Shown: one piece after another, positions 1-64,000 of the stretch
Layout of the letters: each line of letters begins with the position of its first letter
Numbering within the stretch: position 1 is the first letter of the stretch
DNA from: Alkalicella caledoniensis
GTDB taxonomy: Bacteria > Bacillota > Proteinivoracia > Proteinivoracales > Proteinivoracaceae
Direction: 5' to 3'
DNA length: 64,000 nt
Assembly: GCF_014467015.1 (NCBI RefSeq)
Contig: NZ_CP058559.1
Location: forward strand, 124,001-188,000
Notes under the pieces: generated by a model
The model's input: only the letters and a program-made list of their open reading frames with translations
Databases searched by the model: none
What the model was told of the DNA's origin: nothing
Position numbers and translations under genes: made by a program

Positions 1-14
1 TTGCTACCTTTTAA

Positions 15-106
15 GAACCTATAGACACCAGTGCTTTTCAGCTTCGCTCTAATTTCGTACTATCGGTTATACCGTTCAAGTACTGGTACTAATAGGTTCC
101 TAACCC
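15..106. repeat. imperfect inverted repeat at window start; right arm resembles a 23S rRNA 3' end
   Basis: The segment at about 15-34 is matched in inverted orientation by 87-106 (15 of 20 positions by eye), giving a hairpin with a loop of roughly 50 nt. The right arm contains the string TGGTACTAATAGG, which is typical of the last bases of bacterial 23S rRNA. The rest of a 23S domain VI could not be aligned and no 5S gene follows. It could be the last piece of a 23S gene lying off the window, a remnant, or chance. No coding sequence is seen in 1-232. Confidence 0.3.
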
Positions 107-163
107 TCTATAAATTCGAATAAGAATTCAACATTCTACGTTCTTTTGTTGGTCAGTTGGTTT

Positions 164-222
164 GTTGGTTAGTTGGACAGGAGTTCAAGGCATCAAATTC
201 TTTTCCTGTCCAACTAACCAAC
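164..222. repeat. perfect 18-bp inverted repeat (hairpin) beyond the 3' end of the nucleotidyltransferase gene
   Basis: GTTGGTTAGTTGGACAGG at 164-181 is the exact reverse complement of 205-222, separated by 23 nt. Both sides continue into low-complexity GTTGGTTAGTTGG-like sequence. It lies just past the stop of the minus-strand gene ending at 233, so it could protect or end that transcript, but no T tract follows. Its architecture (quasi-repetitive outer arms closing on CAGG/CCTG) recalls the repeats around the four-helix-bundle gene at 1355-1711. Confidence 0.6.
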
Positions 223-232
223 TAACTAACTA

Positions 233-1291
233 CTATTCTACTATCCTTAATTCCTCAAAACATGCCTTATTCACTAGTGTCCTATTCTCACAAACCATGA
301 AGGCTTTTATTCTTTGTTTTTTTCCTACTATGCTGTCGGAGATTTCTGCGTTGTCGCCTACGTAGGCATCTTCTAGTAGGATACTTCTTTTTATTACTGC
401 GTTTTTCCCTACTATTGATCCACTGCCTAGTACTGATGGGCCATAGATTTTTGCGCCTTTTTCTATGATGCATTTTTCGCCTATGAATACAGGACCTATG
501 ATTTCTGTTTCTGGGTCTATGTCAGCTCTACGGCCTAGCCAGATACAGTTTTCAAATTTTTTGCCAGGCATGTCTACTTTGACGATTCCTGCAAGGATGT
601 CGAATTGCACACTTTTGTAAACATCTAAGTTACCTACGTCACACCAGTAAGCTTGTGTTTCATAGCCATACATGGCTTGTCCCTTTGTAAGTAAGTCTGG
701 GAAAACCTCTTTACCGAAGTCGTAGAAGGTGTCAGCAGGAATATATTTGAATATTTCTGGTTCAAAGATGTAGATTCCTGTGTTTGCTTTTGTACTTATG
801 GGTGCTACGTCTTTTGGTTTTTCTTGGAACTGGGTGATTCTACCTTCTTCGTTAAGGAGCACTACACCGAATTCTCTTGGGTCATGTACGTTTTTAAGAG
901 CTAGCGAGGCTATGCCTCCCTTTTCTTTGTGGAAGTTGTAGAATTCCGTTAGGTTTATGTCAGTAAGTGCATCACCACTTATGATAAGGACAGGCTCATT
1001 GCCGAAGAAGTCTTGTACCTTTTTGAGGCCACCTGCTGTACCCATAAGTTCTTTTTCTAGTGAGTAGTTTATGTTGAGGTCGTAGGCGCAACCGTCCCCG
1101 AAGTGGTTCATGATTAGTTCAGGTTTGTAGTATAGGTTGATCATTATGTCGCGGACTCCGTGCGCTTTCAGGAGTAGGACAGTGTGTTCTATGCATGGGC
1201 GGCCGCCTAGTTGGACCATTGGTTTACTTACTTCGTCGGTGAGCGGGCGTAGTCTGGTTCCTAGGCCTGCGGCTAGTATCATTGCTTTCAT
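233..1291 (-). CDS. sugar-1-phosphate nucleotidyltransferase with left-handed beta-helix domain (copy 1 of 3)
   Basis: Predicted NDP-sugar pyrophosphorylase that joins a nucleoside triphosphate and a hexose-1-phosphate in the cytoplasm to supply activated sugar for the polysaccharide. The N-terminus carries the nucleotide-binding signature LAAGLGTRLRPLT followed by KPMVQLGGRP. Residues 1 to about 235 form the catalytic Rossmann domain, and from about 250 hexapeptide-like repeats (IIGPVFIGEKCIIEKGAKIY) indicate a beta-helix tail. It is 352 aa long. The start is preceded by AGGAG about 10 nt upstream. Most positions are identical to the copies at 9806 and 28750. The nucleotide and sugar (GDP-mannose or dTDP/UDP-glucose type) cannot be decided by eye. 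Confidence 0.85.
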   Translation of the reverse strand: MKAMILAAGLGTRLRPLTDEVSKPMVQLGGRPCIEHTVLLLKAHGVRDIMINLYYKPELIMNHFGDGCAYDLNINYSLEKELMGTAGGLKKVQDFFGNEPVLIISGDALTDINLTEFYNFHKEKGGIASLALKNVHDPREFGVVLLNEEGRITQFQEKPKDVAPISTKANTGIYIFEPEIFKYIPADTFYDFGKEVFPDLLTKGQAMYGYETQAYWCDVGNLDVYKSVQFDILAGIVKVDMPGKKFENCIWLGRRADIDPETEIIGPVFIGEKCIIEKGAKIYGPSVLGSGSIVGKNAVIKRSILLEDAYVGDNAEISDSIVGKKQRIKAFMVCENRTLVNKACFEELRIVE

Positions 1292-1320
1292 GTGTGAATC
1301 GCTCCTTTCGTTTGGAGAGT

Positions 1321-1770
1321 GGTCAGCAGTCGGCAGTCAGCAGTCAGGAAAAAATTAAAGTTCCTGTTTTTTTATAAAACCACCAAGCAACCTACCCACT
1401 TCATCCATCATCTTATATGTTTCGTTGTACTTATTTTGATCTATGTATTTTAAGTCTTTGGCTAATAGCAGTTGGTACTTTACTTCCTCTAATGACCCCC
1501 TGGCTATTAATAGAAATCTTTTTAGTTCTTTGTTTGTTCCTCTAGCTTTACCTTCTATAATATTACTAGGTATTGACATCGCAGCTCTTCTCATTTGGGA
1601 TGTAAGTCCAAATAATTCATCTTTAGGAAATTCTTTTGTCAATTCATATATCTCTAATACTAAGCTGTGTGCTTTCTGCCATACGATTAGATTTCTAGGG
1701 TCTAAGCTCATGACATTACCACCTTATTCGATTTATTTTTTGACTTTCCTGACTGCTGACTGCTGACTCC
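1321..1770. mobile_element. inverted-repeat-bounded cassette carrying a four-helix-bundle gene
   Basis: The arms at about 1326-1350 and 1746-1770 are inverted copies (about 23 of 25 positions match) built from repeated CAGCAGTC units and closing on CAGGAA/TTCCTG. They enclose one gene, 1355-1711, with almost nothing else. This gives a compact 450-bp cassette between two polysaccharide genes. S23-type four-helix proteins are known from intervening sequences inside 23S rRNA genes, where inverted repeats also flank the gene. Calling this a mobile cassette is inference. Confidence 0.55.
1355..1711 (-). CDS. four helix bundle protein (S23 / rRNA intervening-sequence family)
   Basis: This 118-aa protein has the family hallmarks: N-terminal LIVWQKAHSLVLEIYELTKEFP, then LTSQMRRAAMSIPSNIIEGKARGT, then a helical C-terminus. 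The family folds as a four-helix bundle. It is encoded in 23S rRNA intervening sequences, and relatives act as accessory proteins of diversity-generating retroelements. The biochemical function of stand-alone members is unknown. The start follows AAGGTGG at a normal distance. It interrupts a polysaccharide gene series and is tightly enclosed by inverted repeats, so it is probably an insertion, not a pathway gene. No reverse transcriptase or template repeat is seen nearby. Confidence 0.85.
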   Translation of the reverse strand: MSLDPRNLIVWQKAHSLVLEIYELTKEFPKDELFGLTSQMRRAAMSIPSNIIEGKARGTNKELKRFLLIARGSLEEVKYQLLLAKDLKYIDQNKYNETYKMMDEVGRLLGGFIKKQEL

Positions 1771-1777
1771 TAATAAC

Positions 1778-3679
1778 CTACACTACCCGCCTATACGTCG
1801 TCACTATCTTTTCCATTGTTTGGCGGATTTGTTCGTTTTCGTCGGTTTGGATTATTGCTTGCAGTGCGTCCAATTTTTGTTGGAGTTCTTTTTTGCTTAT
1901 TGGGATTGGTTGGCCTATGTGGATTTTGGAGTGTTCTGTTTGGATTAGGCCTTCTTCTGCCATTAGGAGTTCTTCGTAGAGTTTTTCTCCTGGTCTTAGG
2001 CCGGAGAATTCTATTTTTATGTCTGTTTCTGGTTCTAGGCCTGATAGTTTTATTAGGTCTGTGGCTAGGTCTACTATTTTTACTGGTTCTCCCATGTCTA
2101 GGACAAAGATTTCTCCTCCTTTTGCCATGGCTCCTGATTGAATGACTAGCTGTACTGCTTCTGGTATGGTCATGAAGTATCTATTTATTTCTGGGTGGGT
2201 TACTGTTATTGGTCCACCTTCAGCTATTTGTTGTTTAAATAGAGGAATAACACTGCCGTTACTGCCTAGTACGTTGCCGAATCGAACTGCTACGAACTCT
2301 GTTTTGGACTGCTTGTCCATGGTTTGTATGATCATTTCAGCAAGGCGTTTTGTTGCTCCCATGATATTTGTTGGGTTTACTGCTTTGTCTGTGGAGATTA
2401 GTACAAATCTTTTTGAGCCAAATTTGTCGGCGCATTCTGCAACGTTTAGTGTACCGAAAACGTTGTTTTTGATAGCTTCTGTAGGACTTTTCTCCATTAG
2501 TGGTACATGTTTATGTGCTGCTGCATGGAATACAATTGTTGGTCTGTACTTGGCAAATAGTGATTCTAGTCTTGCTCTATCTCTTACAGATGCTACTATT
2601 ACTTCAAGGTTTAGGTTCCCTAAATGTTTTCTTATTAGTTCTTGTTGTACTTCGTATGCACCGTTTTCAGATATGTCTAGGAGGATTAGTTGTTTTGGGC
2701 TGAATCTTAGGATTTGCCTGCATAGTTCGGATCCTATGGATCCTCCTCCACCTGTTACTAGTACTACTTGGTCTTGAATATAGCCGGTGATTTCTTTCAT
2801 GTCTACGCTTACTGGATCTCGACCTAAAAGGTCTTCTATTTGCACGTCTCTAATATAGCTTATATCAACTTTGCCATCTACTATATCGTAGAGGCCAGGT
2901 AATGTTCTAACTTTGCATTTTGTTTGTTTACATATATTAAGGATTTCTTTTGTTTCTTTTCCTTGGGCTGAGGGCAATGCGACAATTATCTCATCTACCT
3001 TTAATTCATGGGCTTTTTTTACAATGTCTTTCCTTGTACCTACAACAGGCACTCCATGAATTCTACATCCTACCTTGCAGATGTTGTCGTCTATTACTGC
3101 AACAGGATTTTTATTGATTTCTTTTGCAGAAAATAATTCATTTAGTATTACTGCTCCTGCTTTCCCTCCACCAATAACCATTACTCTACTTCGATGTAAC
3201 TCTTCACACCTTATTCCCATTATCGTTCTACGTACAATTCTATAAGAAAATCTTACTCCACCTATTAAAATAGTACTTACTGTGAAAAAAATTAGAGATG
3301 TTGTTAGTGTGTCAATTTCTCTAATTAAAGATAGTGTTAGAACTACAATTACAGTACTTACAGCGCAAGCTTTTATAACGTATAAAAGCTCTTGTATACT
3401 TGCATACCTCCATAAACTTGAGTATAAATTACTTGTAGCAAAAGCTATAATTATTAGCGTTGTAATGATAAATGTATGAGTCCAATAAATTTTTAAGTAA
3501 AGGAAAGATGCAGAGCTGCCATACTTTAAAAAAAGTGATAAAAAAAATGACAAATTTATTAACAAAATGTCAATCAATATTAAAATTAACTTTCTTTGAT
3601 GAAAGTTAATTTTATCAGTGAAGGTTATTAAGCCTCTAATATGAAATTTTAATGGATTTCCTTGCGATTGTAGTTCCAT
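1778..3679 (-). CDS. membrane-bound nucleoside-diphosphate-sugar 4,6-dehydratase (CapD/WbpM/PglF family)
   Basis: A 633-aa protein predicted to convert UDP-GlcNAc into a 4-keto-6-deoxy sugar for polysaccharide synthesis. Residues 25-150 contain about four membrane segments. Residues 160-270 form a Rossmann-like domain (VMVIGGGKAGAVIL), and the catalytic SDR domain starts near 305 with TGGGGSIGSELCRQ. The usual YxxxK is MGATK, the Met variant typical of large membrane dehydratases. An AGGGGGAAAAC ribosome binding site precedes the ATG. Spo0A-like boxes lie about 130 bp upstream. It starts the series that ends with the gene at 233. The N-terminal membrane domain separates it from the soluble CapE-type enzyme at 27640. 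Confidence 0.9.
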   Translation of the reverse strand: MELQSQGNPLKFHIRGLITFTDKINFHQRKLILILIDILLINLSFFLSLFLKYGSSASFLYLKIYWTHTFIITTLIIIAFATSNLYSSLWRYASIQELLYVIKACAVSTVIVVLTLSLIREIDTLTTSLIFFTVSTILIGGVRFSYRIVRRTIMGIRCEELHRSRVMVIGGGKAGAVILNELFSAKEINKNPVAVIDDNICKVGCRIHGVPVVGTRKDIVKKAHELKVDEIIVALPSAQGKETKEILNICKQTKCKVRTLPGLYDIVDGKVDISYIRDVQIEDLLGRDPVSVDMKEITGYIQDQVVLVTGGGGSIGSELCRQILRFSPKQLILLDISENGAYEVQQELIRKHLGNLNLEVIVASVRDRARLESLFAKYRPTIVFHAAAHKHVPLMEKSPTEAIKNNVFGTLNVAECADKFGSKRFVLISTDKAVNPTNIMGATKRLAEMIIQTMDKQSKTEFVAVRFGNVLGSNGSVIPLFKQQIAEGGPITVTHPEINRYFMTIPEAVQLVIQSGAMAKGGEIFVLDMGEPVKIVDLATDLIKLSGLEPETDIKIEFSGLRPGEKLYEELLMAEEGLIQTEHSKIHIGQPIPISKKELQQKLDALQAIIQTDENEQIRQTMEKIVTTYRRVV

Positions 3680-3806
3680 GTTTTCCCCCTATACCAGTTT
3701 CACCCTTAGAAACTAACATTTTATTTGAATTTTATTTGAGCAAATATTAATAAACTGTTAATATTTATATTTTAGTACCTAAGTCCCTATTTTGTAAGGA
3801 TAAACT

Positions 3807-3823
3807 TTCGACCTCATTCGACA
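3807..3823 (-). promoter_or_regulatory. tandem Spo0A-like boxes upstream of the 1778-3679 gene
   Basis: On the minus strand TGTCGAA (3823-3817) and GGTCGAA (3813-3807) lie 10 bp apart, one helical turn. The Spo0A box core is TGNCGAA, so one site is perfect and the other has one mismatch. A similar block, including an adjacent TATTTTGTAAGGATA-like stretch, occurs near 29880-29917. Binding is inferred from the motif. Confidence 0.5.
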
Positions 3824-3977
3824 ATATCTATTATGATAATACATTTTATATCTTTAATTTAATTAATTTTCACGTGTCCATGTATTTTATAATAAGGGAT
3901 TCGACTGTTTTTGGCAAGTAGAAATTTGATAATTTGGCAATTAAAAATATGATAATCCCTAATTCCATTTATGTAAA

Positions 3978-4706
3978 TTATTGGTTGTTTCTTAATATAG
4001 AGTTCTCAACTCTATGACTTGGTCCTTCAAATATTAGTAAGTGACTGTAGTGTACCAACCGATCAACAATTGCACTTGTTAGCCTGTCATTATAAAATAT
4101 ATTATTCCATTTGCTGAACTCAAGGTTTGTAGTTAAAATGATACTTCTTTTTTCATAACACTCGGATATTACATTAAAGAGCAGTTGTGCTCCATCTGTA
4201 TCTAGAGGAATATATCCCCACTCATCGCAAATAATAAGGTCCATCTTCTTTAATTTCCGCATTAACTTGGTTAGACTGCCATTTTCTTTAGCGTCAATCA
4301 GCTCATTTACAAGGGTTGCAGTCCTGTAAAACTTAACTTTTTTGCCATTATTACAAGCCTCAATGCCAATGGAAGTTGCCAGATGAGTTTTTCCTAGACC
4401 CACCCCGCCATATAAAATTAGATTCTCTTTTCTATCGATAAAAGCCCCACTTTTTATGTCTTCAATAGATGTACTCTTAGGGATACTAACTTTTTTAAAT
4501 TCATAAGTCTCAAATGTCTTGAGCATATCAAAGGTCGCGGCCTTGATCGCTCTATTTTTTTTTACTACTTCACGGCATTCATATTCAACTTCCAGTATCT
4601 TAAGTAAAAATTCTTCATGTGTTTCAGCTTTTATGTCTTCATAGTGCTTGACTATGTGGTTACCTAGTCTGAGCAGCCTACAGTATTCGGCTATAGATGA
4701 TTTCAT
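3978..4706 (-). CDS. istB: IS21-family ATP-binding helper protein IstB
   Basis: A 242-aa AAA+ ATPase that assists the IS21 transposase. The Walker A motif is GGVGLGKTHLA (near residue 100) and the Walker B region is MDLIICDEWGY. The sensor region IILTTNLEFSKWNNIF and the C-terminal RLVHYSHLLIFEGPSHR are typical of IstB. The length is normal for the family. Its start overlaps the end of istA, indicating translational coupling. Confidence 0.93.
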   Translation of the reverse strand: MKSSIAEYCRLLRLGNHIVKHYEDIKAETHEEFLLKILEVEYECREVVKKNRAIKAATFDMLKTFETYEFKKVSIPKSTSIEDIKSGAFIDRKENLILYGGVGLGKTHLATSIGIEACNNGKKVKFYRTATLVNELIDAKENGSLTKLMRKLKKMDLIICDEWGYIPLDTDGAQLLFNVISECYEKRSIILTTNLEFSKWNNIFYNDRLTSAIVDRLVHYSHLLIFEGPSHRVENSILRNNQ

Positions 4707-6208
4707 TTGCTGCCACCACCCATCAATCCGTCATAAACGTCTAAATCTGTTGTGTATCCCTTTAATTGTGGCACAAAATCAGGGAGCTCCATATCAGGCA
4801 TTTCTAAAACTCCATTTACTACCCTATGATACAACCCTATCAAGCTGTCAGAATCTCTACAGTTAGCTTCAATGGCCGAACTAAAAACGTTTGCAGCTTC
4901 CTCTATAGAAATATTTTGTAACATTAGATTCAGGGCTTTTAATCCCTGCTTGCGCTCTTCTAAGTTACATGTATCAAAGTAACAACGCATCTCATCTGGT
5001 ATAGATGAATAGAAGCTTGTATACTTTAAAGCAAAAGGCTTTCTAGACATTAAATCAATATATGTTATCCATTGCATAGAGTCTAGCTGGTCACCATATA
5101 GTCGATTATGCCTTACTACCTCTTTGTAATCGTTATTCAGTATTATTACTTCCAAATCAGTGACCTTGGCCCAAACTTGCTGCTGGCAGTATGCTGGAGA
5201 AGTAGAATATGTATATTTACCATCAAGCCTTATTTTCCCATACTTATCTGCCTTTAGCTTTACTAGTTTTGAAGTTTCAAATGGGACAACTGGTAAGGGC
5301 CTAGATGCAGCTATATCTTTTTCGAATAGATAAGATATTTTAGCTTTCTTTACATAGTGGTCTCTATCCATATCTTCTAAACACTCTTGTAGAAGGTCTT
5401 TATTATATTCTTTAAGCTCCCGGAATTCTGGCACCGGCACGAAAAGGTTTCTTCTTGAGTAACCAACTTTGTTTTCAACATGCCCTTTCTCATTCCCCTT
5501 AGAAGGGTTACAAAAGTTATGTTCAAATCCATAATGAAGAGCAAATCTCTCAAAACGCTCAGTTAAATCTCTCTCGTGACTCTTTTTGATTTTCTTTACA
5601 GCAGTGCTCATGTTATCAAACCATATTTCTTTCGGTACTGTGCCAGTAAACTCAAACATGCTTTTAAGAGCTGTAAGTAAGCACTCTAAATTTTCACCCT
5701 TACATAGCTGCACCAATGCACCATTTGAGTTAGGGTAAGATAAGACAAGCTCAGACCCCTCATAGGTAATACCGTTTTCTACAAAGGTTACTTTGCCAAA
5801 ATCTACTTGGGCCTCTCCAGGAGCGTGTTCTAGGGGCAAGTAACAGTCAACAATTTCTCGTTGAAGCTCAGCCTTTCTCTTTGCTACATAAGATCTAATG
5901 GTTCTATCAGACATATCATAATCGTTCTTGAAAACCTTCTGAAGCCTTTCGTGGATTCTCTTAGCAGTATGCCTTTGCTTTCGTGGGGCATTTAGATCAT
6001 CTTCTAACCATTTATCAATTGTTGGCTTAAACTTATCTAAACGGGATTCCCTAGTCTTCTTGGTTTTCTTAATGTTGAAATCCTGGCACTCAACATACTT
6101 ATTTACGGTTTCCCACGCATGGCCCTTTTCTTTAGCAACACTATTGATACTTCGACCTTTATTAATTACTTCTCTTCTGATATACTTAATTCTGTCCATT
6201 GTTAACAT
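4703..6208 (-). CDS. istA: IS21-family transposase IstA
   Basis: A DDE-type transposase of about 501 aa. An N-terminal helix-turn-helix (IKYIRREVINKGRSINSVAKE) is followed by an integrase catalytic core with Asp in QVDFGKVTF, Asp in EIWFDNMS and Glu in KGHVENKVGYSRR. The frame is open farther upstream (to 6271), but the ATG at 6208 has GGAGG 11 nt before it and gives a normal N-terminus (MLTMDRIKYIRR). It appears intact, unlike the IstA at 12804-17786. Confidence 0.92.
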   Translation of the reverse strand: MLTMDRIKYIRREVINKGRSINSVAKEKGHAWETVNKYVECQDFNIKKTKKTRESRLDKFKPTIDKWLEDDLNAPRKQRHTAKRIHERLQKVFKNDYDMSDRTIRSYVAKRKAELQREIVDCYLPLEHAPGEAQVDFGKVTFVENGITYEGSELVLSYPNSNGALVQLCKGENLECLLTALKSMFEFTGTVPKEIWFDNMSTAVKKIKKSHERDLTERFERFALHYGFEHNFCNPSKGNEKGHVENKVGYSRRNLFVPVPEFRELKEYNKDLLQECLEDMDRDHYVKKAKISYLFEKDIAASRPLPVVPFETSKLVKLKADKYGKIRLDGKYTYSTSPAYCQQQVWAKVTDLEVIILNNDYKEVVRHNRLYGDQLDSMQWITYIDLMSRKPFALKYTSFYSSIPDEMRCYFDTCNLEERKQGLKALNLMLQNISIEEAANVFSSAIEANCRDSDSLIGLYHRVVNGVLEMPDMELPDFVPQLKGYTTDLDVYDGLMGGGSK

Positions 6209-6354
6209 CCTTTCATTACCTCCCATTAGCTTCGACACTAATAGGGTACTGTAATTAGGGATTGTTAGCAATGGTTTTTTTATTTCCAGCTATACCTTAT
6301 CAGATTTTACACTGCCGTTTTCTCACTTTTAATTATGCCATAGACAACAATCCT

Positions 6355-6544
6355 AAGAAAAAGGATTTAACTTCTTCAGTTACTATGTCCGACTCTCTTT
6401 CATATGCTTTCTGGACTCTGGGTGAGAAGAGCCGTCATAGTACTTTTTAACAGTTGGTCTTGAAATTCCTAATCTTTTTGTAATGGATCTATGAGATTTT
6501 CCTCTAAGAGCACCCATTCTAATTATATCCACTTCTATTTTCAC
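6355..6544 (-). pseudogene. 5' fragment of an IS21-type transposase gene (remnant copy 1)
   Basis: Reading from a GTG at 6544 (GGGAGG upstream) gives VKIEVDIIRMGALRGKSHRSI and then a helix-turn-helix-like TKRLGISRPTVKKYYDG. After PESRK one base is missing relative to the copy at 11130-11335, which shifts the frame (the intact frame would read SYERDSDIVTDE). The fragment stops where the intact IS21 element ends at 6349. The upstream leader to about 6630 is also shared with the second copy. Confidence 0.7.
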
Positions 6545-6686
6545 ACCCTCACCTCCCGCAAAATATATAGCTATATTTTACAGGATTATTTGATAGGTGG
6601 TAAACAAATTCAGTAGCATTATGCACCTAGGTGGTATACTTTTATACTAGCATTTATAACCGACTTTACAGTGAAGTAGAATGATC

Positions 6687-6713
6687 AAAAAATCCTCTGT
6701 GTAGAGGATTTTT
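6687..6713 (-). terminator. hairpin terminator below the 6871-7314 gene
   Basis: AAAAATCCTCT and AGAGGATTTTT form 11-bp arms with a 4-nt loop, and A/T tracts on both sides make it potentially bidirectional. A near copy lies at 7747-7776, and both are followed by similar sequence containing GAATTGCA and GCACTCCTGCCCC-like strings. Confidence 0.65.
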
Positions 6714-6870
6714 ATCTGAAGAATTACTTTTATAGGTAATACTTCTTTATATGTTACTTAAAACTATCACATATGTGCGTGAATTGCACAATTGCAGGCT
6801 GACCCCATCGCTTCTTATATAACCATATTTCCCCGTTTAAACCCATAACATAAAAACAAATACTAAAACA

Positions 6871-7314
6871 TTATTTCAACAAATCTATTACTTCTGAAAA
6901 TCTATAAGGTTCCAAAGCATCTTTTGCCTTATAGGAAAAATTAATACCCCATTCGGGTAAAGAAACTTGGTCCTCTCTAGGATAATCCTTACCTATAAAT
7001 GGATAAATATCTTTTCCCCATTTTGTGGCAGGTATTAGATACAGAATTCTTTCAGATTCATTTTGCGGTATATATGCAAACGCCATAAATAGGTCATCAT
7101 CATCAATATCAAAATTCTTCTTTTTTACATTTACATAGCTACCCATTCTTGATACAGCTTTTACCTTTACTTTTATAATTCTTCCTAAAGTAGATAAAGC
7201 TAAAAAATTAATTTCACCCGTTGGTCGAGGAGATTCCTCGACAGTAAACCCATTTAACTCAAATTCCTTTTCAAAAAAATCAACTGCCACCGTATTTACC
7301 TCTATTCTACTCAT
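6871..7314 (-). CDS. hypothetical protein, possibly nuclease-like
   Basis: Unrecognised 147-aa soluble protein. The ATG at 7314 is chosen because AGGAGGGG lies just upstream; the open frame extends to 7371 without such a site. The sequence has an alpha/beta pattern with EINFLALSTLGRIIKVKVKAV, loosely like the strand-turn-strand core of PD-(D/E)XK or DUF4365-type proteins, but the acidic residues are not convincing. It stands alone between an insertion-sequence remnant and an inverted-repeat element. Terminator-like hairpins lie on both sides. Confidence 0.5.
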   Translation of the reverse strand: MSRIEVNTVAVDFFEKEFELNGFTVEESPRPTGEINFLALSTLGRIIKVKVKAVSRMGSYVNVKKKNFDIDDDDLFMAFAYIPQNESERILYLIPATKWGKDIYPFIGKDYPREDQVSLPEWGINFSYKAKDALEPYRFSEVIDLLK

Positions 7315-7379
7315 TTGGTCCCCTCCTACATTATTGTTTTGAAAAACTCGTAAACCTCGAGATGCTCTCATCCCCCCAA

Positions 7380-7572
7380 CATTTGCTTAGGATGAACTTC
7401 CAGCAAAATTCAACCTAATAAAACCTAAGTTAAGTGTATAGCCAGTTAGTCTGTTCGATTTTATTAAACCTTTCACACCTTTATGTGTCATAAGGCATCC
7501 CTCCTTAATAAGTTTTGCTGGTTTGTTGCGCTCATCCATTGGACCTTGAGGGAAGTCCATCCTAAGCAAATG
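7380..7572. mobile_element. 193-bp inverted-repeat element (MITE-like or deleted IS)
   Basis: 7380-7401 (CATTTGCTTAGGATGAACTT...) is an inverted copy of 7551-7572 with one mismatch in 22. Inside, a shorter GTTTTGCTGG/CCAGCAAAA pair continues the pairing. A 60-codon open frame on the minus strand fills it, but this probably reflects the repeat and not a gene. It may be a non-autonomous element or the joined ends of a deleted insertion sequence. Confidence 0.6.
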
Positions 7573-7746
7573 ATATCTCTAAAGAATCTGGGTTAGGTCT
7601 TCTTTATCATACATTTATACAAATGGGGAATAGAAGTTTACCTAATTCCTTTTAATAATCAGCAAGTAAGACACAAATATGAACCCCTTACTACGTTTAA
7701 TCTTAAATCATTATTCAACACAGATCCTAAAATACCTGCTTAAATT

Positions 7747-7776
7747 TTAAAAATCCTCACATAGAGGATTTTTTAA
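7747..7776 (-). terminator. hairpin terminator below the small export protein gene
   Basis: AAAAATCCTC and GAGGATTTTT flank a short loop with T tracts, about 100 nt past the stop at 7880. It is nearly identical to the hairpin at 6687-6713. The stretch 7573-7746 shows nothing else that could be recognised. Confidence 0.6.
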
Positions 7777-7879
7777 TGAGGTATGATCTGACTTCCTACA
7801 GGTTTACCTGCATCCTGCTATTACTCACACAGATGGAAGAATTGCAAATTGCACTCCTGCCCCGAAACTCCACCATGGT

Positions 7880-8365
7880 TTACTGAGTTAGGATATTAAT
7901 ACCGATAGAAGCTCCGTACGAAATAGTTAAAACAATTAAACCTGCAATCAGGTTACCAATAAAAATTGCAGGTATTGCTCTCTTTATTCTTAAGTCCAAA
8001 AGAGCTGCTGCTAAACTACCTGACCATACACCTGTTCCAGGTAGTGGAATAGCTACAATAAGAATTAATCCCCAAAAACCATACTTTTGAATCTTTTTTT
8101 TGTTTTTAATTGTCGTGTAAGTTAGTTTATAAATAGCTTTACGCATAATATTTCTTGCATGTAAAAAGTCTAAAACAGGCCTGATCATAAGAAGAATAAA
8201 AGGAACAGGTAATACTCCACCTACTATGCCTAATAAAGTAGCATGGATAGGTGACATGCTTTGTGAAACTCCAAAGGGAATAGCACCCCTTAGTTCAATA
8301 ATTGGTAGTGCTGAAATAAATAGTACTTTAAACTCTAATGTTAGAAATTCAATTAGCCAGCTCAT
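7880..8365 (-). CDS. small multi-drug export family membrane protein (COG2426-like)
   Basis: A 161-aa integral membrane protein with about four hydrophobic segments. Motifs ELRGAIPFGVSQSM near the N-terminus and VAIPLPGTGVWSGSLAAALL in the middle are typical of this family, whose transported substrate is not established. The ATG at 8365 has AGGGGAG close upstream; the open frame continues to 8434 without a good site. It lies downstream of ugd, so a role in envelope or sugar export is possible but unproven. Confidence 0.75.
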   Translation of the reverse strand: MSWLIEFLTLEFKVLFISALPIIELRGAIPFGVSQSMSPIHATLLGIVGGVLPVPFILLMIRPVLDFLHARNIMRKAIYKLTYTTIKNKKKIQKYGFWGLILIVAIPLPGTGVWSGSLAAALLDLRIKRAIPAIFIGNLIAGLIVLTISYGASIGINILTQ

Positions 8366-8433
8366 TAGCTCCCCTATTTTGCAATATCTAATACTTAGGA
8401 AATTAGTTGCAGGTATTGGATTACATGTAAACA

Positions 8434-8474
8434 TTTGAGACTAAGAGTTAAATAATGTAACAATTAGTCTCAAA
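8434..8474 (-). terminator. hairpin between ugd and the small export gene
   Basis: TTTGAGACTAA (8434-8444) and TTAGTCTCAAA (8464-8474) form a perfect 11-bp stem with a 19-nt loop just after ugd ends. No strong T tract follows, so it may be an attenuator or RNA-stabilising stem instead of a full terminator. Confidence 0.4.
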
Positions 8475-8487
8475 TATATTGCATTTA

Positions 8488-9654
8488 TTAGTCTCTATTA
8501 AATAAGTCCCTTGTATAAACCTTTTCTTCAACATCAAATAACTCTTTAGAGAGTCTGTTTGAAACTATAACATCTGATATCTTCTTAAACTCGTCCAAAT
8601 CATTTACCACTTTTGAATTGTAGAAGGTATCCTCTTTTAGTACTGGTTCATATACTACCACTTCTATTCCTTTAGCTTTTACCCTTTTCATAATACCTTG
8701 AATTGAAGACGCTCTAAAGTTATCAGAACCTGTCTTCATATTTAATCTATAAATACCGACAACCTTAGGGTTTTTCTTGATAATCATATCTGAAATGTGA
8801 TCTTTTCTTGTTCTGTTAGCATCTATAATAGCTCCAATAATGTTATTTGGAACATCTTCATAGTTCGCCTTTAGCTGTTTGGTATCCTTTGGTAGACAAT
8901 ACCCACCATATCCAAACGAAGGGTTATTATAATGGCTTCCGATACGTGGATCCAAACCTACCCCTTCAATAATTTGCTTAGTATCAAGACCTCTTAACTC
9001 TGCGTAAGTATCTAACTCATTAAAGTATGCGACCCTTAGAGCTAGAAATGTGTTAGAGAACAATTTAACAGCTTCTGCTTCGGTGGACTCTGTAAATAGC
9101 ACAGGAATATCTTCTTTGATAGCACCTTGAACTAAAAGACTAGCAAACTTTTCTGCTCTTTCAGATTTCTCCCCAACGATTATTCTAGAAGGGTAAAGAT
9201 TATCGTATAAAGCCAGACCTTCACGTAAAAACTCTGGAGAAAAGATAATATTTTCAGTTTTAAACTTTTCTTTTACTTCTGTTGTATAGCCTACTGGAAC
9301 CGTAGACTTAATAACCATAATTGCATTAGGATTTATATCTAGAACGTCTTGAATAACATACTCTACTGTTCTAGTGTCAAAATAATTTTTTTCAGTATCA
9401 TAATCAGTTGGAGTTGCAATAACCACAAACTCTGCGTCTTTATAAGCTTTTTTTGGATCTGTTGTTGCTACAAGATTAAGTTTTTTATTTGCTAGAAAAT
9501 CTTCTATTTCTGCATCCGGTATATGAGACTTTCTTTTATTGATTAAATTCACTTTTTCTGCAACTATATCCAGTGCTACTACTTCGTTGTGCTGTCCTAA
9601 TAAAACAGCATTTGACAAACCTACATATCCTGTCCCTACAACAGCAATTTTCAT
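8488..9654 (-). CDS. ugd: UDP-glucose 6-dehydrogenase
   Basis: A 388-aa NAD-dependent enzyme oxidising UDP-glucose to UDP-glucuronate, a precursor for acidic polysaccharide. The N-terminal Rossmann motif is [16 protein letters not shown]. The catalytic Cys is in [18 protein letters not shown] (near residue 260), and the C-terminal nucleotide-binding domain follows. The short length matches the E. coli/Klebsiella-type Ugd. It is the only gene in the window for uronic acid supply. It follows a nucleotidyltransferase gene with a 150-bp gap in which no strong signal was seen. Confidence 0.9.
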
Positions 9655-9805
9655 TAAAACTACCTCCTAGTGATTTTCTTCGCGTATGATTTTTATTGCG
9701 TAAAAATCATATTACCTTCTAAATAAATACCATTGAAATTATTTTATAAAAGGCAAATTTGATATAAGTGGCACCTGCTCAAGAAAGCGGCGCTCTGTGA
9801 TTGAA

Positions 9806-10873
9806 TTAGTTATTTTTTCCCACGATATTAAAGTCCTCAAAAGATGCTTTATTTACAAGAGTCCGATTTTCACATACCATAAACGCTTTAATACGCTGTT
9901 TTTTACCTACAATGCTATCAGAGATTTCAGCATTATCACCTACATAAGAATCTTCAAGTAGTATACTTCTTTTTATTACTGCATTTTTACCTACTATAGA
10001 GCCACTGCCTAGTACTGAAGGACCATAAATCTTGGCTCCTTTTTCTATAATACTTTTTTCTCCTATGAAAACAGGGCCTATAATTTGGGTATCTGGGTCT
10101 ATGTCTGTTCTTCTTCCTAGCCAGATGCAGTTCTCGAATTTTTTACCTGGCATGTCCACGTTTACTATGCCTGCAAGGATGTCGAATTGTACTGCTTTGT
10201 ATACATCTAGGTTGCCTACGTCACACCAGTATGCCCTTGTTTCATAGCCATACATAGCTTGTCCCTTTGAAAGTAGATCTGGGAATACTTCTTTACCAAA
10301 ATCATAAAAAATATCCGAAGGTATATAATCAAATATCTCAGGTTCAAAAATGTATATACCTGTGTTTGCTTTAGTGCTAATAGGTGTAACATCTCTTGGT
10401 TTTTCTTGAAACTGTGTAATCTTACCTTCATCATCTAGTAATACTACACCAAATTCCCTCGGATCCTGAACATTCTTAACTGCTAAAGATGCTATTCCAC
10501 CTTTCTTTTTATGAAAGTTATAGAACTCTGTTAAGTTAATATCGGTTAGAACGTCACCACTTATTATTAGTACCGGCTCATCACCAAAGAAATTTTGTAC
10601 TATCTTAAGGCCACCCGCGGTGCCCATAAGCTCTTTTTCTAATGAATAGTTTATATTGAGACCAAGCATGCTACCATCACCAAATTGGTTCATGATTAGT
10701 TCGGGTTTATAGTAGAGGTTGATCATGATATCATGAACTCCATGAGCCTTCAATAGTAGAACAGTATGTTCAATACACGGTCTCCCCCCAAGTTGTACCA
10801 TAGGCTTACTTACCTCGTCGGTTAGTGGCCGTAATCTTGTTCCTAGGCCAGCTGCGAGAATCATTGCTTTCAT
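9806..10873 (-). CDS. sugar-1-phosphate nucleotidyltransferase (copy 2 of 3)
   Basis: A 355-aa paralogue of the enzymes at 233 and 28750, with the same pyrophosphorylase signature (LAAGLGTRLRPLT, KPMVQLGGRP) and C-terminal hexapeptide repeats (IIGPVFIGEKSIIEKGAKIYG). It lies directly upstream of ugd. That would suit production of an NDP-glucose that Ugd then oxidises, but the family also includes GDP-mannose enzymes. Differences from copy 1 are scattered along the protein, consistent with an old duplication and not a recent one. Confidence 0.85.
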   Translation of the reverse strand: MKAMILAAGLGTRLRPLTDEVSKPMVQLGGRPCIEHTVLLLKAHGVHDIMINLYYKPELIMNQFGDGSMLGLNINYSLEKELMGTAGGLKIVQNFFGDEPVLIISGDVLTDINLTEFYNFHKKKGGIASLAVKNVQDPREFGVVLLDDEGKITQFQEKPRDVTPISTKANTGIYIFEPEIFDYIPSDIFYDFGKEVFPDLLSKGQAMYGYETRAYWCDVGNLDVYKAVQFDILAGIVNVDMPGKKFENCIWLGRRTDIDPDTQIIGPVFIGEKSIIEKGAKIYGPSVLGSGSIVGKNAVIKRSILLEDSYVGDNAEISDSIVGKKQRIKAFMVCENRTLVNKASFEDFNIVGKNN

Positions 10874-11129
10874 TATTTTCCTCCGTTCATTAGGTGGTTT
10901 ATTAATCTTGTTACTATAAAAAATTAGTTAGTGCTTAACTTGTTTCGAGAGTTACATAAAAATAAATCTCAGCTGTCAATATTTTAGTAGGCTATGACTT
11001 TGTAATGGATTTTTATCATTATTTATAATTCGACATTTACTAGCTGTTTCCTTCTTTGATTAACTTGTTAAAATATACAGAATAACTGCAGTGTGTTTTG
11101 CTTCTTAAACTTTCCGTTTATCCAAGTCA

Positions 11130-11335
11130 AAATACTCTACGATAATGTAACTCGCTTCATCAGTTACTATGTCCGAATCTCTTTCATATGACTTCCTAGA
11201 CTCTGGGTGGGAAGAACAGTCATAGTACTTTTTGACCGTTGGTCTTGAGATTCCTAGTATTTTTCTATGGATCTTTGTGATTCTCCTCTAAAAGCACCCA
11301 TCCTATATTAGTGTATATATCACTTCTATTTCCAC
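11130..11335 (-). pseudogene. 5' fragment of an IS21-type transposase gene (remnant copy 2)
   Basis: Clearly homologous to 6355-6544, including the leader with CTCCCGCAAAATATATA. Here the early frame is broken (a stop soon after the GTG at 11335), while the later part reads PESRKSYERDSDIVTDEA. The leader ends at about 11416, where the decayed IS21 element begins. The stretch 10874-11129 is AT-rich and shows no gene. Confidence 0.65.
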
Positions 11336-11569
11336 ACCCTTACCTCCCGCAAAATATATAACCATATTTTACAGTTATTTGATAGGTGGTGAACAAATTC
11401 AATAGCGTTAGGTACCTGTAGATTGTCAAGTAAAATTGACCACTTTTTACGAGTAAAACTTACCACCTAGCATTTTAATCTCTAGGACGTTTTGGTGGTC
11501 AGTTTCGATTTTTTTACACTTAGTATTGACCACCTGATTGCCTTTCTTCGTTTAAAGCTGACCACAGGA

Positions 11570-12018
11570 TTAGTAAAACTTCATATGGTAACCATCAGCT
11601 AAAATAGATGTTTTGTCTATAGCAATTGTGTGAGTAATCCGGTCTAATCTAATGTACTTACATAGTTCCAAGAGTTTTTCTTGTAGCAATTCTTTGTATA
11701 GCAAGTCTAGAGAAATTTCTTGAGAGTACTGCATTTTTTGAACGACAGCACGTGATGTTTCTTTTAAAACTTGCCTATTGCATATCTCATCAATACCCAT
11801 GAAAAGAGGCTCTTCTTTATCTTTAATTATTATTTTGATATTAACTTCGTCGAACTTAAATCCTGGGGAGTTTTTAATTCTATACAATACCCCATTAGGG
11901 GCCTTAGATCCAAAATTATCTGCTATATACTCCAAAGCAGCCTTATTCTATTGCCACTTTCATTGTATACTTTAATTATCTTTTCATAATCTTCTTTACG
12001 AACTCTAGACATCCTCAT
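11570..12018 (-). pseudogene. third small gene of the decayed IS21 element, frameshifted
   Basis: Reading starts at an ATG with GGGAGA just upstream (12018; alternatively 12012), directly after the istB stop. The first part reads MSRVRKEDYEKIIKVYNESG, then the frame shifts near 11940 and continues as EYIADNFGSKAPNGVLYRIK to the stop at 11570. The protein (about 150 aa) is not recognised. Its position suggests an accessory gene of this IS21 subgroup. Confidence in the function is nil; confidence that it was a coding gene is moderate. Confidence 0.5.
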
Positions 12019-12023
12019 TCTCC

Positions 12024-12800
12024 CTAGTTTTTTTTCTTTAAGTATTCAGCCATGTATTTTTCCCCTTTGACACGAAAACTGTCCCCTGTTATTCTTAAAA
12101 CATGACAATGATGAACTAATCTATCTAGTATTGCAGTAGCCACTAACTGGCCTGTAAATACTTCATACCATTTACTTAGGGAAAGGTTAGTTGTTATGAT
12201 AAGGGAGTTTTTTTCGTATCTTTGCCCGATAACCTGAAAAAAATGCTCTCTTTTTCTTTTTCCATTTTTAAGTACGATAACTCGTCAATAATTAAAGGCT
12301 GGACTTTACTTAAAGCTTTCAATGTCTGCTTTAAAGTATCTTTCTTAACTGCGTCTGATAATTTATCCATAAGTTCTTTTACATTAAAAAACATAACCGA
12401 TTTTCCTGCTCTACATGCATTGATACCTATGCCTGTTGCAATCATACTTTTACCTACGCCTGGAGGACCTATGATAATTATATTTTCATTTCTGTCCATG
12501 AACGATAGTGTCCCAAGCTCTTTAACCTTCTGAAAGTTTATTGTTTCATTAAAACTATATTCTATTTCATCCAAGGTTTTGATGAAATCAAAGCCTGCTT
12601 TGAAGGTAAGCTTCTACGTTAAACGATTTCTTTTTCCTTCTTCCTCGGTTTGAATTAACCTGATGAGGAAATCTTTGTATCCAAGTTTCTCTTTGATGGC
12701 TTCACCGATAATCCTTTGATAGTTTTCTCGGATATCAACTAGTTTAAAGTCCTTTAACTTCTCGTTAATATATGTGTCATCATCAGCGGTATTTTTTTTA
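12024..12800 (-). pseudogene. istB remnant of the decayed IS21 element
   Basis: The Walker A region IIIGPPGVGKSMIATGIG and Walker B region PLIIDELSYL are readable at about 12290-12500. Past the frame break at about 12240 the family C-terminus continues in another frame (SLIITTNLSLSKWYEVF, RLVHHCHVLRITGDSFR) to the stop at 12024. The N-terminal part (DDTYINEKLKDFKLVDIREN) is in yet another frame near 12600-12790. At least two frameshifts make it a pseudogene. Confidence 0.8.
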
Positions 12801-13621
12801 TTATAGTGGAGTTACCTCCTGATCTTCATAGTAGTCGCAACTTCTTGTAATCCCTTCAATTTCAGTTGTTTGGATAGTGGAGGCAACTTGATTTGTAGCT
12901 TCTGACATAATCTTAAAGAAATCACTTTTTATTAGCTTTTTAACCGACTTAATATCAAGAGCATCTTTTTCGATACACAGGCAATTATCTTATCAATAGC
13001 TTCCGCTTTATAAAGCTCTAGTAATTCTAGGATTTTCTTGCATGATAGCTTGGTTGTTGAAGTATGCCATTAGCTGCATCGAAATATGCTTGTCCATACT
13101 TAAAGGTATTAATAAAATCTCTTTTGATTTGTGGAATTGACTTGTTTGCCTTTACGGATATTGCTTCATAATGGGCAGGATCTTTAAATGTTCCGTATTT
13201 TGCCTTTTGCGATTCTAAGGACATAAGATACTCAGAATCTAAGGTGAAAGCTCTATTCTAAACCCGTAAACAATCCTGAACTGAAGCTCTCTTGTAGCAT
13301 ACTTCACTGGTACACTGTACTTGTTTGTGTTTATATGTATGTAGCTATCATTGCTAATGACTCTTTTTCGAAGTTGGCCTAGCCTGAACCTATCTCTAGG
13401 CAATGGGAGGAGACAATTGATTTCCTCATTTTCAAAAAAATAATTTGGAACTCTTCTAGTCGTTGAGTGCAACTTACCATTCCATTGGCTAATAAAGTCT
13501 TTTCCCCTGGCATTTAGCTCTTCCATTGAAGAGAACTTATTACCATTTATGAATTGTTCTTCTATGTATTGGAATGACTTCTCAATCTTACCTTTATTAT
13601 GTCAAGATTAACATAACAAGG

Positions 13622-13649
13622 GTTATGTTAAGACTTTCGTTATGTAAAG
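13622..13649 (+). repeat. left terminal inverted repeat of the RIT element
   Basis: Perfect 28-bp inverted partner of 17044-17071. An additional inverted pair AACATAAC/GTTATGTT lies at 13610-13629, so the end can fold on itself. It is probably a recombinase binding site. Confidence 0.8.
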
Positions 13650-13759
13650 CTGATGAAACTAAAACTCTAAAATACTATGATTGATGCTGATACATCTTTA
13701 CATAATAATTGATTAGAAGTGTTATTTATAAATTAAACATCACAAGGAGGGTTTGATTT

Positions 13760-15013
13760 ATGATAACAGATTTTAAGACATTGATTACTTTGTGTGAAGA
13801 TGAGTTGAACATTCGGCAGTATAATGCTTCATATCAGCGAAGTATCCTAGCGGAGTGGGGGAATCTTACAAAATGGATGACTTTAAACAAGTTTAAGGAT
13901 TTTACCGAGTCTATTGGTTTCCAATACTTAGATGAGACTTTAGGGACCCATATTTCTGTCAAGGGTCTAGCGAACGGTAAAAAGCTACGTTTACGTGCAG
14001 TCCGTATGCTCTCTTCTTATCAAAAGGATGGTGATTTTGAATTCCGTACGCCACGAATTGAGAGAGTTTTTTATGGAGATATAGGCAATGAAATGTTATT
14101 GTATCTATCCTACCTTAGAAGTGAAAAAAATCTTTCTGAGAGTACACTCAAAAATAAGGAACAGTATTTATATGATTTCTTCTGTTATCTAGAAAAAAAA
14201 TCGCTTAAATTGAATAATCTTTCTGTTGAAACAATGGAGGATTTTTTTAGTTCTATGAAATATTCACTCGCATCTAGGCACAACTGCGGTTCAGCGCTAC
14301 GCATTTATTTTAGATATGCATATGAAAATGGAATTTCCAAATCAGACAGTTCGTTGTTAATTTTAAAAGATAATTACAACCATAACTGTAAGCTCCCCAC
14401 AACTTACGAAGAAGACGAAATTCGCACAATCATTTCCTCAGTTGAGCGAACCTCTGCCACTGGGAAAAGGGATTATTTGATTTTGCTCCTTGCCGCTGAA
14501 TATGGATGGCGATCAAATGATATTGTGAACTTTCAGTTTAACCAAATAGACTGGGAGAAAAATATCGTTTGTTTCAACCAACATAAAACTGATATGGCAG
14601 TAGAATATCCTCTACTATCTTCAATTGGTAATGCCATTATTGACTATTTGAAGCACGGTAGGCCGTCAACAGATGTACAGGAAATCATCGTTTCCACAGA
14701 ATCATCAAAAAGGGGTCGGCCACTTTCAACACCGACGATACATTCTATTGTAACGAAGTACATGCGTAAGGCAAACATAAAGAACTGGAAAAACAAGAAA
14801 CACGGTCCACATTCTCTACGCCACAGCCTAGCTACAAACATGCTAAAAAAGAATGTATCTATGCCCATAATCAGTTCCGTGCTTGGACACCAGAATACTG
14901 AAACAACCAAGATATATCTGAAAGTAGATATCGAAAAGTTACGATTATGCCCACTTTCCTTGCCAATAATATCTTCAAAACATTACATGGCAGGGAGGTG
15001 TAAGCATGAGTAG
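13760..15013 (+). CDS. tyrosine recombinase, first of the RIT trio
   Basis: A 417-aa site-specific recombinase. An N-terminal SAM-like DNA-binding domain is followed by a catalytic domain with Arg in AAEYGWRSNDIV, the box HSLRHSLATN, His in SSVLGHQNTETT and Tyr in KIYLKVD, so the R-H-R-H-Y set is present. The start follows AAGGAGG. The stop overlaps the next start, showing co-translation. Trio recombinases act together in RIT transposition by family knowledge. Gene naming as ritA is not certain. Confidence 0.88.
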   Translation: MITDFKTLITLCEDELNIRQYNASYQRSILAEWGNLTKWMTLNKFKDFTESIGFQYLDETLGTHISVKGLANGKKLRLRAVRMLSSYQKDGDFEFRTPRIERVFYGDIGNEMLLYLSYLRSEKNLSESTLKNKEQYLYDFFCYLEKKSLKLNNLSVETMEDFFSSMKYSLASRHNCGSALRIYFRYAYENGISKSDSSLLILKDNYNHNCKLPTTYEEDEIRTIISSVERTSATGKRDYLILLLAAEYGWRSNDIVNFQFNQIDWEKNIVCFNQHKTDMAVEYPLLSSIGNAIIDYLKHGRPSTDVQEIIVSTESSKRGRPLSTPTIHSIVTKYMRKANIKNWKNKKHGPHSLRHSLATNMLKKNVSMPIISSVLGHQNTETTKIYLKVDIEKLRLCPLSLPIISSKHYMAGRCKHE

Positions 15014-15980
15014 ACCAATGTTTAAATCTATTTTTTCTGAGGAAATGTATCATTATTTAGACCATATGGTAGCAACGGGTCATAAAGAAGTAAGTTTTTG
15101 CAAGCATTTACGGCTGTTTGACCGATTTTGTACTGAAAATGAAATACTTCAGCCAGTATTCAATAGTCAACATGCAATGAAATGGATTCAACGGAAAGAA
15201 AACGAAGCTAGTACCACCCATTATTCTCGAATCAATGGAATTAAGCAATTTCTGATCTATCTCTGTCGTAAAGGATATGAAATCTTTGTGACAAGAGATG
15301 TATGTTTCAAGCAAACAGATTTCCAACCATATATTTATGCGGAAGATGAGATAGCAAGATATTTTCATGCAGTTGATACATATGAATCTGCACGTAATCG
15401 TAAGGACAGCATTCAACTACCAATCCTTTTCCGATTACTCTACTGCTGTGGAACTAGAATTAACGAAACGCTTGGTATCAGAAAACAGGATGTGGACCTT
15501 GAGGATGGAATCATTAAGCTATTTGAAACAAAGAACAATAATGAGCGTTATATCGTGTTAAACGAAGAGATGGCCGGTCTTATGTGTCAGTATGCACAAA
15601 AATGTTTTTACCTTTTAGATGAAAAAGACTATATATTTACCAAGTCTAATGGAAGCCGATTAGATGGTGAGGCTCTTTATGAACGTCATAGGCTTTTCCT
15701 TCAAAAAGCAAGAATTCCGTATATTGGTGGAGGAAGAGGTCCAAGACTGCACGACTGGCGTCATACTTTTTCTGTGCAATCATTTAAGCAAATGGTTGAT
15801 TCTGGCCTAGATATGTACGTAGCGCTCCCCATTCTATCCAGTTATCTCGGCCACAAAACAATATATGCTACTGAGAGATATGTTCGACTGACAATGAGTC
15901 TGTATCCGTATATTGAGGATCGTTTTAAAGACAAAGTAAATAAGGTGTTCGGCGAGGTGGACAAACATGAAATCCACTGA
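15006..15980 (+). CDS. tyrosine recombinase, second of the RIT trio
   Basis: A 324-aa integrase with Arg in YCCGTRINETLGI, the box HDWRHTFSVQ, His in SSYLGHKTIYAT and the nucleophile Tyr in ERYVRL. It overlaps the first gene by 8 bp and the third by 14 bp, so the three are probably made from one message. The N-terminal region resembles the core-binding domain of phage-type integrases. Confidence 0.88.
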   Translation: MSRPMFKSIFSEEMYHYLDHMVATGHKEVSFCKHLRLFDRFCTENEILQPVFNSQHAMKWIQRKENEASTTHYSRINGIKQFLIYLCRKGYEIFVTRDVCFKQTDFQPYIYAEDEIARYFHAVDTYESARNRKDSIQLPILFRLLYCCGTRINETLGIRKQDVDLEDGIIKLFETKNNNERYIVLNEEMAGLMCQYAQKCFYLLDEKDYIFTKSNGSRLDGEALYERHRLFLQKARIPYIGGGRGPRLHDWRHTFSVQSFKQMVDSGLDMYVALPILSSYLGHKTIYATERYVRLTMSLYPYIEDRFKDKVNKVFGEVDKHEIH

Positions 15981-16986
15981 TTTTGCAATGTACCTTAACA
16001 AATATTTTACCGTTTACCTTCCAAATGTTAAGGGTATGACACCATTAACAATTGATTCTTACAGATACACTTTTATACTTTTCTTGACGTGCTTGCAGGA
16101 AGAACTTAATATTTCTGCAAACAGAGTACAGATGTCTGACCTTTCGTATAAGAACGTACTTCTATTCCTGGAATGGCTTCAGAAACAACGTCTAAACAGT
16201 ATATCAACAAGGAACCAGAGGCAGGCAGCAATCAATAGTTTTGTAAGGTTTCTAATGTATGAATTTCCTGAGTGTCTAGATAATTATCAACGAATCGTAG
16301 GGATTCCGATAAAAAAAGCACCGCAGAAAGAAATATCCTACATGAAAACAGATGGGGTAAAATTAATGATGTCTCAGATAGATGTCGCTTCTTCTGGAGG
16401 GTTGCGAGATTATGTCATGTTGTCCCTTCTCTATACTACAGGCATGCGTGTCAGCGAACTCATAAGTATCCGGGTAAAAGATTTATCCCTTTATGAACCA
16501 TACACGCTTTTACTTCGCGGTAAAGGGCATAAAAGCCGCTATGTACCACTTATGAAGGATATCATTCCTTTCATCCACCAATATTTAGTACAAGAAGGAT
16601 ATGATAGGCAAGAAAAACTTAGTGAATGGTTGTTTAAGAACCATATGAAAAGCCAATTAACTAGACAGGGTATAAATTACCTTGTCGGTAAATATGCGAA
16701 ACGTGCTAGAGAAATTAATTCGGAGATAATTCCAGCGGATTTTAGTCCTCACAAAATGAGACATACAACGGCTATGGGACTCGTTGATTCTGGGGTTGAC
16801 CTAATTTACATACGGGATTTACTAGGTCATGTCAGTGTTAAAACTACGGAAGTTTACGCAAAAGCAGAAGTAAGCAGAAAGCGTGAAGCTATTGAAGCTG
16901 CTAGCAAGGAGATTGTTCCACCGGAAAAAGCACAATGGGATAACAATACTGATTTAAAACAGTGGCTAAAAACATTCAACCGCTGA
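15967..16986 (+). CDS. tyrosine recombinase, third of the RIT trio
   Basis: A 339-aa XerC/D-like integrase with Arg in LYTTGMRVSELISI, the box HKMRHTTAM, His in RDLLGHVSVKTT and Tyr in EVYAKA. It ends about 60 bp before the right terminal repeat. All three members of the trio keep a full catalytic set, unlike many degraded integrase arrays. Confidence 0.88.
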   Translation: MKSTDFAMYLNKYFTVYLPNVKGMTPLTIDSYRYTFILFLTCLQEELNISANRVQMSDLSYKNVLLFLEWLQKQRLNSISTRNQRQAAINSFVRFLMYEFPECLDNYQRIVGIPIKKAPQKEISYMKTDGVKLMMSQIDVASSGGLRDYVMLSLLYTTGMRVSELISIRVKDLSLYEPYTLLLRGKGHKSRYVPLMKDIIPFIHQYLVQEGYDRQEKLSEWLFKNHMKSQLTRQGINYLVGKYAKRAREINSEIIPADFSPHKMRHTTAMGLVDSGVDLIYIRDLLGHVSVKTTEVYAKAEVSRKREAIEAASKEIVPPEKAQWDNNTDLKQWLKTFNR

Positions 16987-17043
16987 TGATTATGTAAAGA
17001 TATTTGCTTAGGACTTTCGTTACTTTAAGGTCTTTTTTCAAGA

Positions 17044-17071
17044 CTTTACATAACGAAAGTCTTAACATAAC
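17044..17071 (-). repeat. right terminal inverted repeat of the RIT element
   Basis: Perfect inverted partner of 13622-13649. A related imperfect copy (GGACTTTCGTTACTTTAAGG) lies just inside at about 17012-17031. The break with istA coding sequence lies directly after it. Confidence 0.8.
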
Positions 17072-18035
17072 CTTTAGTTCTTGGCCAGTAACAGTTGCAT
17101 GCGTTAAGTTCTGTCCCTAAGTGCTTAGCTAGAAGTAATGCGTATTCATTGTACTTTAATTCAATTTCTTTCCTAGGGTTACTCTCAATTACTAGTGCTT
17201 TAGGATTATCAATAAGAAGTTCCTGTGTAATTCCGCCTAAGTCTTCGAACAGTTCTTGAATGGCTTCATAGATGGCTTCAGCATCAACTGTGAGAGAAAA
17301 GCAAAGAGCCTTTTTTCTGCTAGCTGCTAGAATCATTGAAAAGCAATATACTGTCTCAATCCTATCATTAACATGTATTTTGTATTCAGACCAATCAAAT
17401 TGAGCTTGGTCACCAGGGGATGTTTCTATTCTAACTGTTGTTCTAACTGTTGCTCTCCTGAATACCACACTCTTTACTCCATCAATCTTCTTTAGACCTC
17501 TGTAAATGGGGTTAATTGAGCCATCATAGCCTCTTTGTTTTATTTCCTCAAATATTCTAGTTCCATTGAAGAAGAACTCTGGTGAAGTTCGCCACAAAGT
17601 GATTTCATCCATATGCTTGTCAACCTTCGATGGGTAACTTGCTCTTGTATACTTAGGCTCTTCTTTTAACTTGATTAGCCTTTTAACAGTATAACGAAAT
17701 ATTCCGAGCTGCTTAGAGATTTGTAATTTGGGAACTTTCTGCTTGTGTAGTTCCTGAACTGCTGCCCACTGTTGCAAATTTTTCACGTCATTTTGCCACC
17801 TTCTATGTGTATACTACAAAAGAATGGTAGCTTATTTTGTAAAAGTGGTCAATTTTAAACGTAAAAAATTATTAGGATGCTTTCAACGAGTATATTAATT
17901 ACCCTTGCTAGTGGGTCATTTTTACTCGTTAATTAGTGGTCACTTTTAATTGTAAATCAATAATTGTTTCCTTCTTCGATTTAAATTGTTAAAGTGCGTA
18001 AAATAACTAAAGGAATTCTCAGAATGTATCGAGTC

Positions 18036-18077
18036 AAAAAAAAAATGATTCCCATATAATTTGGGAATCATTTTTTT
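18036..18077 (-). terminator. intrinsic terminator after galE
   Basis: AATGATTCCCA and TGGGAATCATT form a strong stem with a 6-nt loop. On the minus strand it is followed by a run of T. It touches the galE stop and ends the polysaccharide transcript before the insertion zone. Confidence 0.85.
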
Positions 18078-19074
18078 AGATCTTTTCAGTGGACTTATAT
18101 CCTTCAGGGTTGTTATTGTGCCAATTCCACGCATCAGTCATAATCTTCTCTAATGAACTATACTTAGGTTTCCATCCTAGTATTTGTGCTGCTTTGCGTG
18201 ACGAAGCTATTAGAGTAGCTGGGTCCCCTGATCTTCTCGGTTTTACTTCAGCGGGGATAGAGTGTCCTGTTACTTTTCTTGCTGTTTCTATAACTTCCTT
18301 AACGGAATACCCGCTACCATTACCAAGGTTAAATATATCGCTATTATTATTTTTCCGTAAGTATTTAAGAGCTAGATAGTGAGCTGAGGATAAGTCCATA
18401 ACATGAATATAGTCCCGCACACACGTGCCATCTTTAGTGGAATAGTCGTCACCAAACATAAAAATTTTATCTCTTTTTCCTAGCGGGACTTGTAATATGA
18501 GTGGGATTAGATGTGTTTCAGGGTTATGAGCTTCGCCGATATCACTATCTTCATGAGCTCCAGAAGCATTAAAATATCTTAGCGAAACATACTTAATGCC
18601 ATAGGCCAAATCAAACCACTTCATCATTTTCTCCATTGCTAACTTGGTTTCACCATAAGTGTTTGTTGGGTTTGTTTCATCATCTTCAAGTATAGGAATG
18701 TTTTTAGGCTCTCCATAAGTAGCTGCTGTAGAAGAAAAAACTATCTTGTCGACTGAGTTTTCTTTCATAATATCTAGTAAACAGATCATTCCATATACAT
18801 TGTTATGGTAGTATTCATATGGTTTATCCATACTTTCTCCTACTAAGGAGTTAGCAGCAAAATGTATAACTGCCTCAATGTTATGTTTTTTAAATACCTT
18901 GTCTAAAGATTCTTTATCTCTAATATCAATATTGTAAAGCTGAGAATTAAGAATGCTTTCAACGTAACCAGACTGTAGATTATCGACAATAATAATCTCT
19001 TCATTTTGTTCAATAAAATATTTTACAGTATGTGAACCAATATATCCAGCTCCTCCAGTAATTAAAATAGCCAT
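18076..19074 (-). CDS. galE: UDP-glucose 4-epimerase
   Basis: A 332-aa NAD-dependent SDR enzyme interconverting UDP-glucose and UDP-galactose (or the N-acetyl forms). The cofactor motif TGGAGYIGSH is at the N-terminus. Catalytic Ser is in FSSTAATYG, and YGETK supplies the YxxxK pair. The C-terminal PRRSGDPATLIASSRKAAQILGW is typical of GalE. It is the last gene of the long operon, 20 bp after the flippase gene, with a terminator at its end. Confidence 0.92.
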   Translation of the reverse strand: MAILITGGAGYIGSHTVKYFIEQNEEIIIVDNLQSGYVESILNSQLYNIDIRDKESLDKVFKKHNIEAVIHFAANSLVGESMDKPYEYYHNNVYGMICLLDIMKENSVDKIVFSSTAATYGEPKNIPILEDDETNPTNTYGETKLAMEKMMKWFDLAYGIKYVSLRYFNASGAHEDSDIGEAHNPETHLIPLILQVPLGKRDKIFMFGDDYSTKDGTCVRDYIHVMDLSSAHYLALKYLRKNNNSDIFNLGNGSGYSVKEVIETARKVTGHSIPAEVKPRRSGDPATLIASSRKAAQILGWKPKYSSLEKIMTDAWNWHNNNPEGYKSTEKI

Positions 19075-19094
19075 ATTGTACCCTCCTTGGAAAG

Positions 19095-20624
19095 TTAGTT
19101 ATCAAGAGATGCATTCTTCTTATTTTTTATAGCCTTAACAAGTACATCTATTTCATCCACTTTGAGTATAATTATACCCAGAGCATATATTATCAACCCA
19201 GTACCTATTGCAATAATTAGAGAAAGGCTTTCGTTAGATATATTATCTAACAAGTAAAGGTAAAAAATTCTAGAAATACAGCCCATTACCAGTGATGAAA
19301 ATAAGATTTTGAGAAAAGATTTTGATATTTTTCCCATACCGAATGAACCTATTCTCTTTCTTAAGCTTATGAATAGCAATAATGTACAGAATATAGCAGA
19401 AACACTAGTAGCAAGTGCTAATCCACCTATTCCTAAGAATTGTGAAAGTACTATATTTAGAACGATGTTTAGGATCATCGCTATTGATGCATTGATCATA
19501 GGGGTTTTAGTATCTTGTAATGAATAAAAGGCTCTAGATAATATTTCTCTAAGGCCAAAGCCTATCATTCCAAATGAGTAAAAAAACAATGCACTAGATG
19601 TCATTGATATAGCATTCTCATCAAATGCCCCACGTCCAAATAAAAGATTTACTATTGGTTCGGCAAAAAATAAAGCACCTATAGTTGCAGGTATAACTAG
19701 TAAATTTACTCCACCAATTGCCTCAGCAAGTGAATTCTTTAGGCCTTTTATATTGTTTTCCGCAGCCATCTTAGCAATCATAGGAAACATAACTGACGAA
19801 ATTGATAACACTACAATACCGAATACAAAATTGTTTAGCCTATTTGCATAGTTAAGAGCAGAGATTCCTCCAGTGGAAATTTGTGAAGCAAGAGTTCTAT
19901 CAACTAAAACATTTATTTGATTTACAGAACTACCTATTATTACGGGAATAGCAATGAATGCCATTTTTTTAATATGTTCATCTTTTAGTTGCAATGTAAA
20001 CCTATACTTGTACCCATTCTTGTACAGGAAAGGTATGAGAAATAATAACTGCGAAAAAAGAGCTAGTACACTACCAACTGCGAGAATTAGTAAATTCAAC
20101 TTTGAACTAAAGAATATCGATACAATAATTAGAAAATTCATAGGAAAAGTCACTAACGCAGGTACTATATAATTACCTTTAACTTGGAGAAAACCATTAA
20201 AGATATATATTAAACCAGTCACATAAATTCCTGACAAGCTTATTCTTGTAAAAGTGATGGCTAATTGCAATGTTTCCCCCTCAAAGCCTGAAGCAAATAT
20301 TTTTACTATCTGACTTGTAAAAATTAAACCTAATCCCATCATGAGTGTACATAATATTAATAATATATTTGTTAGGTTGTTAGTAAAATCATTACTTTTT
20401 TCTTCTCCAGATATTTGTGATATTTTGCTGTACATTGGTATGTATCCGGTAGTTATTCCGGCTCCTATAAAACCGAATATCACACTAGGTATAGTAATTG
20501 ATATTAAATATACATCACTAATGTTTGAAGCTCCATAAAAAAAAGAAAGACTAATGTCTCTTGCGAAACCGAATATCTTGGAAAATATACTAATTAGCAT
20601 TAAGATTATAGCAGTCTTTTTCAT
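19095..20624 (-). CDS. MurJ/MviN-family lipid-linked oligosaccharide flippase
   Basis: About 509 aa with some 14 membrane segments, beginning with MKKTAIILMLISIFSKIFGFARD, the classic MurJ N-terminus; an internal ARG/RAFYSLQDTKTP region also fits. MurJ flips lipid II. Inside a capsule-type locus such paralogues often act as Wzx-like flippases for the polysaccharide repeat unit, and that is the likelier role here. The ATG at 20624 follows AAGGG directly after the pseG stop. Confidence 0.85.
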   Translation of the reverse strand: MKKTAIILMLISIFSKIFGFARDISLSFFYGASNISDVYLISITIPSVIFGFIGAGITTGYIPMYSKISQISGEEKSNDFTNNLTNILLILCTLMMGLGLIFTSQIVKIFASGFEGETLQLAITFTRISLSGIYVTGLIYIFNGFLQVKGNYIVPALVTFPMNFLIIVSIFFSSKLNLLILAVGSVLALFSQLLFLIPFLYKNGYKYRFTLQLKDEHIKKMAFIAIPVIIGSSVNQINVLVDRTLASQISTGGISALNYANRLNNFVFGIVVLSISSVMFPMIAKMAAENNIKGLKNSLAEAIGGVNLLVIPATIGALFFAEPIVNLLFGRGAFDENAISMTSSALFFYSFGMIGFGLREILSRAFYSLQDTKTPMINASIAMILNIVLNIVLSQFLGIGGLALATSVSAIFCTLLLFISLRKRIGSFGMGKISKSFLKILFSSLVMGCISRIFYLYLLDNISNESLSLIIAIGTGLIIYALGIIILKVDEIDVLVKAIKNKKNASLDN

Positions 20625-20625
20625 A

Positions 20626-21627
20626 TTAACCCTTACTTTCATCGTAACATAATTTTAAATAGTCACTAACTGTATTTACTACTCTGAATGCACCTTGTCC
20701 GTCAACTAACTTATTGGAGTTAGTTTCTACTTTTTGCTCAGCATTTAAGTAAAGTCTAGTACATTCGTATAATGAATCAAAATTTATTTTTGGGAACGCT
20801 CCGAAATAATTGATTCCTTCTTTCATAAATGTGTCACATATTTTTTCTTGATTTTCAGCTAGACTAAATATTAAAGGGATACTGTTTTGGGAGATTATTT
20901 CATAGATTGTGCTGCCACCAGCAGTTATGCCTATTTTTGAAGAGCCAATGTATTTTTTTAGAGACGTAGGCTTGTAAATTATCGAAGTATAGTTATCTTG
21001 AATACTTTCAATCTTCTTAATTAAGTCTGTATGATATCCTGGACCAATAATAACAGTTTTTTTACAATTAATTCCCTTCAATCCATTTAAGATTTCATAA
21101 GATACTCCATGTTTATCCGTTCCACCAGTAGTAATTAACAAGCCTTCCTTTGGAAGTATTTTTTCATCGCTTTTATCCCAATATTCTTTTTTCATCACTA
21201 AGAAGTTAGGTCCCAACAAAGATAACTTAGACTTTGATATGCTGTAGTTTAAAGTGTTTGCATGTACATTACCGTTCAACAGTATGTGTGGAATATTTGA
21301 ATCGTAGATATCATTATTATCATCAAAAATCATTATTTTTGTTAACTCTCTAACTTTTAATAAATATTCAGAGTTTCCAAGGTAAGTATCCAGGATAAAT
21401 AGGTCAGGTTTAAAATTGCGGATTATTTCTATATCCTTATTAAAGGATTCAGAAACAATATAGTTATAGTTAGATCCAATTAGATTATCTTCAAGTTCAC
21501 TATTAATTATAAAAAGTATATTGTTCACACCTTTATATCTTGTAAACGCCTCGGCTAAAGAGTAAGATCTATAAAAATGTCCGTAGCCTATATCAGGGCC
21601 ACCTGTCACTCTAAAAATCAGTTTCAC
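20626..21627 (-). CDS. pseG: UDP-sugar hydrolase of pseudaminic acid synthesis (PseG/SpsG-like)
   Basis: A 333-aa GT-B-fold protein predicted to release UDP from UDP-2,4-diacetamido-2,4,6-trideoxy-L-altrose. The N-terminal FRVTGGPDIGYGHFYRSYSLAEAF holds the family GxGHxxR-type loop. TTGGTDKHG and ITAGGSTIYEI mark the nucleotide-binding half. It starts with GTG overlapping the pseI stop (GTGA), showing coupling. Specificity is inferred from the complete gene set around it; a SpsG-type spore-coat role is an alternative. Confidence 0.82.
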   Translation of the reverse strand: MKLIFRVTGGPDIGYGHFYRSYSLAEAFTRYKGVNNILFIINSELEDNLIGSNYNYIVSESFNKDIEIIRNFKPDLFILDTYLGNSEYLLKVRELTKIMIFDDNNDIYDSNIPHILLNGNVHANTLNYSISKSKLSLLGPNFLVMKKEYWDKSDEKILPKEGLLITTGGTDKHGVSYEILNGLKGINCKKTVIIGPGYHTDLIKKIESIQDNYTSIIYKPTSLKKYIGSSKIGITAGGSTIYEIISQNSIPLIFSLAENQEKICDTFMKEGINYFGAFPKINFDSLYECTRLYLNAEQKVETNSNKLVDGQGAFRVVNTVSDYLKLCYDESKG

Positions 21628-22643
21628 TTTATTAAACTCCAGTCCACTGGGGTTCCTTTTTTAATATTGGTGATGGCTTTTTTACCTAGGACTTCATCAT
21701 AATGGCGTGGATGTAATCCAGTACCTGGTCTAACTGATCTCATATTTTGATCAGTGATAGTTTGACCTTCATTTATTTCCTCAGAAAAGAATAGGGATCT
21801 TGAAAATTTTCTACTATTTAAACTCTTTTCGCTTAAATCATAATTCACCTTACCCAAAGCTTTTTCTAGCTTTCTAATCTCTTTTACCATTTCAGCGAAT
21901 TCATGTAATTCCATAGAGAAAGATGCATCTGGTCCTCCAATATTCCTATCTAGAATAACATGTTTTTCTATGAATTTTGCTCCTAAAGCAACAGCCCCTA
22001 GAGCAACAGTGCTTCCTATGGAATGATCAGATAGTCCAACTCTCACACCGAAAGTATTACCCATATTGGGGATTGTTAGTAGATTTATTTCTTCATAGGG
22101 GGCTGGATAAGAACTAGTACATTTTAGTAATGTTATATCTTTATTACCTTCTGATTTACAAGCATTAATGGCTTCATGTATTTCAGCTAGGGTAGCTATT
22201 CCTGTGGAAATAATCATGGGCTTTCCTTTAGATGCCATATATTTAATCAGAGGTGTATCAGTTATTTCAAAAGAAGCTACCTTGTATGCTGGAGTTTTTA
22301 ATTCTTCTAGAAAGTCAACAGCAGAAAAGTCAAAAGGAGAAGAAAATATAGTAATACCCACTTCTCTTGCGTAATCATATAACTCTTTATGCCACTCCCA
22401 AGGGGTATAGGCTTGCTGATACAACTTGTAAAGTGTTGTTCCATCCCAAATAGTACCTTGCTTAATTTGAAAATGTTCGTTGTCACAGTCTAGAGTTATG
22501 GTCTCAGCAGTGTAAGTTTGAATTTTTACAGCATCTGCTCCTGCATCTTTAGATGCTTTAATTGTTTTTTTGGCAATTTCAATATCATGACCGTGATTTG
22601 CTGAAATCTCGGCTACTATATAGACCCGATCGGTAAACATCAT
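21624..22643 (-). CDS. pseI: pseudaminic acid synthase (NeuB family)
   Basis: A 339-aa synthase condensing the released diacetamido sugar with phosphoenolpyruvate. The N-terminal TIM barrel has AEISANHGHDIEIA, DAVKIQTYTAETITL and SDHSIGSTVALGAVALGA. The C-terminal antifreeze-like SAF domain contains RSLFFSEEINEGQTI and RPGTGLHPRH. The QTYTAETITL form fits PseI better than sialic-acid NeuB. It overlaps the genes on both sides by 4 bp. Confidence 0.9.
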   Translation of the reverse strand: MMFTDRVYIVAEISANHGHDIEIAKKTIKASKDAGADAVKIQTYTAETITLDCDNEHFQIKQGTIWDGTTLYKLYQQAYTPWEWHKELYDYAREVGITIFSSPFDFSAVDFLEELKTPAYKVASFEITDTPLIKYMASKGKPMIISTGIATLAEIHEAINACKSEGNKDITLLKCTSSYPAPYEEINLLTIPNMGNTFGVRVGLSDHSIGSTVALGAVALGAKFIEKHVILDRNIGGPDASFSMELHEFAEMVKEIRKLEKALGKVNYDLSEKSLNSRKFSRSLFFSEEINEGQTITDQNMRSVRPGTGLHPRHYDEVLGKKAITNIKKGTPVDWSLIK

Positions 22644-23110
22644 TTAGTTCCCTCCTCAAAGGTATTGGTAGAATAAAACACTAACATCTCCGCCTCCTCT
22701 TTCATATAAAACCCTGCCTTAATGAAAGCTTTTATTGACCCAATATTTTCCTTTTTCACTTTACCTACTAAACCTTTATCACTGTATTTATCTTTAACTA
22801 GTTCAAGCAACATAGTTCCGTAGCCTTTACGTCGATATTCCTTAGGAATACTGTAGTTGATTAATAAAGATTCATTGTTAATCTCATCTAAGCGTACTAA
22901 GCCACTTTTTATATTATTTACTACTAAAAAAAGCAATATTGTTCTTGGACAATTCATTTTTTCATTAAACCATTTGTTATGATCACTGTATTTTACTGTT
23001 TCTGAGTTAAAGGAGTTTTCTCTTACTTTCTCATCATTTGTCCACTCAAAAAGCAAGTCGCAATCTTCTTGTTGTACCCCAACTAGTTGAATCTTACTAG
23101 TATCCTTCAT
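22640..23110 (-). CDS. pseH: GNAT N-acetyltransferase (PseH-like)
   Basis: A 156-aa acetyltransferase predicted to acetylate the C4 amine of UDP-4-amino-4,6-dideoxy-AltNAc. The acetyl-CoA motif is INYSIPKEYRRKGYGTMLLELV, and the C-terminal GSIKAFIKAGFY is also typical. Its place between the cytidylyltransferase and synthase genes, with 4-bp overlap at one side, supports PseH. Sequence alone would only support a generic GNAT. Confidence 0.8.
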   Translation of the reverse strand: MKDTSKIQLVGVQQEDCDLLFEWTNDEKVRENSFNSETVKYSDHNKWFNEKMNCPRTILLFLVVNNIKSGLVRLDEINNESLLINYSIPKEYRRKGYGTMLLELVKDKYSDKGLVGKVKKENIGSIKAFIKAGFYMKEEAEMLVFYSTNTFEEGTK

Positions 23111-23835
23111 TATTTTTTACCTAACTCTTTTTGAGCAATGCTGTTGTTAATCTCACTTATACTTGGATTTGATCTTAGTAAGGTAATCAAATCGTTATAA
23201 GTTGACTCTGTATCTAATTCTTCCAGAATAAGTTTTAGAGCCATATAATCCTCAATAGTATCAAGGGTAACTCTATAGTTGGAGTTATTCTCAGTACTCA
23301 CATAATGTTCAATTTTAAACTTGGATCCGTTTTCGTAAATATAAGGGGTAACATGTTCTCTTTGATATTCTTTTTTAGCTTCGATAAATGATTTGCTTAG
23401 GGATTGATAAGTAAAAACCTCACAGTCAAGCCCTCTGGGAAATGTTCTCTCAATAGTATTACTAATATAATCACACTTCGTTCTCTTAATTTTTTTAACC
23501 ATCTCATCAATAATATTAGCATCAATTAGAGGGCAGTCAGAGGTTATTCTAATTACAATGTCTGCATTATTATCCTTTGCCGCGTAATAGTATCTTGATA
23601 ATACATCAGTTTCGGAGCCCCTAAAAGATATTACACCTAACCTTTTTGTCTCATCAACTATTATATCGTCAACCTTAGAAGTTGTTGTTGCAATAACTAT
23701 ATCGTTAATTTCTGATGATTGTTTAACTCTTTCTACCACATGACTTAAAATAGTTTTATTTGAAAGTGTTTTCATTATTTTTCCTGGTAAGCGGGTTGAT
23801 CCCATTCTAGCTTGAATTATTGCAACTGTCTTCAT
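23110..23835 (-). CDS. pseF: cytidylyltransferase for pseudaminic acid (PseF/SpsF-like)
   Basis: A 241-aa nucleotidyltransferase that would activate pseudaminic acid with CTP. AIIQARMGSTRLPGKIMKTL is the family start, with SDCPLIDANIIDEMV as the metal-binding region. The sequence is closer to the SpsF subtype than to NeuA. It sits in a tight operon 7 bp after the aminotransferase gene. Confidence 0.85.
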   Translation of the reverse strand: MKTVAIIQARMGSTRLPGKIMKTLSNKTILSHVVERVKQSSEINDIVIATTTSKVDDIIVDETKRLGVISFRGSETDVLSRYYYAAKDNNADIVIRITSDCPLIDANIIDEMVKKIKRTKCDYISNTIERTFPRGLDCEVFTYQSLSKSFIEAKKEYQREHVTPYIYENGSKFKIEHYVSTENNSNYRVTLDTIEDYMALKLILEELDTESTYNDLITLLRSNPSISEINNSIAQKELGKK

Positions 23836-23842
23836 TTTATCA

Positions 23843-25033
23843 CTACCTTTTATAGTAATTAATAATTTTATGAAAGCCGTTGATTACATCTTCAACATCT
23901 TCATCTTTCATTGCAGGAAATAACGGTACGGTAAGCATACAATTATACAATTCTTCGGCATTAGGACATAACCCTTTTGAGTATCCAAGTTTTTGATAAT
24001 AAGGATGCCAGTAAACAGGAATATAATGGACATGAACTCCAATGTTTTCTGCAATAAGTGCATCAAAGATTTCTCTTCTACTAGCTTTCAATTTGGGTAA
24101 ATCGAGCTTTAAAACATATAAGTGGTTAGTTGTGTCAGAAAATGCTTCATTTTTCTGCAAAATAACACCATCTAAATCTGCAAATGTACTATTATACTTA
24201 TTAACAATTTCTTTACGCCTTGAAATATACCAGTTCAGTTTCTTCATTTGGCTAATGCCCAACGCTGCCTGAAAATCTGTAAGTCTATAATTATATCCAA
24301 GGTCAAGTTGTTCATAGTACCAGCCACCACCATCCTTATTTTCAAGTTGGTTGGGATCTCTAGTTATATAGTGAGACCTAAAGTTGACTAATTTGTCGTA
24401 ATACTCTTTACTGTTAGTAGTAATGATGCCGCCTTCACCAGTGGTCACAGTTTTAACTGGATGGAAGCTAAATTCTGTCATGTCCGCTAACCCACCTACT
24501 GGTTTGCCTTTGTATTTCGTACCAAGAGCATGTGCAGAATCTTCAATTACTACTATGTCTGTACCTTTTACTAAATCTTTTATACCATCTAAATCTACAG
24601 CTTGTCCTGTAAAGTCAACAGGGATAATAGCTTTAGTTTTATTTGTGATTTTTTTAGCGATTTCATTAATGTCGATATTAAATGTGTCGCTGTTAATATC
24701 TGCAAAAACAGGAGTTGCTCCCATATATAATGCACAGTTAGAAGATGCTGCAAATGTAATTGGGGTTGTTATTACTTCGTCTCCAGGTTTAACACCTGCA
24801 GCATAACAAGCTCCGTGTAAAGCTGCAGTTCCATTGGAAAATGAGATTGCAAACTTTGAACCAACATAATCAGCTATCACCTCTTCAAACTCTTTGGCTT
24901 TTGGACCTGTGGTCAGAAAGTCACTCATAAGCACCTCAGTTACTGCTTTACAATCATCATTATCAATGAATTGTTTTGCATATGGAAGTGGGTTTTTTCT
25001 TATAGGCTTTCCGCCTAATATTGCTGGTAACAT
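23843..25033 (-). CDS. pseC: PLP-dependent UDP-4-keto-6-deoxy-GlcNAc aminotransferase
   Basis: A 396-aa DegT/DnrJ/EryC1-family enzyme predicted to aminate the C4 keto group made by the dehydratase. SNGTAALHGACYAAG binds the cofactor phosphate, and the Schiff-base Lys is in FSFHPVKTVTTGEGG. VIEDSAHALG carries the Asp for the pyridine nitrogen. The N-terminal SDFLTTGPKAKEFE is typical of PseC. No separate pseB lies next to it; the dehydratase at 27640 probably supplies its substrate. Confidence 0.88.
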   Translation of the reverse strand: MLPAILGGKPIRKNPLPYAKQFIDNDDCKAVTEVLMSDFLTTGPKAKEFEEVIADYVGSKFAISFSNGTAALHGACYAAGVKPGDEVITTPITFAASSNCALYMGATPVFADINSDTFNIDINEIAKKITNKTKAIIPVDFTGQAVDLDGIKDLVKGTDIVVIEDSAHALGTKYKGKPVGGLADMTEFSFHPVKTVTTGEGGIITTNSKEYYDKLVNFRSHYITRDPNQLENKDGGGWYYEQLDLGYNYRLTDFQAALGISQMKKLNWYISRRKEIVNKYNSTFADLDGVILQKNEAFSDTTNHLYVLKLDLPKLKASRREIFDALIAENIGVHVHYIPVYWHPYYQKLGYSKGLCPNAEELYNCMLTVPLFPAMKDEDVEDVINGFHKIINYYKR

Positions 25034-25045
25034 ATAATACCCTCC

Positions 25046-26467
25046 TTAATTTTTGTTTATTATTCTATTCATAATACTCTTGTATATTTGATTAAAATCA
25101 GAATCTGTATTGAAAATTTTTCCTATATATATATCCCTAAAATATACGCATAAGAATTTGGTGTTATATTCTGAAAATTGACTGTGTTTAGTAAAAAGGA
25201 CTTTTTGTACTGTGGAAAATATATCATTGTAGCTTGATATATTATAGCAATAAGGGTGATAGTTATAAAATACTTTACCTAAAGTTATAACAGGTTTTTC
25301 TAAAAGCAATGCCTCGTAACCCATAGTACTTGTTAAGGTGATTACTCCTTTGGAATGTATTATTAACTTTTTTGTATCTTCTTGAGGATTTATATACTTA
25401 ACATTAGGCAATTTCTTAATTTTTTTGTAAAAATTCATTTGAAGAAAGCCTATTCCATTAGGATGATCCTTTACATATAAATAGGTGCCAATTGGTAAAG
25501 AAAAAGAGATATTCTTAATCGCCTCGTATTGATTATCGTAAAAGATTGCATTCACCGAAGTTGATGACTCTGGTTGAAAATGCATTGGGTAAATAAAGAA
25601 ATTGTCTTTCTCAGAAGCGTTATAGTCATATTTATTTTTTAAAGCACTAATTTTTATTTTTCTTTTGAGGTTTCTAGTTAATTGTTTAAATGATTTTATT
25701 AACATATGTGATGATTGATAAGCATTATTATCTTTCTTGGCATGGGTAGTATAATACTTAAAGTAATCAAGCATCACACCACTTTTGTTAATATAGTACT
25801 TTAGATAGTTTATATCCATACTTGTATGATTCTTTTTCATATAATCAGGTTTAACAGATGAATCTTTAAAGTTATTCAGATATTCTGTTACATGTTCCAA
25901 AATATGATCTTCAATCTGCTGTTTAGATAATTTATTGAAAGAATTCATTCTGTTTTCAAGATTACCAAATTCATCTTCCCATATTTCAAAATGATTAGGT
26001 ACTCTTGATGTTATTAAACCATAGTATTTTCTTTCAAATTGCTTTGCTACTACATAAGCGGCATAAGCAAAGGAATTAGATACATTTTCATATACTACAA
26101 TATCGATATCCTCCTGTAGGATTATCTTCTCATAAAAATCTAATAAACGTAGTATAATCTCATCAGATTTTTTATCATGTACGTTATCAAATCCAAAATG
26201 AAAATTACGATCATAGCACGAATAATAAAATTTTCTTAAGTTCTCTCGGTTCTGATATTCTTGGAGTTTGGAATCACTTAATAAATTTAAATGGTCTGTA
26301 AAATAGAATGTTTTCTGATCTTTTAATGATGTATCATACTTTACTTCTGGAAGATGACTTTCACAAGCGTAAATTACGTTATGATTGTTTAACTTGAAAT
26401 TGTCACCTAAAGACTTAAAAAAGTTTATATATTGTGGTGCATTATTGACTAAAAAAAGGATATTCAT
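25046..26467 (-). CDS. KpsC/KpsS-like capsule polysaccharide glycosyltransferase
   Basis: A soluble protein of about 473 aa. The C-terminal half has the capsule-biosynthesis signature GVITLTSTMGYEALLLEKPVI followed by LGKVFYNYHPYCYN. PF05159-type members transfer Kdo-like acidic sugars, so transfer of the pseudaminic acid made by the neighbouring genes is an attractive guess. The ATG at 26467 is chosen because GGGGG lies 6 nt upstream; a TTG 18 nt earlier also opens the frame. Confidence 0.7.
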   Translation of the reverse strand: MNILFLVNNAPQYINFFKSLGDNFKLNNHNVIYACESHLPEVKYDTSLKDQKTFYFTDHLNLLSDSKLQEYQNRENLRKFYYSCYDRNFHFGFDNVHDKKSDEIILRLLDFYEKIILQEDIDIVVYENVSNSFAYAAYVVAKQFERKYYGLITSRVPNHFEIWEDEFGNLENRMNSFNKLSKQQIEDHILEHVTEYLNNFKDSSVKPDYMKKNHTSMDINYLKYYINKSGVMLDYFKYYTTHAKKDNNAYQSSHMLIKSFKQLTRNLKRKIKISALKNKYDYNASEKDNFFIYPMHFQPESSTSVNAIFYDNQYEAIKNISFSLPIGTYLYVKDHPNGIGFLQMNFYKKIKKLPNVKYINPQEDTKKLIIHSKGVITLTSTMGYEALLLEKPVITLGKVFYNYHPYCYNISSYNDIFSTVQKVLFTKHSQFSEYNTKFLCVYFRDIYIGKIFNTDSDFNQIYKSIMNRIINKN

Positions 26468-26504
26468 TTTTTCCCCCTTATTCAACTAAAAGTTCCGATT
26501 TATA

Positions 26505-27614
26505 TTAAACTTCTGAATGATATGTGTCAGGTTTATCAGGGTTATAACTCTCATTGGCCCACATAACTGTTACCAGGTCTTTATCACCAATGTTTGTTAT
26601 GTTGTGGACGTATCCCGTAGGAATATCTACAACCTGGAGTAGTTTATCACTTACTCTGTACTCGACAATCTCATCTTCTCCAACTTTTCTAAACTTAATT
26701 AGAGCCTCTCCACTAACAACAAGAAATTTTTCGTTTTTTGAGTGATGCCAATGATTGCCCTTTGTAATACCAGATTTAGTTATATTAACAGATACTTGTC
26801 CACGCTCAGGAGTTCTTAAAAACTCTGTAAAAGATCCTCTATCATCTTTGTTCATTTTTAAGTTGTAAATAAATTGGTCTTTAGGCAAAAAACTTAAATA
26901 AGTGCTATATAGTTTTTTTATGAAGTTATTTTCCATATTTGCTACAGTCAAATCTTCTCTGCTTTGTTTAAAACTTTTTATAGTTTCCGCTAAAGTTCCT
27001 AATTTTACATTGTGAACTACTGGGATTGTACAATATCCCTCATAATACGAGGGGCTGCCACTCAGCGCTTTTATAAAATCTTCTACTACATCGTCAATAT
27101 ACGCAAGTTGTAAGTCTGTTTCAGGATTATTAACAAGAATTTCTAGTCCTCTAGCGATGTTGTAACAGTATGTTGCAACTACCGTATTGTAATTTGGCTT
27201 ACTCCACTTCCCAAAGAGGTTAGGTAATCTATAGATAAATACCTGAGATCCGGTTTCTTTGCTGAAAGATTTTAATAATTCTTCCCCCGCTCTTTTACTT
27301 TTACCATAGGGGTTATTATAGTTTGCTTGAATGGACGAAGTAATTAAAACAGGGGATTTATTGCTATGTTTCTTTAATAGGTCTAAAAGTTCCTTAGTAA
27401 ATCCGTAATTACCTTCCATAAACTCTTCATCACTTTTAGGTCTATTAACTCCAGCTAAATGAAATACAAAATTGCATTCTTTAGTATAATAATCCAAAAG
27501 TTTTTTATCAGTTTCTTTGTCGTACTCAAATATATCAAAGTCGCCTCTATTTTTAAGCTCTGATATTAAGTTCTTTCCTATGAAACCCTTTGAACCTGTT
27601 ATTAGTATATTCAT
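26505..27614 (-). CDS. capF: bifunctional UDP-sugar reductase/epimerase of the L-FucNAc pathway (CapF/FnlB)
   Basis: A 369-aa two-domain protein. The N-terminal SDR has ITGSKGFIGKNLIS and the Tyr/Lys pair in NPYGKSKRAGEE. From about residue 255 a cupin domain follows (ITKGNHWHHSKNEKFLVVSG with the metal-binding His pair). This fusion is specific to CapF, whose cupin epimerises C3 and whose SDR reduces C4 to give UDP-6-deoxy-L-TalNAc. It lies between capE and the KpsC-like gene. Confidence 0.92.
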   Translation of the reverse strand: MNILITGSKGFIGKNLISELKNRGDFDIFEYDKETDKKLLDYYTKECNFVFHLAGVNRPKSDEEFMEGNYGFTKELLDLLKKHSNKSPVLITSSIQANYNNPYGKSKRAGEELLKSFSKETGSQVFIYRLPNLFGKWSKPNYNTVVATYCYNIARGLEILVNNPETDLQLAYIDDVVEDFIKALSGSPSYYEGYCTIPVVHNVKLGTLAETIKSFKQSREDLTVANMENNFIKKLYSTYLSFLPKDQFIYNLKMNKDDRGSFTEFLRTPERGQVSVNITKSGITKGNHWHHSKNEKFLVVSGEALIKFRKVGEDEIVEYRVSDKLLQVVDIPTGYVHNITNIGDKDLVTVMWANESYNPDKPDTYHSEV

Positions 27615-27639
27615 AATAACCGCCTTTCACTTTGTATTA

Positions 27640-28686
27640 CTATTCAGCAGTTGCCGCTGCTTCCCTAGAACCGTAAAAAGATTTTACCTCATTTCTAACA
27701 TACTCAAGAGTCATCAATTTCTTTTTCACTTCATCAATATTTAAAATTTCGGTATTATGTGAATTGTATTCTAATTCCTCTGAAAGCTTTACATTGCCTT
27801 CAACAAAATACTTGTCGTAATTTAAATCACGAGTATCTGCTGGAACTCTAAAAAATCCTCCCATATCTTCGGCAACTATATATTCTTCCTTAGTAAGTAG
27901 AGTTTCATATAGTTTTTCACCATGACGAGTGCCAATAATTTTAATATCATTATCAGCGTTGAAAAGTTCTTTCAAAGCCTTAGCAAGAACTTCAACTGTA
28001 CATGAAGGGGATTTTTGAACCATTATATCTCCAGCTTTAGCATTAGTAAAAGCAAAAACTACTAATTCGACTGCTTCATTTAAGCTCATTAAGAATCTAG
28101 TCATATCAGTATTAGTTATTGTGATAGGTTGTCCACTTTTAATTTGCTCAATAAATAATGGGATAACAGAACCTCTAGAGGCCATTACATTCCCATATCT
28201 TGTTCCGCATATAAGTGTTTTATTTGGGTCTACGTTTCTTGATTTAGCAACAAAAACCTTTTCCATCATGGCTTTTGATATACCCATAGAATTAATAGGG
28301 TAGGCAGCTTTGTCAGTTGATAGACATATAACTTTACTTACACCGGATTCAATTGCAGATGTAAGGACATTATCCGTACCTAGTACATTAGTTTTAACAG
28401 CTTCCATTGGGAAAAACTCACATGACGGAACCTGTTTAAGAGCAGCTGCGTGGAAAACATAGTCCACACCGTACATTGCGCTTTTGATGCTAGACAAATC
28501 ACGTACATCACCTAAATAAAATTTAAGTTTATCATTTTTATAAAGTTTCCTCATATCGTCTTGTTTTTTTTCATCTCTAGAAAATATTCTGATTTCCTTG
28601 ATCTCCGACATTAAAAATCGTTCCATAACTGCGTTTCCGAAAGATCCAGTTCCTCCTGTAATTAGTAAAGTCTTATCTTTAAACAT
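27640..28686 (-). CDS. capE: UDP-GlcNAc 4,6-dehydratase, 5-inverting (CapE/FnlA)
   Basis: A 348-aa soluble SDR converting UDP-GlcNAc to UDP-2-acetamido-2,6-dideoxy-L-arabino-4-hexulose. ITGGTGSFGNAVMERF binds the nucleotide. STDKAAYPINSMGISK has the MxxxK catalytic variant seen in CapE, whereas PseB/FlaA1 has YGATK. The ATG at 28686 has GGAG upstream. Its product is the substrate both for CapF here and, by known chemistry, for PseC, so it probably feeds two sugar pathways. Confidence 0.9.
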   Translation of the reverse strand: MFKDKTLLITGGTGSFGNAVMERFLMSEIKEIRIFSRDEKKQDDMRKLYKNDKLKFYLGDVRDLSSIKSAMYGVDYVFHAAALKQVPSCEFFPMEAVKTNVLGTDNVLTSAIESGVSKVICLSTDKAAYPINSMGISKAMMEKVFVAKSRNVDPNKTLICGTRYGNVMASRGSVIPLFIEQIKSGQPITITNTDMTRFLMSLNEAVELVVFAFTNAKAGDIMVQKSPSCTVEVLAKALKELFNADNDIKIIGTRHGEKLYETLLTKEEYIVAEDMGGFFRVPADTRDLNYDKYFVEGNVKLSEELEYNSHNTEILNIDEVKKKLMTLEYVRNEVKSFYGSREAAATAE

Positions 28687-28749
28687 AATATTCAACTCCA
28701 TTTTTTTAGTGTATTTAACTAATATTTACATTATTAATATAGCAATCTT

Positions 28750-29796
28750 TTACAATTTTTTAGATGAGTTTACTATTGTCCTATTCTCACAGATCATACG
28801 TGCTTGAACATGTTGATCATTGCCTAATATGCTATCTGCTATCAATGCATCATTACCAACACGAGCACCTTCTAGCAAAATACTGCGCTTAATAACTGAG
28901 TTGCTTCCAACAAAAGAATTGTTCCCAATAACAGTTGGTCCGTATATTTTTGCACCTTTTTCAATTACACTTTTTTCTCCTATAAACACAGGACCAATTA
29001 TTTTTGTATCAGGGTCAATATCAATGTTTCTTCCTAACCATATACAGTTTTCAAACTTTTTCCCAGGTATGTCTACTTTAACTATCCCTGCTAAAATGTC
29101 AAACTGCACATCTTTATATACATCTATATTTCCAATATCGCACCAATACGCTTGTGTCTCGTAACCAAACATAGATTGCCCTTTCATTAGTAAATCTGGG
29201 AAAACTTGCTTGCCAAAATCATAAAAAGTATTTGATGGGATAAATGAAAAAATATCAGGTTCGAATATATATATTCCTGTATTTGCCTTTGTACTGATTG
29301 GAGTAACATCTTTGGGTTTTTCTTGGAACTGTGTAATTCTATCATCTTGACTTATTTGAACAACACCGAATTCTCTTGGATCCTGCACGTTTTTTAATGC
29401 AAGTGAAGCTAATCCACCTTTTTTCTTATGGAAATCATAGAAATCAGTTAAGTTTAGATCAGTTAGGGCATCTCCACTAATTATAAGTATAGGATCGTCA
29501 CCAAAGAATTGCTGTACTTTCTTCAAACCGCCAGCAGTGCCCATCAACTCTTTTTCAACAGAATAGTGTATCTTTATACCAAAATGTTCTCCATCGCCAA
29601 AGTGATTCATTATGAGCTCTGGTTTATAGTAAAGGTTTATCATTATTTCTTTTATTCCATGTTTCCTGAGCAAGCGTACTGTATGCTCGATACATGGTCT
29701 TCCCCCAAGTTGAACCATTGGCTTTGATACTTCGTCAGTTAGAGGCCTAAGTCTTGTTCCTAGCCCTGCTGCTAATATCATGGCTTTCAATTTCAT
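28750..29796 (-). CDS. sugar-1-phosphate nucleotidyltransferase (copy 3 of 3)
   Basis: The most divergent of the three paralogues (348 aa; compare 233 and 9806), with the same LAAGLGTRLRPLT/KPMVQLGGRP signature and beta-helix tail. The ATG at 29796 lies directly after AGGGGGA, an unusually short spacing; the next in-frame ATG (MILAAG) is 15 nt further, so the start is uncertain by 4 codons. Tandem Spo0A-like boxes lie about 110 bp upstream. It appears to be first in the operon running to galE. Confidence 0.85.
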   Translation of the reverse strand: MKLKAMILAAGLGTRLRPLTDEVSKPMVQLGGRPCIEHTVRLLRKHGIKEIMINLYYKPELIMNHFGDGEHFGIKIHYSVEKELMGTAGGLKKVQQFFGDDPILIISGDALTDLNLTDFYDFHKKKGGLASLALKNVQDPREFGVVQISQDDRITQFQEKPKDVTPISTKANTGIYIFEPDIFSFIPSNTFYDFGKQVFPDLLMKGQSMFGYETQAYWCDIGNIDVYKDVQFDILAGIVKVDIPGKKFENCIWLGRNIDIDPDTKIIGPVFIGEKSVIEKGAKIYGPTVIGNNSFVGSNSVIKRSILLEGARVGNDALIADSILGNDQHVQARMICENRTIVNSSKKL

Positions 29797-29900
29797 TCCC
29801 CCTACATTTTTTGATTTAGCTGTAATAAAAAATAAAATTTTGTAATCCAATTCCTCTATATATTTTAGTATCTATTGTCGTATTTTGCAAGGTACAAACT

Positions 29901-29917
29901 TCCGACATTATTCGACT
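29901..29917 (-). promoter_or_regulatory. tandem Spo0A-like boxes upstream of the 28750-29796 operon
   Basis: Minus-strand AGTCGAA (29917-29911) and TGTCGGA (29907-29901) are 10 bp apart, each one mismatch from TGNCGAA. The surrounding block matches that at 3768-3823, including TATTTTGCAAGG versus TATTTTGTAAGG and TATTTTAGTA, so the two promoters are related by descent. Confidence 0.45.
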
Positions 29918-29938
29918 TAATAGCATACAGATTTCAAA

Positions 29939-29975
29939 AAAATAAACGTCGAATATTATATATTCGACGTTTATT
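29939..29975. terminator. long palindrome between the glucosaminidase and nucleotidyltransferase genes
   Basis: AATAAACGTCGAATA and its exact complement TATTCGACGTTTATT flank TTATA, a 15-bp stem. It could end the transcript of the glucosaminidase gene that stops at 30135. It also contains GTCGAA on both strands near the Spo0A-like boxes, so a binding role is possible. No strong T tract is present. Confidence 0.4.
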
Positions 29976-30134
29976 TAATATTTCCTTTAAAATGTAGTTA
30001 TTTTAACTCGTTAATTTATTCCATTCTTTTTAACTAAGTAGGGTTATTGATTGGATTAATTGAATATATATTCTTCAATAAAGTTAGCGCTTAAGCATAA
30101 TGTTACTCCTATAGATAAATTATTGTTAGTGAAA

Positions 30135-32966
30135 CTACTTATATTTAGGAATATCAAAACGTAGTGTATATTCTGAGCATTGATCATATAGTGCTTTCAT
30201 GTTAACTCTTAGTGTCTGTTTAATTGCCCAGCCTATATCTGTAGCATACTGATGAACTCCAGGAGTAGCAGGATTCCATCTCATTTTATAAAGAGTATTT
30301 TGTTTATACGTAGAATGATTAATATAATTAGTAGATATCCATTGGGCTCCTCCCAAAATTGATTGCTCTGGGGTGAACCACCCTTGTTTATATGCATATT
30401 CTGAACCTAACCGTATAGGAGCACTATCATGTGCACCTATTCCAAACATATTATAAACTATTCTAGGTTCTACAGCTTGTCCATCTACTTGGGTTACTAA
30501 AACACCATTTGCAAGTGTCGATGCTCCATTACCAGTTTCAAGGAGGGCATGAGCTACAAGGTATATTTCATTGACGTTAAACTGCGTTGCAGCCTGAATA
30601 AAAGCATGCTCTTTATTGTGTAGTATACCTCTGTTTAGAAGAATTCTGTTTAAGTCACTAGAATTGATACCAGCTCTACTGGAAAGGTCTAAAAATTGAA
30701 ACATTTCCACAGGGATAGTCCCCGAATTTGCAATTACATATTGCCCTGATACCCAGCCTATTCCACCTGAAAAATTAATTTTATACCATCCATCTGCTTG
30801 TTCAATAATATCATAAGTTTCTCCCAATAGGACTTGTCCTAAAATTGAAAATTCTGTAGAAGGACCGCTTCTCACCCTTAACACTGGAGTGTTAATTGTA
30901 ATACTATTTAGGTCTTCACCAATATTGGAAAAATCTTTTATGGTAAAATTATCAGGGTTCATGTAATAGGAAACATCTTCTCGTTTGGCATTTTCCCAGT
31001 TGTTACTATAAAGGTCTGTCTGAGGGCCTCGTGTCATTTGAGTATTCAGTGCATTTTCAAATGTTATATTGTACTCAGTGTACAAAATATAAATGTTATC
31101 ATTTACAACTATTATTCCTTTTTTCGCCTCAGCTAATCCATTTTTTGCGTTAAGTATCAAGTTGTTGGGAACATTTGTTAATTCTAATATCCTTTCATAA
31201 CCAGTAATAGCTTGGTAGAAGTTGCCTTGATTATGATTTCGTTGGCTATGTTCTAAAAGCTTTTGTGCGGTATTACGTATACTCTCAATAAATCTTATAT
31301 CTGCAGGATACAAATAGTAACCTTCTTGATATATATCAAGAGCTAAATATAGGTTATTAGTTTCTGCAGTTTGTCCCTGTAATAGTAGCTGTGCTGGAGT
31401 AAATATTTTTTTACCTGATTCAGCGTATCCTTTGAACTTTTCTACTTCTGCTTTAAATTCTGAACTAATTAGATTAGATCTCAGTATAAAGTTATAACCA
31501 CCTAATGCTTCTGAGTACCGTTCTCCCCTGTGACTACCTTGGCTCCATGAGAAAATTGTTCTCAAGCTCCTATTTACTCTCTCTAGAAATCTTGCATCGT
31601 TTGGGTATAAATAGTGACCTTGTTCATAGATTTGACTTGCTTGGTATGGGTTACTACTTTCCATAGCTTGCCCTTGTGTAAGGAGTTGTGCTGGAGTAAA
31701 CAATCTTCTTCCTGATTCAGCGTAGCCTTTAAACTTTTCTACCTCTGCTCTAAACCCTGAACTAATTAAATTAGATCTCAGTATAAAGTTATAGCCACCT
31801 AATGCTTCTGAGTACCGCTCTCCCCTGTGACTACCTTGGCTCCATGAGAAAATTGTTCTCAAACTCCTATTTACTCCTTCTAGAAATCTTGCATCGTTTG
31901 GGTATAAATAGTGACCTTGTTCATAGATTTGACTTGCTTGGTATGGATTGCTACTTTCCATAGCTTGTCCTTGTGCTAGTAGTTCAGCTTGCGTAACTAT
32001 TTTTTTCCCTGATTCAGCATAGCCTTTGAACTTTTCTACCTCTGCTTTAAATTCTGAACTAATTAGATTAGATCTCAGTATAAAGTTATAACCACCTAAT
32101 GCTTCTGAGTACCGTTCTCCCCTGTGACTACCTTGGCTCCATGAGAAAATTGTTCTCAAGCTCCTATTTACTCCCTCTAGAAATCTTGCATCGTTTGGGT
32201 ATAAATAGTGACCTTGTTCATAGATTTGACTTGCTTGGTATGGATTACTACTTTCCAGAGCTTGTCCTTGTGCTAGTAGTTCAGCTTGCGTAACTATTTT
32301 TTTCCCTGATTCAGCATAGCCTTTGAACTTTTCTACTTCTGCTTTAAACTCTGAACTAATTAGATTAGATCTCAGTATAAAGTTATAGCCACCTAATGCT
32401 TCTGAATACCGCTCTCCCCTGTGACTACCTTGGCTCCATGAGAAAATTATTCTCAAGCTCCTATTTACTCCCTCTAAAAACCTTACATCGTTTGGGTATA
32501 AATAGTGACCTTGTTCATAGATTTGACTTGCTTGGTATGGATTGGTACCTTCCATAGCTTGTCCTTGTGTAAGGAGTTGTGCTGGAGTAAACAGTCTTCT
32601 TCCTGATTCAGCATAGCCTTTGAACTTTTCTACTTCTGCTTTAAACTCTGAACTAATTAGATTAGATCTCAGTATAAAGTTATAGCCACCTAATGCTTCT
32701 GAATACCGTTCTCCCCTGTGACTACCTTGGCTCCATGAGAAAATTGTTCTCAAACTCCTATTTACTCCCTCAAGAAATCTTGCATCGTTTGGGTATAAAT
32801 GGTGGCCTTGTTCATAGATCTGACTTGCTTGGTATGGATTGGTACCTTCCATAGCTTGTCCTTGTGCTAGTAGTTCATTTGCAGAAAGGTTAGTACTTGC
32901 GATTACATTTCTACTTAAAACTAAAACCATTATGACAGTTAAAAGAGCTTTTATAACCTTATTCAA
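30135..32966 (-). CDS. secreted glucosaminidase with 99-residue repeats and an SH3 domain
   Basis: A 943-aa exported protein. The signal peptide is at residues 1-24 (VIKALLTVIMVLVLSRNVIA). Five nearly identical 99-aa helical, TPR-like repeats plus a divergent sixth follow (each with NPYQASQIYEQGHYLYPND and SEALGGYNFILRSN). A bacterial SH3 domain (VLRVRSGPSTEFSILGQVL) lies near 690, and a C-terminal glucosaminidase domain (YLVAHALLETGNGASTLANG) starts near 800. It probably cleaves peptidoglycan. The start is TTG after AAAGGAGG. The repeats are nearly identical at DNA level too. Confidence 0.88.
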   Translation of the reverse strand: MNKVIKALLTVIMVLVLSRNVIASTNLSANELLAQGQAMEGTNPYQASQIYEQGHHLYPNDARFLEGVNRSLRTIFSWSQGSHRGERYSEALGGYNFILRSNLISSEFKAEVEKFKGYAESGRRLFTPAQLLTQGQAMEGTNPYQASQIYEQGHYLYPNDVRFLEGVNRSLRIIFSWSQGSHRGERYSEALGGYNFILRSNLISSEFKAEVEKFKGYAESGKKIVTQAELLAQGQALESSNPYQASQIYEQGHYLYPNDARFLEGVNRSLRTIFSWSQGSHRGERYSEALGGYNFILRSNLISSEFKAEVEKFKGYAESGKKIVTQAELLAQGQAMESSNPYQASQIYEQGHYLYPNDARFLEGVNRSLRTIFSWSQGSHRGERYSEALGGYNFILRSNLISSGFRAEVEKFKGYAESGRRLFTPAQLLTQGQAMESSNPYQASQIYEQGHYLYPNDARFLERVNRSLRTIFSWSQGSHRGERYSEALGGYNFILRSNLISSEFKAEVEKFKGYAESGKKIFTPAQLLLQGQTAETNNLYLALDIYQEGYYLYPADIRFIESIRNTAQKLLEHSQRNHNQGNFYQAITGYERILELTNVPNNLILNAKNGLAEAKKGIIVVNDNIYILYTEYNITFENALNTQMTRGPQTDLYSNNWENAKREDVSYYMNPDNFTIKDFSNIGEDLNSITINTPVLRVRSGPSTEFSILGQVLLGETYDIIEQADGWYKINFSGGIGWVSGQYVIANSGTIPVEMFQFLDLSSRAGINSSDLNRILLNRGILHNKEHAFIQAATQFNVNEIYLVAHALLETGNGASTLANGVLVTQVDGQAVEPRIVYNMFGIGAHDSAPIRLGSEYAYKQGWFTPEQSILGGAQWISTNYINHSTYKQNTLYKMRWNPATPGVHQYATDIGWAIKQTLRVNMKALYDQCSEYTLRFDIPKYK
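31360..32890 (-). repeat. tandem 297-bp coding repeats
   Basis: Five copies with very few differences between units lie inside the glucosaminidase gene. The unit boundary can be followed from the string CTTCCATAGCTTG, spaced about 297 bp. Such identity favours unit gain or loss by recombination, changing the length of the stalk of the protein. Confidence 0.85.
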
Positions 32967-33037
32967 AATTTCACCTCCTTTCGCACTATTTTAGTACCAT
33001 TTTCCTAAGCAGAAATAAAGGCTCTGCTTATACAGAA

Positions 33038-34240
33038 TCATTCTTCAATCATATTAAGAAAGTATCTATTATCAAACTGATAAGAGTTTTTATTGAATAT
33101 ATGTGTGTAAGGAACGTAGGGTGAATTAGTAATCAATCCTGCATAACTTGACATTGATTCTACTTCTTTTAAGAATACTAAACTGCATAATAGGATAAGC
33201 ATACAAATATAAGTAATTTGTAGAATTTTTTCCTTCACTATCTTATTATTACTAGGACTCTTGATCTTAGATAGAACTAAGCTCAAAATTTTAGGGTATT
33301 TGCCTTTATTGTAAAGGTAATAGATATTTGGAAAAATTAATATATCTAAAACTTTACCGTAGATAGAAAGCCTAGCAGCAGTTATTTCAGAAAATTTAAA
33401 GATAAAATATATGCTTAGTGATAGGATATATATTTCTATAATTTTCTTTGAAATATTATTTTCCTTTGAAAGAAGTTGATAGTGGGATAGAGTAATACAA
33501 AGAAAAAATATCCTTGCCAAACTCTGAAAGTTTATTAATCCATAGCTCTGACTCCTACCAATATAAGGCAAAATTCTTGATAAAAATGGCAACCAGTGAA
33601 GCTGTTCTATAACATACCCGTAAGGGAAGTAAACCATGATAATACTCATCAAAACTATAGTGATTAGTTTCTTAAAGGTTAATTTCAGGCTTACTATAAA
33701 TAACAGAGGTAACAAAATAATTGCAGAAGTATGGATTGACGTTAAAAGTAGTGTTATTAGAAAAAAATTAACATATTTCTTGCTTTCTAGGGTTTCAAGT
33801 AGGTAGTATATTCCGACTGTTATTGTAACACCTTGCCTTACTGCACTATAGGACCATACAAAGTAATAAAAACTATAATAAATAAATAAGGATAATGTCG
33901 GCATCTTACTATACTTATAGCATAGTTTGAAAATATAATATAACGTTACTCCGGATAGAGTTGCTAAGTAGATTTGATAAGGCACACCTATTGCCTTAAA
34001 AAAAGAGCTTAGTACTCTAAAACCAACTTCTTGATGGTCAAGGCCAAATAAGATTTCTTGTATAACCGAAGTATTGATTCTTGAATAAAGGAAGTCATAT
34101 GCAAAGTAGTCCGGCCCCACCCCGTACCTAAAAAAAGCTAAAAAAGTCAAGATAACTCCAAAAAAAATAAAAGACCACGATCGTTTTTTATTATTTTGAA
34201 ATGAAAGTGCGATTCCTAATATAAATACTAGGTAGTACAT
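33038..34240 (-). CDS. EpsG-family polysaccharide polymerase (Wzy-like)
   Basis: A 400-aa integral membrane protein with about ten hydrophobic segments. The pattern FFRYGVGPDYFAYDFLYSRI near residues 35-55, SYSAVRQGVTITVGIYYL in the middle and IHTSAIILLPLLF are EpsG-family marks. It would polymerise repeat units on the outer face. The ATG follows AGGGAGG. It lies between a GT4 transferase and the glucosaminidase gene, with a 72-bp gap to the latter. Confidence 0.85.
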   Translation of the reverse strand: MYYLVFILGIALSFQNNKKRSWSFIFFGVILTFLAFFRYGVGPDYFAYDFLYSRINTSVIQEILFGLDHQEVGFRVLSSFFKAIGVPYQIYLATLSGVTLYYIFKLCYKYSKMPTLSLFIYYSFYYFVWSYSAVRQGVTITVGIYYLLETLESKKYVNFFLITLLLTSIHTSAIILLPLLFIVSLKLTFKKLITIVLMSIIMVYFPYGYVIEQLHWLPFLSRILPYIGRSQSYGLINFQSLARIFFLCITLSHYQLLSKENNISKKIIEIYILSLSIYFIFKFSEITAARLSIYGKVLDILIFPNIYYLYNKGKYPKILSLVLSKIKSPSNNKIVKEKILQITYICMLILLCSLVFLKEVESMSSYAGLITNSPYVPYTHIFNKNSYQFDNRYFLNMIEE

Positions 34241-34265
34241 TGAAGTCCTCCCTTATCCATGATAA

Positions 34266-35471
34266 TTATTTCAGTTTTTTATTATATAGTTGTATATATT
34301 CTATGAATTTTTCATTCTTATTATAGAGATTTACAGCACGGTTCCTACATTTCAAAACATATGAGTTTTGATCCGATTCCTTTATTATTTCTATTTTTTT
34401 TAATAGTTCGTCCAGACCACCCTTTTCAATAATGAAACCGGTTTCCTCGTCAATACTTTCAACGCTACCGCCTGTCTTAAAGGTTATAACTGGTGTCCCA
34501 CAGGCTAATGACTCTAGATTTGTTGTTGGAAAATTATCTTCTAAAGTTGGATTAAAGAAAATGTCTGATGATGAATATAAATCTGCAAGATCGTTAATAT
34601 TATTTGTTCTTGTGATACCTATAACATTTTCAGGTAAATCCTTCATTTGATTTTCATTTAATCCTACTAAAACGATTACTTCTTCAGAAGACAGTCGCTT
34701 AGATAATTGTAAAAAATAGTCAAACCCTTTTCTTTTTTCCCATATGCTAGCAACCCCTAAAATTATAAACTTATCTCTAACTCTAGGGTCATCCTTAAAC
34801 TTATTACTTGTAGGCTTAAAAGTATCTAAATCTATACCGTTATTTATAACTTCCACAGAGTAATCTTTCAAGTAGGACTCTTTTACTAAGAGAGATAACC
34901 ATTTTGATGGTGTAACTAATGTAAGATTTTCAACTCCAGTAAATATATCCTTTTTATTATCAAAGTTCTTTTTACTTCTATCTACAATAATACTTTTTGG
35001 ATACTCTGCCTTCTGAGGACAATTGTAACATTTTGTTTTCCATTTATCACAATCAACAAAGTCAAAATATGCGCAGTGACCAGTAAAGCTCCAACAGTCA
35101 TGTAAAGTCCAAATGATTGGCTTTTTACACACTCTAAGATATTGAAAGAGTACGTCTATGTTTAAATAATATCCGTGAATATTATGCAAGTGAATAATAT
35201 CAGGATCCAATTTTACAATTTCCTTGATTAGTTTCTTAGTTGCAAAGGTTGAGCTAAAGCCATGAATATCAAAAAGCCTTGTTGAGAGAACATGAAAATA
35301 ATTATCGATTTTTGAACCTATTTTAATACTTTGATTACAATTATTTGCTAAACCCCTACCATAAGCGACATGACTCTCACTTCCTTGATCTAACAAAATA
35401 CTATGGATATCTGTTGCTATCCTACCTGTGCTTCCTACGCCACAAACTGAATTAATCTGCAAAACTCTCAT
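34266..35471 (-). CDS. GT4-family glycosyltransferase
   Basis: About 401 aa with GT-B fold. VLQINSVCGVGSTGRIATDI binds the acceptor side, WTLHDCWSFTGHCAYF and four Cys of CDKWKTKCYNCPQK recall the WcaC/Wbx type, and the donor-binding TLEDNFPTTNLESLACGTPVI contains the EX7E-like motif. The ATG at 35471 is preferred over a TTG 18 nt upstream because of the GGGG spacing; it begins just after the fnlC stop. Donor and acceptor sugars are unknown. Confidence 0.85.
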   Translation of the reverse strand: MRVLQINSVCGVGSTGRIATDIHSILLDQGSESHVAYGRGLANNCNQSIKIGSKIDNYFHVLSTRLFDIHGFSSTFATKKLIKEIVKLDPDIIHLHNIHGYYLNIDVLFQYLRVCKKPIIWTLHDCWSFTGHCAYFDFVDCDKWKTKCYNCPQKAEYPKSIIVDRSKKNFDNKKDIFTGVENLTLVTPSKWLSLLVKESYLKDYSVEVINNGIDLDTFKPTSNKFKDDPRVRDKFIILGVASIWEKRKGFDYFLQLSKRLSSEEVIVLVGLNENQMKDLPENVIGITRTNNINDLADLYSSSDIFFNPTLEDNFPTTNLESLACGTPVITFKTGGSVESIDEETGFIIEKGGLDELLKKIEIIKESDQNSYVLKCRNRAVNLYNKNEKFIEYIQLYNKKLK

Positions 35472-35472
35472 T

Positions 35473-36597
35473 TTATTTACCCCAAACAACTCTATTTACA
35501 TAGTTTGTATATGATAAAATAATTCTTAAGACTTTTTCTGAGACATTAGGCATTGTATAGTCACTTACTATTCTTAAAGTTTTGTCTTGCTGAGTTTCAA
35601 GGATCTCTAAACCTTGAAGTATTCTTTCTTTACCAAGACCAACCATCATGACTGAAGCTTCTTCCATAGCTTCAGGTCTTTCATGAGCTTCTCTAATGTT
35701 TAGAGCATTAAAACCTAGTATTGATGATTCTTCACTTATCGTTCCACTGTCACTTAGGACTGCTTTAGATTTAGATTGTAATTTAACATAATCATTAAAA
35801 CCTAAGGGTTTCATTAGTGTAATCAAAGAATTAAATTTAATATTTTTAGAGTCAATCATTTTTCTAGTCCTAGGGTGTGTACTAACTATTATAGGTAATT
35901 GATATTTTTCTGTTATAGAGTTTAGAGTGTCAACTAGGTTCATAAAGTTAGTTTCTGAGTTTATATTTTCTTCTCTATGAGCAGATACAACAAAATATTG
36001 ACCTTTAACTAGATTAAGCCTCTCTAAAATATCAGACTTGTTTATGTCTTCTGTTCTAGATGTTATAACCTCAAACATAGGGCTTCCTGTTTTTATAACT
36101 CTATCTGCAGGGACACCCTCACGCAGTAGATATTCTCTTGCAATATCGCTATATGTTAAGTTTACGTCAGATATGTGATCCACAATCTTTCTATTTGTTT
36201 CCTCTGGAACTCTTTGATCGAAGCACCTGTTTCCAGCTTCCATATGAAAAATAGGAATGTGTCTCTTTTTGGCAGCTATAGCCGAAAGGCAACTATTTGT
36301 GTCCCCAAGTACCAGTAGTGCTTCAGGTTTAACCTTTTCTAGCACATCATCCATTTTAATTAAGATGTTTCCAATTGTTTCAACAGCTGTCCCGTGAGCT
36401 GCGTCTAAAAAATAATCAGGTTTTCTTAAATGAAAGTCATTAAAAAAAACTTCATTTAACTCGTAGTCGTAATTTTGACCAGTGTGAACTAAAGTATGTT
36501 CAACAGCCTTTGAATTTTCTAAAGCATTTATTACAGATGATAATCTGATAATTTCAGGTCGTGTACCTACTACTGTCATTACTTTAAGTTTTTTCAT
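35473..36597 (-). CDS. capG: UDP-N-acetylglucosamine 2-epimerase-family enzyme of the L-FucNAc pathway (CapG/FnlC)
   Basis: A 374-aa WecB-type non-hydrolysing epimerase. Motifs are VVGTRPEIIRLS, HTGQNYDYELNEVFF, HMEAGNRCFDQRVPEETNR and SDSGTISEESS. The C-terminus SYTNYVNRVVWGK is characteristic of the WbjD/CapG group that turns UDP-6-deoxy-TalNAc into UDP-L-FucNAc. Neighbour WbuB and the distant capE and capF complete the pathway. Confidence 0.9.
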   Translation of the reverse strand: MKKLKVMTVVGTRPEIIRLSSVINALENSKAVEHTLVHTGQNYDYELNEVFFNDFHLRKPDYFLDAAHGTAVETIGNILIKMDDVLEKVKPEALLVLGDTNSCLSAIAAKKRHIPIFHMEAGNRCFDQRVPEETNRKIVDHISDVNLTYSDIAREYLLREGVPADRVIKTGSPMFEVITSRTEDINKSDILERLNLVKGQYFVVSAHREENINSETNFMNLVDTLNSITEKYQLPIIVSTHPRTRKMIDSKNIKFNSLITLMKPLGFNDYVKLQSKSKAVLSDSGTISEESSILGFNALNIREAHERPEAMEEASVMMVGLGKERILQGLEILETQQDKTLRIVSDYTMPNVSEKVLRIILSYTNYVNRVVWGK

Positions 36598-36619
36598 AAA
36601 TTACCTCCAATAAATTTAC

Positions 36620-37849
36620 TTATATGCTATCAGATATACAAATTTGATCATTTAGAATTTTATAAAACTTATCCATTAGAAGGGTTTTTTTATAGTTAAC
36701 CTCGAAAAAATCTCGAGCATTTTTTCCCAGCATTTTACGTTCTTCATTTGACATATTATATAAGGTCAGTACATTCTTTGCTAATTCTGCAGCGTTACCT
36801 GCATTATTTACTAAACCTGCTCTTGCTTCTAAGACTGTATTTGCAGCTTCCCCATTAATAGAAGCTAATATTGGTATACCAGATGCCATATACGACTGTA
36901 GCTTAGCTGGCAAAGTCATAGAAAAAACAGGATCATCTTTTAAGGATAGAAAAGCCGCGTCAGCCTTTGCAAGATATAATGGCATAAGCTCCACCGGCTT
37001 TTTAGAAATAAACTTAAAATTGTTCTCTAATTTTTTCTTCTTTACTTGCTTTTGAAGTTGAATTTTAGCACTACCATCACCGATAAAAACCCAGTTTATG
37101 TCTAATTGATCTTTTAAGATTTCTGCTGCCTCAATTGCAATATCTAGTCCTTGGGCTTGTCCTATATTTCCTGTAAACATAATATTAAAACCACCAGGGA
37201 TATCATCCAGCTCACTTTCATCAGCTACGTTTTTATCAGTGTATAGTTCCTCAGCATATTGAGGCCAAAATTCTATCTTATTTTTGTTATGTCCCCTATT
37301 AGAAACTGCCTCTATAAAATTTTTTGATGAAACTAATATCTTGTCACAGGAGTTATAAATATAGTCTACTACTATACCTATCATCCCAAGTATTTTCTTA
37401 TTATTTATTCCGCCTGCAGCTTGAACATTCTCAGGCCATAAATCTGTTACATACATTATTAATGGTATCTTCTTTTTCTTTTTAATATATATTGCTGGTA
37501 AAGCCATTGTTATTGGAGATGTTTCGTACACAAACACGCAATCAAAGTCATACTTTAGTAAACTTAGTGCTTTGAACCAACCTGCTATAACAAAGGAAAA
37601 GTAGTTTAGAGCTAGTTGAATTTTGTTATTGCCCCTGGGTATCAAGAAGGTCCTTATAATATTAACACCTTCGTGTACTTCTTCCCTGTTTTTAAATATC
37701 CCGTACCCATCATAAAATTTGCCTTGGGGATAATTAGGAATACCAGTAAGAACAGTGACTGCATGTCCATCTTGTACTAATTGTTTACAAATATCATTAG
37801 TGCGAAATTGTTCTGGATAGTAGTATTGAGCGACTACAAGTATTTTCAT
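36620..37849 (-). CDS. wbuB: WbuB-like glycosyltransferase (probable L-FucNAc transferase)
   Basis: A 409-aa GT4 enzyme starting with ILVVAQYYYPEQFRTNDICKQL, with IPNYPQGKFYDGYG and the donor site FTGNIGQAQGLDIAIEAAEIL. This matches WbuB proteins, which lie with fnlA/fnlB/fnlC in E. coli O-antigen clusters and are thought to add L-FucNAc as second sugar. The same neighbourhood (capG) is kept here. It lies between the initiating transferase and capG. Confidence 0.82.
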   Translation of the reverse strand: MKILVVAQYYYPEQFRTNDICKQLVQDGHAVTVLTGIPNYPQGKFYDGYGIFKNREEVHEGVNIIRTFLIPRGNNKIQLALNYFSFVIAGWFKALSLLKYDFDCVFVYETSPITMALPAIYIKKKKKIPLIMYVTDLWPENVQAAGGINNKKILGMIGIVVDYIYNSCDKILVSSKNFIEAVSNRGHNKNKIEFWPQYAEELYTDKNVADESELDDIPGGFNIMFTGNIGQAQGLDIAIEAAEILKDQLDINWVFIGDGSAKIQLQKQVKKKKLENNFKFISKKPVELMPLYLAKADAAFLSLKDDPVFSMTLPAKLQSYMASGIPILASINGEAANTVLEARAGLVNNAGNAAELAKNVLTLYNMSNEERKMLGKNARDFFEVNYKKTLLMDKFYKILNDQICISDSI

Positions 37850-37884
37850 TTCAACATCTCCTTAGCTGCAAATAGTATTACATA

Positions 37885-38598
37885 TTATCTTACGCTTGCT
37901 TGCTTCTCCATGGTTTGTATAGGGGTGTTATTTATAGATTTCTTTTTGTTTAAAGGTTTATTTACGATCAGTTGCATATTAGGTTGTGGTGAAGTAATGT
38001 CTTGAGAACCTTCTCTTACTCCTTCTCTTTTAATTACATAGAAAATAGTTTTCAAAAAGATTTTAAAGTCATTATAGAAAGATACTTGGCTTGTATATTC
38101 TCCATCAAATTTTGCTTTTTCATATGCTGACAATTCATCTCGCCCGTTAATTTGTGCCCAGCCAGTAATTCCAGGTTTAATATCATTGGCACCGTATTTA
38201 TCTCTTTCTCTAATAACATCATGTTCACATAGCACTACAGGTCGAGGCCCTATTATACTCATTTCACCCTTTAAAATATTTAATAATTGCGGAAGTTCGT
38301 CTAAACTTGTTTTACGCAAAATTTTCCCTACCCTAGTTATACATGCATCTGGGTTATCTAGCTTATGTGTTGGCATATCACTAGGTGTTTCCATACACAT
38401 TGTCCTGAATTTCAATATGTAAAAATGGTTTTTGTCTTGACCATATCTTTTTTGTCTAAATATAATTGGCCCCTTAGAGTCAATCCGAATTAGTATTGCA
38501 ATAATGATAAACAGTGGCCAAAAAAACAAAAGTGATGTTAATGATAGTAAGATGTCAAGTAGCCTTTTAAAAACTGGATTGTAATTCAAGTAAATCAT
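37885..38598 (-). CDS. undecaprenyl-phosphate sugar-1-phosphate transferase
   Basis: A 237-aa bacterial sugar transferase with one N-terminal membrane segment (LLDILLSLTSLLFFWPLFIIIAIL) and the catalytic core PIIFRQKRYGQDKNHFYILKFRTM, TSLDELPQLLNILKGEMSIIGPRP and KPGITGWAQINGR. It starts repeat-unit assembly on the lipid carrier. The short form lacks the extra membrane domain of WbaP/WcaJ. A C-terminal basic tail of about 30 residues is unusual. Spo0A-like sites lie upstream. Confidence 0.9.
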   Translation of the reverse strand: MIYLNYNPVFKRLLDILLSLTSLLFFWPLFIIIAILIRIDSKGPIIFRQKRYGQDKNHFYILKFRTMCMETPSDMPTHKLDNPDACITRVGKILRKTSLDELPQLLNILKGEMSIIGPRPVVLCEHDVIRERDKYGANDIKPGITGWAQINGRDELSAYEKAKFDGEYTSQVSFYNDFKIFLKTIFYVIKREGVREGSQDITSPQPNMQLIVNKPLNKKKSINNTPIQTMEKQASVR

Positions 38599-38663
38599 TC
38601 CTTTCTTAAATAAACTCTTTATATAAAAAGTTATATTAATTTATAGCAGCAATAGATATATTA

Positions 38664-38670
38664 TTCGACA
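38664..38670 (-). promoter_or_regulatory. single Spo0A-like box
   Basis: The minus strand reads TTTGTCGAATAAT, a perfect match to the extended Spo0A box, 66 bp before the start of the sugar transferase gene. Its closeness suggests overlap with a promoter. Confidence 0.45.
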
Positions 38671-38816
38671 AATGTTACAATAATCCTTCTAAAACTCTAT
38701 TATAAACTTTTTTCCAGTAAAAATGCATAATTTTTCCAAATTATGTTTAAACTAATACATTAAAATGTTCATAACTTAATTTTATGTTTTTATAAAATGG
38801 ATTTCAAGAGCAACCG

Positions 38817-38833
38817 TTCGACTTGTTTCGACA
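38817..38833 (-). promoter_or_regulatory. tandem Spo0A-like boxes upstream of the head operon
   Basis: Minus-strand TGTCGAA (38833-38827) and AGTCGAA (38823-38817) are 10 bp apart, the same geometry as at 3807-3823 and 29901-29917. They lie about 220 bp before the initiating transferase gene and just below the terminator of the LCP gene. Confidence 0.5.
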
Positions 38834-38837
38834 TGCA

Positions 38838-38870
38838 ACTAAAAAAACCGAACAAGTCGGTTTTTTTAGT
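38838..38870 (-). terminator. intrinsic terminator after the LCP gene
   Basis: AAAAAACCGA and TCGGTTTTTT flank a short loop with T tracts on either strand. The stem touches the stop codon of the LCP gene, so this gene is a transcription unit separate from the operon below. Confidence 0.8.
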
Positions 38871-39912
38871 TAGTTAATTGGCTCATAGTAGCTCTGGCGT
38901 CAATTATAGGAACCCGATAATAGTATATGCGTTTATAAATAAACCCTTCACCTTGTAGCGTTTCTAATTCTATTGCACTAGGGTTTACACTGGTAAAGTT
39001 AGTCCAGTTACTCATTACAGTTGTTGGCGTTACATCAGTTCTTAAAAATGGACTCATAGCTTCAAGCATATTCAGTGTTCTGTTAAGAGAAAAGTTATTT
39101 CTAATACTACCAAAAATTGTAACCATAATCTCTTGCTGTCTTTTAATTCTACCGAAATCACTACCACCTATAGTAAGGTATCTAGCCCTTACATAGGTCA
39201 GAACTTGATCTCCGTTCATATGATGATTTCCCTTGCTAAATACCATATGCCCCCCCTGAGAGTCAATCATGTCATGCTGGACATTTACAGGTATTCCTCC
39301 TAAAGAATCGACAATTTTTCCGAAACCATCGAACCCTACTTGAGCATAATGATCAATATGAATATCTAAAAAACCTTCTATTGTTTCTTTTAATAACCTT
39401 GGACCCCCAAAAGCGTATGAGTGATTTATTTTGTCATATTTCCGCCCTGGAATTTTCACAAAGGTATCCCTTGGTATTGATAAAATAGCTGATTTATTAG
39501 TTGTTTTATCGAATTGAACTACCATTATTGTGTCTGCTCTATGCCCACCTTGCCCACCTACAGCATCTGTTCCAATAAGTAGTATATTTAATTTGTTAGG
39601 ATCCTTAGGGCTCCTTTGCTCGTATATAGGATCATCAGTATATTTTATAAAATCAATTTCATCCTCAGGAATTTCATCCCCTTCTACTTCTTCTACATCT
39701 AAATCACTTGGGTCTATGCCTTCGAAATCATCAATATCTTTAGATATAGTACTATAAATATTCCATAATCTTACTCCTATTGTACCACCATAAACTAGCA
39801 GTGGTACTAATACAATTGCTGTTACAATAAGTACTATTTGTTTTTTTGTAAATTCTTTGTTGAAAATTTTTATCTTCTTTGTTTTGGATTTATCAACCCT
39901 ACTTCTGGTCAT
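38866..39912 (-). CDS. LytR-CpsA-Psr family glycopolymer ligase
   Basis: A 348-aa membrane-anchored protein with one N-terminal segment (IVLIVTAIVLVPLLVYGGTI at about residue 27). The extracellular LCP domain has LLIGTDAVGGQGGHRADTIMV, LSIPRDTFVKIPG, DKINHSYAFGG and RARYLTIGGSDFGRIKRQQ, with the expected Arg/Asp residues for pyrophosphate-lipid binding. It likely transfers the finished polysaccharide to peptidoglycan. It lies directly before mnmA with 30 bp between. Confidence 0.9.
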   Translation of the reverse strand: MTRSRVDKSKTKKIKIFNKEFTKKQIVLIVTAIVLVPLLVYGGTIGVRLWNIYSTISKDIDDFEGIDPSDLDVEEVEGDEIPEDEIDFIKYTDDPIYEQRSPKDPNKLNILLIGTDAVGGQGGHRADTIMVVQFDKTTNKSAILSIPRDTFVKIPGRKYDKINHSYAFGGPRLLKETIEGFLDIHIDHYAQVGFDGFGKIVDSLGGIPVNVQHDMIDSQGGHMVFSKGNHHMNGDQVLTYVRARYLTIGGSDFGRIKRQQEIMVTIFGSIRNNFSLNRTLNMLEAMSPFLRTDVTPTTVMSNWTNFTSVNPSAIELETLQGEGFIYKRIYYYRVPIIDARATMSQLTN

Positions 39913-39942
39913 TCTAACTTGTCCTCCCCTTAGCTCTTTGAG

Positions 39943-41073
<1,131 letters not shown>

Positions 41074-41168
41074 TTATAATAGCACTTTTGGACTATGTTG
41101 TGCAAGGTTTGTTGTTTTTGTTTTTATTTTGTTTACAAATGATATAAAAAATGAAAGATAAAAGCTTG

Positions 41169-41850
41169 TTGGCTACGGAAACGTCGTTCTACTGCTACAT
41201 GCTGGGTCTAAAATCTATATATTGATCTGGGCTACATGCTGGGTCTTTATTTTTTTGTTTTTTTGGGTTTGGTGTTTTGTCATTTTTTTATTGTGTAGTT
41301 TATATTATCTTCATAAATTTGTTCATTGAAGTGATAAAAATATTTTTCTAAAACATCTATATAGGTAGTTCTGCTGGGTCAAGGCTGAACGGAAACTTCT
41401 ACTTTTTGTTACATGCTGGGTCCTTTATTGGCTACGGAAACGTCGTTCTGCTGCTACATGCTGGGTCAAAGGTCTAGTGATTGATCTGGGCTACATGCTG
41501 GGTCCTTATTTTTTTTGTTTTTTGGGTTTGGTGTTTTGTCATTTTTTTTATTGTGTAGTTTATATTATCTTCATAAATTTGTTCATTGAAGTGATAAATA
41601 TTTTTCTAAAACTTCTATATAGGTAGTTCTGCTGGGTCAAGGCTGGGCGGAAACTTCTATTTTTTGTTACATGCTGGGTCTTAGGGACTTTTGTATGGTT
41701 GTTATAGTAATTTTGAGATTATAAATCAAATCTTTATGTTAAGACCCAGCATGTAGCTTGTTTTCTCTTGGTTTGACCCAGCATGTTTGCTTGTATGGAT
41801 GTTTCTGTAGCTGGTTTTTTTTATTAGATGTTATGGAGTTTCTGTAGCTG
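41169..41850. repeat. palindromic repeat block A (ACATGCTGGGTC family)
   Basis: Two tandem units of about 262 bp (from 41169 and 41431) each contain several CTACATGCTGGGTC sites in plus orientation, separated by AT-rich filler. They are followed by inverted sites (GACCCAGCATGT at about 41743 and 41775) and an outer arm GGATGTTTCTGTAGCTG that complements the first arm GGCTACGGAAACGTC. The whole block can fold into a long hairpin. No gene is seen in 41038-41856. Confidence 0.85.
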
Positions 41851-41856
41851 ATTTAT

Positions 41857-42231
41857 TTAATCAGTTGTTTTAAGGATTCTTTTGAATTCTAGTTTTTTAG
41901 AGCCAAAGTTTATTAGTAGGGCTAGGTTGTAGTTTGTTGTGTTTACGTAGTGGATTGTTTGGGCCATGTGTTCGTTGTTTAGGGTTGATACACATTTTAG
42001 TTCTAGGATTATTTTGTCTTCTACTATGATATCGGCGAAGTATTGTCCTATGTCTATATTTTTATATTCTAATTTTATTGGTACTTGATTGATGCATTTT
42101 AGTCCTCTAATTGATAGTTCGTGGATTAGTGCTCTTTCGTATGATTTTTCTAGGAGTCCTGTTCCTAGTATGCTATGTACTTCTATTGCAGCGTTTATTA
42201 TTTGGCCTGAGAGTTTTTCGTATAGTAGCAT
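41857..42231 (-). CDS. GxxExxY protein, PD-(D/E)XK-like (copy 1)
   Basis: A 124-aa protein with the family signature GTGLLEKSYERAL. A nuclease-like core follows: GQYFADIIVEDKIILELKCV, where D, E and K fit the D-x(n)-ExK active site of PD-(D/E)XK enzymes. The function of the family is unknown. It is flanked on both sides by the palindromic repeats, between block A and block B, and a paralogue at 53626 also sits in such repeats. No partner gene is near. Confidence 0.85.
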   Translation of the reverse strand: MLLYEKLSGQIINAAIEVHSILGTGLLEKSYERALIHELSIRGLKCINQVPIKLEYKNIDIGQYFADIIVEDKIILELKCVSTLNNEHMAQTIHYVNTTNYNLALLINFGSKKLEFKRILKTTD

Positions 42232-42273
42232 CTCATCCCCCCTTATGGAGTTTATTAATTTAAATTTATTTAT

Positions 42274-43385
42274 TGGCTACAGAAACGTCCTTATGCTGCT
42301 ACATGCTGGGTCGAGGTCTAGGGATTGATCTGGGCTACATGCTGGGTCTTTATTTTTTTGTTTTTTGGTTTGGTTGTTCTATCAGGTTTATATTTGTGTA
42401 GTTTATATTCTCTTTATAATTTGTTCAGTGAAGAGATAAATACTTTATTAAAACTTCTATATTGTGTAATCTGCTGGGTCAAGGCTGAACGGAAACTTCT
42501 ATTTTTTGCAAGTATGCTGGGTCTTTTATTGGCTACAGAAACGTCCTTATGCTGCTACATGCTGGGTCGAGGTCTAGGGATTGATCTGGGCTACATGCTG
42601 GGTCTTTATTTTTTTGTTTTTTGGTTTTGATGTTCTATCAGGTCTATATTTATGTAGAATTATATTCTCTTTATAATTTGTTCAGTGAAGAGATAAATAA
42701 TTTTCTAAAACTTCTATATTGTGTAATCTGCTGGGTCAAGGCTGGGCGGAAACTTCTACTTTTTGTTACATGCTGGGTCTTTTATTGGCTACAGAAACGT
42801 CGTTCTTCTGCTACATGCTGGGTCAAGGTCTAGTGATTGATCTGGGCTACATGCTGGGTCTTTATTTTTTTTGTTTTTTGGTTTGGTGTTTTATCATTTT
42901 TTTATTGTGTAGTTTATATTCTCTTTATAATTTTTCAGTGAAGAGATAAATACGTTCTAAAACTTCTATATTGTGTAATCTGCTGGGTCAGGGCTGGGCG
43001 GAAACTTTTACTTTTTGCTACATGCTGGGTCTTGGAGACTCGTATGAATATTATTGGTTAATATAGTAATTTTGAGATATTTTTTACTCTTATTTTTCTC
43101 TGTATGAATCTGATACTGTCTGATATATTTGCTTTAAATCTAAATTATATTGATAGTTAAATCTTTATATTAAGACCCAGCATGTAGCATATTATCTTTG
43201 GTTTGACCCAGCATGTAGCATATTATCTTTGGTTTGACCCAGCATGTAGCATATTATCTTTGGTTTGACCCAGCATGTAGCATATTATCTTTGGTTTGAC
43301 CCAGCATGTTTGCTTGTTATGGATGTTTCTGTAGCTGATAGGTTGTTTTTTGGGTTTACATGTTATGGAGGTTTCTGTAGCTGTA
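42274..43385. repeat. palindromic repeat block B (ACATGCTGGGTC family)
   Basis: Three tandem units of about 250-263 bp (from 42274, 42537 and 42786) in the same layout as block A end near 43030. Then inverted sites follow at 43172-43310: four direct 31-bp units, each with GACCCAGCATGTAGC, and the closing arm GGATGTTTCTGTAGCTG. Open frames on the plus strand here (repeated MLGLL-like runs) are products of the repeat, not genes. Confidence 0.85.
43205..43328 (+). repeat. 31-bp direct repeats inside block B
   Basis: The unit GACCCAGCATGTAGCATATT plus 11 further bases recurs at 31-bp spacing from 43205 with essentially no differences, which implies very recent slippage or recombination. Block A has only a single such unit. 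This is not a CRISPR, since the sequence between the 15-bp cores is constant. Confidence 0.8.
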
Positions 43386-43561
43386 GTTCTGTTGATCAAG
43401 GTTGCTGAAACTTCCTCTATTTAGATATGTGCTTGTTATTAGGTTTGAGGGTCTATTGGTTAATGCAACTAGTTATATAGACGGTTGGGGGGTGAAAAGG
43501 TTTCATTTTTTTTTTATTTTTTTGGGGTTTTGTTTTAGGCTTATATTGTTTTTTGTTATTT

Positions 43562-43590
43562 AAAAAGTACCCTTTTATGGGTACTTTAGT
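43562..43590 (-). terminator. intrinsic terminator of the yhf-type operon
   Basis: AAAGTACCC and GGGTACTTT with a 6-nt loop overlap the stop of the last gene and are followed on the minus strand by T residues. It ends the nine-gene operon. Confidence 0.8.
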
Positions 43591-44782
43591 GGTTTTGGAA
43601 GGGTGTTCCGTGTTCTGGGGGGGCGGTGTTGAAGATGTGGGCTATTGTTGCTGCTATGTCTGATAGGGTTTTTCTTGTGCCAAGGTTTTGGGGTTTGGTG
43701 TTTTTGTTGTAGAGTAGTAATGGGGTTTTTTCCCTTGTGTGTTGGCTGTGGCCTATTGTTGGGTCGTTGCCATGATCTGCTGTTATTATTAGTGTATCTT
43801 GGGTTGTCATTTTTTCTATGATGGTTTTTAGGTGTTTATCTATTATCATTATTATTTCTGCGTATTTTTGAGGGTCTTGGCTGTGTCCTGCTAGGTCTGT
43901 TTCTTGGACAGTTGCTGCTATTAGCCCTTCTTTTGTTGTTTTCATGGCTTTTAAAATAAGTTCCATTACCAGCTGAGTTTCCACTGCTGGCTTTTTTGTG
44001 GCTTTTTCACAGGTTATTACATCCTGCATTTTACCTATCAGGGTTACTTCTTTGTTGTTTTCTGTTAGTATGGTGCTTATTTGTGTGTTTGGATTTACAC
44101 CATAACCTATGTGCCTTACGTTATATCCTTTTTTGTATACTCCAGATTTAGGTGAATTGACACCTGTAAGTCCATCTTTCCTTGTTTCAATACTATTTTC
44201 GATATCTTTTATGGTTATAGCTTCTCCACCTAAGGCTATTACCCTATTGACCTTTACTATTTGCCTCACGATGTTTGCTATCTCAAGTACTTTTTCAAAG
44301 GATATATGGTCCAGGGCTGCTGTAAGGTTGTAGATTTGTCCGTAGTCTGTTTCGATGTTGTCTGCTATTACAATATGGTCTTCTACTTTAATATAGGGTT
44401 GTGTTGGGTCTGGAATTATAGTTTTATACCCTCTTTGTTCTAGGGCATTTTTTACTTCTTGTATATATTCTTTAAATGGAGCTATATTTGGGGCCTTTGG
44501 GTATGTCCCCATGATTTCTTGATGGCCTGCATAGCTGTCAGCACCTTGATGTTGTAGGTTCATGGTGCCGTAGCTTGCCACTGGGGTGGTTTTTTTTAGT
44601 TTAGGGTGATTAAGTATGTTATTTATACCTAATAGTTCTAATGTAGGTATGTTAAAATCTACTGCGTTGTCTAGGATGTGTTTGAAGGTGTTAGCACCTA
44701 TGTCTTGGGGTCTAACTTCAGCTACATCATCCATGTATCCTACACCTAAGCTATCTATAACTAGTAGTATTAATCTTTTCAT
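43586..44782 (-). CDS. yhfW: YhfW-like phosphopentomutase-family metalloenzyme
   Basis: About 398 aa of the alkaline phosphatase/phosphoglycerate mutase superfamily. LLVIDSLGVGYMDD provides the first metal Asp, DSYAGHQEIMGT the middle region, and ITADHGNDPTIGHSQHTREKTPLL the DH and H ligands. Unlike DeoB proper it sits in a yhf-type operon; the substrate is unknown. The ATG at 44782 has AGGTG 7 nt upstream; a GTG 9 nt earlier is less likely. Confidence 0.82.
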   Translation of the reverse strand: MKRLILLVIDSLGVGYMDDVAEVRPQDIGANTFKHILDNAVDFNIPTLELLGINNILNHPKLKKTTPVASYGTMNLQHQGADSYAGHQEIMGTYPKAPNIAPFKEYIQEVKNALEQRGYKTIIPDPTQPYIKVEDHIVIADNIETDYGQIYNLTAALDHISFEKVLEIANIVRQIVKVNRVIALGGEAITIKDIENSIETRKDGLTGVNSPKSGVYKKGYNVRHIGYGVNPNTQISTILTENNKEVTLIGKMQDVITCEKATKKPAVETQLVMELILKAMKTTKEGLIAATVQETDLAGHSQDPQKYAEIIMIIDKHLKTIIEKMTTQDTLIITADHGNDPTIGHSQHTREKTPLLLYNKNTKPQNLGTRKTLSDIAATIAHIFNTAPPEHGTPFQNH

Positions 44783-44793
44783 TTGAATCACAC

Positions 44794-45969
44794 CTATCTT
44801 ATTTTTGTACCTAGGTTATCGTATATACCAAGGAGCTTTGGTGCTCCTTTTTGGATACCTTCAACTACCGCTACTTTGCTCCTTGTTACAAATATTTGTG
44901 TTCTAAAACAGTAGATGGCAGTATCCCCTATATCCACTTTTTTATCTTCTAGATTTAATGTGCCGTAATAGTCTATGGCTCCAGGGTCATTTTCCATACC
45001 TTTTAGGAAGTTATCCATTAATTTTTGGTACTCTCTTCCCACTAGAGCTCCTTCTAGTTGAGATCTACTATAAAAGCCTCCTCCGTACACGAAGGCTTTG
45101 TTGTCGAATTTATGGGATATCTCACTTACATAGACCATGGCGATTTTTTCTTTTTGTTCTTTGTAACCGTGCAATGGAGTTGTACCTGTCAGAGCATGGC
45201 CTGGTTCTCCGTGGGTGGCACCCATTTTTTTAAGGAAGGGTATGGTGTAAGATGACGTGGCGCTGGGTGCATTGATCTGCTCAAGTTTTATCCCAAGCTC
45301 ATTTTGCAGGATATCCACTGTGCGCATTAGGGTATGGGCATTTTCTGTTTTTTCTATGCTACCTGTGTCAGGACTATATAGAAAGGATGGAAATGCTGTA
45401 ACACCAGCAATAGATATGTTTTCTAGTTGTTGTATTGTTTTTGCTGCTTCTAGGATTTCCTCTTCCTTGAAGCCACCTAACTGACCGTCGTAGATTGTAT
45501 CATTTGGCCCCACTACTTTGAGGAGTAGTTTCTGGTTTTGGCCAATTTCTTTACAGATATTTGAGATTTCCATGGCTTTTTGAACTGAGTATACTGTGAT
45601 AACCTCTGGCTTTAGTTGAATTATACTTTTAAGCATACTGCTGGGAATTTGAACTAGATGTCCTACATTACCAAGTTCTATACCTGCTTTATTAAGTGCT
45701 AATGCTTCCCAAGGGTCAACGGCCACAGCTTTTTTTATACCGTTTTGGGCTATGGCATTTGCCACAATGGGGTTTCTTCCTATTTGTTTTGTCATCATGT
45801 ATAAATCTATGTTGTTTTCCCTGGCAGTTTCTACTATACTTTTGGTGTTTTCGATTATTGAATCTAGGTCTAAGATGTATGTGTTCGGTTCAATTTGCCC
45901 GCTTTGATGTAGTTCCAAGGCAGTTTGGATTAGTTGGGGATTAGTTTTTTGAAGTTTTTTTAGAAACAT
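44794..45969 (-). CDS. yhfX: YhfX-like PLP-dependent enzyme (alanine racemase fold)
   Basis: A 391-aa protein with an alanine-racemase-like TIM barrel. YMMTKQIGRNPIVANAI holds the probable PLP Lys, and GEPGHALTGTTPLH and YVSEISHKFDNKAFVYGGG lie in the C-terminal part. The reaction of this group has not been assigned; amino acid racemisation or decarboxylation are the usual chemistries of the fold. It is tightly packed between yhfS and yhfW. Confidence 0.82.
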   Translation of the reverse strand: MFLKKLQKTNPQLIQTALELHQSGQIEPNTYILDLDSIIENTKSIVETARENNIDLYMMTKQIGRNPIVANAIAQNGIKKAVAVDPWEALALNKAGIELGNVGHLVQIPSSMLKSIIQLKPEVITVYSVQKAMEISNICKEIGQNQKLLLKVVGPNDTIYDGQLGGFKEEEILEAAKTIQQLENISIAGVTAFPSFLYSPDTGSIEKTENAHTLMRTVDILQNELGIKLEQINAPSATSSYTIPFLKKMGATHGEPGHALTGTTPLHGYKEQKEKIAMVYVSEISHKFDNKAFVYGGGFYSRSQLEGALVGREYQKLMDNFLKGMENDPGAIDYYGTLNLEDKKVDIGDTAIYCFRTQIFVTRSKVAVVEGIQKGAPKLLGIYDNLGTKIR

Positions 45970-45977
45970 AACGTAGC

Positions 45978-47081
45978 CTATTCCCCTTTCTTGTTTGATA
46001 GTTCTATGGCTGCTTTTAGTATCCTTATGACTGTGTCTGCTCCAGAGCGCATTGGATTTATTCTTATCATATAGTGTTCTAAGGATGGGTCTGATTCTAA
46101 AAATGTCCCAGATACCCTATAAAACATAGAAGTTATCTCGTATTTGGATTCAGCACCTACAGGGTGTGGTGCTCCACCTAGTTCATTACAATGTTGCAGA
46201 ACTTGTTTTGCCACTGGGTTTTCTAGCTCAACTAGTATAACCCTAGATTGGGCATTGGCTATGAAGGCCTTTTTTACACCTTGTGCTTCACCTTGATTTA
46301 GTCTTTGTATTATCTTATTACCTTCTTCTCCTTGGATGGCTAGGGATACTGGAGCATATACAAGTGCTCGTAATGCCTCCATTGCTTCGAATCCTTGTAC
46401 TTGGCTACCCCCTGAGTAGTTGTGTCTTTTTATTTTATCTATGATTTCTTGTTTGCCCACTACACATCCAACACCTTCAGGGCCTAGTAGCTTAAATAAC
46501 GAAAAGGCAGATGCGTCAGCACCTAGCTGGGCTCCAATCTTCTGTGTTTTCATAACTACATAGTTGTCATCTGTGAGGATTGTTATATTTTTATTTACTT
46601 CTTTTAGCTTTTTAATTACCAATTGTATATCATAACTGTCCTTCATTTGCTGCCTAGAGTATTGAATCAATGCAAAATTCGTTGTGTTTATTTTTTCTTC
46701 ATTTATATTGTCTAGGTCATTAAAGTCTAGGTATTGTACATGTAGTCCCATTGATTCTATTATTACTTTGGTTGTTGGGTAGATTGGGGCCTTATGAACT
46801 ATTATTTTATCATTGGGTTTTACAGTTGTATTAAATACATTTCTGATGGCGCCGGTTCCAGCACCCCTTAAAAGTATAGCTGCTTCACTGTCAAAGAATT
46901 GAGCAAGGACTTTTTCTACTTTAGTTGTTTGATGGGGTTTGCCTAATCCAGGGACTACTCCATAGTCTCCTGCCTGCAGGAATTCATCTCCTCTAAAGTG
47001 CTGATGGATTATATCCACTAGCTTAAATTGTAGTTGTTTAGCTTGTTCTATATCTATGGTTTTTATGGGGTATGTTTCCAT
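45978..47081 (-). CDS. yhfS: YhfS-like PLP-dependent aminotransferase-fold enzyme
   Basis: A 367-aa fold-type I PLP enzyme. AILLRGAGTGAIRNVF is the cofactor phosphate loop, and SLFKLLGPEGVGCVVGKQE has the Schiff-base Lys. RVILVELENPVAKQVLQHC and RINPMRSGADTVIRILKAA are in the small domain. The substrate is unknown. Order and content match the E. coli yhf operon, in which yhfS, yhfX and yhfW also occur together. Confidence 0.82.
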   Translation of the reverse strand: METYPIKTIDIEQAKQLQFKLVDIIHQHFRGDEFLQAGDYGVVPGLGKPHQTTKVEKVLAQFFDSEAAILLRGAGTGAIRNVFNTTVKPNDKIIVHKAPIYPTTKVIIESMGLHVQYLDFNDLDNINEEKINTTNFALIQYSRQQMKDSYDIQLVIKKLKEVNKNITILTDDNYVVMKTQKIGAQLGADASAFSLFKLLGPEGVGCVVGKQEIIDKIKRHNYSGGSQVQGFEAMEALRALVYAPVSLAIQGEEGNKIIQRLNQGEAQGVKKAFIANAQSRVILVELENPVAKQVLQHCNELGGAPHPVGAESKYEITSMFYRVSGTFLESDPSLEHYMIRINPMRSGADTVIRILKAAIELSNKKGE

Positions 47082-47096
47082 GTAAGATTTACCTCC

Positions 47097-47996
47097 TTAT
47101 GTGTTTAGTAGTTTGCAAGGATTTTGGATTAGGAATTTTTCTATTGTTTGTTCAGTTATTCCTTCTTCTATAAGTTTAGGTATGAAGTTATTGTATAAAT
47201 AGCTGTACCCGATTCCGCCGTTTTCTTTTAGGTGTGATTTGCGTGTAAGGTCTTGGGATAGTACTATTTGATCTTGGTGTCCTCTTTTTATTAGTTCTGA
47301 GATTATTTTTACTCGGGTTTCATCTGGTTGGTAGTTTAGCTTTCCTACTGTGTCAAATCCTAAGAAACATCCACTGTCAGCCACCCTTAGGTGATAGTCT
47401 AAATCACTGGATAGATCTAAGTGACCTACAAGTACTTTTTCGGTGTCTACTCCCCAGTTTTTTAGTAGCTCCAGTTGTTCTAAGGCCATGGTTCCCAGGG
47501 TTGTGTGAGTAAATATGGGTTTACCTGTTTGGCAGTGTATTTGGGATATTAGTTTTAATAGCCTCTCTTCCACAGGTGTTATAGTGTTATGGCTTGTTCC
47601 TACTTCCCCTAGTACATGGGCTTTGGCTGTTGTGCCATCTATACCTATTTCAATATCTTCTAGTAATAGTTTTATGAGTTCTTTGTCACTTTGTTGGTAT
47701 ACGTAGTCAGGTAAAAAGGGCTCTTTATAAAACCCAGTACTTGCTATGATGTTTAGTCCTGTGGTTTCAGACACTTGAAGCATCGCATGGATATCTCGCC
47801 CCATGCCCCTGTTTGTGACATCCACTATTGTTTCTATACCATCATGTTTTAGTGTGGATAATTCTAGTGTAACTTTTTCAAGGTCATCAAAGTTTGTATC
47901 TGGGTCTTTTTTGTGTCCAGACAGATTTATTTTAAGGTGCTCATGGATATATGTTTTTCCTGAATTTGTTATTTGTCCTGTAATGGTAGTTATCAT
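47097..47996 (-). CDS. php: phosphotriesterase homology protein (amidohydrolase superfamily)
   Basis: A 299-aa binuclear metal hydrolase. YIHEHLKI has the first HxH pair, LGEVGTSH a bridging Glu in place of carbamylated Lys, IFTHTTLG and VGHLDLSSDL the further His ligands, and VLSQDLTRKSH the catalytic Asp. E. coli Php has the same Glu variant. The natural substrate is unknown. The ATG follows GGGAGGGAAAG. Confidence 0.85.
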   Translation of the reverse strand: MITTITGQITNSGKTYIHEHLKINLSGHKKDPDTNFDDLEKVTLELSTLKHDGIETIVDVTNRGMGRDIHAMLQVSETTGLNIIASTGFYKEPFLPDYVYQQSDKELIKLLLEDIEIGIDGTTAKAHVLGEVGTSHNTITPVEERLLKLISQIHCQTGKPIFTHTTLGTMALEQLELLKNWGVDTEKVLVGHLDLSSDLDYHLRVADSGCFLGFDTVGKLNYQPDETRVKIISELIKRGHQDQIVLSQDLTRKSHLKENGGIGYSYLYNNFIPKLIEEGITEQTIEKFLIQNPCKLLNT

Positions 47997-48010
47997 GGAC
48001 TTTCCCTCCC

Positions 48011-49123
48011 CTAAAAATTATCTAAAAATCCTTTGTTGTTGTTTTTATAGCTTTCAAAAAAATATTTGTTAAACAATTGTGGTCTCTTATATAGAAGTGA
48101 TATCTTCTCAGCAAAATCAATTGCCTTTAACCCTTGGGGGATTCCTTGTGGTGCTATTAGCACTATGGATGTTGCTAATTCTTCAGTGGGTATACTAAGG
48201 GCTGTAGCATTTACCATGTTTGCAACTTTAACAAGATACTTTCCGGAGTTTTGCTGAGTTTGTTGCCCTGTCTTTCCCCATTGACCTAGTACAGAGTCAC
48301 CTAGGTTATAGTAGTCTATGGGACCTTCCGCAGTGATGATAAGGTCTACTTCTTCTTCGAAGATGTCTTTTATTAAGGATATGGCTGTATTTCTTTCCTG
48401 GGGTAGCTGATCTTTTATTTCTACCACTTCTAGATTTAAATGGGATTGTTGTATGATTCTTTCAATGAGGTCAAACATATCTATACCGCTGGGTAATATA
48501 TTTGTTCCATTTTTAGGTATTGCCACTTTATATTTAAGGTTGTTTACGGGCTTGTTTCCTTCTATTAAATTAAGTACTGCTTCCTTGCATAGCTCTAAGT
48601 CATTGGAGATTATACCTAAGCCTGGGTGGAATTCTATGTTGTCTGTGGATTGTCTTTTTATACTTCCCCTAAGACCTAGTCCTTTTCCCATGATAGAGTA
48701 TAGTCCACAGCTTATGGCAGGCGCCAGTACTGATCCGCCACCATCTGTTCCTATGGCAAAATCATTTATCCCTAGCAGTACATTTATACAGCTTCCACTG
48801 GATGAACCTGTCATTACTTTACCTGTGAGGGGGTTAGTGAGCTTTATATCTATGGCCCTACCTCCCTCTGCCATTGTATCCACCGTGTGGAATATAAAGC
48901 CTTCAGTTTGTTGCAATTTTTCTATAAAACTTGTTGGTATTTGATTTGTATCTTTTATACCGAAGAGCTTTATGTTGGCTTTTGGGTTCTTTCGTAAAGT
49001 ATTCACAGCATCATCCATTATACTTTTTCTGTAATAGTTTACAGTTTTGTTGAGCTGAGTTTGTGCTTTGTCCGTTGCTTTAGATATTTTTAATACTTGG
49101 TCTAATAGGTTATCTATTCCCAT
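48011..49123 (-). CDS. amidase-signature enzyme within the yhf-type operon
   Basis: A 370-aa protein with the amidase triad region: Lys in FGIKDTNQIP, cis-Ser in MTGSSSGSCINV and nucleophile Ser in FAIGTDGGGSVLAPAISCGLYS. It is shorter than typical GatA-like amidases (450-490 aa), missing much of the first helices and part of the C-terminus. It would hydrolyse an amide or related bond. It is not part of the E. coli yhf operon, so it gives a clue to the substrate of this version of the pathway. Confidence 0.8.
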   Translation of the reverse strand: MGIDNLLDQVLKISKATDKAQTQLNKTVNYYRKSIMDDAVNTLRKNPKANIKLFGIKDTNQIPTSFIEKLQQTEGFIFHTVDTMAEGGRAIDIKLTNPLTGKVMTGSSSGSCINVLLGINDFAIGTDGGGSVLAPAISCGLYSIMGKGLGLRGSIKRQSTDNIEFHPGLGIISNDLELCKEAVLNLIEGNKPVNNLKYKVAIPKNGTNILPSGIDMFDLIERIIQQSHLNLEVVEIKDQLPQERNTAISLIKDIFEEEVDLIITAEGPIDYYNLGDSVLGQWGKTGQQTQQNSGKYLVKVANMVNATALSIPTEELATSIVLIAPQGIPQGLKAIDFAEKISLLYKRPQLFNKYFFESYKNNNKGFLDNF

Positions 49124-49186
49124 TTATATCACCTACTTATTTTGTAATGTTTAGGGGAGAATTTCTTCTCCCCTAAGTTATTATTT

Positions 49187-50470
49187 CTATACTGCGAACA
49201 AGCCTAGGACAGCTAAAATGTTCACTAAAATGCCAACAAGGATAGCAGCTATGGGACCCACTGCCATTCTAACAACAGGTCTGCCTGCTATGTCATTTAG
49301 GATATATAGGCCAGCTACTGCAAAGAAACCAATTCCTGGAGCTATGGCGTTGGCTGCATTCATACCACCAACTAATAGGGCTACTTCAAGTAATCTAGAC
49401 ATACCGTTTCTTATGTTGTCTCCGGATTTTCTGATACCTGGGAAACGATCCAAAAAGCGAGCGATTCCATCAAGCAAGAATACTTCAGCACCGATAACTG
49501 CAGCACCTATAATAGCTGCTAAGAAAGGATTTCTTACGAATAGTCCGATGGCGAAAACAAATGTCATACCAACTGGACCATATACACCTGTTGCTATAGC
49601 GGTGGAAGCTATAAGTGGGATAAATCCGATACCCCTTGCAACTACTGCGATACCAGCATCTACATATTGTCCTTCACTTAATAGGTTTAGAGAAATTGGG
49701 TCACCTGCAACTAGGCTTAGTGCTGTAGCCATGGATACTAGTCCACCCATTACCATAAGGATTGGAGAATTCTTTTTGATTCTCTTAACTCTTTCGCTGA
49801 AGATTGCTGCTAGGTCTACTGATTCTTCTTCACTCTTTTCTGTCATTGCGAAAAATAGAAGTATTGCCATACCAACTATAAGTGCTGCACCTTCTTGGTT
49901 AAGGGCTACTACTCTTTCACCTATGGTGATTGGGTGGTTTGTGTTTAGCCAAACAGCACCTTGTCTAGCTAATACGGATATGAATAGGTTTAGTGCACCT
50001 TTTTTTGCGCCGTACTGGAATCCAGTTGCTAAGGCTGGGAAAGCTGCAAAAGCTATAACTATTGGGCTTCCCACTGCTCCTAAGCTTTCCATGAAGTTAA
50101 CTGGAAGCTTAGCAAATAGGTCAACTACAAATTCAAGTCCTATTAATAGTCCAATACCATATATTGCACCGATAATACCTGCTACTGGTGTACCAACTTT
50201 ACCATCTGGAGAAAATGTACCTATGATATCGGTTCCTAGAAAAATACTATGGATTAAGATGATACTTGACGTTAGAGAGAAAGGGATACCAAATCCTATA
50301 ACAAGTCCAAAGCTCATTGCAAATGCAGTGGCTGCTAGCTCCTTTCTTCCCATTCTACCTTCTGTATGTTCTGGCATAATTGGTCTTAAACCGTCATTGA
50401 AAACAGCTATACCTTTGTTTGCCATTATTGATGCAAGGGCACCAATTAAGGCTATTACGATATATTCCAT
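49187..50470 (-). CDS. yhfT: YhfT-like polytopic membrane protein
   Basis: A 427-aa protein with about 11-12 hydrophobic segments, rich in Gly and Ala. The N-terminus IALIGALASIMANKGIAVFNDGLRPIMPE is typical of YhfT. It is probably the transporter that brings in the substrate of the operon, but no transport data are known for the family. The ATG follows AGGGAGG. It sits between the DUF2620 gene and the amidase gene. Confidence 0.85.
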   Translation of the reverse strand: MEYIVIALIGALASIMANKGIAVFNDGLRPIMPEHTEGRMGRKELAATAFAMSFGLVIGFGIPFSLTSSIILIHSIFLGTDIIGTFSPDGKVGTPVAGIIGAIYGIGLLIGLEFVVDLFAKLPVNFMESLGAVGSPIVIAFAAFPALATGFQYGAKKGALNLFISVLARQGAVWLNTNHPITIGERVVALNQEGAALIVGMAILLFFAMTEKSEEESVDLAAIFSERVKRIKKNSPILMVMGGLVSMATALSLVAGDPISLNLLSEGQYVDAGIAVVARGIGFIPLIASTAIATGVYGPVGMTFVFAIGLFVRNPFLAAIIGAAVIGAEVFLLDGIARFLDRFPGIRKSGDNIRNGMSRLLEVALLVGGMNAANAIAPGIGFFAVAGLYILNDIAGRPVVRMAVGPIAAILVGILVNILAVLGLFAV

Positions 50471-50544
50471 TTCTTCATACCTCCCTGTGTTTTTTTTATT
50501 TTGTTTACTGCAGTTTTTTTAAAAAAACTGCAGTAAAATTAATA

Positions 50545-50910
50545 CTAGGCCTTTTTAAGTATTTCGTTCATTATAATTGGCACTGCTTTTTCAAAGTGGT
50601 CACCTGTAAATCCAAATGCAACTTTACCTTCTTGTACTGCTTTAATTATGTCTTCTTCCTTAGGGGGTTTACCTGGCATGGATATGGTTGCGCATTTGTC
50701 ACGGGTGAGTAAAGCCATGGCCATACTTAACGCGCCACCGCCGCCTGTATGACAGGCACCTAGGTAGTAGTGCGCTTTATTTGTTTTTACATCATTTGCA
50801 GCATGTATATCTGATTTGATTTCAACTTGGACCTTTTCCCCACCAATTTCTTTTACTAGGTCAGCGATACCTTGTTTTTCTACTTGGCCTCCAACAACTA
50901 TTTTAATCAT
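50545..50910 (-). CDS. yhfU: YhfU-like DUF2620 protein
   Basis: A 121-aa small protein: IKIVVGGQVEKQGIADLVKEI, then GACHTGGGGALSMAMALLT and KEEDIIKAVQEGKVAFGFT. The glycine-rich loop recalls PTS IIB-like or glycine-reductase-like proteins. Its function is unknown; genes of this family always accompany yhfT. The ATG at 50910 follows GGAGGGAAAGT and overlaps the stop of the PRD gene by 4 bp. Confidence 0.82.
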   Translation of the reverse strand: MIKIVVGGQVEKQGIADLVKEIGGEKVQVEIKSDIHAANDVKTNKAHYYLGACHTGGGGALSMAMALLTRDKCATISMPGKPPKEEDIIKAVQEGKVAFGFTGDHFEKAVPIIMNEILKKA

Positions 50911-51290
50911 ACTTTCCCTCCTTTCGAATTGTTTTTCTCTTCCATGGAGCATAGGTGTAATGCGATGTAACCAAATTCTGATTTAGGTATTTGTAAATTT
51001 AAGTTTTGCTCAAGGTTCTTTACTAGAGCTGGCACTTTTTTATATGCTTGACTTTGTTTTATTTCAGCCAGTGCCACTTCATTTATAGGATTTATCTCTT
51101 CTCCCTTTTTAATCCTAGGTAATGCCATGCATACATGGGTTATTAGCATTGAAGCATTTTCTTCGTCAAGTTTGGTGTTGAACTGTTCTTCTACATCCTT
51201 TGCAAAGTTAATAACGGCTTCGGCAATTTGTTCATCGATCTCTCCTGCATCTTTAAGAAGGTTAATTCTCATGTGTAACATTTCATCCAT
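50907..51290 (-). CDS. yhfY: YhfY-like PRD-domain regulator
   Basis: A 127-aa stand-alone PTS regulation domain with helical pattern and conserved His in LITHVCMALPRI and FGYIALHLCSME, the usual phosphorylation positions of PRDs. It has no DNA-binding domain, so it may act on the neighbouring YhfZ regulator or on the membrane protein. It overlaps yhfU. Confidence 0.8.
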   Translation of the reverse strand: MDEMLHMRINLLKDAGEIDEQIAEAVINFAKDVEEQFNTKLDEENASMLITHVCMALPRIKKGEEINPINEVALAEIKQSQAYKKVPALVKNLEQNLNLQIPKSEFGYIALHLCSMEEKNNSKGGKV

Positions 51291-51365
51291 TTTTACAACC
51301 CCTTTTTAATTATACGAAATTTAGTATATTGATGTTAAAAGAAAAGTGGGATTATACCCTTTTAC

Positions 51366-52304
51366 CTAGTATGTAGGTAAAATTTCTTCTTTCATAACTT
51401 TTTCTTGTAGTATTCCCACTTGTTCTATATTAATAAATTTATTTAGTATTCCTTTAAAGAAGCTGTTGTTTTTGTTGATTACTATAACAGCTGTAGTATC
51501 ATCCTTTCCAGTTTCTTGTGCTTTTGCATTTATCAATGGAGCAATACTGTATTTTGTGGTGTGGTTTTTTAGCTCATCACTACTCCAAATAGCAGCGTCT
51601 ATTTCTTTGTTTTTTAGTCTTTGAAGTATCTGATTGTATGAAGTTTCAACATATTCCACTTCTAGCCCTTCACACTCATAGCATGTTAGTAGAAACTGAT
51701 CTATGGAGTCAGGGTCTATGCCCACTTTCATACCTGATTGGATTTTGTTTTGTCTTTTATCCCTAAATACCACAACATGCTCTCCTACATAGCTATACTC
51801 TGGGAACTCATATGCTATTTCAATTTCAGTTGATTTCCTAATCTCTAAGCTAGCTGCAAGTTTTGACAATATAACAAAGTTATATCTACCTTGATTTAAG
51901 GCTTCGATACGTTTAGAGGCTCCCCTCATAAATGCTAAGCTAAATGGGATGTCTGCATTTTCAAAGGATTTGTATAAGCCTGTTGCTAAGCCTTCATACC
52001 TTTTGGTATATGGCAATGGCATTACACCTATGATTGTACCGATATCAGCCAGTATCCAGAGTTTCTTATAATCGATTGCTACTATGTAAGTACCTAGGTG
52101 CCCTCTTGATTCTAGTTTGATTGCGTTTTCTGTCTGCAAGAATTTTAGAGCTAACTGGATAGTTCCTCGTCCTAGTCCAAAGGTTTCAGTGTACTGGTCC
52201 ACAGTCTTTGTCCTGTCTCCTATGTCTAGCATAAGCATTTCTCGGGCTAAGGACATAATGGCTATTCCATTTTTTGAGAGTAATTTTGTTTTGAACTGTT
52301 CCAT
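51366..52304 (-). CDS. yhfZ: YhfZ-like transcriptional regulator (GntR-type HTH with ligand-binding domain)
   Basis: A 312-aa protein. The N-terminal 75 residues contain a winged helix (TETFGLGRGTIQLALKFLQTENAIKLESRGHLGTYIV). The rest is like a periplasmic-binding fold (RYNFVILSKLAASLEI, MKVGIDPDSIDQFLLTCYE), so it should sense a small molecule. It is the first gene of the operon, 17 bp from a perfect palindrome, and is the likely repressor or activator of the operon. Confidence 0.85.
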   Translation of the reverse strand: MEQFKTKLLSKNGIAIMSLAREMLMLDIGDRTKTVDQYTETFGLGRGTIQLALKFLQTENAIKLESRGHLGTYIVAIDYKKLWILADIGTIIGVMPLPYTKRYEGLATGLYKSFENADIPFSLAFMRGASKRIEALNQGRYNFVILSKLAASLEIRKSTEIEIAYEFPEYSYVGEHVVVFRDKRQNKIQSGMKVGIDPDSIDQFLLTCYECEGLEVEYVETSYNQILQRLKNKEIDAAIWSSDELKNHTTKYSIAPLINAKAQETGKDDTTAVIVINKNNSFFKGILNKFINIEQVGILQEKVMKEEILPTY

Positions 52305-52320
52305 TTTTTATCCTCCAGGC

Positions 52321-52349
52321 AATGTACAATATTTTGTATATTGTACATT
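52321..52349. promoter_or_regulatory. palindromic operator upstream of yhfZ
   Basis: AATGTACAATAT and ATATTGTACATT are perfect 12-bp arms around a 5-bp centre, located 17 bp before the yhfZ start. This is the form of a dimer-binding site for a GntR-type regulator. The region 52305-52497 between yhfZ and the catalase gene must hold promoters for both directions. Confidence 0.65.
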
Positions 52350-52497
52350 CAATATATCATATAGTTTTAGCTTTGACAATATGGATTATAAAAAAAAAAA
52401 TTGTATTTAGTACTCAAGAAATAATTGGCTACTTTTTAAGATTATTTTTGCAAATACTAATTTTGATAGAAAATTCTAATGAAGGAGGTTGGTTTTA

Positions 52498-53244
52498 TTG
52501 TTTAAGCATGATAAAAAGCTTTTACAGGATGTTAAGGTTGAAAGACCCAATCCTACTTATGCTGCAATGATGTTGGAGCAGTTAGGTGGTCCACAGGGTG
52601 AGTTAAAGGCTGCTATGCAGTATATGAGTCAAAGTTTTAGGATTAAGGATCCAGAGATTAAGGATTTGTTTATGGATATAGCTGCAGAAGAGTTGAGTCA
52701 TATGGAGATGGTAGCTCAGACTGTCAATTTATTAAATGGACATGTGCCTGATGTTAATCAGGTGACTGCGGGTTCTATTGAAGCCCATGTTCTAACTGGT
52801 TTGTCTCCAGATTTGACTAATGCTTCTGGTGTACCATGGACTGCAGCTTATGTTAATAATACTGGTGATTTGCCTGCAGATTTGTTATCAAATATAGCTG
52901 CTGAGCAACGGGCTAAGGTTGTTTATGAGCTCCTTTATCGTCAGATTAATGATAAGCATGTTAGGGACACTATTGATTTCTTGTTAAACCGAGAAGAGGC
53001 TCATAATGCTTTGTTTAGGCAGGCTTTTGGTAGGATTCAGGAAACTGGGTCTAATCTTGATTTTGGTGTTGATGAGCAAGCGAGGTTGTATTTTGATCTT
53101 TCTACACCTAATGTTAGTGGTAATGGCCCTGGGTTTAATACTGGGTATCCAATCCACCCAAGTTTTAAAGACCCCGACCAAAATAATGCAGCTCAACAAC
53201 AAGTGCAACAACAGCAGCAGCAAAAACCTAATAACCTTAATTAG
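52498..53244 (+). CDS. manganese catalase (CotJC-like)
   Basis: A ferritin-fold enzyme of about 248 aa breaking down hydrogen peroxide at a dimanganese centre. Metal ligands are Glu in GPQGELKAAMQYM, Glu/His in AAEELSHMEM, Glu in IAAEQRAKV and Glu/His in LNREEAHNALF. The TTG at 52498 is the best start (AAGGAGG 9 nt upstream); a TTG at 52489 is too close. The C-terminus is rich in Gln. It belongs to the spore-coat CotJC group and is one of the few plus-strand genes. Confidence 0.88.
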   Translation: MFKHDKKLLQDVKVERPNPTYAAMMLEQLGGPQGELKAAMQYMSQSFRIKDPEIKDLFMDIAAEELSHMEMVAQTVNLLNGHVPDVNQVTAGSIEAHVLTGLSPDLTNASGVPWTAAYVNNTGDLPADLLSNIAAEQRAKVVYELLYRQINDKHVRDTIDFLLNREEAHNALFRQAFGRIQETGSNLDFGVDEQARLYFDLSTPNVSGNGPGFNTGYPIHPSFKDPDQNNAAQQQVQQQQQQKPNNLN

Positions 53245-53283
53245 AAACAAGCAGGCGATGAAAGCCTGCTTGTTTATTTTTTT
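53245..53283 (+). terminator. intrinsic terminator of the catalase gene
   Basis: AAACAAGCAGGC and GCCTGCTTGTTT form a perfect 12-bp stem with a 7-nt loop, followed by ATTTTTTT. The T tract runs into the first palindromic repeat copy. Confidence 0.9.
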
Positions 53284-53517
53284 AGCTCACTGTGACCTCC
53301 TCATTCTGTAAACATGCTGGGTCATAAACATGACTCGTTCTTCTGCTACATGCTGGGTCAAGTAATCGACCTTTTTACCATTCTTCTTACTTACATATAT
53401 AAATTCCTTTTTTATAAACAATATATAATACGTTTCTAAGACCCAGCATGTAGCTGAATATGGAGTGCCGTTTTGACCCAGCATCAGTTCTATTATTAAT
53501 TGTTACGGTGAGCTAAA
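53281..53517. repeat. palindromic repeat element, copy E1
   Basis: About 237 bp with terminal inverted repeats TTTAGCTCAC.GT and AC.GTGAGCTAAA. Inside are two plus-oriented ACATGCTGGGTC sites and two inverted GACCCAGCAT sites, with an AT-rich centre. Layout and size recall MITEs, but no gene product able to move it has been identified. Confidence 0.8.
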
Positions 53518-53564
53518 ATAGTCTTAAAAAGATTACCCCTAGCTACTTTTTTTAGTTCTTTTTT

Positions 53565-53640
53565 TGCTCACCGTACCTCTATATACTGTAAACATGCTGG
53601 GTCATAAACATAACTCGTTCTTCTGCTACATGCTGGGTCT
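53565..53640. repeat. palindromic repeat element, left half only (E2)
   Basis: GCTCACCGTACCTCTATATA with both plus-oriented core sites, then no right half. The GxxExxY gene follows at once; its last codons and TAG stop lie in the second core site. Confidence 0.75.
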
Positions 53641-54018
53641 TATGTTAGTATCTGATTTTAATATTCTTTTGAATTCTAATTTTTTAGAACCGAAGTTAAT
53701 TAGTATCCCTAGTACATAATGTGTTGAGTTTATGTAATGAATTGTTTGAGCAAAGTGTTCTGATTTTAAAGCTGTAACACACTTTAACTCTATGATTATT
53801 TTATCTTCTACTAGTAAGTCAGCATAGTATTGTCCTATTTCTTTGCCTTTATAGTAATTTTTTATCGATACCTGGCTCTCACTTTTTATACCTCTAAGTT
53901 CCAGTTCATACATCAGCGCTTTTTCGTAAGTTTTTTCTAGTAAACCTGTACCTAACGTGTTTTGGACTTCAATAGCAGCACTCTTTATTTCTTTTGTTAG
54001 TTTTTCGAATAGTAACAT
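53626..54018 (-). CDS. GxxExxY protein, PD-(D/E)XK-like (copy 2)
   Basis: A 130-aa paralogue of the gene at 41857: signature GTGLLEKTYEKAL and core GQYYADLLVEDKIIIELKCV, with D, E and K at the nuclease-like positions. The last residues RPSM and the stop are encoded by the palindromic repeat (GACCCAGCATGTAG read on the minus strand), an extension not present in copy 1. Repeat elements lie directly on both sides. The function is unknown. Confidence 0.85.
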   Translation of the reverse strand: MLLFEKLTKEIKSAAIEVQNTLGTGLLEKTYEKALMYELELRGIKSESQVSIKNYYKGKEIGQYYADLLVEDKIIIELKCVTALKSEHFAQTIHYINSTHYVLGILINFGSKKLEFKRILKSDTNIRPSM

Positions 54019-54044
54019 AGCTCCCCCTCTTTTCTAGCTTTTTT

Positions 54045-54278
54045 TTGCTCACTGTAACCTCTATATTCTGCAAACATGCTGGGTCATAAACATGACTCGT
54101 TCTTCTGCTACATGCTGGGTCAAGTAATCGACCTTTTTACTAATCTTCTTACTTACATATATAAATTCCTTTTTTATAAACAATATATAATACGTTTCTA
54201 AGACCCAGCATGTAGCTGAATATGGAGTGCCGTTTGACCCAGCATCAGTTCTATAATTAATTGTTACGATGAGCTAAA
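54045..54278. repeat. palindromic repeat element, copy E3
   Basis: Complete copy with the same terminal repeats (GCTCACTGTAACC, with AACGATGAGC at the other end, one arm slightly changed) and four core sites. It starts about 25 bp before the GxxExxY start codon region ends. Confidence 0.75.
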
Positions 54279-54325
54279 ATAGTCTTAAAAAGATTACCCC
54301 TAGCTACTTTTTTTAGTTCTTTTTT

Positions 54326-54574
54326 TGCTCACCGTAACCTCTATATACTGTAAACATGCTGGGTCATAAACATAACTCGTTCTTCTGCTACATGCTGGGT
54401 CAAGTAATCGACCTTTTATTTACTATTTTTCTTTCTTGTTTATAGAAATCCTTTTTTGTAATCAATATTTTTACGTCAGATATCCACTTTTTTTAAGACC
54501 CAGCATGTAGCTGTATATGGAGTGCCGTTTGACCCAGCATCGGTTCTATAATTAATTGTTACGGTGAGCTAAAA
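54326..54574. repeat. palindromic repeat element, copy E4
   Basis: Complete copy; terminal arms GCTCACCGTAACC and ACGGTGAGC match perfectly over the visible part. The AT-rich centre differs from E1 and E3, while the core sites are kept. Confidence 0.75.
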
Positions 54575-54606
54575 TGGCTTTAAAAAATTACCACTGGCTT
54601 CTTTTT

Positions 54607-54844
54607 TTTGCTCACTGTAACCTCTATATTCTGCGAACATGCTGGGTCATAAACATGACTCGTTCTTCTGCTACATGCTGGGTCAAGTAATCGGCTTTTT
54701 ACTATTCTTCTTAGTTACATGCATATATTCCTCTTTTTATAAAAAATATTTTATAACGTTTTTAAGGACCCAGCATGTAGCTGAATATGGAGTGCCGTTT
54801 GACCCAGCATCAGTTCTATAATTAATTGTTACGGTGAGCTAAAA
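54607..54844. repeat. palindromic repeat element, copy E5
   Basis: Complete copy with four core sites and TTACGGTGAGC at its right end. E3, E4 and E5 follow each other with spacers of 30-50 bp that are also related (TAGCTACTTTTTTTAGTTC). Confidence 0.75.
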
Positions 54845-54890
54845 TGGTCTTAATAAATTACCCATAGCTACTTTTTTTAGTTCTTTTTTT

Positions 54891-54968
54891 GCTCACCGTA
54901 ACCTCTATATACTGTAAACATGCTGGGTCATAAACATAACTCGTTCTTATGCTACATGCTGGGTCTTA
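54891..54968. repeat. palindromic repeat element, left half only (E6)
   Basis: GCTCACCGTAACCTC with two plus-oriented core sites ending in GGGTCTTA, the same point at which E2 is cut. The right half is missing and unrelated sequence follows. The remaining part up to 55215 has only the terminator at 55032. Confidence 0.7.
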
Positions 54969-55031
54969 ATTTTTTTAAAACTATGGACATCAAGAAGACC
55001 ACACAATTTTACACTATATACACATAAATTT

Positions 55032-55073
55032 AAAACCAACGAACCCATTTTTTTGATTGGGTTCGTTGGTTTT
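55032..55073 (-). terminator. intrinsic terminator of the ABC permease operon
   Basis: AAAACCAACGAACCCA and TGGGTTCGTTGGTTTT form a perfect 16-bp stem with a 10-nt loop, about 140 nt past the permease stop at 55216. Confidence 0.75.
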
Positions 55074-55215
55074 TATGGGTTGTAATTTTGGTCCGGGTTG
55101 TATTGATCCCAACCCCTGCCGTAAAGATTTTGACGTTAGTGTTTAGGTCTTGAAGATCATGTGGATCATGTAGATCTGTGGCAAAAGATTTAGTTTGTGT
55201 TTTGTGGGTCAGGTT

Positions 55216-56481
55216 TTATATAAACCTTAGGGCTTCGGCTGGGTCTTGTTGGGTGGCTTTGTAGGCTGGGTATATTGTTGAGAGTAGGCCTATTGTTAGG
55301 GATAGGGTGATTGCCACTGCTAGTATTTCAAGGCTCCAGGGAACTTGTAGGTCTGTTGCTGCTAGGTATGGCGCTAGGACTCGGGCTATTAGGGTTCCTG
55401 CTAGATAGCCTATGATTCCTGCTGCGAAGCTTATGATTGCTCCTTCTAGTAGGATTAGTTTGGCTATGTGGGATTTTCTAAAGCCTATGGCTCTGAAGAT
55501 TCCTATTTCACGGGTTCTTTCCCTTACTGAATTCGTCATTGTTAGCCCTACCACTAGCATTCCTACTAATAGTACTACTACTGATACTGACATACCGAAG
55601 TTTACTATTCTAGCTAGCATTTCATCTCGGCGTAGTGTTTCTTGTCTAAGGCTAGTTACGTAGGTATGTGGAAGTTTTGAATCTATTTCAGATAGTAGTG
55701 TTTCTTCAGAGCCTGCTTTGTAGTCTACTGCCATTTCTATTACTGTTACTTCGTTGGGACGATCCATTAGCATTTGCGCTACTGATAGATTTATAAATGC
55801 TTGGTTGTCTTCTGATGAGCCACTTTCTAGGAGTATACCAAAGACTTCAAATTCCTGTCCCGCTAGTGTTAACTGATCCCCTTCTTTTACCCCCAGGGTA
55901 TGTGCAAGTACGGGACCTAGTACTAGTTGATTGTCTGCTATATTTAGTCTTTCTAGTTCTTCCCGGGTTAGATCTATTAGTTCAAAGTCCATATCTTTAC
56001 CGTCTTGGGATTGGGTATCTCCTTGGTTAGTATCCTTTGTCATCTCTTGGTTTGGATCCCGAAGGCGCAGCCAAGGCTTGACAGTGAATTCTTGGGGTAG
56101 ATTAGCACCTACTATGACTACATTTTGACCGTGTTCTATTTCCTTTAGTCCTATTAATTTTGGAGATATTGTTTTTATCATTTCACTTGAGGGTAAGTTC
56201 TCAAGGGCGTTTACATCTTCAGTTGTTAATTGTTCTACGTCATACATTATTTCTGGAAGTGTTATACCACCATAGGAAAAAGTAAGTCCTCCGGCATCGG
56301 GTGTTATAACAACGTTTACTCCAAAGTCTGTCACTTGACGAGTCATTTCTGATTTCATGGTCTCTACCACACCATATACAGACACTATGGTGGCAATACC
56401 TATTATTAGTCCTAGTAGAACAAAGAACATTTTGGCTTTGCGGCGGCGGAGGTTATTTAATGTTATATTATAAAGCTTCAT
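55216..56481 (-). CDS. ABC transporter permease, MacB/FtsX family
   Basis: A 421-aa membrane protein. One N-terminal membrane segment (KMFFVLLGLIIGIATIVSVYG) is followed by an extracytoplasmic MacB-like domain (residues 45-280). Three C-terminal segments form the FtsX domain with MTNSVRERTREIGIFRAIGFRKSHI. It would work with the ATPase at 56494 and the second permease at 57908. By neighbour content (DUF2318 protein) the module resembles that of P19-type iron systems. Confidence 0.88.
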   Translation of the reverse strand: MKLYNITLNNLRRRKAKMFFVLLGLIIGIATIVSVYGVVETMKSEMTRQVTDFGVNVVITPDAGGLTFSYGGITLPEIMYDVEQLTTEDVNALENLPSSEMIKTISPKLIGLKEIEHGQNVVIVGANLPQEFTVKPWLRLRDPNQEMTKDTNQGDTQSQDGKDMDFELIDLTREELERLNIADNQLVLGPVLAHTLGVKEGDQLTLAGQEFEVFGILLESGSSEDNQAFINLSVAQMLMDRPNEVTVIEMAVDYKAGSEETLLSEIDSKLPHTYVTSLRQETLRRDEMLARIVNFGMSVSVVVLLVGMLVVGLTMTNSVRERTREIGIFRAIGFRKSHIAKLILLEGAIISFAAGIIGYLAGTLIARVLAPYLAATDLQVPWSLEILAVAITLSLTIGLLSTIYPAYKATQQDPAEALRFI

Positions 56482-56493
56482 GCTATCCCTCCG

Positions 56494-57204
56494 TTATACT
56501 ATTTTATTACTTGCCACTATGATTTCTTCTTCTGGTACTAGTAATCCGTCTTTCATGGCTATTGTACGGCCTAGGTAACGGGTGTTGTCTGGATTGTGTG
56601 TTACCATAAGGATTGTTAGTCCGTCGTTGTTTAGGTTTTGGAATAGTTCCATGATTTCGTCACCGGTTTTTGTGTCCAAGCTTCCTGTTGGTTCGTCGGC
56701 AAGGAGTAGTGGTGGTTCGTTTACTATGGCTCGAGCTATGGCCACGCGTTCTTGTTCTCCTCCTGACAGTTGGTTTGGCAAGCGATTCATTTTGTTTCCT
56801 AGGCCAACTTTAGATAGGGCCTCTGCTGCCATTTCTCTTTTTTCTTTGTTTGAGCGAGATGTTGTTGTAAGTGGTAGCATGACGTTTTCATGGGCTGTTA
56901 GGTATGGGATGAGCTGGAATTGTTGGAATACGAAGCCTAGGTATTCTCTACGGAAGTCAGCTCTTCTTTCTTGGGATAGTTTGTATATTTCTATGCCGTC
57001 GATTTCTATGAGGCCTGATGTTGGAGGATTAAGGGCTCCTATTATTGACAGCAGGGTGCTTTTTCCTGAGCCGGAGTGTCCCATTACGCTTACTGATTCG
57101 CCTTTTTTTATTTCTAGGGATACTGAGCGAAGTGCTTGTACTTCGTCACCCATGGATTTGTATGCTTTTGTTAGGTTTTTTATTGTTATCATGTTTTCTG
57201 GCAT
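56494..57204 (-). CDS. ABC transporter ATP-binding protein (MacB/LolD type)
   Basis: A 236-aa ATPase. Walker A is VMGHSGSGKSTLLSI, the Q loop FVFQQFQLIPYLTA, the signature LSGGEQERVAIARAI and Walker B LLLADEPTGSLD, with switch His in MVTHNPD. All motifs are intact. The start ATGCCAGAA follows AGGAGG by 8 nt. Only one ATPase gene serves two permease genes. Confidence 0.92.
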   Translation of the reverse strand: MPENMITIKNLTKAYKSMGDEVQALRSVSLEIKKGESVSVMGHSGSGKSTLLSIIGALNPPTSGLIEIDGIEIYKLSQERRADFRREYLGFVFQQFQLIPYLTAHENVMLPLTTTSRSNKEKREMAAEALSKVGLGNKMNRLPNQLSGGEQERVAIARAIVNEPPLLLADEPTGSLDTKTGDEIMELFQNLNNDGLTILMVTHNPDNTRYLGRTIAMKDGLLVPEEEIIVASNKIV

Positions 57205-57494
57205 TGTTTCGCCTCCTGTCGTTATGTGGGATTGAGTTTAGTAATTAGGTTCTTAAATTACAACGCGGAAGAAATTCTGTTTTAAGGATTAAGTTCAAAT
57301 GAGCCTAACGCAGTTGAAGCAGTAGTCAGGAGTAGTAAAGCTTCTTTAGTTTCAACGCGGAAGAAGATCTGTTTTTTAATATTGTTTAAATAGTGTTGTT
57401 AGTTTTGAGAGAAGTTTTTTTTGGGTTTAGGACTTGCTGGTGAGTTTTGGGTGAGAATTTCACGGTTTGAAATAACAAATCAAATTAACTAGTA

Positions 57495-57620
57495 CAAAAC
57501 CTGCTTCACAGTAATTTTCACTAAAATGCACCACACTATATAGAATCTTAGTAATTAGACCTGAATTACTTTACTTTTGGTGTCAGATGGTGTGGTTTTG
57601 GTTGGTGTAGATGGTGGCTG
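57495..57620. repeat. dispersed repeat R2, copy 1, and surrounding gene-free stretch
   Basis: The stretch 57205-57907 has no gene. It holds a copy of a repeat with CTGCTTCACA.TA.TTTTCACT, CACCACACTATATA and TCTTAGTAATTAGACCTGA, followed by GTGTGGTTTTGGTTGGTGTAG. Other copies start near 59430, 59780, 60007 and 60236. Also in the stretch are two ACGCGGAAGAA strings and one single hairpin of the 61-kb array type (57859-57876). Confidence 0.65.
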
Positions 57621-57907
57621 ATGGTTTAACTTTTAGTGTAATTTGTTAAGATTTTAGTGGAGTTAGTGGCTAGCTTTTGGGTGAATTTCTATTTAGTTTT
57701 TGGGTGTAGGGGCAGTTGTTTTGGGGTCTGCCCCTACATGGGGGTTTGCCTTTTCGGGGCATTTATTTCAGTATGGTTTTTGTGGTTTTGGGAAATAGGT
57801 TTTCCCCAAATCACAAAGACCAGAGATTTTTGTCTGGGGTGTTATTTTTGTGGGTCTTCCAAGGCTGAAGCCTTGGCTACAATTGTGTGAGTTATGGTCT
57901 ATGGAGG

Positions 57908-59092
57908 TTATATAAACCTTAGTGCTTCTGCTGGGTCTAGTTTTGCTGCTTTTATTGCTGGGTAGATGCTTGTTATTATTGCTAGTCCTGTTGATAGTAG
58001 TATTGCTGGTAGTAGTAGGTCTAGTTGTAGTGGGATATCTCCTTGGATTTGTGCTATATATGGGCCTGCATATTTTGCCATTAGACTTCCTGAAAAATAA
58101 CCTATTATTCCACCTATTATACTTACCATTGCTACTTCGAGGATAATTATTTGGATTATATGTGAACGTCTAAAGCCGATGGCTCTAAAGATTCCTATTT
58201 CCCTTGTTCTTTCGTTTACTGATGATAGCATGGTTGTAAGTACTACTAGGGCAGCTATTATCAGAACCATGCTTGATAGGGCAATTCCGAAGGATGAGAA
58301 GTTATCTATGGTTTCTTCCCTAAATAGGGCTGCTTGTCTTAGGGGGGTTACTCTGCTGTTTGGCATGGCATCTTCTAGTCCCATGGCGATTTCTTCTATG
58401 GGGCAGCTGTTACAGTAAGCAGATACTTCTATCATTGATAGTTCTCCAGGTCTTCCTAGTAGCTCTTGAACTACTCCAAGGTTAGCAAAGATAAGTCCAT
58501 CTTCTTCACTTCCTAGTTCGTCAAGTATGCCGTATACATGGAAGGTTTGCTGGTTGATGGTGACTTGGTCACCCACTCTCATGTTAAGGGCCTCAGATGC
58601 TGCACTTCCTAGGATTATTGAGTCCTCAGGGAGCTCTATAAATACTAGGTTGTCTTGGTTTCCTGCTTGTTCTTTTAGGGAGAACCAAGGTTTTTGGAAG
58701 AATTCCTCCCTGGGCTCTATTCCTACTATTATGGTTTTTTGGTCTCCCGCTTCTACTGCACCTACGAGCTTTGGTGATACTATGTTGATGTATTCAGCCA
58801 CAGATGATTCGTAGATTTTTGGTATGTCATCCATGGTGAGTTTTTGCAGGTCTAGGTAGAGGTCGGAGCCTACATTGTTTCCATAGTTCATTTCCATGCC
58901 TTCTGTCCTTGGCAGGATTATGGCATTGGCACCGAATTCGTCTATTCTGTCACCTAGTTCTATGTGCATTGCTTGTATTATGTTTGTTAGGGCTATTACT
59001 GTGGCTACTCCTACAACGAGTCCTAGCATTAGGAATATCATTTTTACTTTTCTTCTTTTTAGGTTGTTTAGTGATATGTGGAATATGTTCAT
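57908..59092 (-). CDS. ABC transporter permease, MacB/FtsX family (second)
   Basis: A 394-aa paralogue of the permease at 55216, with the same plan: N-terminal segment VKMIFLMLGLVVGVATVIAL, an extracytoplasmic domain and a C-terminal FtsX domain with SSVNERTREIGIFRAIGFRRSHI. CNSC near residue 227 (SAYCNSCPIEEI) adds a CxxC not seen in the first permease. It probably pairs with the first permease as a heterodimer over the shared ATPase. Confidence 0.88.
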   Translation of the reverse strand: MNIFHISLNNLKRRKVKMIFLMLGLVVGVATVIALTNIIQAMHIELGDRIDEFGANAIILPRTEGMEMNYGNNVGSDLYLDLQKLTMDDIPKIYESSVAEYINIVSPKLVGAVEAGDQKTIIVGIEPREEFFQKPWFSLKEQAGNQDNLVFIELPEDSIILGSAASEALNMRVGDQVTINQQTFHVYGILDELGSEEDGLIFANLGVVQELLGRPGELSMIEVSAYCNSCPIEEIAMGLEDAMPNSRVTPLRQAALFREETIDNFSSFGIALSSMVLIIAALVVLTTMLSSVNERTREIGIFRAIGFRRSHIIQIIILEVAMVSIIGGIIGYFSGSLMAKYAGPYIAQIQGDIPLQLDLLLPAILLSTGLAIITSIYPAIKAAKLDPAEALRFI

Positions 59093-59226
59093 TTGTTCAC
59101 CTCTTGATTCATATTAGAGTGGAAGATTTAAGGGATTAAGTTCAAGGGAGCCTTACGCGGATTTTTAAAGGAGATTACGCGGAACACGCGGATTTTGGGG
59201 TGTGTTTTTGTGGGTCTTTTTTTATT

Positions 59227-59420
59227 GGCTCACTGTAACCTCTATTTTTTGCTACATGCTGGGTCAAGATAGCTCGTTCTACTGTTACATGCTGGGTCAA
59301 ATTTAGTTGTTAGTATTCAGAAAAGCTAAGTTATTATTAAATAGACCCAGCATGTTGCTTTCAGTGGAGTGCAGTTTGACCCAGCATGTTTACAGAGTGT
59401 CGAGGTTACCGTGAGCTAAA
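59227..59420. repeat. palindromic repeat element, copy E7
   Basis: A shorter variant (about 194 bp) with arms GGCTCACTGTAACCTC and GAGGTTACCGTGAGCTAAA, two plus and two inverted core sites. The centre has a shared TTAGTATTCAGAAAAGCTAAG stretch found also in E8. Confidence 0.8.
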
Positions 59421-59586
59421 TAATTCTTTAAAACCTGCTTCACACTATCTTTCACTAAAGGGCACCACACTATATAAAAAAGCTTAGTAATTAAGACAAA
59501 TTCAAGGGGATCCTTACTCGTAATATTTGATTTAGATTACCTGGAATACCTGACGAGGTGTGCGTTTTGTCTGTCCGTTTTCTATT

Positions 59587-59779
59587 GGCTCACTGTAACC
59601 TCTATTTTTTGCTACATGCTGGGTCAAGATAGCTCGTTCTACTGTTACATGCTGGGTCTATTTAATTGTTAGTATTCAGAAAAGCTAAGTTATTATTTAA
59701 TAGACCCAGCATGTTGCTTTCAGTGGAGTGTAGTTTGACCCAGCATGTTTACAGAATGTCGAGGTTACGGTGAGCTAAA
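59587..59779. repeat. palindromic repeat element, copy E8
   Basis: Nearly identical to E7 over its whole length, 360 bp downstream, including the flanking R2 repeat, so a larger unit has been duplicated. Confidence 0.8.
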
Positions 59780-60143
59780 TAATTTTTTAAAAATGCTTCA
59801 CACTATCTTTCACTAAAGGGCACCACACTATATAAAATCTTAGTAATTAAGTTCTTTAATTTCAACGCGGAGGAATATCTGTTTTTTTCATATCTGATTT
59901 CATAACCCTAGCTGGTTTTGTGGGGAGTTTTTTTGGTTAAAACATTGCTGTGGTGAGTTTTGGGTGAGAAGCTCGCGGTTTAAAATATCAGATCAAATTA
60001 AACTAATGCAAAACATGGTTCACACTATCTTTCACTAAAGGGCTTTACACTATATAAAAGCTTAGTAATCAGACCTGATTTACATTGCTTTTGGTGTAGA
60101 TGGTGTGGTTTTGGTTGGTGTGGATGGTGGTGGTTGTTTTGTA

Positions 60144-60223
60144 GTAGACCCAGCATGTTGCTTTCAGTGGAGTGTAGTTTGACCCAGCATGTTTACAGAA
60201 TGTCGAGGTTACGGTGAGCTAAG
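60144..60223. repeat. palindromic repeat element, right half only (E9)
   Basis: Right half with two inverted core sites and GAGGTTACGGTGAGCTAA; the left half is absent. It is inserted between two R2 copies (60007-60136 and 60236-60358). No gene was found in 59093-60389. Confidence 0.75.
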
Positions 60224-60389
60224 TAATTTTTTTTAAAAATGCTTCACACTAACTTTCACTAAAAGGCACCACACTATATAAAATCTTAGTAATTATACGA
60301 TTTACATTGCTTTTGGTGGCACATGGTGTGGTTTTGGTTGGTGTGGATGGTGGTGGTTGTTTAATACTTATTATTTTAGGTTTATTGTT

Positions 60390-60971
60390 TTAGGCTCTGA
60401 TTCTCCATGATAGGATTTCTTGTAGGTCTATTTCTATTGTTCCTTGGTTTATGGTTGGATTCATGTTTACTGGTGGATATGATCCACATGCTACAGCACC
60501 GGATATAAATTCGTGGTCTTCTATGGTGTATGTTGTACGGCATGTGTCACATAGTAATGTGTCTCCTGCTAGGGAGAATGTTCTACCTCTGCATGGTTCA
60601 CACATGCTACTACCTACAAATAATCTGCCCGATGGAGTTATATATGCCATTAATGGCACTAGCTCCCCTTGGTCATTAGCTATTTCAAATGTTACTATAT
60701 TGTTTTCATTAACTGTTTGAAGGGGAATAAGCACTTTGTCATCTTCGATTACCGGTTCTATGACTGTCATTGCTATTACTTCTCCGATGTATGAGCGACT
60801 TTCTACCACTGGCTCACCGAAGTAGTTGATTGTTTCTTGATCTCCACCTGATGTAACCATAACAAATACTATGGCAGCTATTAGTACTACCCCTATTGAT
60901 GCTATTATTAGCGGTAGTTTGCTTTTTTGTGGTTGTGTAAACTGATCTTTTTTGTTTGTGTACTTGGACAT
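60390..60971 (-). CDS. membrane-anchored CxxC protein, DUF2318-like
   Basis: A 193-aa protein with one N-terminal membrane segment (KLPLIIASIGVVLIAAIVFV) and a domain outside the membrane with two Cys pairs, SSMCEPCRGRTFSLAGDTLL and CDTCRTTYTIEDHEF, plus a later Cys (GAVACGSYPP). DUF2318 proteins are thought to bind Fe-S or metal and accompany FTR1/P19 iron systems. The ATG at 60971 follows AAAAGGAGG; the open frame farther upstream runs into the tandem array and is not coding. It lies upstream of the permeases. Confidence 0.82.
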   Translation of the reverse strand: MSKYTNKKDQFTQPQKSKLPLIIASIGVVLIAAIVFVMVTSGGDQETINYFGEPVVESRSYIGEVIAMTVIEPVIEDDKVLIPLQTVNENNIVTFEIANDQGELVPLMAYITPSGRLFVGSSMCEPCRGRTFSLAGDTLLCDTCRTTYTIEDHEFISGAVACGSYPPVNMNPTINQGTIEIDLQEILSWRIRA

Positions 60972-61091
60972 TTTGTTTCCTCCTTTTATTACTACTATGC
61001 TGTGTAGTAGGTTTATTATACTATATCTATATCTCAAGTACAACTGAATTAATTCTAAAGTTTTTGTAAACAAACATGTGTATTTTTGTGG

Positions 61092-61700
61092 GTCTCCAAG
61101 GCTGAAGCCTTGGCTACAATTTTGGGGATGTGGGTGATTGGTGTGGGATGGTTGGGTGGGGTTCAAGGCTGAAGCCTTGGCTACAATATCTGGGGATGTG
61201 GGTGATTGGTGTGGGATGGTTGGGTGGGTTTCAAGGCTGAAGCCTTGGCTACAATTTTGGGGATGTGGGTGATTGGTGTTGGATGGTTGGGTGGGTTTCA
61301 AGGCTGAAGCCTTGGCTACAATATTTGGGGATGTGGGTGATTGGTGTTGGATGGTTGGGTGGGGTTTCAAGGCTGAAGCCTTGGCTACAATATTTGGGGA
61401 TGTGGGTGATTGGTGTGGGATGGTTGGGTGGGGTTCAAGGCTGAAGCCTTGGCTACAATATTTGGGGATGTGGGTGATTGGTGTTGGATGGTTGGGTGGG
61501 GTTTCAAGGCTGAAGCCTTGGCTACAATATTTGGGGATGTGGGTGATTGGTGTGGGATGGTTGGGTGGGGTTTCAAGGCTGAAGCCTTGGCTACAATATT
61601 TGGGGATGTGGGTGATTGGTGTTGGATGGTTGGGTGGGGTTTCAAGGCTGAAGCCTTGGCTACAATATTTGGGGATGTGGGTGATTGGTGTTGGATGGTA
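61092..61700. repeat. tandem array of nine about 68-bp units with an internal hairpin
   Basis: Each unit has CAAGGCTGAAGCCTTG (a palindromic hairpin) followed by GCTACAAT, GGGGATGTGGGTGATTGG and TGGATGGTTGGGTGGG. Nine units start near 61094, 61162, 61230, 61300, 61368, 61436, 61504, 61574 and 61642. Differences between units are few. Open frames through it on both strands arise from the repeat. A lone hairpin of the same type lies at 57859. Confidence 0.9.
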
Positions 61701-61707
61701 AAAAAAT

Positions 61708-61735
61708 AATAAGCCCCGATTTCTTGGGGCTTATT
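61708..61735 (-). terminator. intrinsic terminator of the histidine kinase gene
   Basis: AATAAGCCCC and GGGGCTTATT with an 8-nt loop, followed on the minus strand by TTTTTTT. It lies just past the stop of the kinase gene and separates it from the tandem array. Confidence 0.9.
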
Positions 61736-61737
61736 GG

Positions 61738-63879
61738 TTATAAAGTTTTTATTGTTTTTATTAGGTCTTCTGGTTTGTAGGGTTTTGTTAGGATTGCTTG
61801 GAATCCGTAGTCTTTGTAATTTGCCAGTACTGTGTCGTTACTGTAGCCACTTGCTACTATTGCTTTGGTGTTAGGGTCTATTTTTAGTAGTTCTTTCATG
61901 GTTTCCTCCCCACCCATTCCTTTAGGAACTGTGAGGTCTAGGATTACTAGATCATAGGTTTTGCCTTGTTGTAGTTTCTCTTTGTATTTCTCTATGGCTG
62001 TTTCTCCATTGGATGCTGTATCAACTGTGTAGTTGTACTCTGTTAGGTATTTTGTCATTACACTGGTTATGCTCTCTTCATCATCCATTACAAGTATAGA
62101 TTTTATTATATTAGTAGGTTTTTGTATTTTCTTCTTTATTTTATGTTTACATGCTATGGGTAAAGTTATGGTAAATATTGTTTCCCCATCTTTAGATTCT
62201 GCTTCGATTGCTCCATCATGGTTAGTTATTACTTTATATGTGGTTGCTAAGCCTAGTCCTTGTGAACCTTCCTTTGTAGTAAAATATATATCAAAAATCT
62301 TTGGTAGATCTTCTTCTTTTATTCCTGTGCCATTATCTTTAATTATAATGTTTATTGCCTCGTTTTCATCACATGTTGTTGATTTTATAATATTTACTGA
62401 TACTTTACCTGCTCCACACCCAAAACTTTCTAAGGAGTTATTAAATATATTTTTAAATGCATGAAGCATTTGACCATAATCAACATCCACTTTAATGTCA
62501 GCAAGGGGTGCAACAATTGCATGGTCAATGGTAGTATTTTTAAATACTGAGTCAGATGCCTCTTTGATTATTCTATACAGACTTTGCACTTCTTTTACTG
62601 GTAAGCCACCTCGAGCAAATGTAAGTATTTGCTTAGTGATATGTTGGGCTTTGCTAGTCTCTTTATCAATTTCATCTAGACAATATGCTATTCGCTCAGT
62701 GTTACCTTGATATTCGTATAGCTTTGCAAGGCCTAAGTTACCTATTATTACTGTTAGTGTGTTGTTAAAGTCGTGGGCTATACCCCCGGCCAGTAAGCCA
62801 AGGGATTCTAAACGTTTAGCTTTTTCCATTTCATCTTGGATCCTTACTTTTTCTGTTTCGTCCCGCAATGTATAAACAACACCTGTAACTTCATTTGCAG
62901 TTTTTATCTTAGAACATTTCACTTCAACTATTTTTTCTTCATTATTTGATGAAGTAAGTCTTAAAGGCTTATCTATGGAACATTTTATTGGGCAGTTTAT
63001 TTCAGAATTAACCTCATTGTATTTACATAAACTAAAATCTTTTGAATCACCCATAAAGTCAACTACTTTGTTAATGTTAGCACCTAGGGCTTTTGTTACA
63101 CTAAATCCAGTGATTTTTTCTGCAGCAGGATTAAATAGAACAATATTCCCCTTTGTGTCTACCACTATGACTCCATCTGCTATGTTTTTTAATGTGGCTG
63201 CCTGTAGTTCTCTATCTTCGGCTATTATTCTGTTTAGTTTTTGGCTTTTATACAAGTTATTAAATACAAGGATTGGCACGAAAAGTGCTATCACTGTCAT
63301 TATAAAAAAACCTTTATTTAGAGGGCTGGTTTTAATTGTTACTTCATCTGACATTCTTGAGGTGATTGCATTTCGTAGTTTTATCATGGTCTGTTTGTAT
63401 TGTTGGGATAGACTGACGTATGTGTCAGTCATAAATTCGCTTTCCGTGGTATCAAGCTGCATTGATAATAGATTTACTATTTGAGATTTACTATTTATAG
63501 CTTCTAGTTCCTTTGTTCTTAGTTTGTCACAAAGTTCAATTGTCTTTTTTATGTATTGTTCTTCTCTATCAGTTATACCTAGCTGGTACAACTGGTCTAT
63601 TATGTTGTTTCTTATTTTATTGTTGGATAGGTATTTATAGCTTTCCAGTGCTTCTTGATCGCCAAGTACAGTGTATTTTATTGTATACTGGGTATACTCC
63701 TCAGATAGCTTCTCATAAAAGTCTAGTAGTACTAAGTAGTCTATGTATTTGCTTTGTGACCGTATCCCTGCATTCATGAAGTAGTTCGTAAGTATTAATG
63801 CGGAAATTAGGATTGCAAATAACGTTATATGTAAGATTTTAAATGTCTTATTTTTTAGATTAAAAGTTGATAATTTCAA
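61738..63879 (-). CDS. hybrid sensor histidine kinase with PAS and receiver domains
   Basis: A 713-aa protein. Membrane segments are at about 14-34 and 194-213, enclosing an external helical sensor of about 160 residues. A PAS domain (LKNIADGVIVVDTKGNIVLFN) with CxxxxCPIKC Cys follows at 225-345, then the phospho-acceptor His in LLAGGIAHDFNNTLTVI. The ATPase domain has NIFNNSLESFG and DNGTGIKEEDLP. The C-terminal receiver (from about 590) has Asp in LVILDLTVPKG and Lys in AILTKPYK. The start is TTG after AAGGGGG. No response regulator gene is adjacent in the window. Confidence 0.92.
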   Translation of the reverse strand: MKLSTFNLKNKTFKILHITLFAILISALILTNYFMNAGIRSQSKYIDYLVLLDFYEKLSEEYTQYTIKYTVLGDQEALESYKYLSNNKIRNNIIDQLYQLGITDREEQYIKKTIELCDKLRTKELEAINSKSQIVNLLSMQLDTTESEFMTDTYVSLSQQYKQTMIKLRNAITSRMSDEVTIKTSPLNKGFFIMTVIALFVPILVFNNLYKSQKLNRIIAEDRELQAATLKNIADGVIVVDTKGNIVLFNPAAEKITGFSVTKALGANINKVVDFMGDSKDFSLCKYNEVNSEINCPIKCSIDKPLRLTSSNNEEKIVEVKCSKIKTANEVTGVVYTLRDETEKVRIQDEMEKAKRLESLGLLAGGIAHDFNNTLTVIIGNLGLAKLYEYQGNTERIAYCLDEIDKETSKAQHITKQILTFARGGLPVKEVQSLYRIIKEASDSVFKNTTIDHAIVAPLADIKVDVDYGQMLHAFKNIFNNSLESFGCGAGKVSVNIIKSTTCDENEAINIIIKDNGTGIKEEDLPKIFDIYFTTKEGSQGLGLATTYKVITNHDGAIEAESKDGETIFTITLPIACKHKIKKKIQKPTNIIKSILVMDDEESITSVMTKYLTEYNYTVDTASNGETAIEKYKEKLQQGKTYDLVILDLTVPKGMGGEETMKELLKIDPNTKAIVASGYSNDTVLANYKDYGFQAILTKPYKPEDLIKTIKTL

Positions 63880-64000
63880 TTAGCTACCCCCTTAAAAATT
63901 CAAACAATGGGTATATTCTCGGTTTTTTTCCATATTCCTGCACTAAATTGTCGTAATTTAAAAATAATTAAACGTTTGTTCTACTTTTAACTTAGGTGTA
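63880..64000. other. upstream region of the kinase gene
   Basis: The last 121 bases hold the ribosome binding site of the kinase gene and AT-rich sequence suited to a promoter. No other feature is seen. Confidence 0.4.

Follow-up and report, generated by a model that had tools for sequence, protein, structure and literature searches.

How an element with three recombinase genes comes to lie exactly between two codons of another element's transposase gene is the question raised by a locus of Alkalicella caledoniensis (NZ_CP058559.1, assembly GCF_014467015.1). The window analysed is the whole 64,000-nt stretch of the forward strand from position 124,001 to 188,000, and all coordinates refer to it. 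Judged from its sequence, the locus consists of an intact RIT element (ritA-ritB-ritC) nested inside the istA gene of an IS21. The answer proposed here, to which a probability of about 0.8 is assigned, is that the RIT inserts site-specifically into codons of enzymes of other mobile elements and does so through a circle with two core sites, its movement being inferred.

The three genes of this copy, called c1, are all open: ritA (13760-15013, forward strand, 417 aa), ritB (15006-15980, forward, 324 aa) and ritC (15967-16986, forward, 339 aa) overlap by 8 and 14 bp, and nothing else lies between the two repeats of the element. Each encodes a tyrosine recombinase matching both the Phage_integrase and Xer-like models. 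The catalytic residues are R251/K276/H351/R354/H377/Y386 in RitA and R151/K176/H249/R252/H283/Y292 in RitB, and a complete set is read straight from the protein sequence of RitC. An AlphaFold model of RitA (mean pLDDT 85) places two four-helix bundles (helices 5-90 and 106-189) before the catalytic domain and matches the structures of XerA, XerH, lambda Int and Cre. The two core-binding domains predicted in this way agree with the reported RIT definition, a double core-binding domain having already been described for RitA (PMC8138268). RitB is 30.5% identical over 97% (E 8e-37) to that of the C. necator pHG1 RIT, in which matches to RitA and RitC are also found in the same gene order. The size and ends expected of a RIT, namely some 3.5 kb, an inverted repeat of 28-29 bp and a palindrome overlapping it, are present as well, the body measuring 3,448 bp. 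The c1 element is a RIT, a class that is itself already known.

The host genes lie on the reverse strand. The N-terminal part of istA (17077-17786) begins with a GTG at 17786, and its frame enters the right repeat and ends after YVKTFVM; the C-terminal part (13239-13590) starts with KIEK, its frame being broken near 13240-13260, and is followed by a broken istB fragment (12194-12574) that matches IstB_IS21 (4.9e-32 over 126 aa). Joining the flanks by script restores istA across PRT^KGKIEK. The rebuilt c1 IstA reaches 206.8 bits on NF033546 transpos_IS21, whose cut-off is 160 bits, against 152.6 bits for the N-terminal piece alone, so that with istB downstream the host qualifies as an IS21. The istA split by a second copy of the element, c2, rebuilds into a 508-codon frame without a stop and scores 222.3 bits against transpos_IS21. 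Across the rebuilt c2 junction it aligns without a break with an uninterrupted IstA encoded in a different genome of the same phylum, about 52% identical over 491 aa, which reads CYWPRKKGKIERPF where the rebuilt protein reads CYWPRTKGKIEKPF. Comparison with such a relative had been set beforehand as a possible refutation; the junction agrees, and no refutation results. Two claims of the preliminary description, that three overlapping tyrosine recombinase genes carry full catalytic sets and that the RIT splits istA at definite codons from which the gene can be rebuilt, are thus borne out.

That description also took a perfect 28-bp inverted repeat (GTTATGTTAAGACTTTCGTTATGTAAAG, at 13622-13649 and 17044-17071) to bound the element. 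The repeat is indeed perfect, but its copies are not the true termini, since the left end has 26 extra bases, a 20-bp palindrome and a 6-bp spacer, that are absent from the right end. ACCTTTA was correctly reported at both junctions (13590-13596 and 17070-17076), and the proposed borders, 13597-17076, correspond exactly to the palindrome P (20 bp), one 6-bp spacer (N6), the body (3,448 bp) and another N6. Read from the left, c1 starts with a P-side spacer CCTTTA (13591-13596), inferred from the comparison of four copies and from the N6 rule in relatives to be circle-borne, followed by P itself (13597-13616, TTATGTCAAGATTAACATAA), a near-palindrome of two half-sites set back to back for which a shuffled control was run, and by an inner spacer CAAGGG (13617-13622) delimited by the four-copy comparison; none of these is assigned a strand. 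Next come the left inverted repeat (13623-13649, forward), with half-sites at 13623-13632 (TTATGTTAAG) and 13640-13649 (TTATGTAAAG), 17 bp apart, and, beyond the genes, the right one (17044-17070, reverse), with half-sites at 17061-17070 and 17044-17053. The P-less end closes with a second, unstranded CCTTTA (17071-17076), which the same comparison suggests to belong to the target. The ends are thus asymmetric, 6 bp, P and a further 6 bp lying outside the inverted repeat at one end only, and each inverted repeat consists of two direct half-sites at a distance of 17 bp.

The genome, a single 3.70-Mb contig, contains four copies of the RIT (c1-c4) with 0 differences over 3,448 bp. All four split K-G-[KR]-[IV]-E codons of DDE transposases, three in IS21 istA genes and one in an IS481-like gene, the motif containing the third catalytic residue (Glu) of these enzymes. 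The host of c3 is a distinct IS21 whose istB is open, and that of c4 is an IS481-like transposase gene (133.7 bits, the model cut-off of 224 not being reached) followed by one for an AAA_22 ATPase. In c1-c3 the end reads flank-CCTTTA-TTATGTCAAGATTAACATAA-N6-TTATGTTAAG..., whereas in c4 the same 20-bp module lies at the opposite end of the element and the flank spacers are unequal (CAAGGG and TAAAGG). The inner spacer of c1, CAAGGG, is the P-less-end spacer of c4; c2 and c3 have TAAAGG instead. Read together, the four copies show P to be a movable palindromic module flanked by 6-bp spacers. Four identical copies at different loci imply mobility without showing it. The catalytic-Glu motif at the c1 site, as well as the three further copies in the same motif, had been overlooked in the preliminary description.

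The same layout is found well beyond this genome. About 100 relatives, which are not a random sample, were gathered from RIT trios of the same phylum, from plasmids and from 80 loci of a genome collection, the latter being retrieved with an alignment query, as RitB alone retrieved none. Nearly all trios of the phylum and plasmid sets keep the A-B-C gene order. Among 82 fully flanked RITs of many different phyla, 79-85% show the P/N6/IR layout at scores that 1.2% of shuffled flanks attain, and the half-site repeat at offset 17 reaches 8.5/10 identity (n=90 RITs), other offsets giving 2.2-3.9. The two flank spacers are unequal in 28 of the 63 strict two-sided relatives; where they differ, the inner spacer is nearer the P-side spacer (17 to 6, with 5 ties), and exact inner-spacer matches go to the P-side rather than the other flank by 10 to 1. 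At L069 and L084, a Walker A motif is restored only by the P-less-end spacer, whereas in a contrary case, L065, it is the P-side spacer that gives the consensus motif. Mismatches between spacers concentrate at N6 positions 1 and 4 (29/45, p=2e-5). In 39 of 47 rebuilt targets these two fall on the third base of a codon, as would result if elements passed from one homologous gene to another with synonymous differences. Hybrid or double-P junctions (L071/L163, L081, L085 and L140) were left out of the target evidence.

These features can be accounted for if the RIT moves as a circle whose joint, IR_R-N6-P-N6-IR_L, contains a pair of mutually inverted core sites, a structure that is inferred, no circle having been observed. 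The simplest source of P and its spacers would be a joint IR_R-CCTTTA-P-TAAAGG-IR_L, and the predicted sequence is ...CTTAACATAA-CCTTTA-TTATGTCAAGATTAACATAA-(TAAAGG or CAAGGG)-TTATGTTAAG.... Each core site would be able to recombine with 6 bp of the target and, since the two are inverted and either is usable, the element could point either way while P keeps one side of the target. The 6 bp of the target would remain at the P-less end and those of the circle would be placed beside P; the next circularisation would then capture the target's 6 bp, so that the spacers would record earlier hosts. By this rule c4 appears to be the parent of c1, whose inner CAAGGG and P-side CCTTTA are those expected of a c4 circle that used the other core. 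RitA, with its two core-binding domains, may read the tandem half-sites, RitB and RitC acting at P and at the target; this division of labour on half-sites, P and target is the most speculative part of the scheme. Neither excision nor a circle nor transposition of the RIT has been observed, and movement remains an inference; the targeting of active-site codons through a two-core joint is, for a proposal drawn from comparison of sequences, well supported.

Whether the circle would be cut out or copied out, without an empty donor site, is harder to decide. Copying is the manner of strand-biased circularizing integrative elements (SEs) and is a serious possibility here, if short of an even chance; it is a variant of the two-core circle rather than a contradiction to it. 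The spacer carried by c1 is still present in c4, and the capture of 6 bp follows the rule shown for SEs (PMC10214605, PMC9345347). The same trace would nevertheless be expected after excision from one sister chromosome, and the present analysis holds no strand-bias data.

SEs resemble RITs in their tyrosine recombinases, their imperfect inverted repeats and the 6-bp spacer captured and left, and differ in carrying intA, tfp, intB and srap without the RIT trio; the portions of the reports available do not describe a palindrome P for them (PMC10214605, PMC9345347). An SE is further recognized by tfp and srap beside two recombinases, which c1, holding rit genes alone, lacks, and by 6-bp spacer exchange at its ends, which the RIT meets by sequence only. 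Tn554 also combines several tyrosine recombinases with a specific target, which is radC; it uses a TnpA/TnpB/TnpC set with a long TnpB, and the RIT trio is absent. A 6-bp footprint is given for Tn554 (PMC10214605). GInts likewise group several tyrosine-recombinase genes, but these are four (ginA-D) and lie in large islands with cargo (PMC5385486). Closest are the RITs of Cupriavidus metallidurans CH34 and C. necator pHG1, described with a 28-29 bp repeat, an overlapping palindrome and variable ends, and with one insertion each into the gene for a Tn6049-type transposase and into radC (PMC3414803). They share with c1 the order ritA-ritB-ritC, short overlaps (4-8 bp, against 8 and 14 in c1), a size of about 3.5 kb and the RH-Y catalytic motifs. 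RIT trios have been known for more than ten years, but their end structure, their insertion sites and the reason for having three recombinases remained unexplained (PMC3414803). The accessible literature yielded no statement for RITs of a target rule, of 6-bp spacers, of a joint with two cores or of a 17-bp period; the priority of the target rule is not settled, as the search did not extend to Ricker et al. 2013.

In most relatives, the rebuilt target lies in active-site codons for an enzyme of a mobile element. The DDE Glu motif is split at 24 loci, including the four own copies, Walker A of IstB at 12 and its Walker B at 2, the group II intron RT at PQG^G at 5, the first Asp of IS3 at 2, the second Asp of IstA at 1, IS66 near its Glu at 2, the Y-R-E motif of IS4 at 2, the catalytic Tyr or HxxR of tyrosine recombinases at 4, the HxH of RadC at 2 and the SCG^IHxH of amidoligases at 3, whereas RhuM, ORF6N, DruA, a resolvase and a YspA-like protein account for one or two cases each. 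Amidoligase, RadC, RhuM and the YspA-like protein do not count among the mobility enzymes, which speaks against the proposed targeting. In a sample of loci, Pfam domains run unbroken over the rebuilt junctions. The counts take in one-sided loci, and class labels come partly from manual reading of frames: at L058, L068, L186 and L190 the longest-frame rule was wrong and the frame was reassigned from other frames, the catalytic Tyr at L105 was assigned by eye only without a family match, and the pHG1 target (L053), which has no Pfam match, is placed by an LGH/TTERYL-like motif alone. As part of the best explanation, the c1 lineage would use the K-G-[KRN]-[VI]-E catalytic-Glu motif of DDE transposases.

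The side of P is constant within a class (24/24 for the Glu motif, 12/12 for Walker A and 5/5 for the RT), namely the 3' side for the Glu motif and Walker A and the 5' side for the RT. The orientation of ritABC varies, 13 to 11 within the Glu class, and this combination agrees with a joint that is symmetric and a 6-bp overlap that has a direction. Mapped on a quick-search RitB tree of 58 tips, the 16 target classes can be explained by 17 changes, as against 33-40 for shuffled labels, and the Glu-motif class is found in Bacillota, Pseudomonadota, Bacteroidota and Planctomycetota. Since target class tracks the RitB tree, target choice behaves like an inherited property of the RIT and not of the host species. 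It is this ordering by codon, side and lineage that is left unexplained if RITs choose no motif, insert widely and are merely seen where they survive, in mobile-element genes dispensable to the host; such a reading is improbable, even though the pattern NAARGGNAARRTNGAR has nine sites in the genome, of which three are RIT-occupied transposase sites and the remaining six, perfect sites in ordinary genes or short frames, hold no RIT. A genuine site preference may still be overlaid by survival bias. For site-specific insertion, the empty sites would mean that the 6 bp and the P-side motif are not sufficient, either more of the transposase sequence being read or other insertions having been lost. 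A target acting as a dimeric half-site was rejected: beyond N6, similarity to the half-site is weak in the P-side flank (3.83/10 vs 2.98 random) and absent from the opposite one.

The position of the relatives in active-site codons suggests that RITs may be site-specific parasites of mobile DNA. That RITs overall are hyperparasites, each lineage with its own active-site motif, with wobble tolerance and with 6-bp tags of past hosts, is given only slightly better than even odds, and this joint reading takes in DDE Glu/Asp, IstB Walker A/B, group II intron RT and recombinase Tyr or HxxR motifs. If true, RITs would disarm other transposons and form a counterpart, built on tyrosine recombinases, to homing elements. 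Homing endonucleases such as I-AniI tolerate the wobble positions of their coding target (PMC3943268). The likeness is limited to targeting, that is, to a conserved coding target and wobble tolerance: homing elements use other enzymes and another pathway, and they mostly leave the host gene unharmed by residing in a self-splicing intron or an intein, whereas the RIT breaks it, and no endonuclease gene of such an intron or intein is present in the c1 element. Should the rule hold, IS elements, group II introns and integrases would have in RITs a natural and widespread check, and RITs would also offer recombinases whose specificity has evolved towards conserved coding motifs. The layout specifies the circle joint concretely, together with the 6 bp exchanged and the codon targeted, so that integration can be tested directly with synthetic sites.

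The relative age of the nested layers can be judged from the hosts. The suspicion that the IS21 was already broken while the RIT is intact is confirmed, istA and istB of c1 both being broken and the rit genes open, and the suggestion that the RIT may be the younger layer gains support from bodies without a difference in IS21 hosts, those of c1 and c2, that are only 89% identical to each other. Identical RITs in diverged or unrelated hosts point to recent, separate insertions. A single insertion shared by c1 and c2, through duplication of a RIT-bearing IS21 or spread of the RIT by homologous recombination, would agree with hosts that are both IS21s split at the same codon, but it is very unlikely, as these are 11% diverged right up to the border of an identical RIT, the inner spacers are unequal (CAAGGG in c1, TAAAGG in c2) and c3 and c4 occupy other genes altogether. 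If the RIT had simply transposed and duplicated 7 bp of its target (ACCTTTA), istA would be one of many near-random sites; this reading has only the direct repeat flanking c1 in its favour and is rejected, given four copies in the same motif of three different kinds of host gene, the unequal flank spacers of c4 and many relatives, and enzymes that are tyrosine recombinases, which are not known to make staggered-gap duplications. The claim of the preliminary description that RIT insertion sites are rarely so clear finds no support, dozens of relatives rebuilding as cleanly.

In the four identical RIT copies of this genome (c1, the copy in the window, and c2 to c4), the inverted repeat supplies an identical in-frame tail, YVKTFVM, followed by a stop, at positions 17046-17076 of the window and at the equivalent place in c2-c4. 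Every split transposase is left as a truncated protein, conceivably an inhibitor, devoid of the catalytic Glu and ending in this repeat-encoded tail. The IS21 element hosting c2 is also decayed, as its istB stops early (188 aa) beside a separate transposase ORF of 486 aa (L019:7726-9849).

At the locus carrying both c3 and c4 (L018, G000:C1:96000-115000), the two copies are separated by 2.3 kb and housed in two different, adjoining transposons, and a 609-aa ORF of the group II intron-type RT/maturase lies close to them. This region is a local cluster of mobile elements nested in one another.

Among related RIT loci, genes that do not encode mobility enzymes can also be interrupted within a conserved motif, as in L067, L068, L135, L139, L182, L158, L160, L178, L143, and L108. 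The interrupted genes encode amidoligase, RadC, RhuM, ORF6N, YspA-like, and DruA proteins.

The palindrome P, which the four copies here carry at one end only, is found at both ends in the relatives L081, L140, and L160, and these RITs possibly represent hybrid or tandem states. In L081, the sequence on either side resembles the 3' half of an IS66 transposase, and it is the same half left and right. L071 and L163 are one element, drawn from two collections, in which the right palindrome adjoins what appears to be a different RIT's repeat; on its left side the element is flanked, as judged by eye, by a phage portal-like frame.
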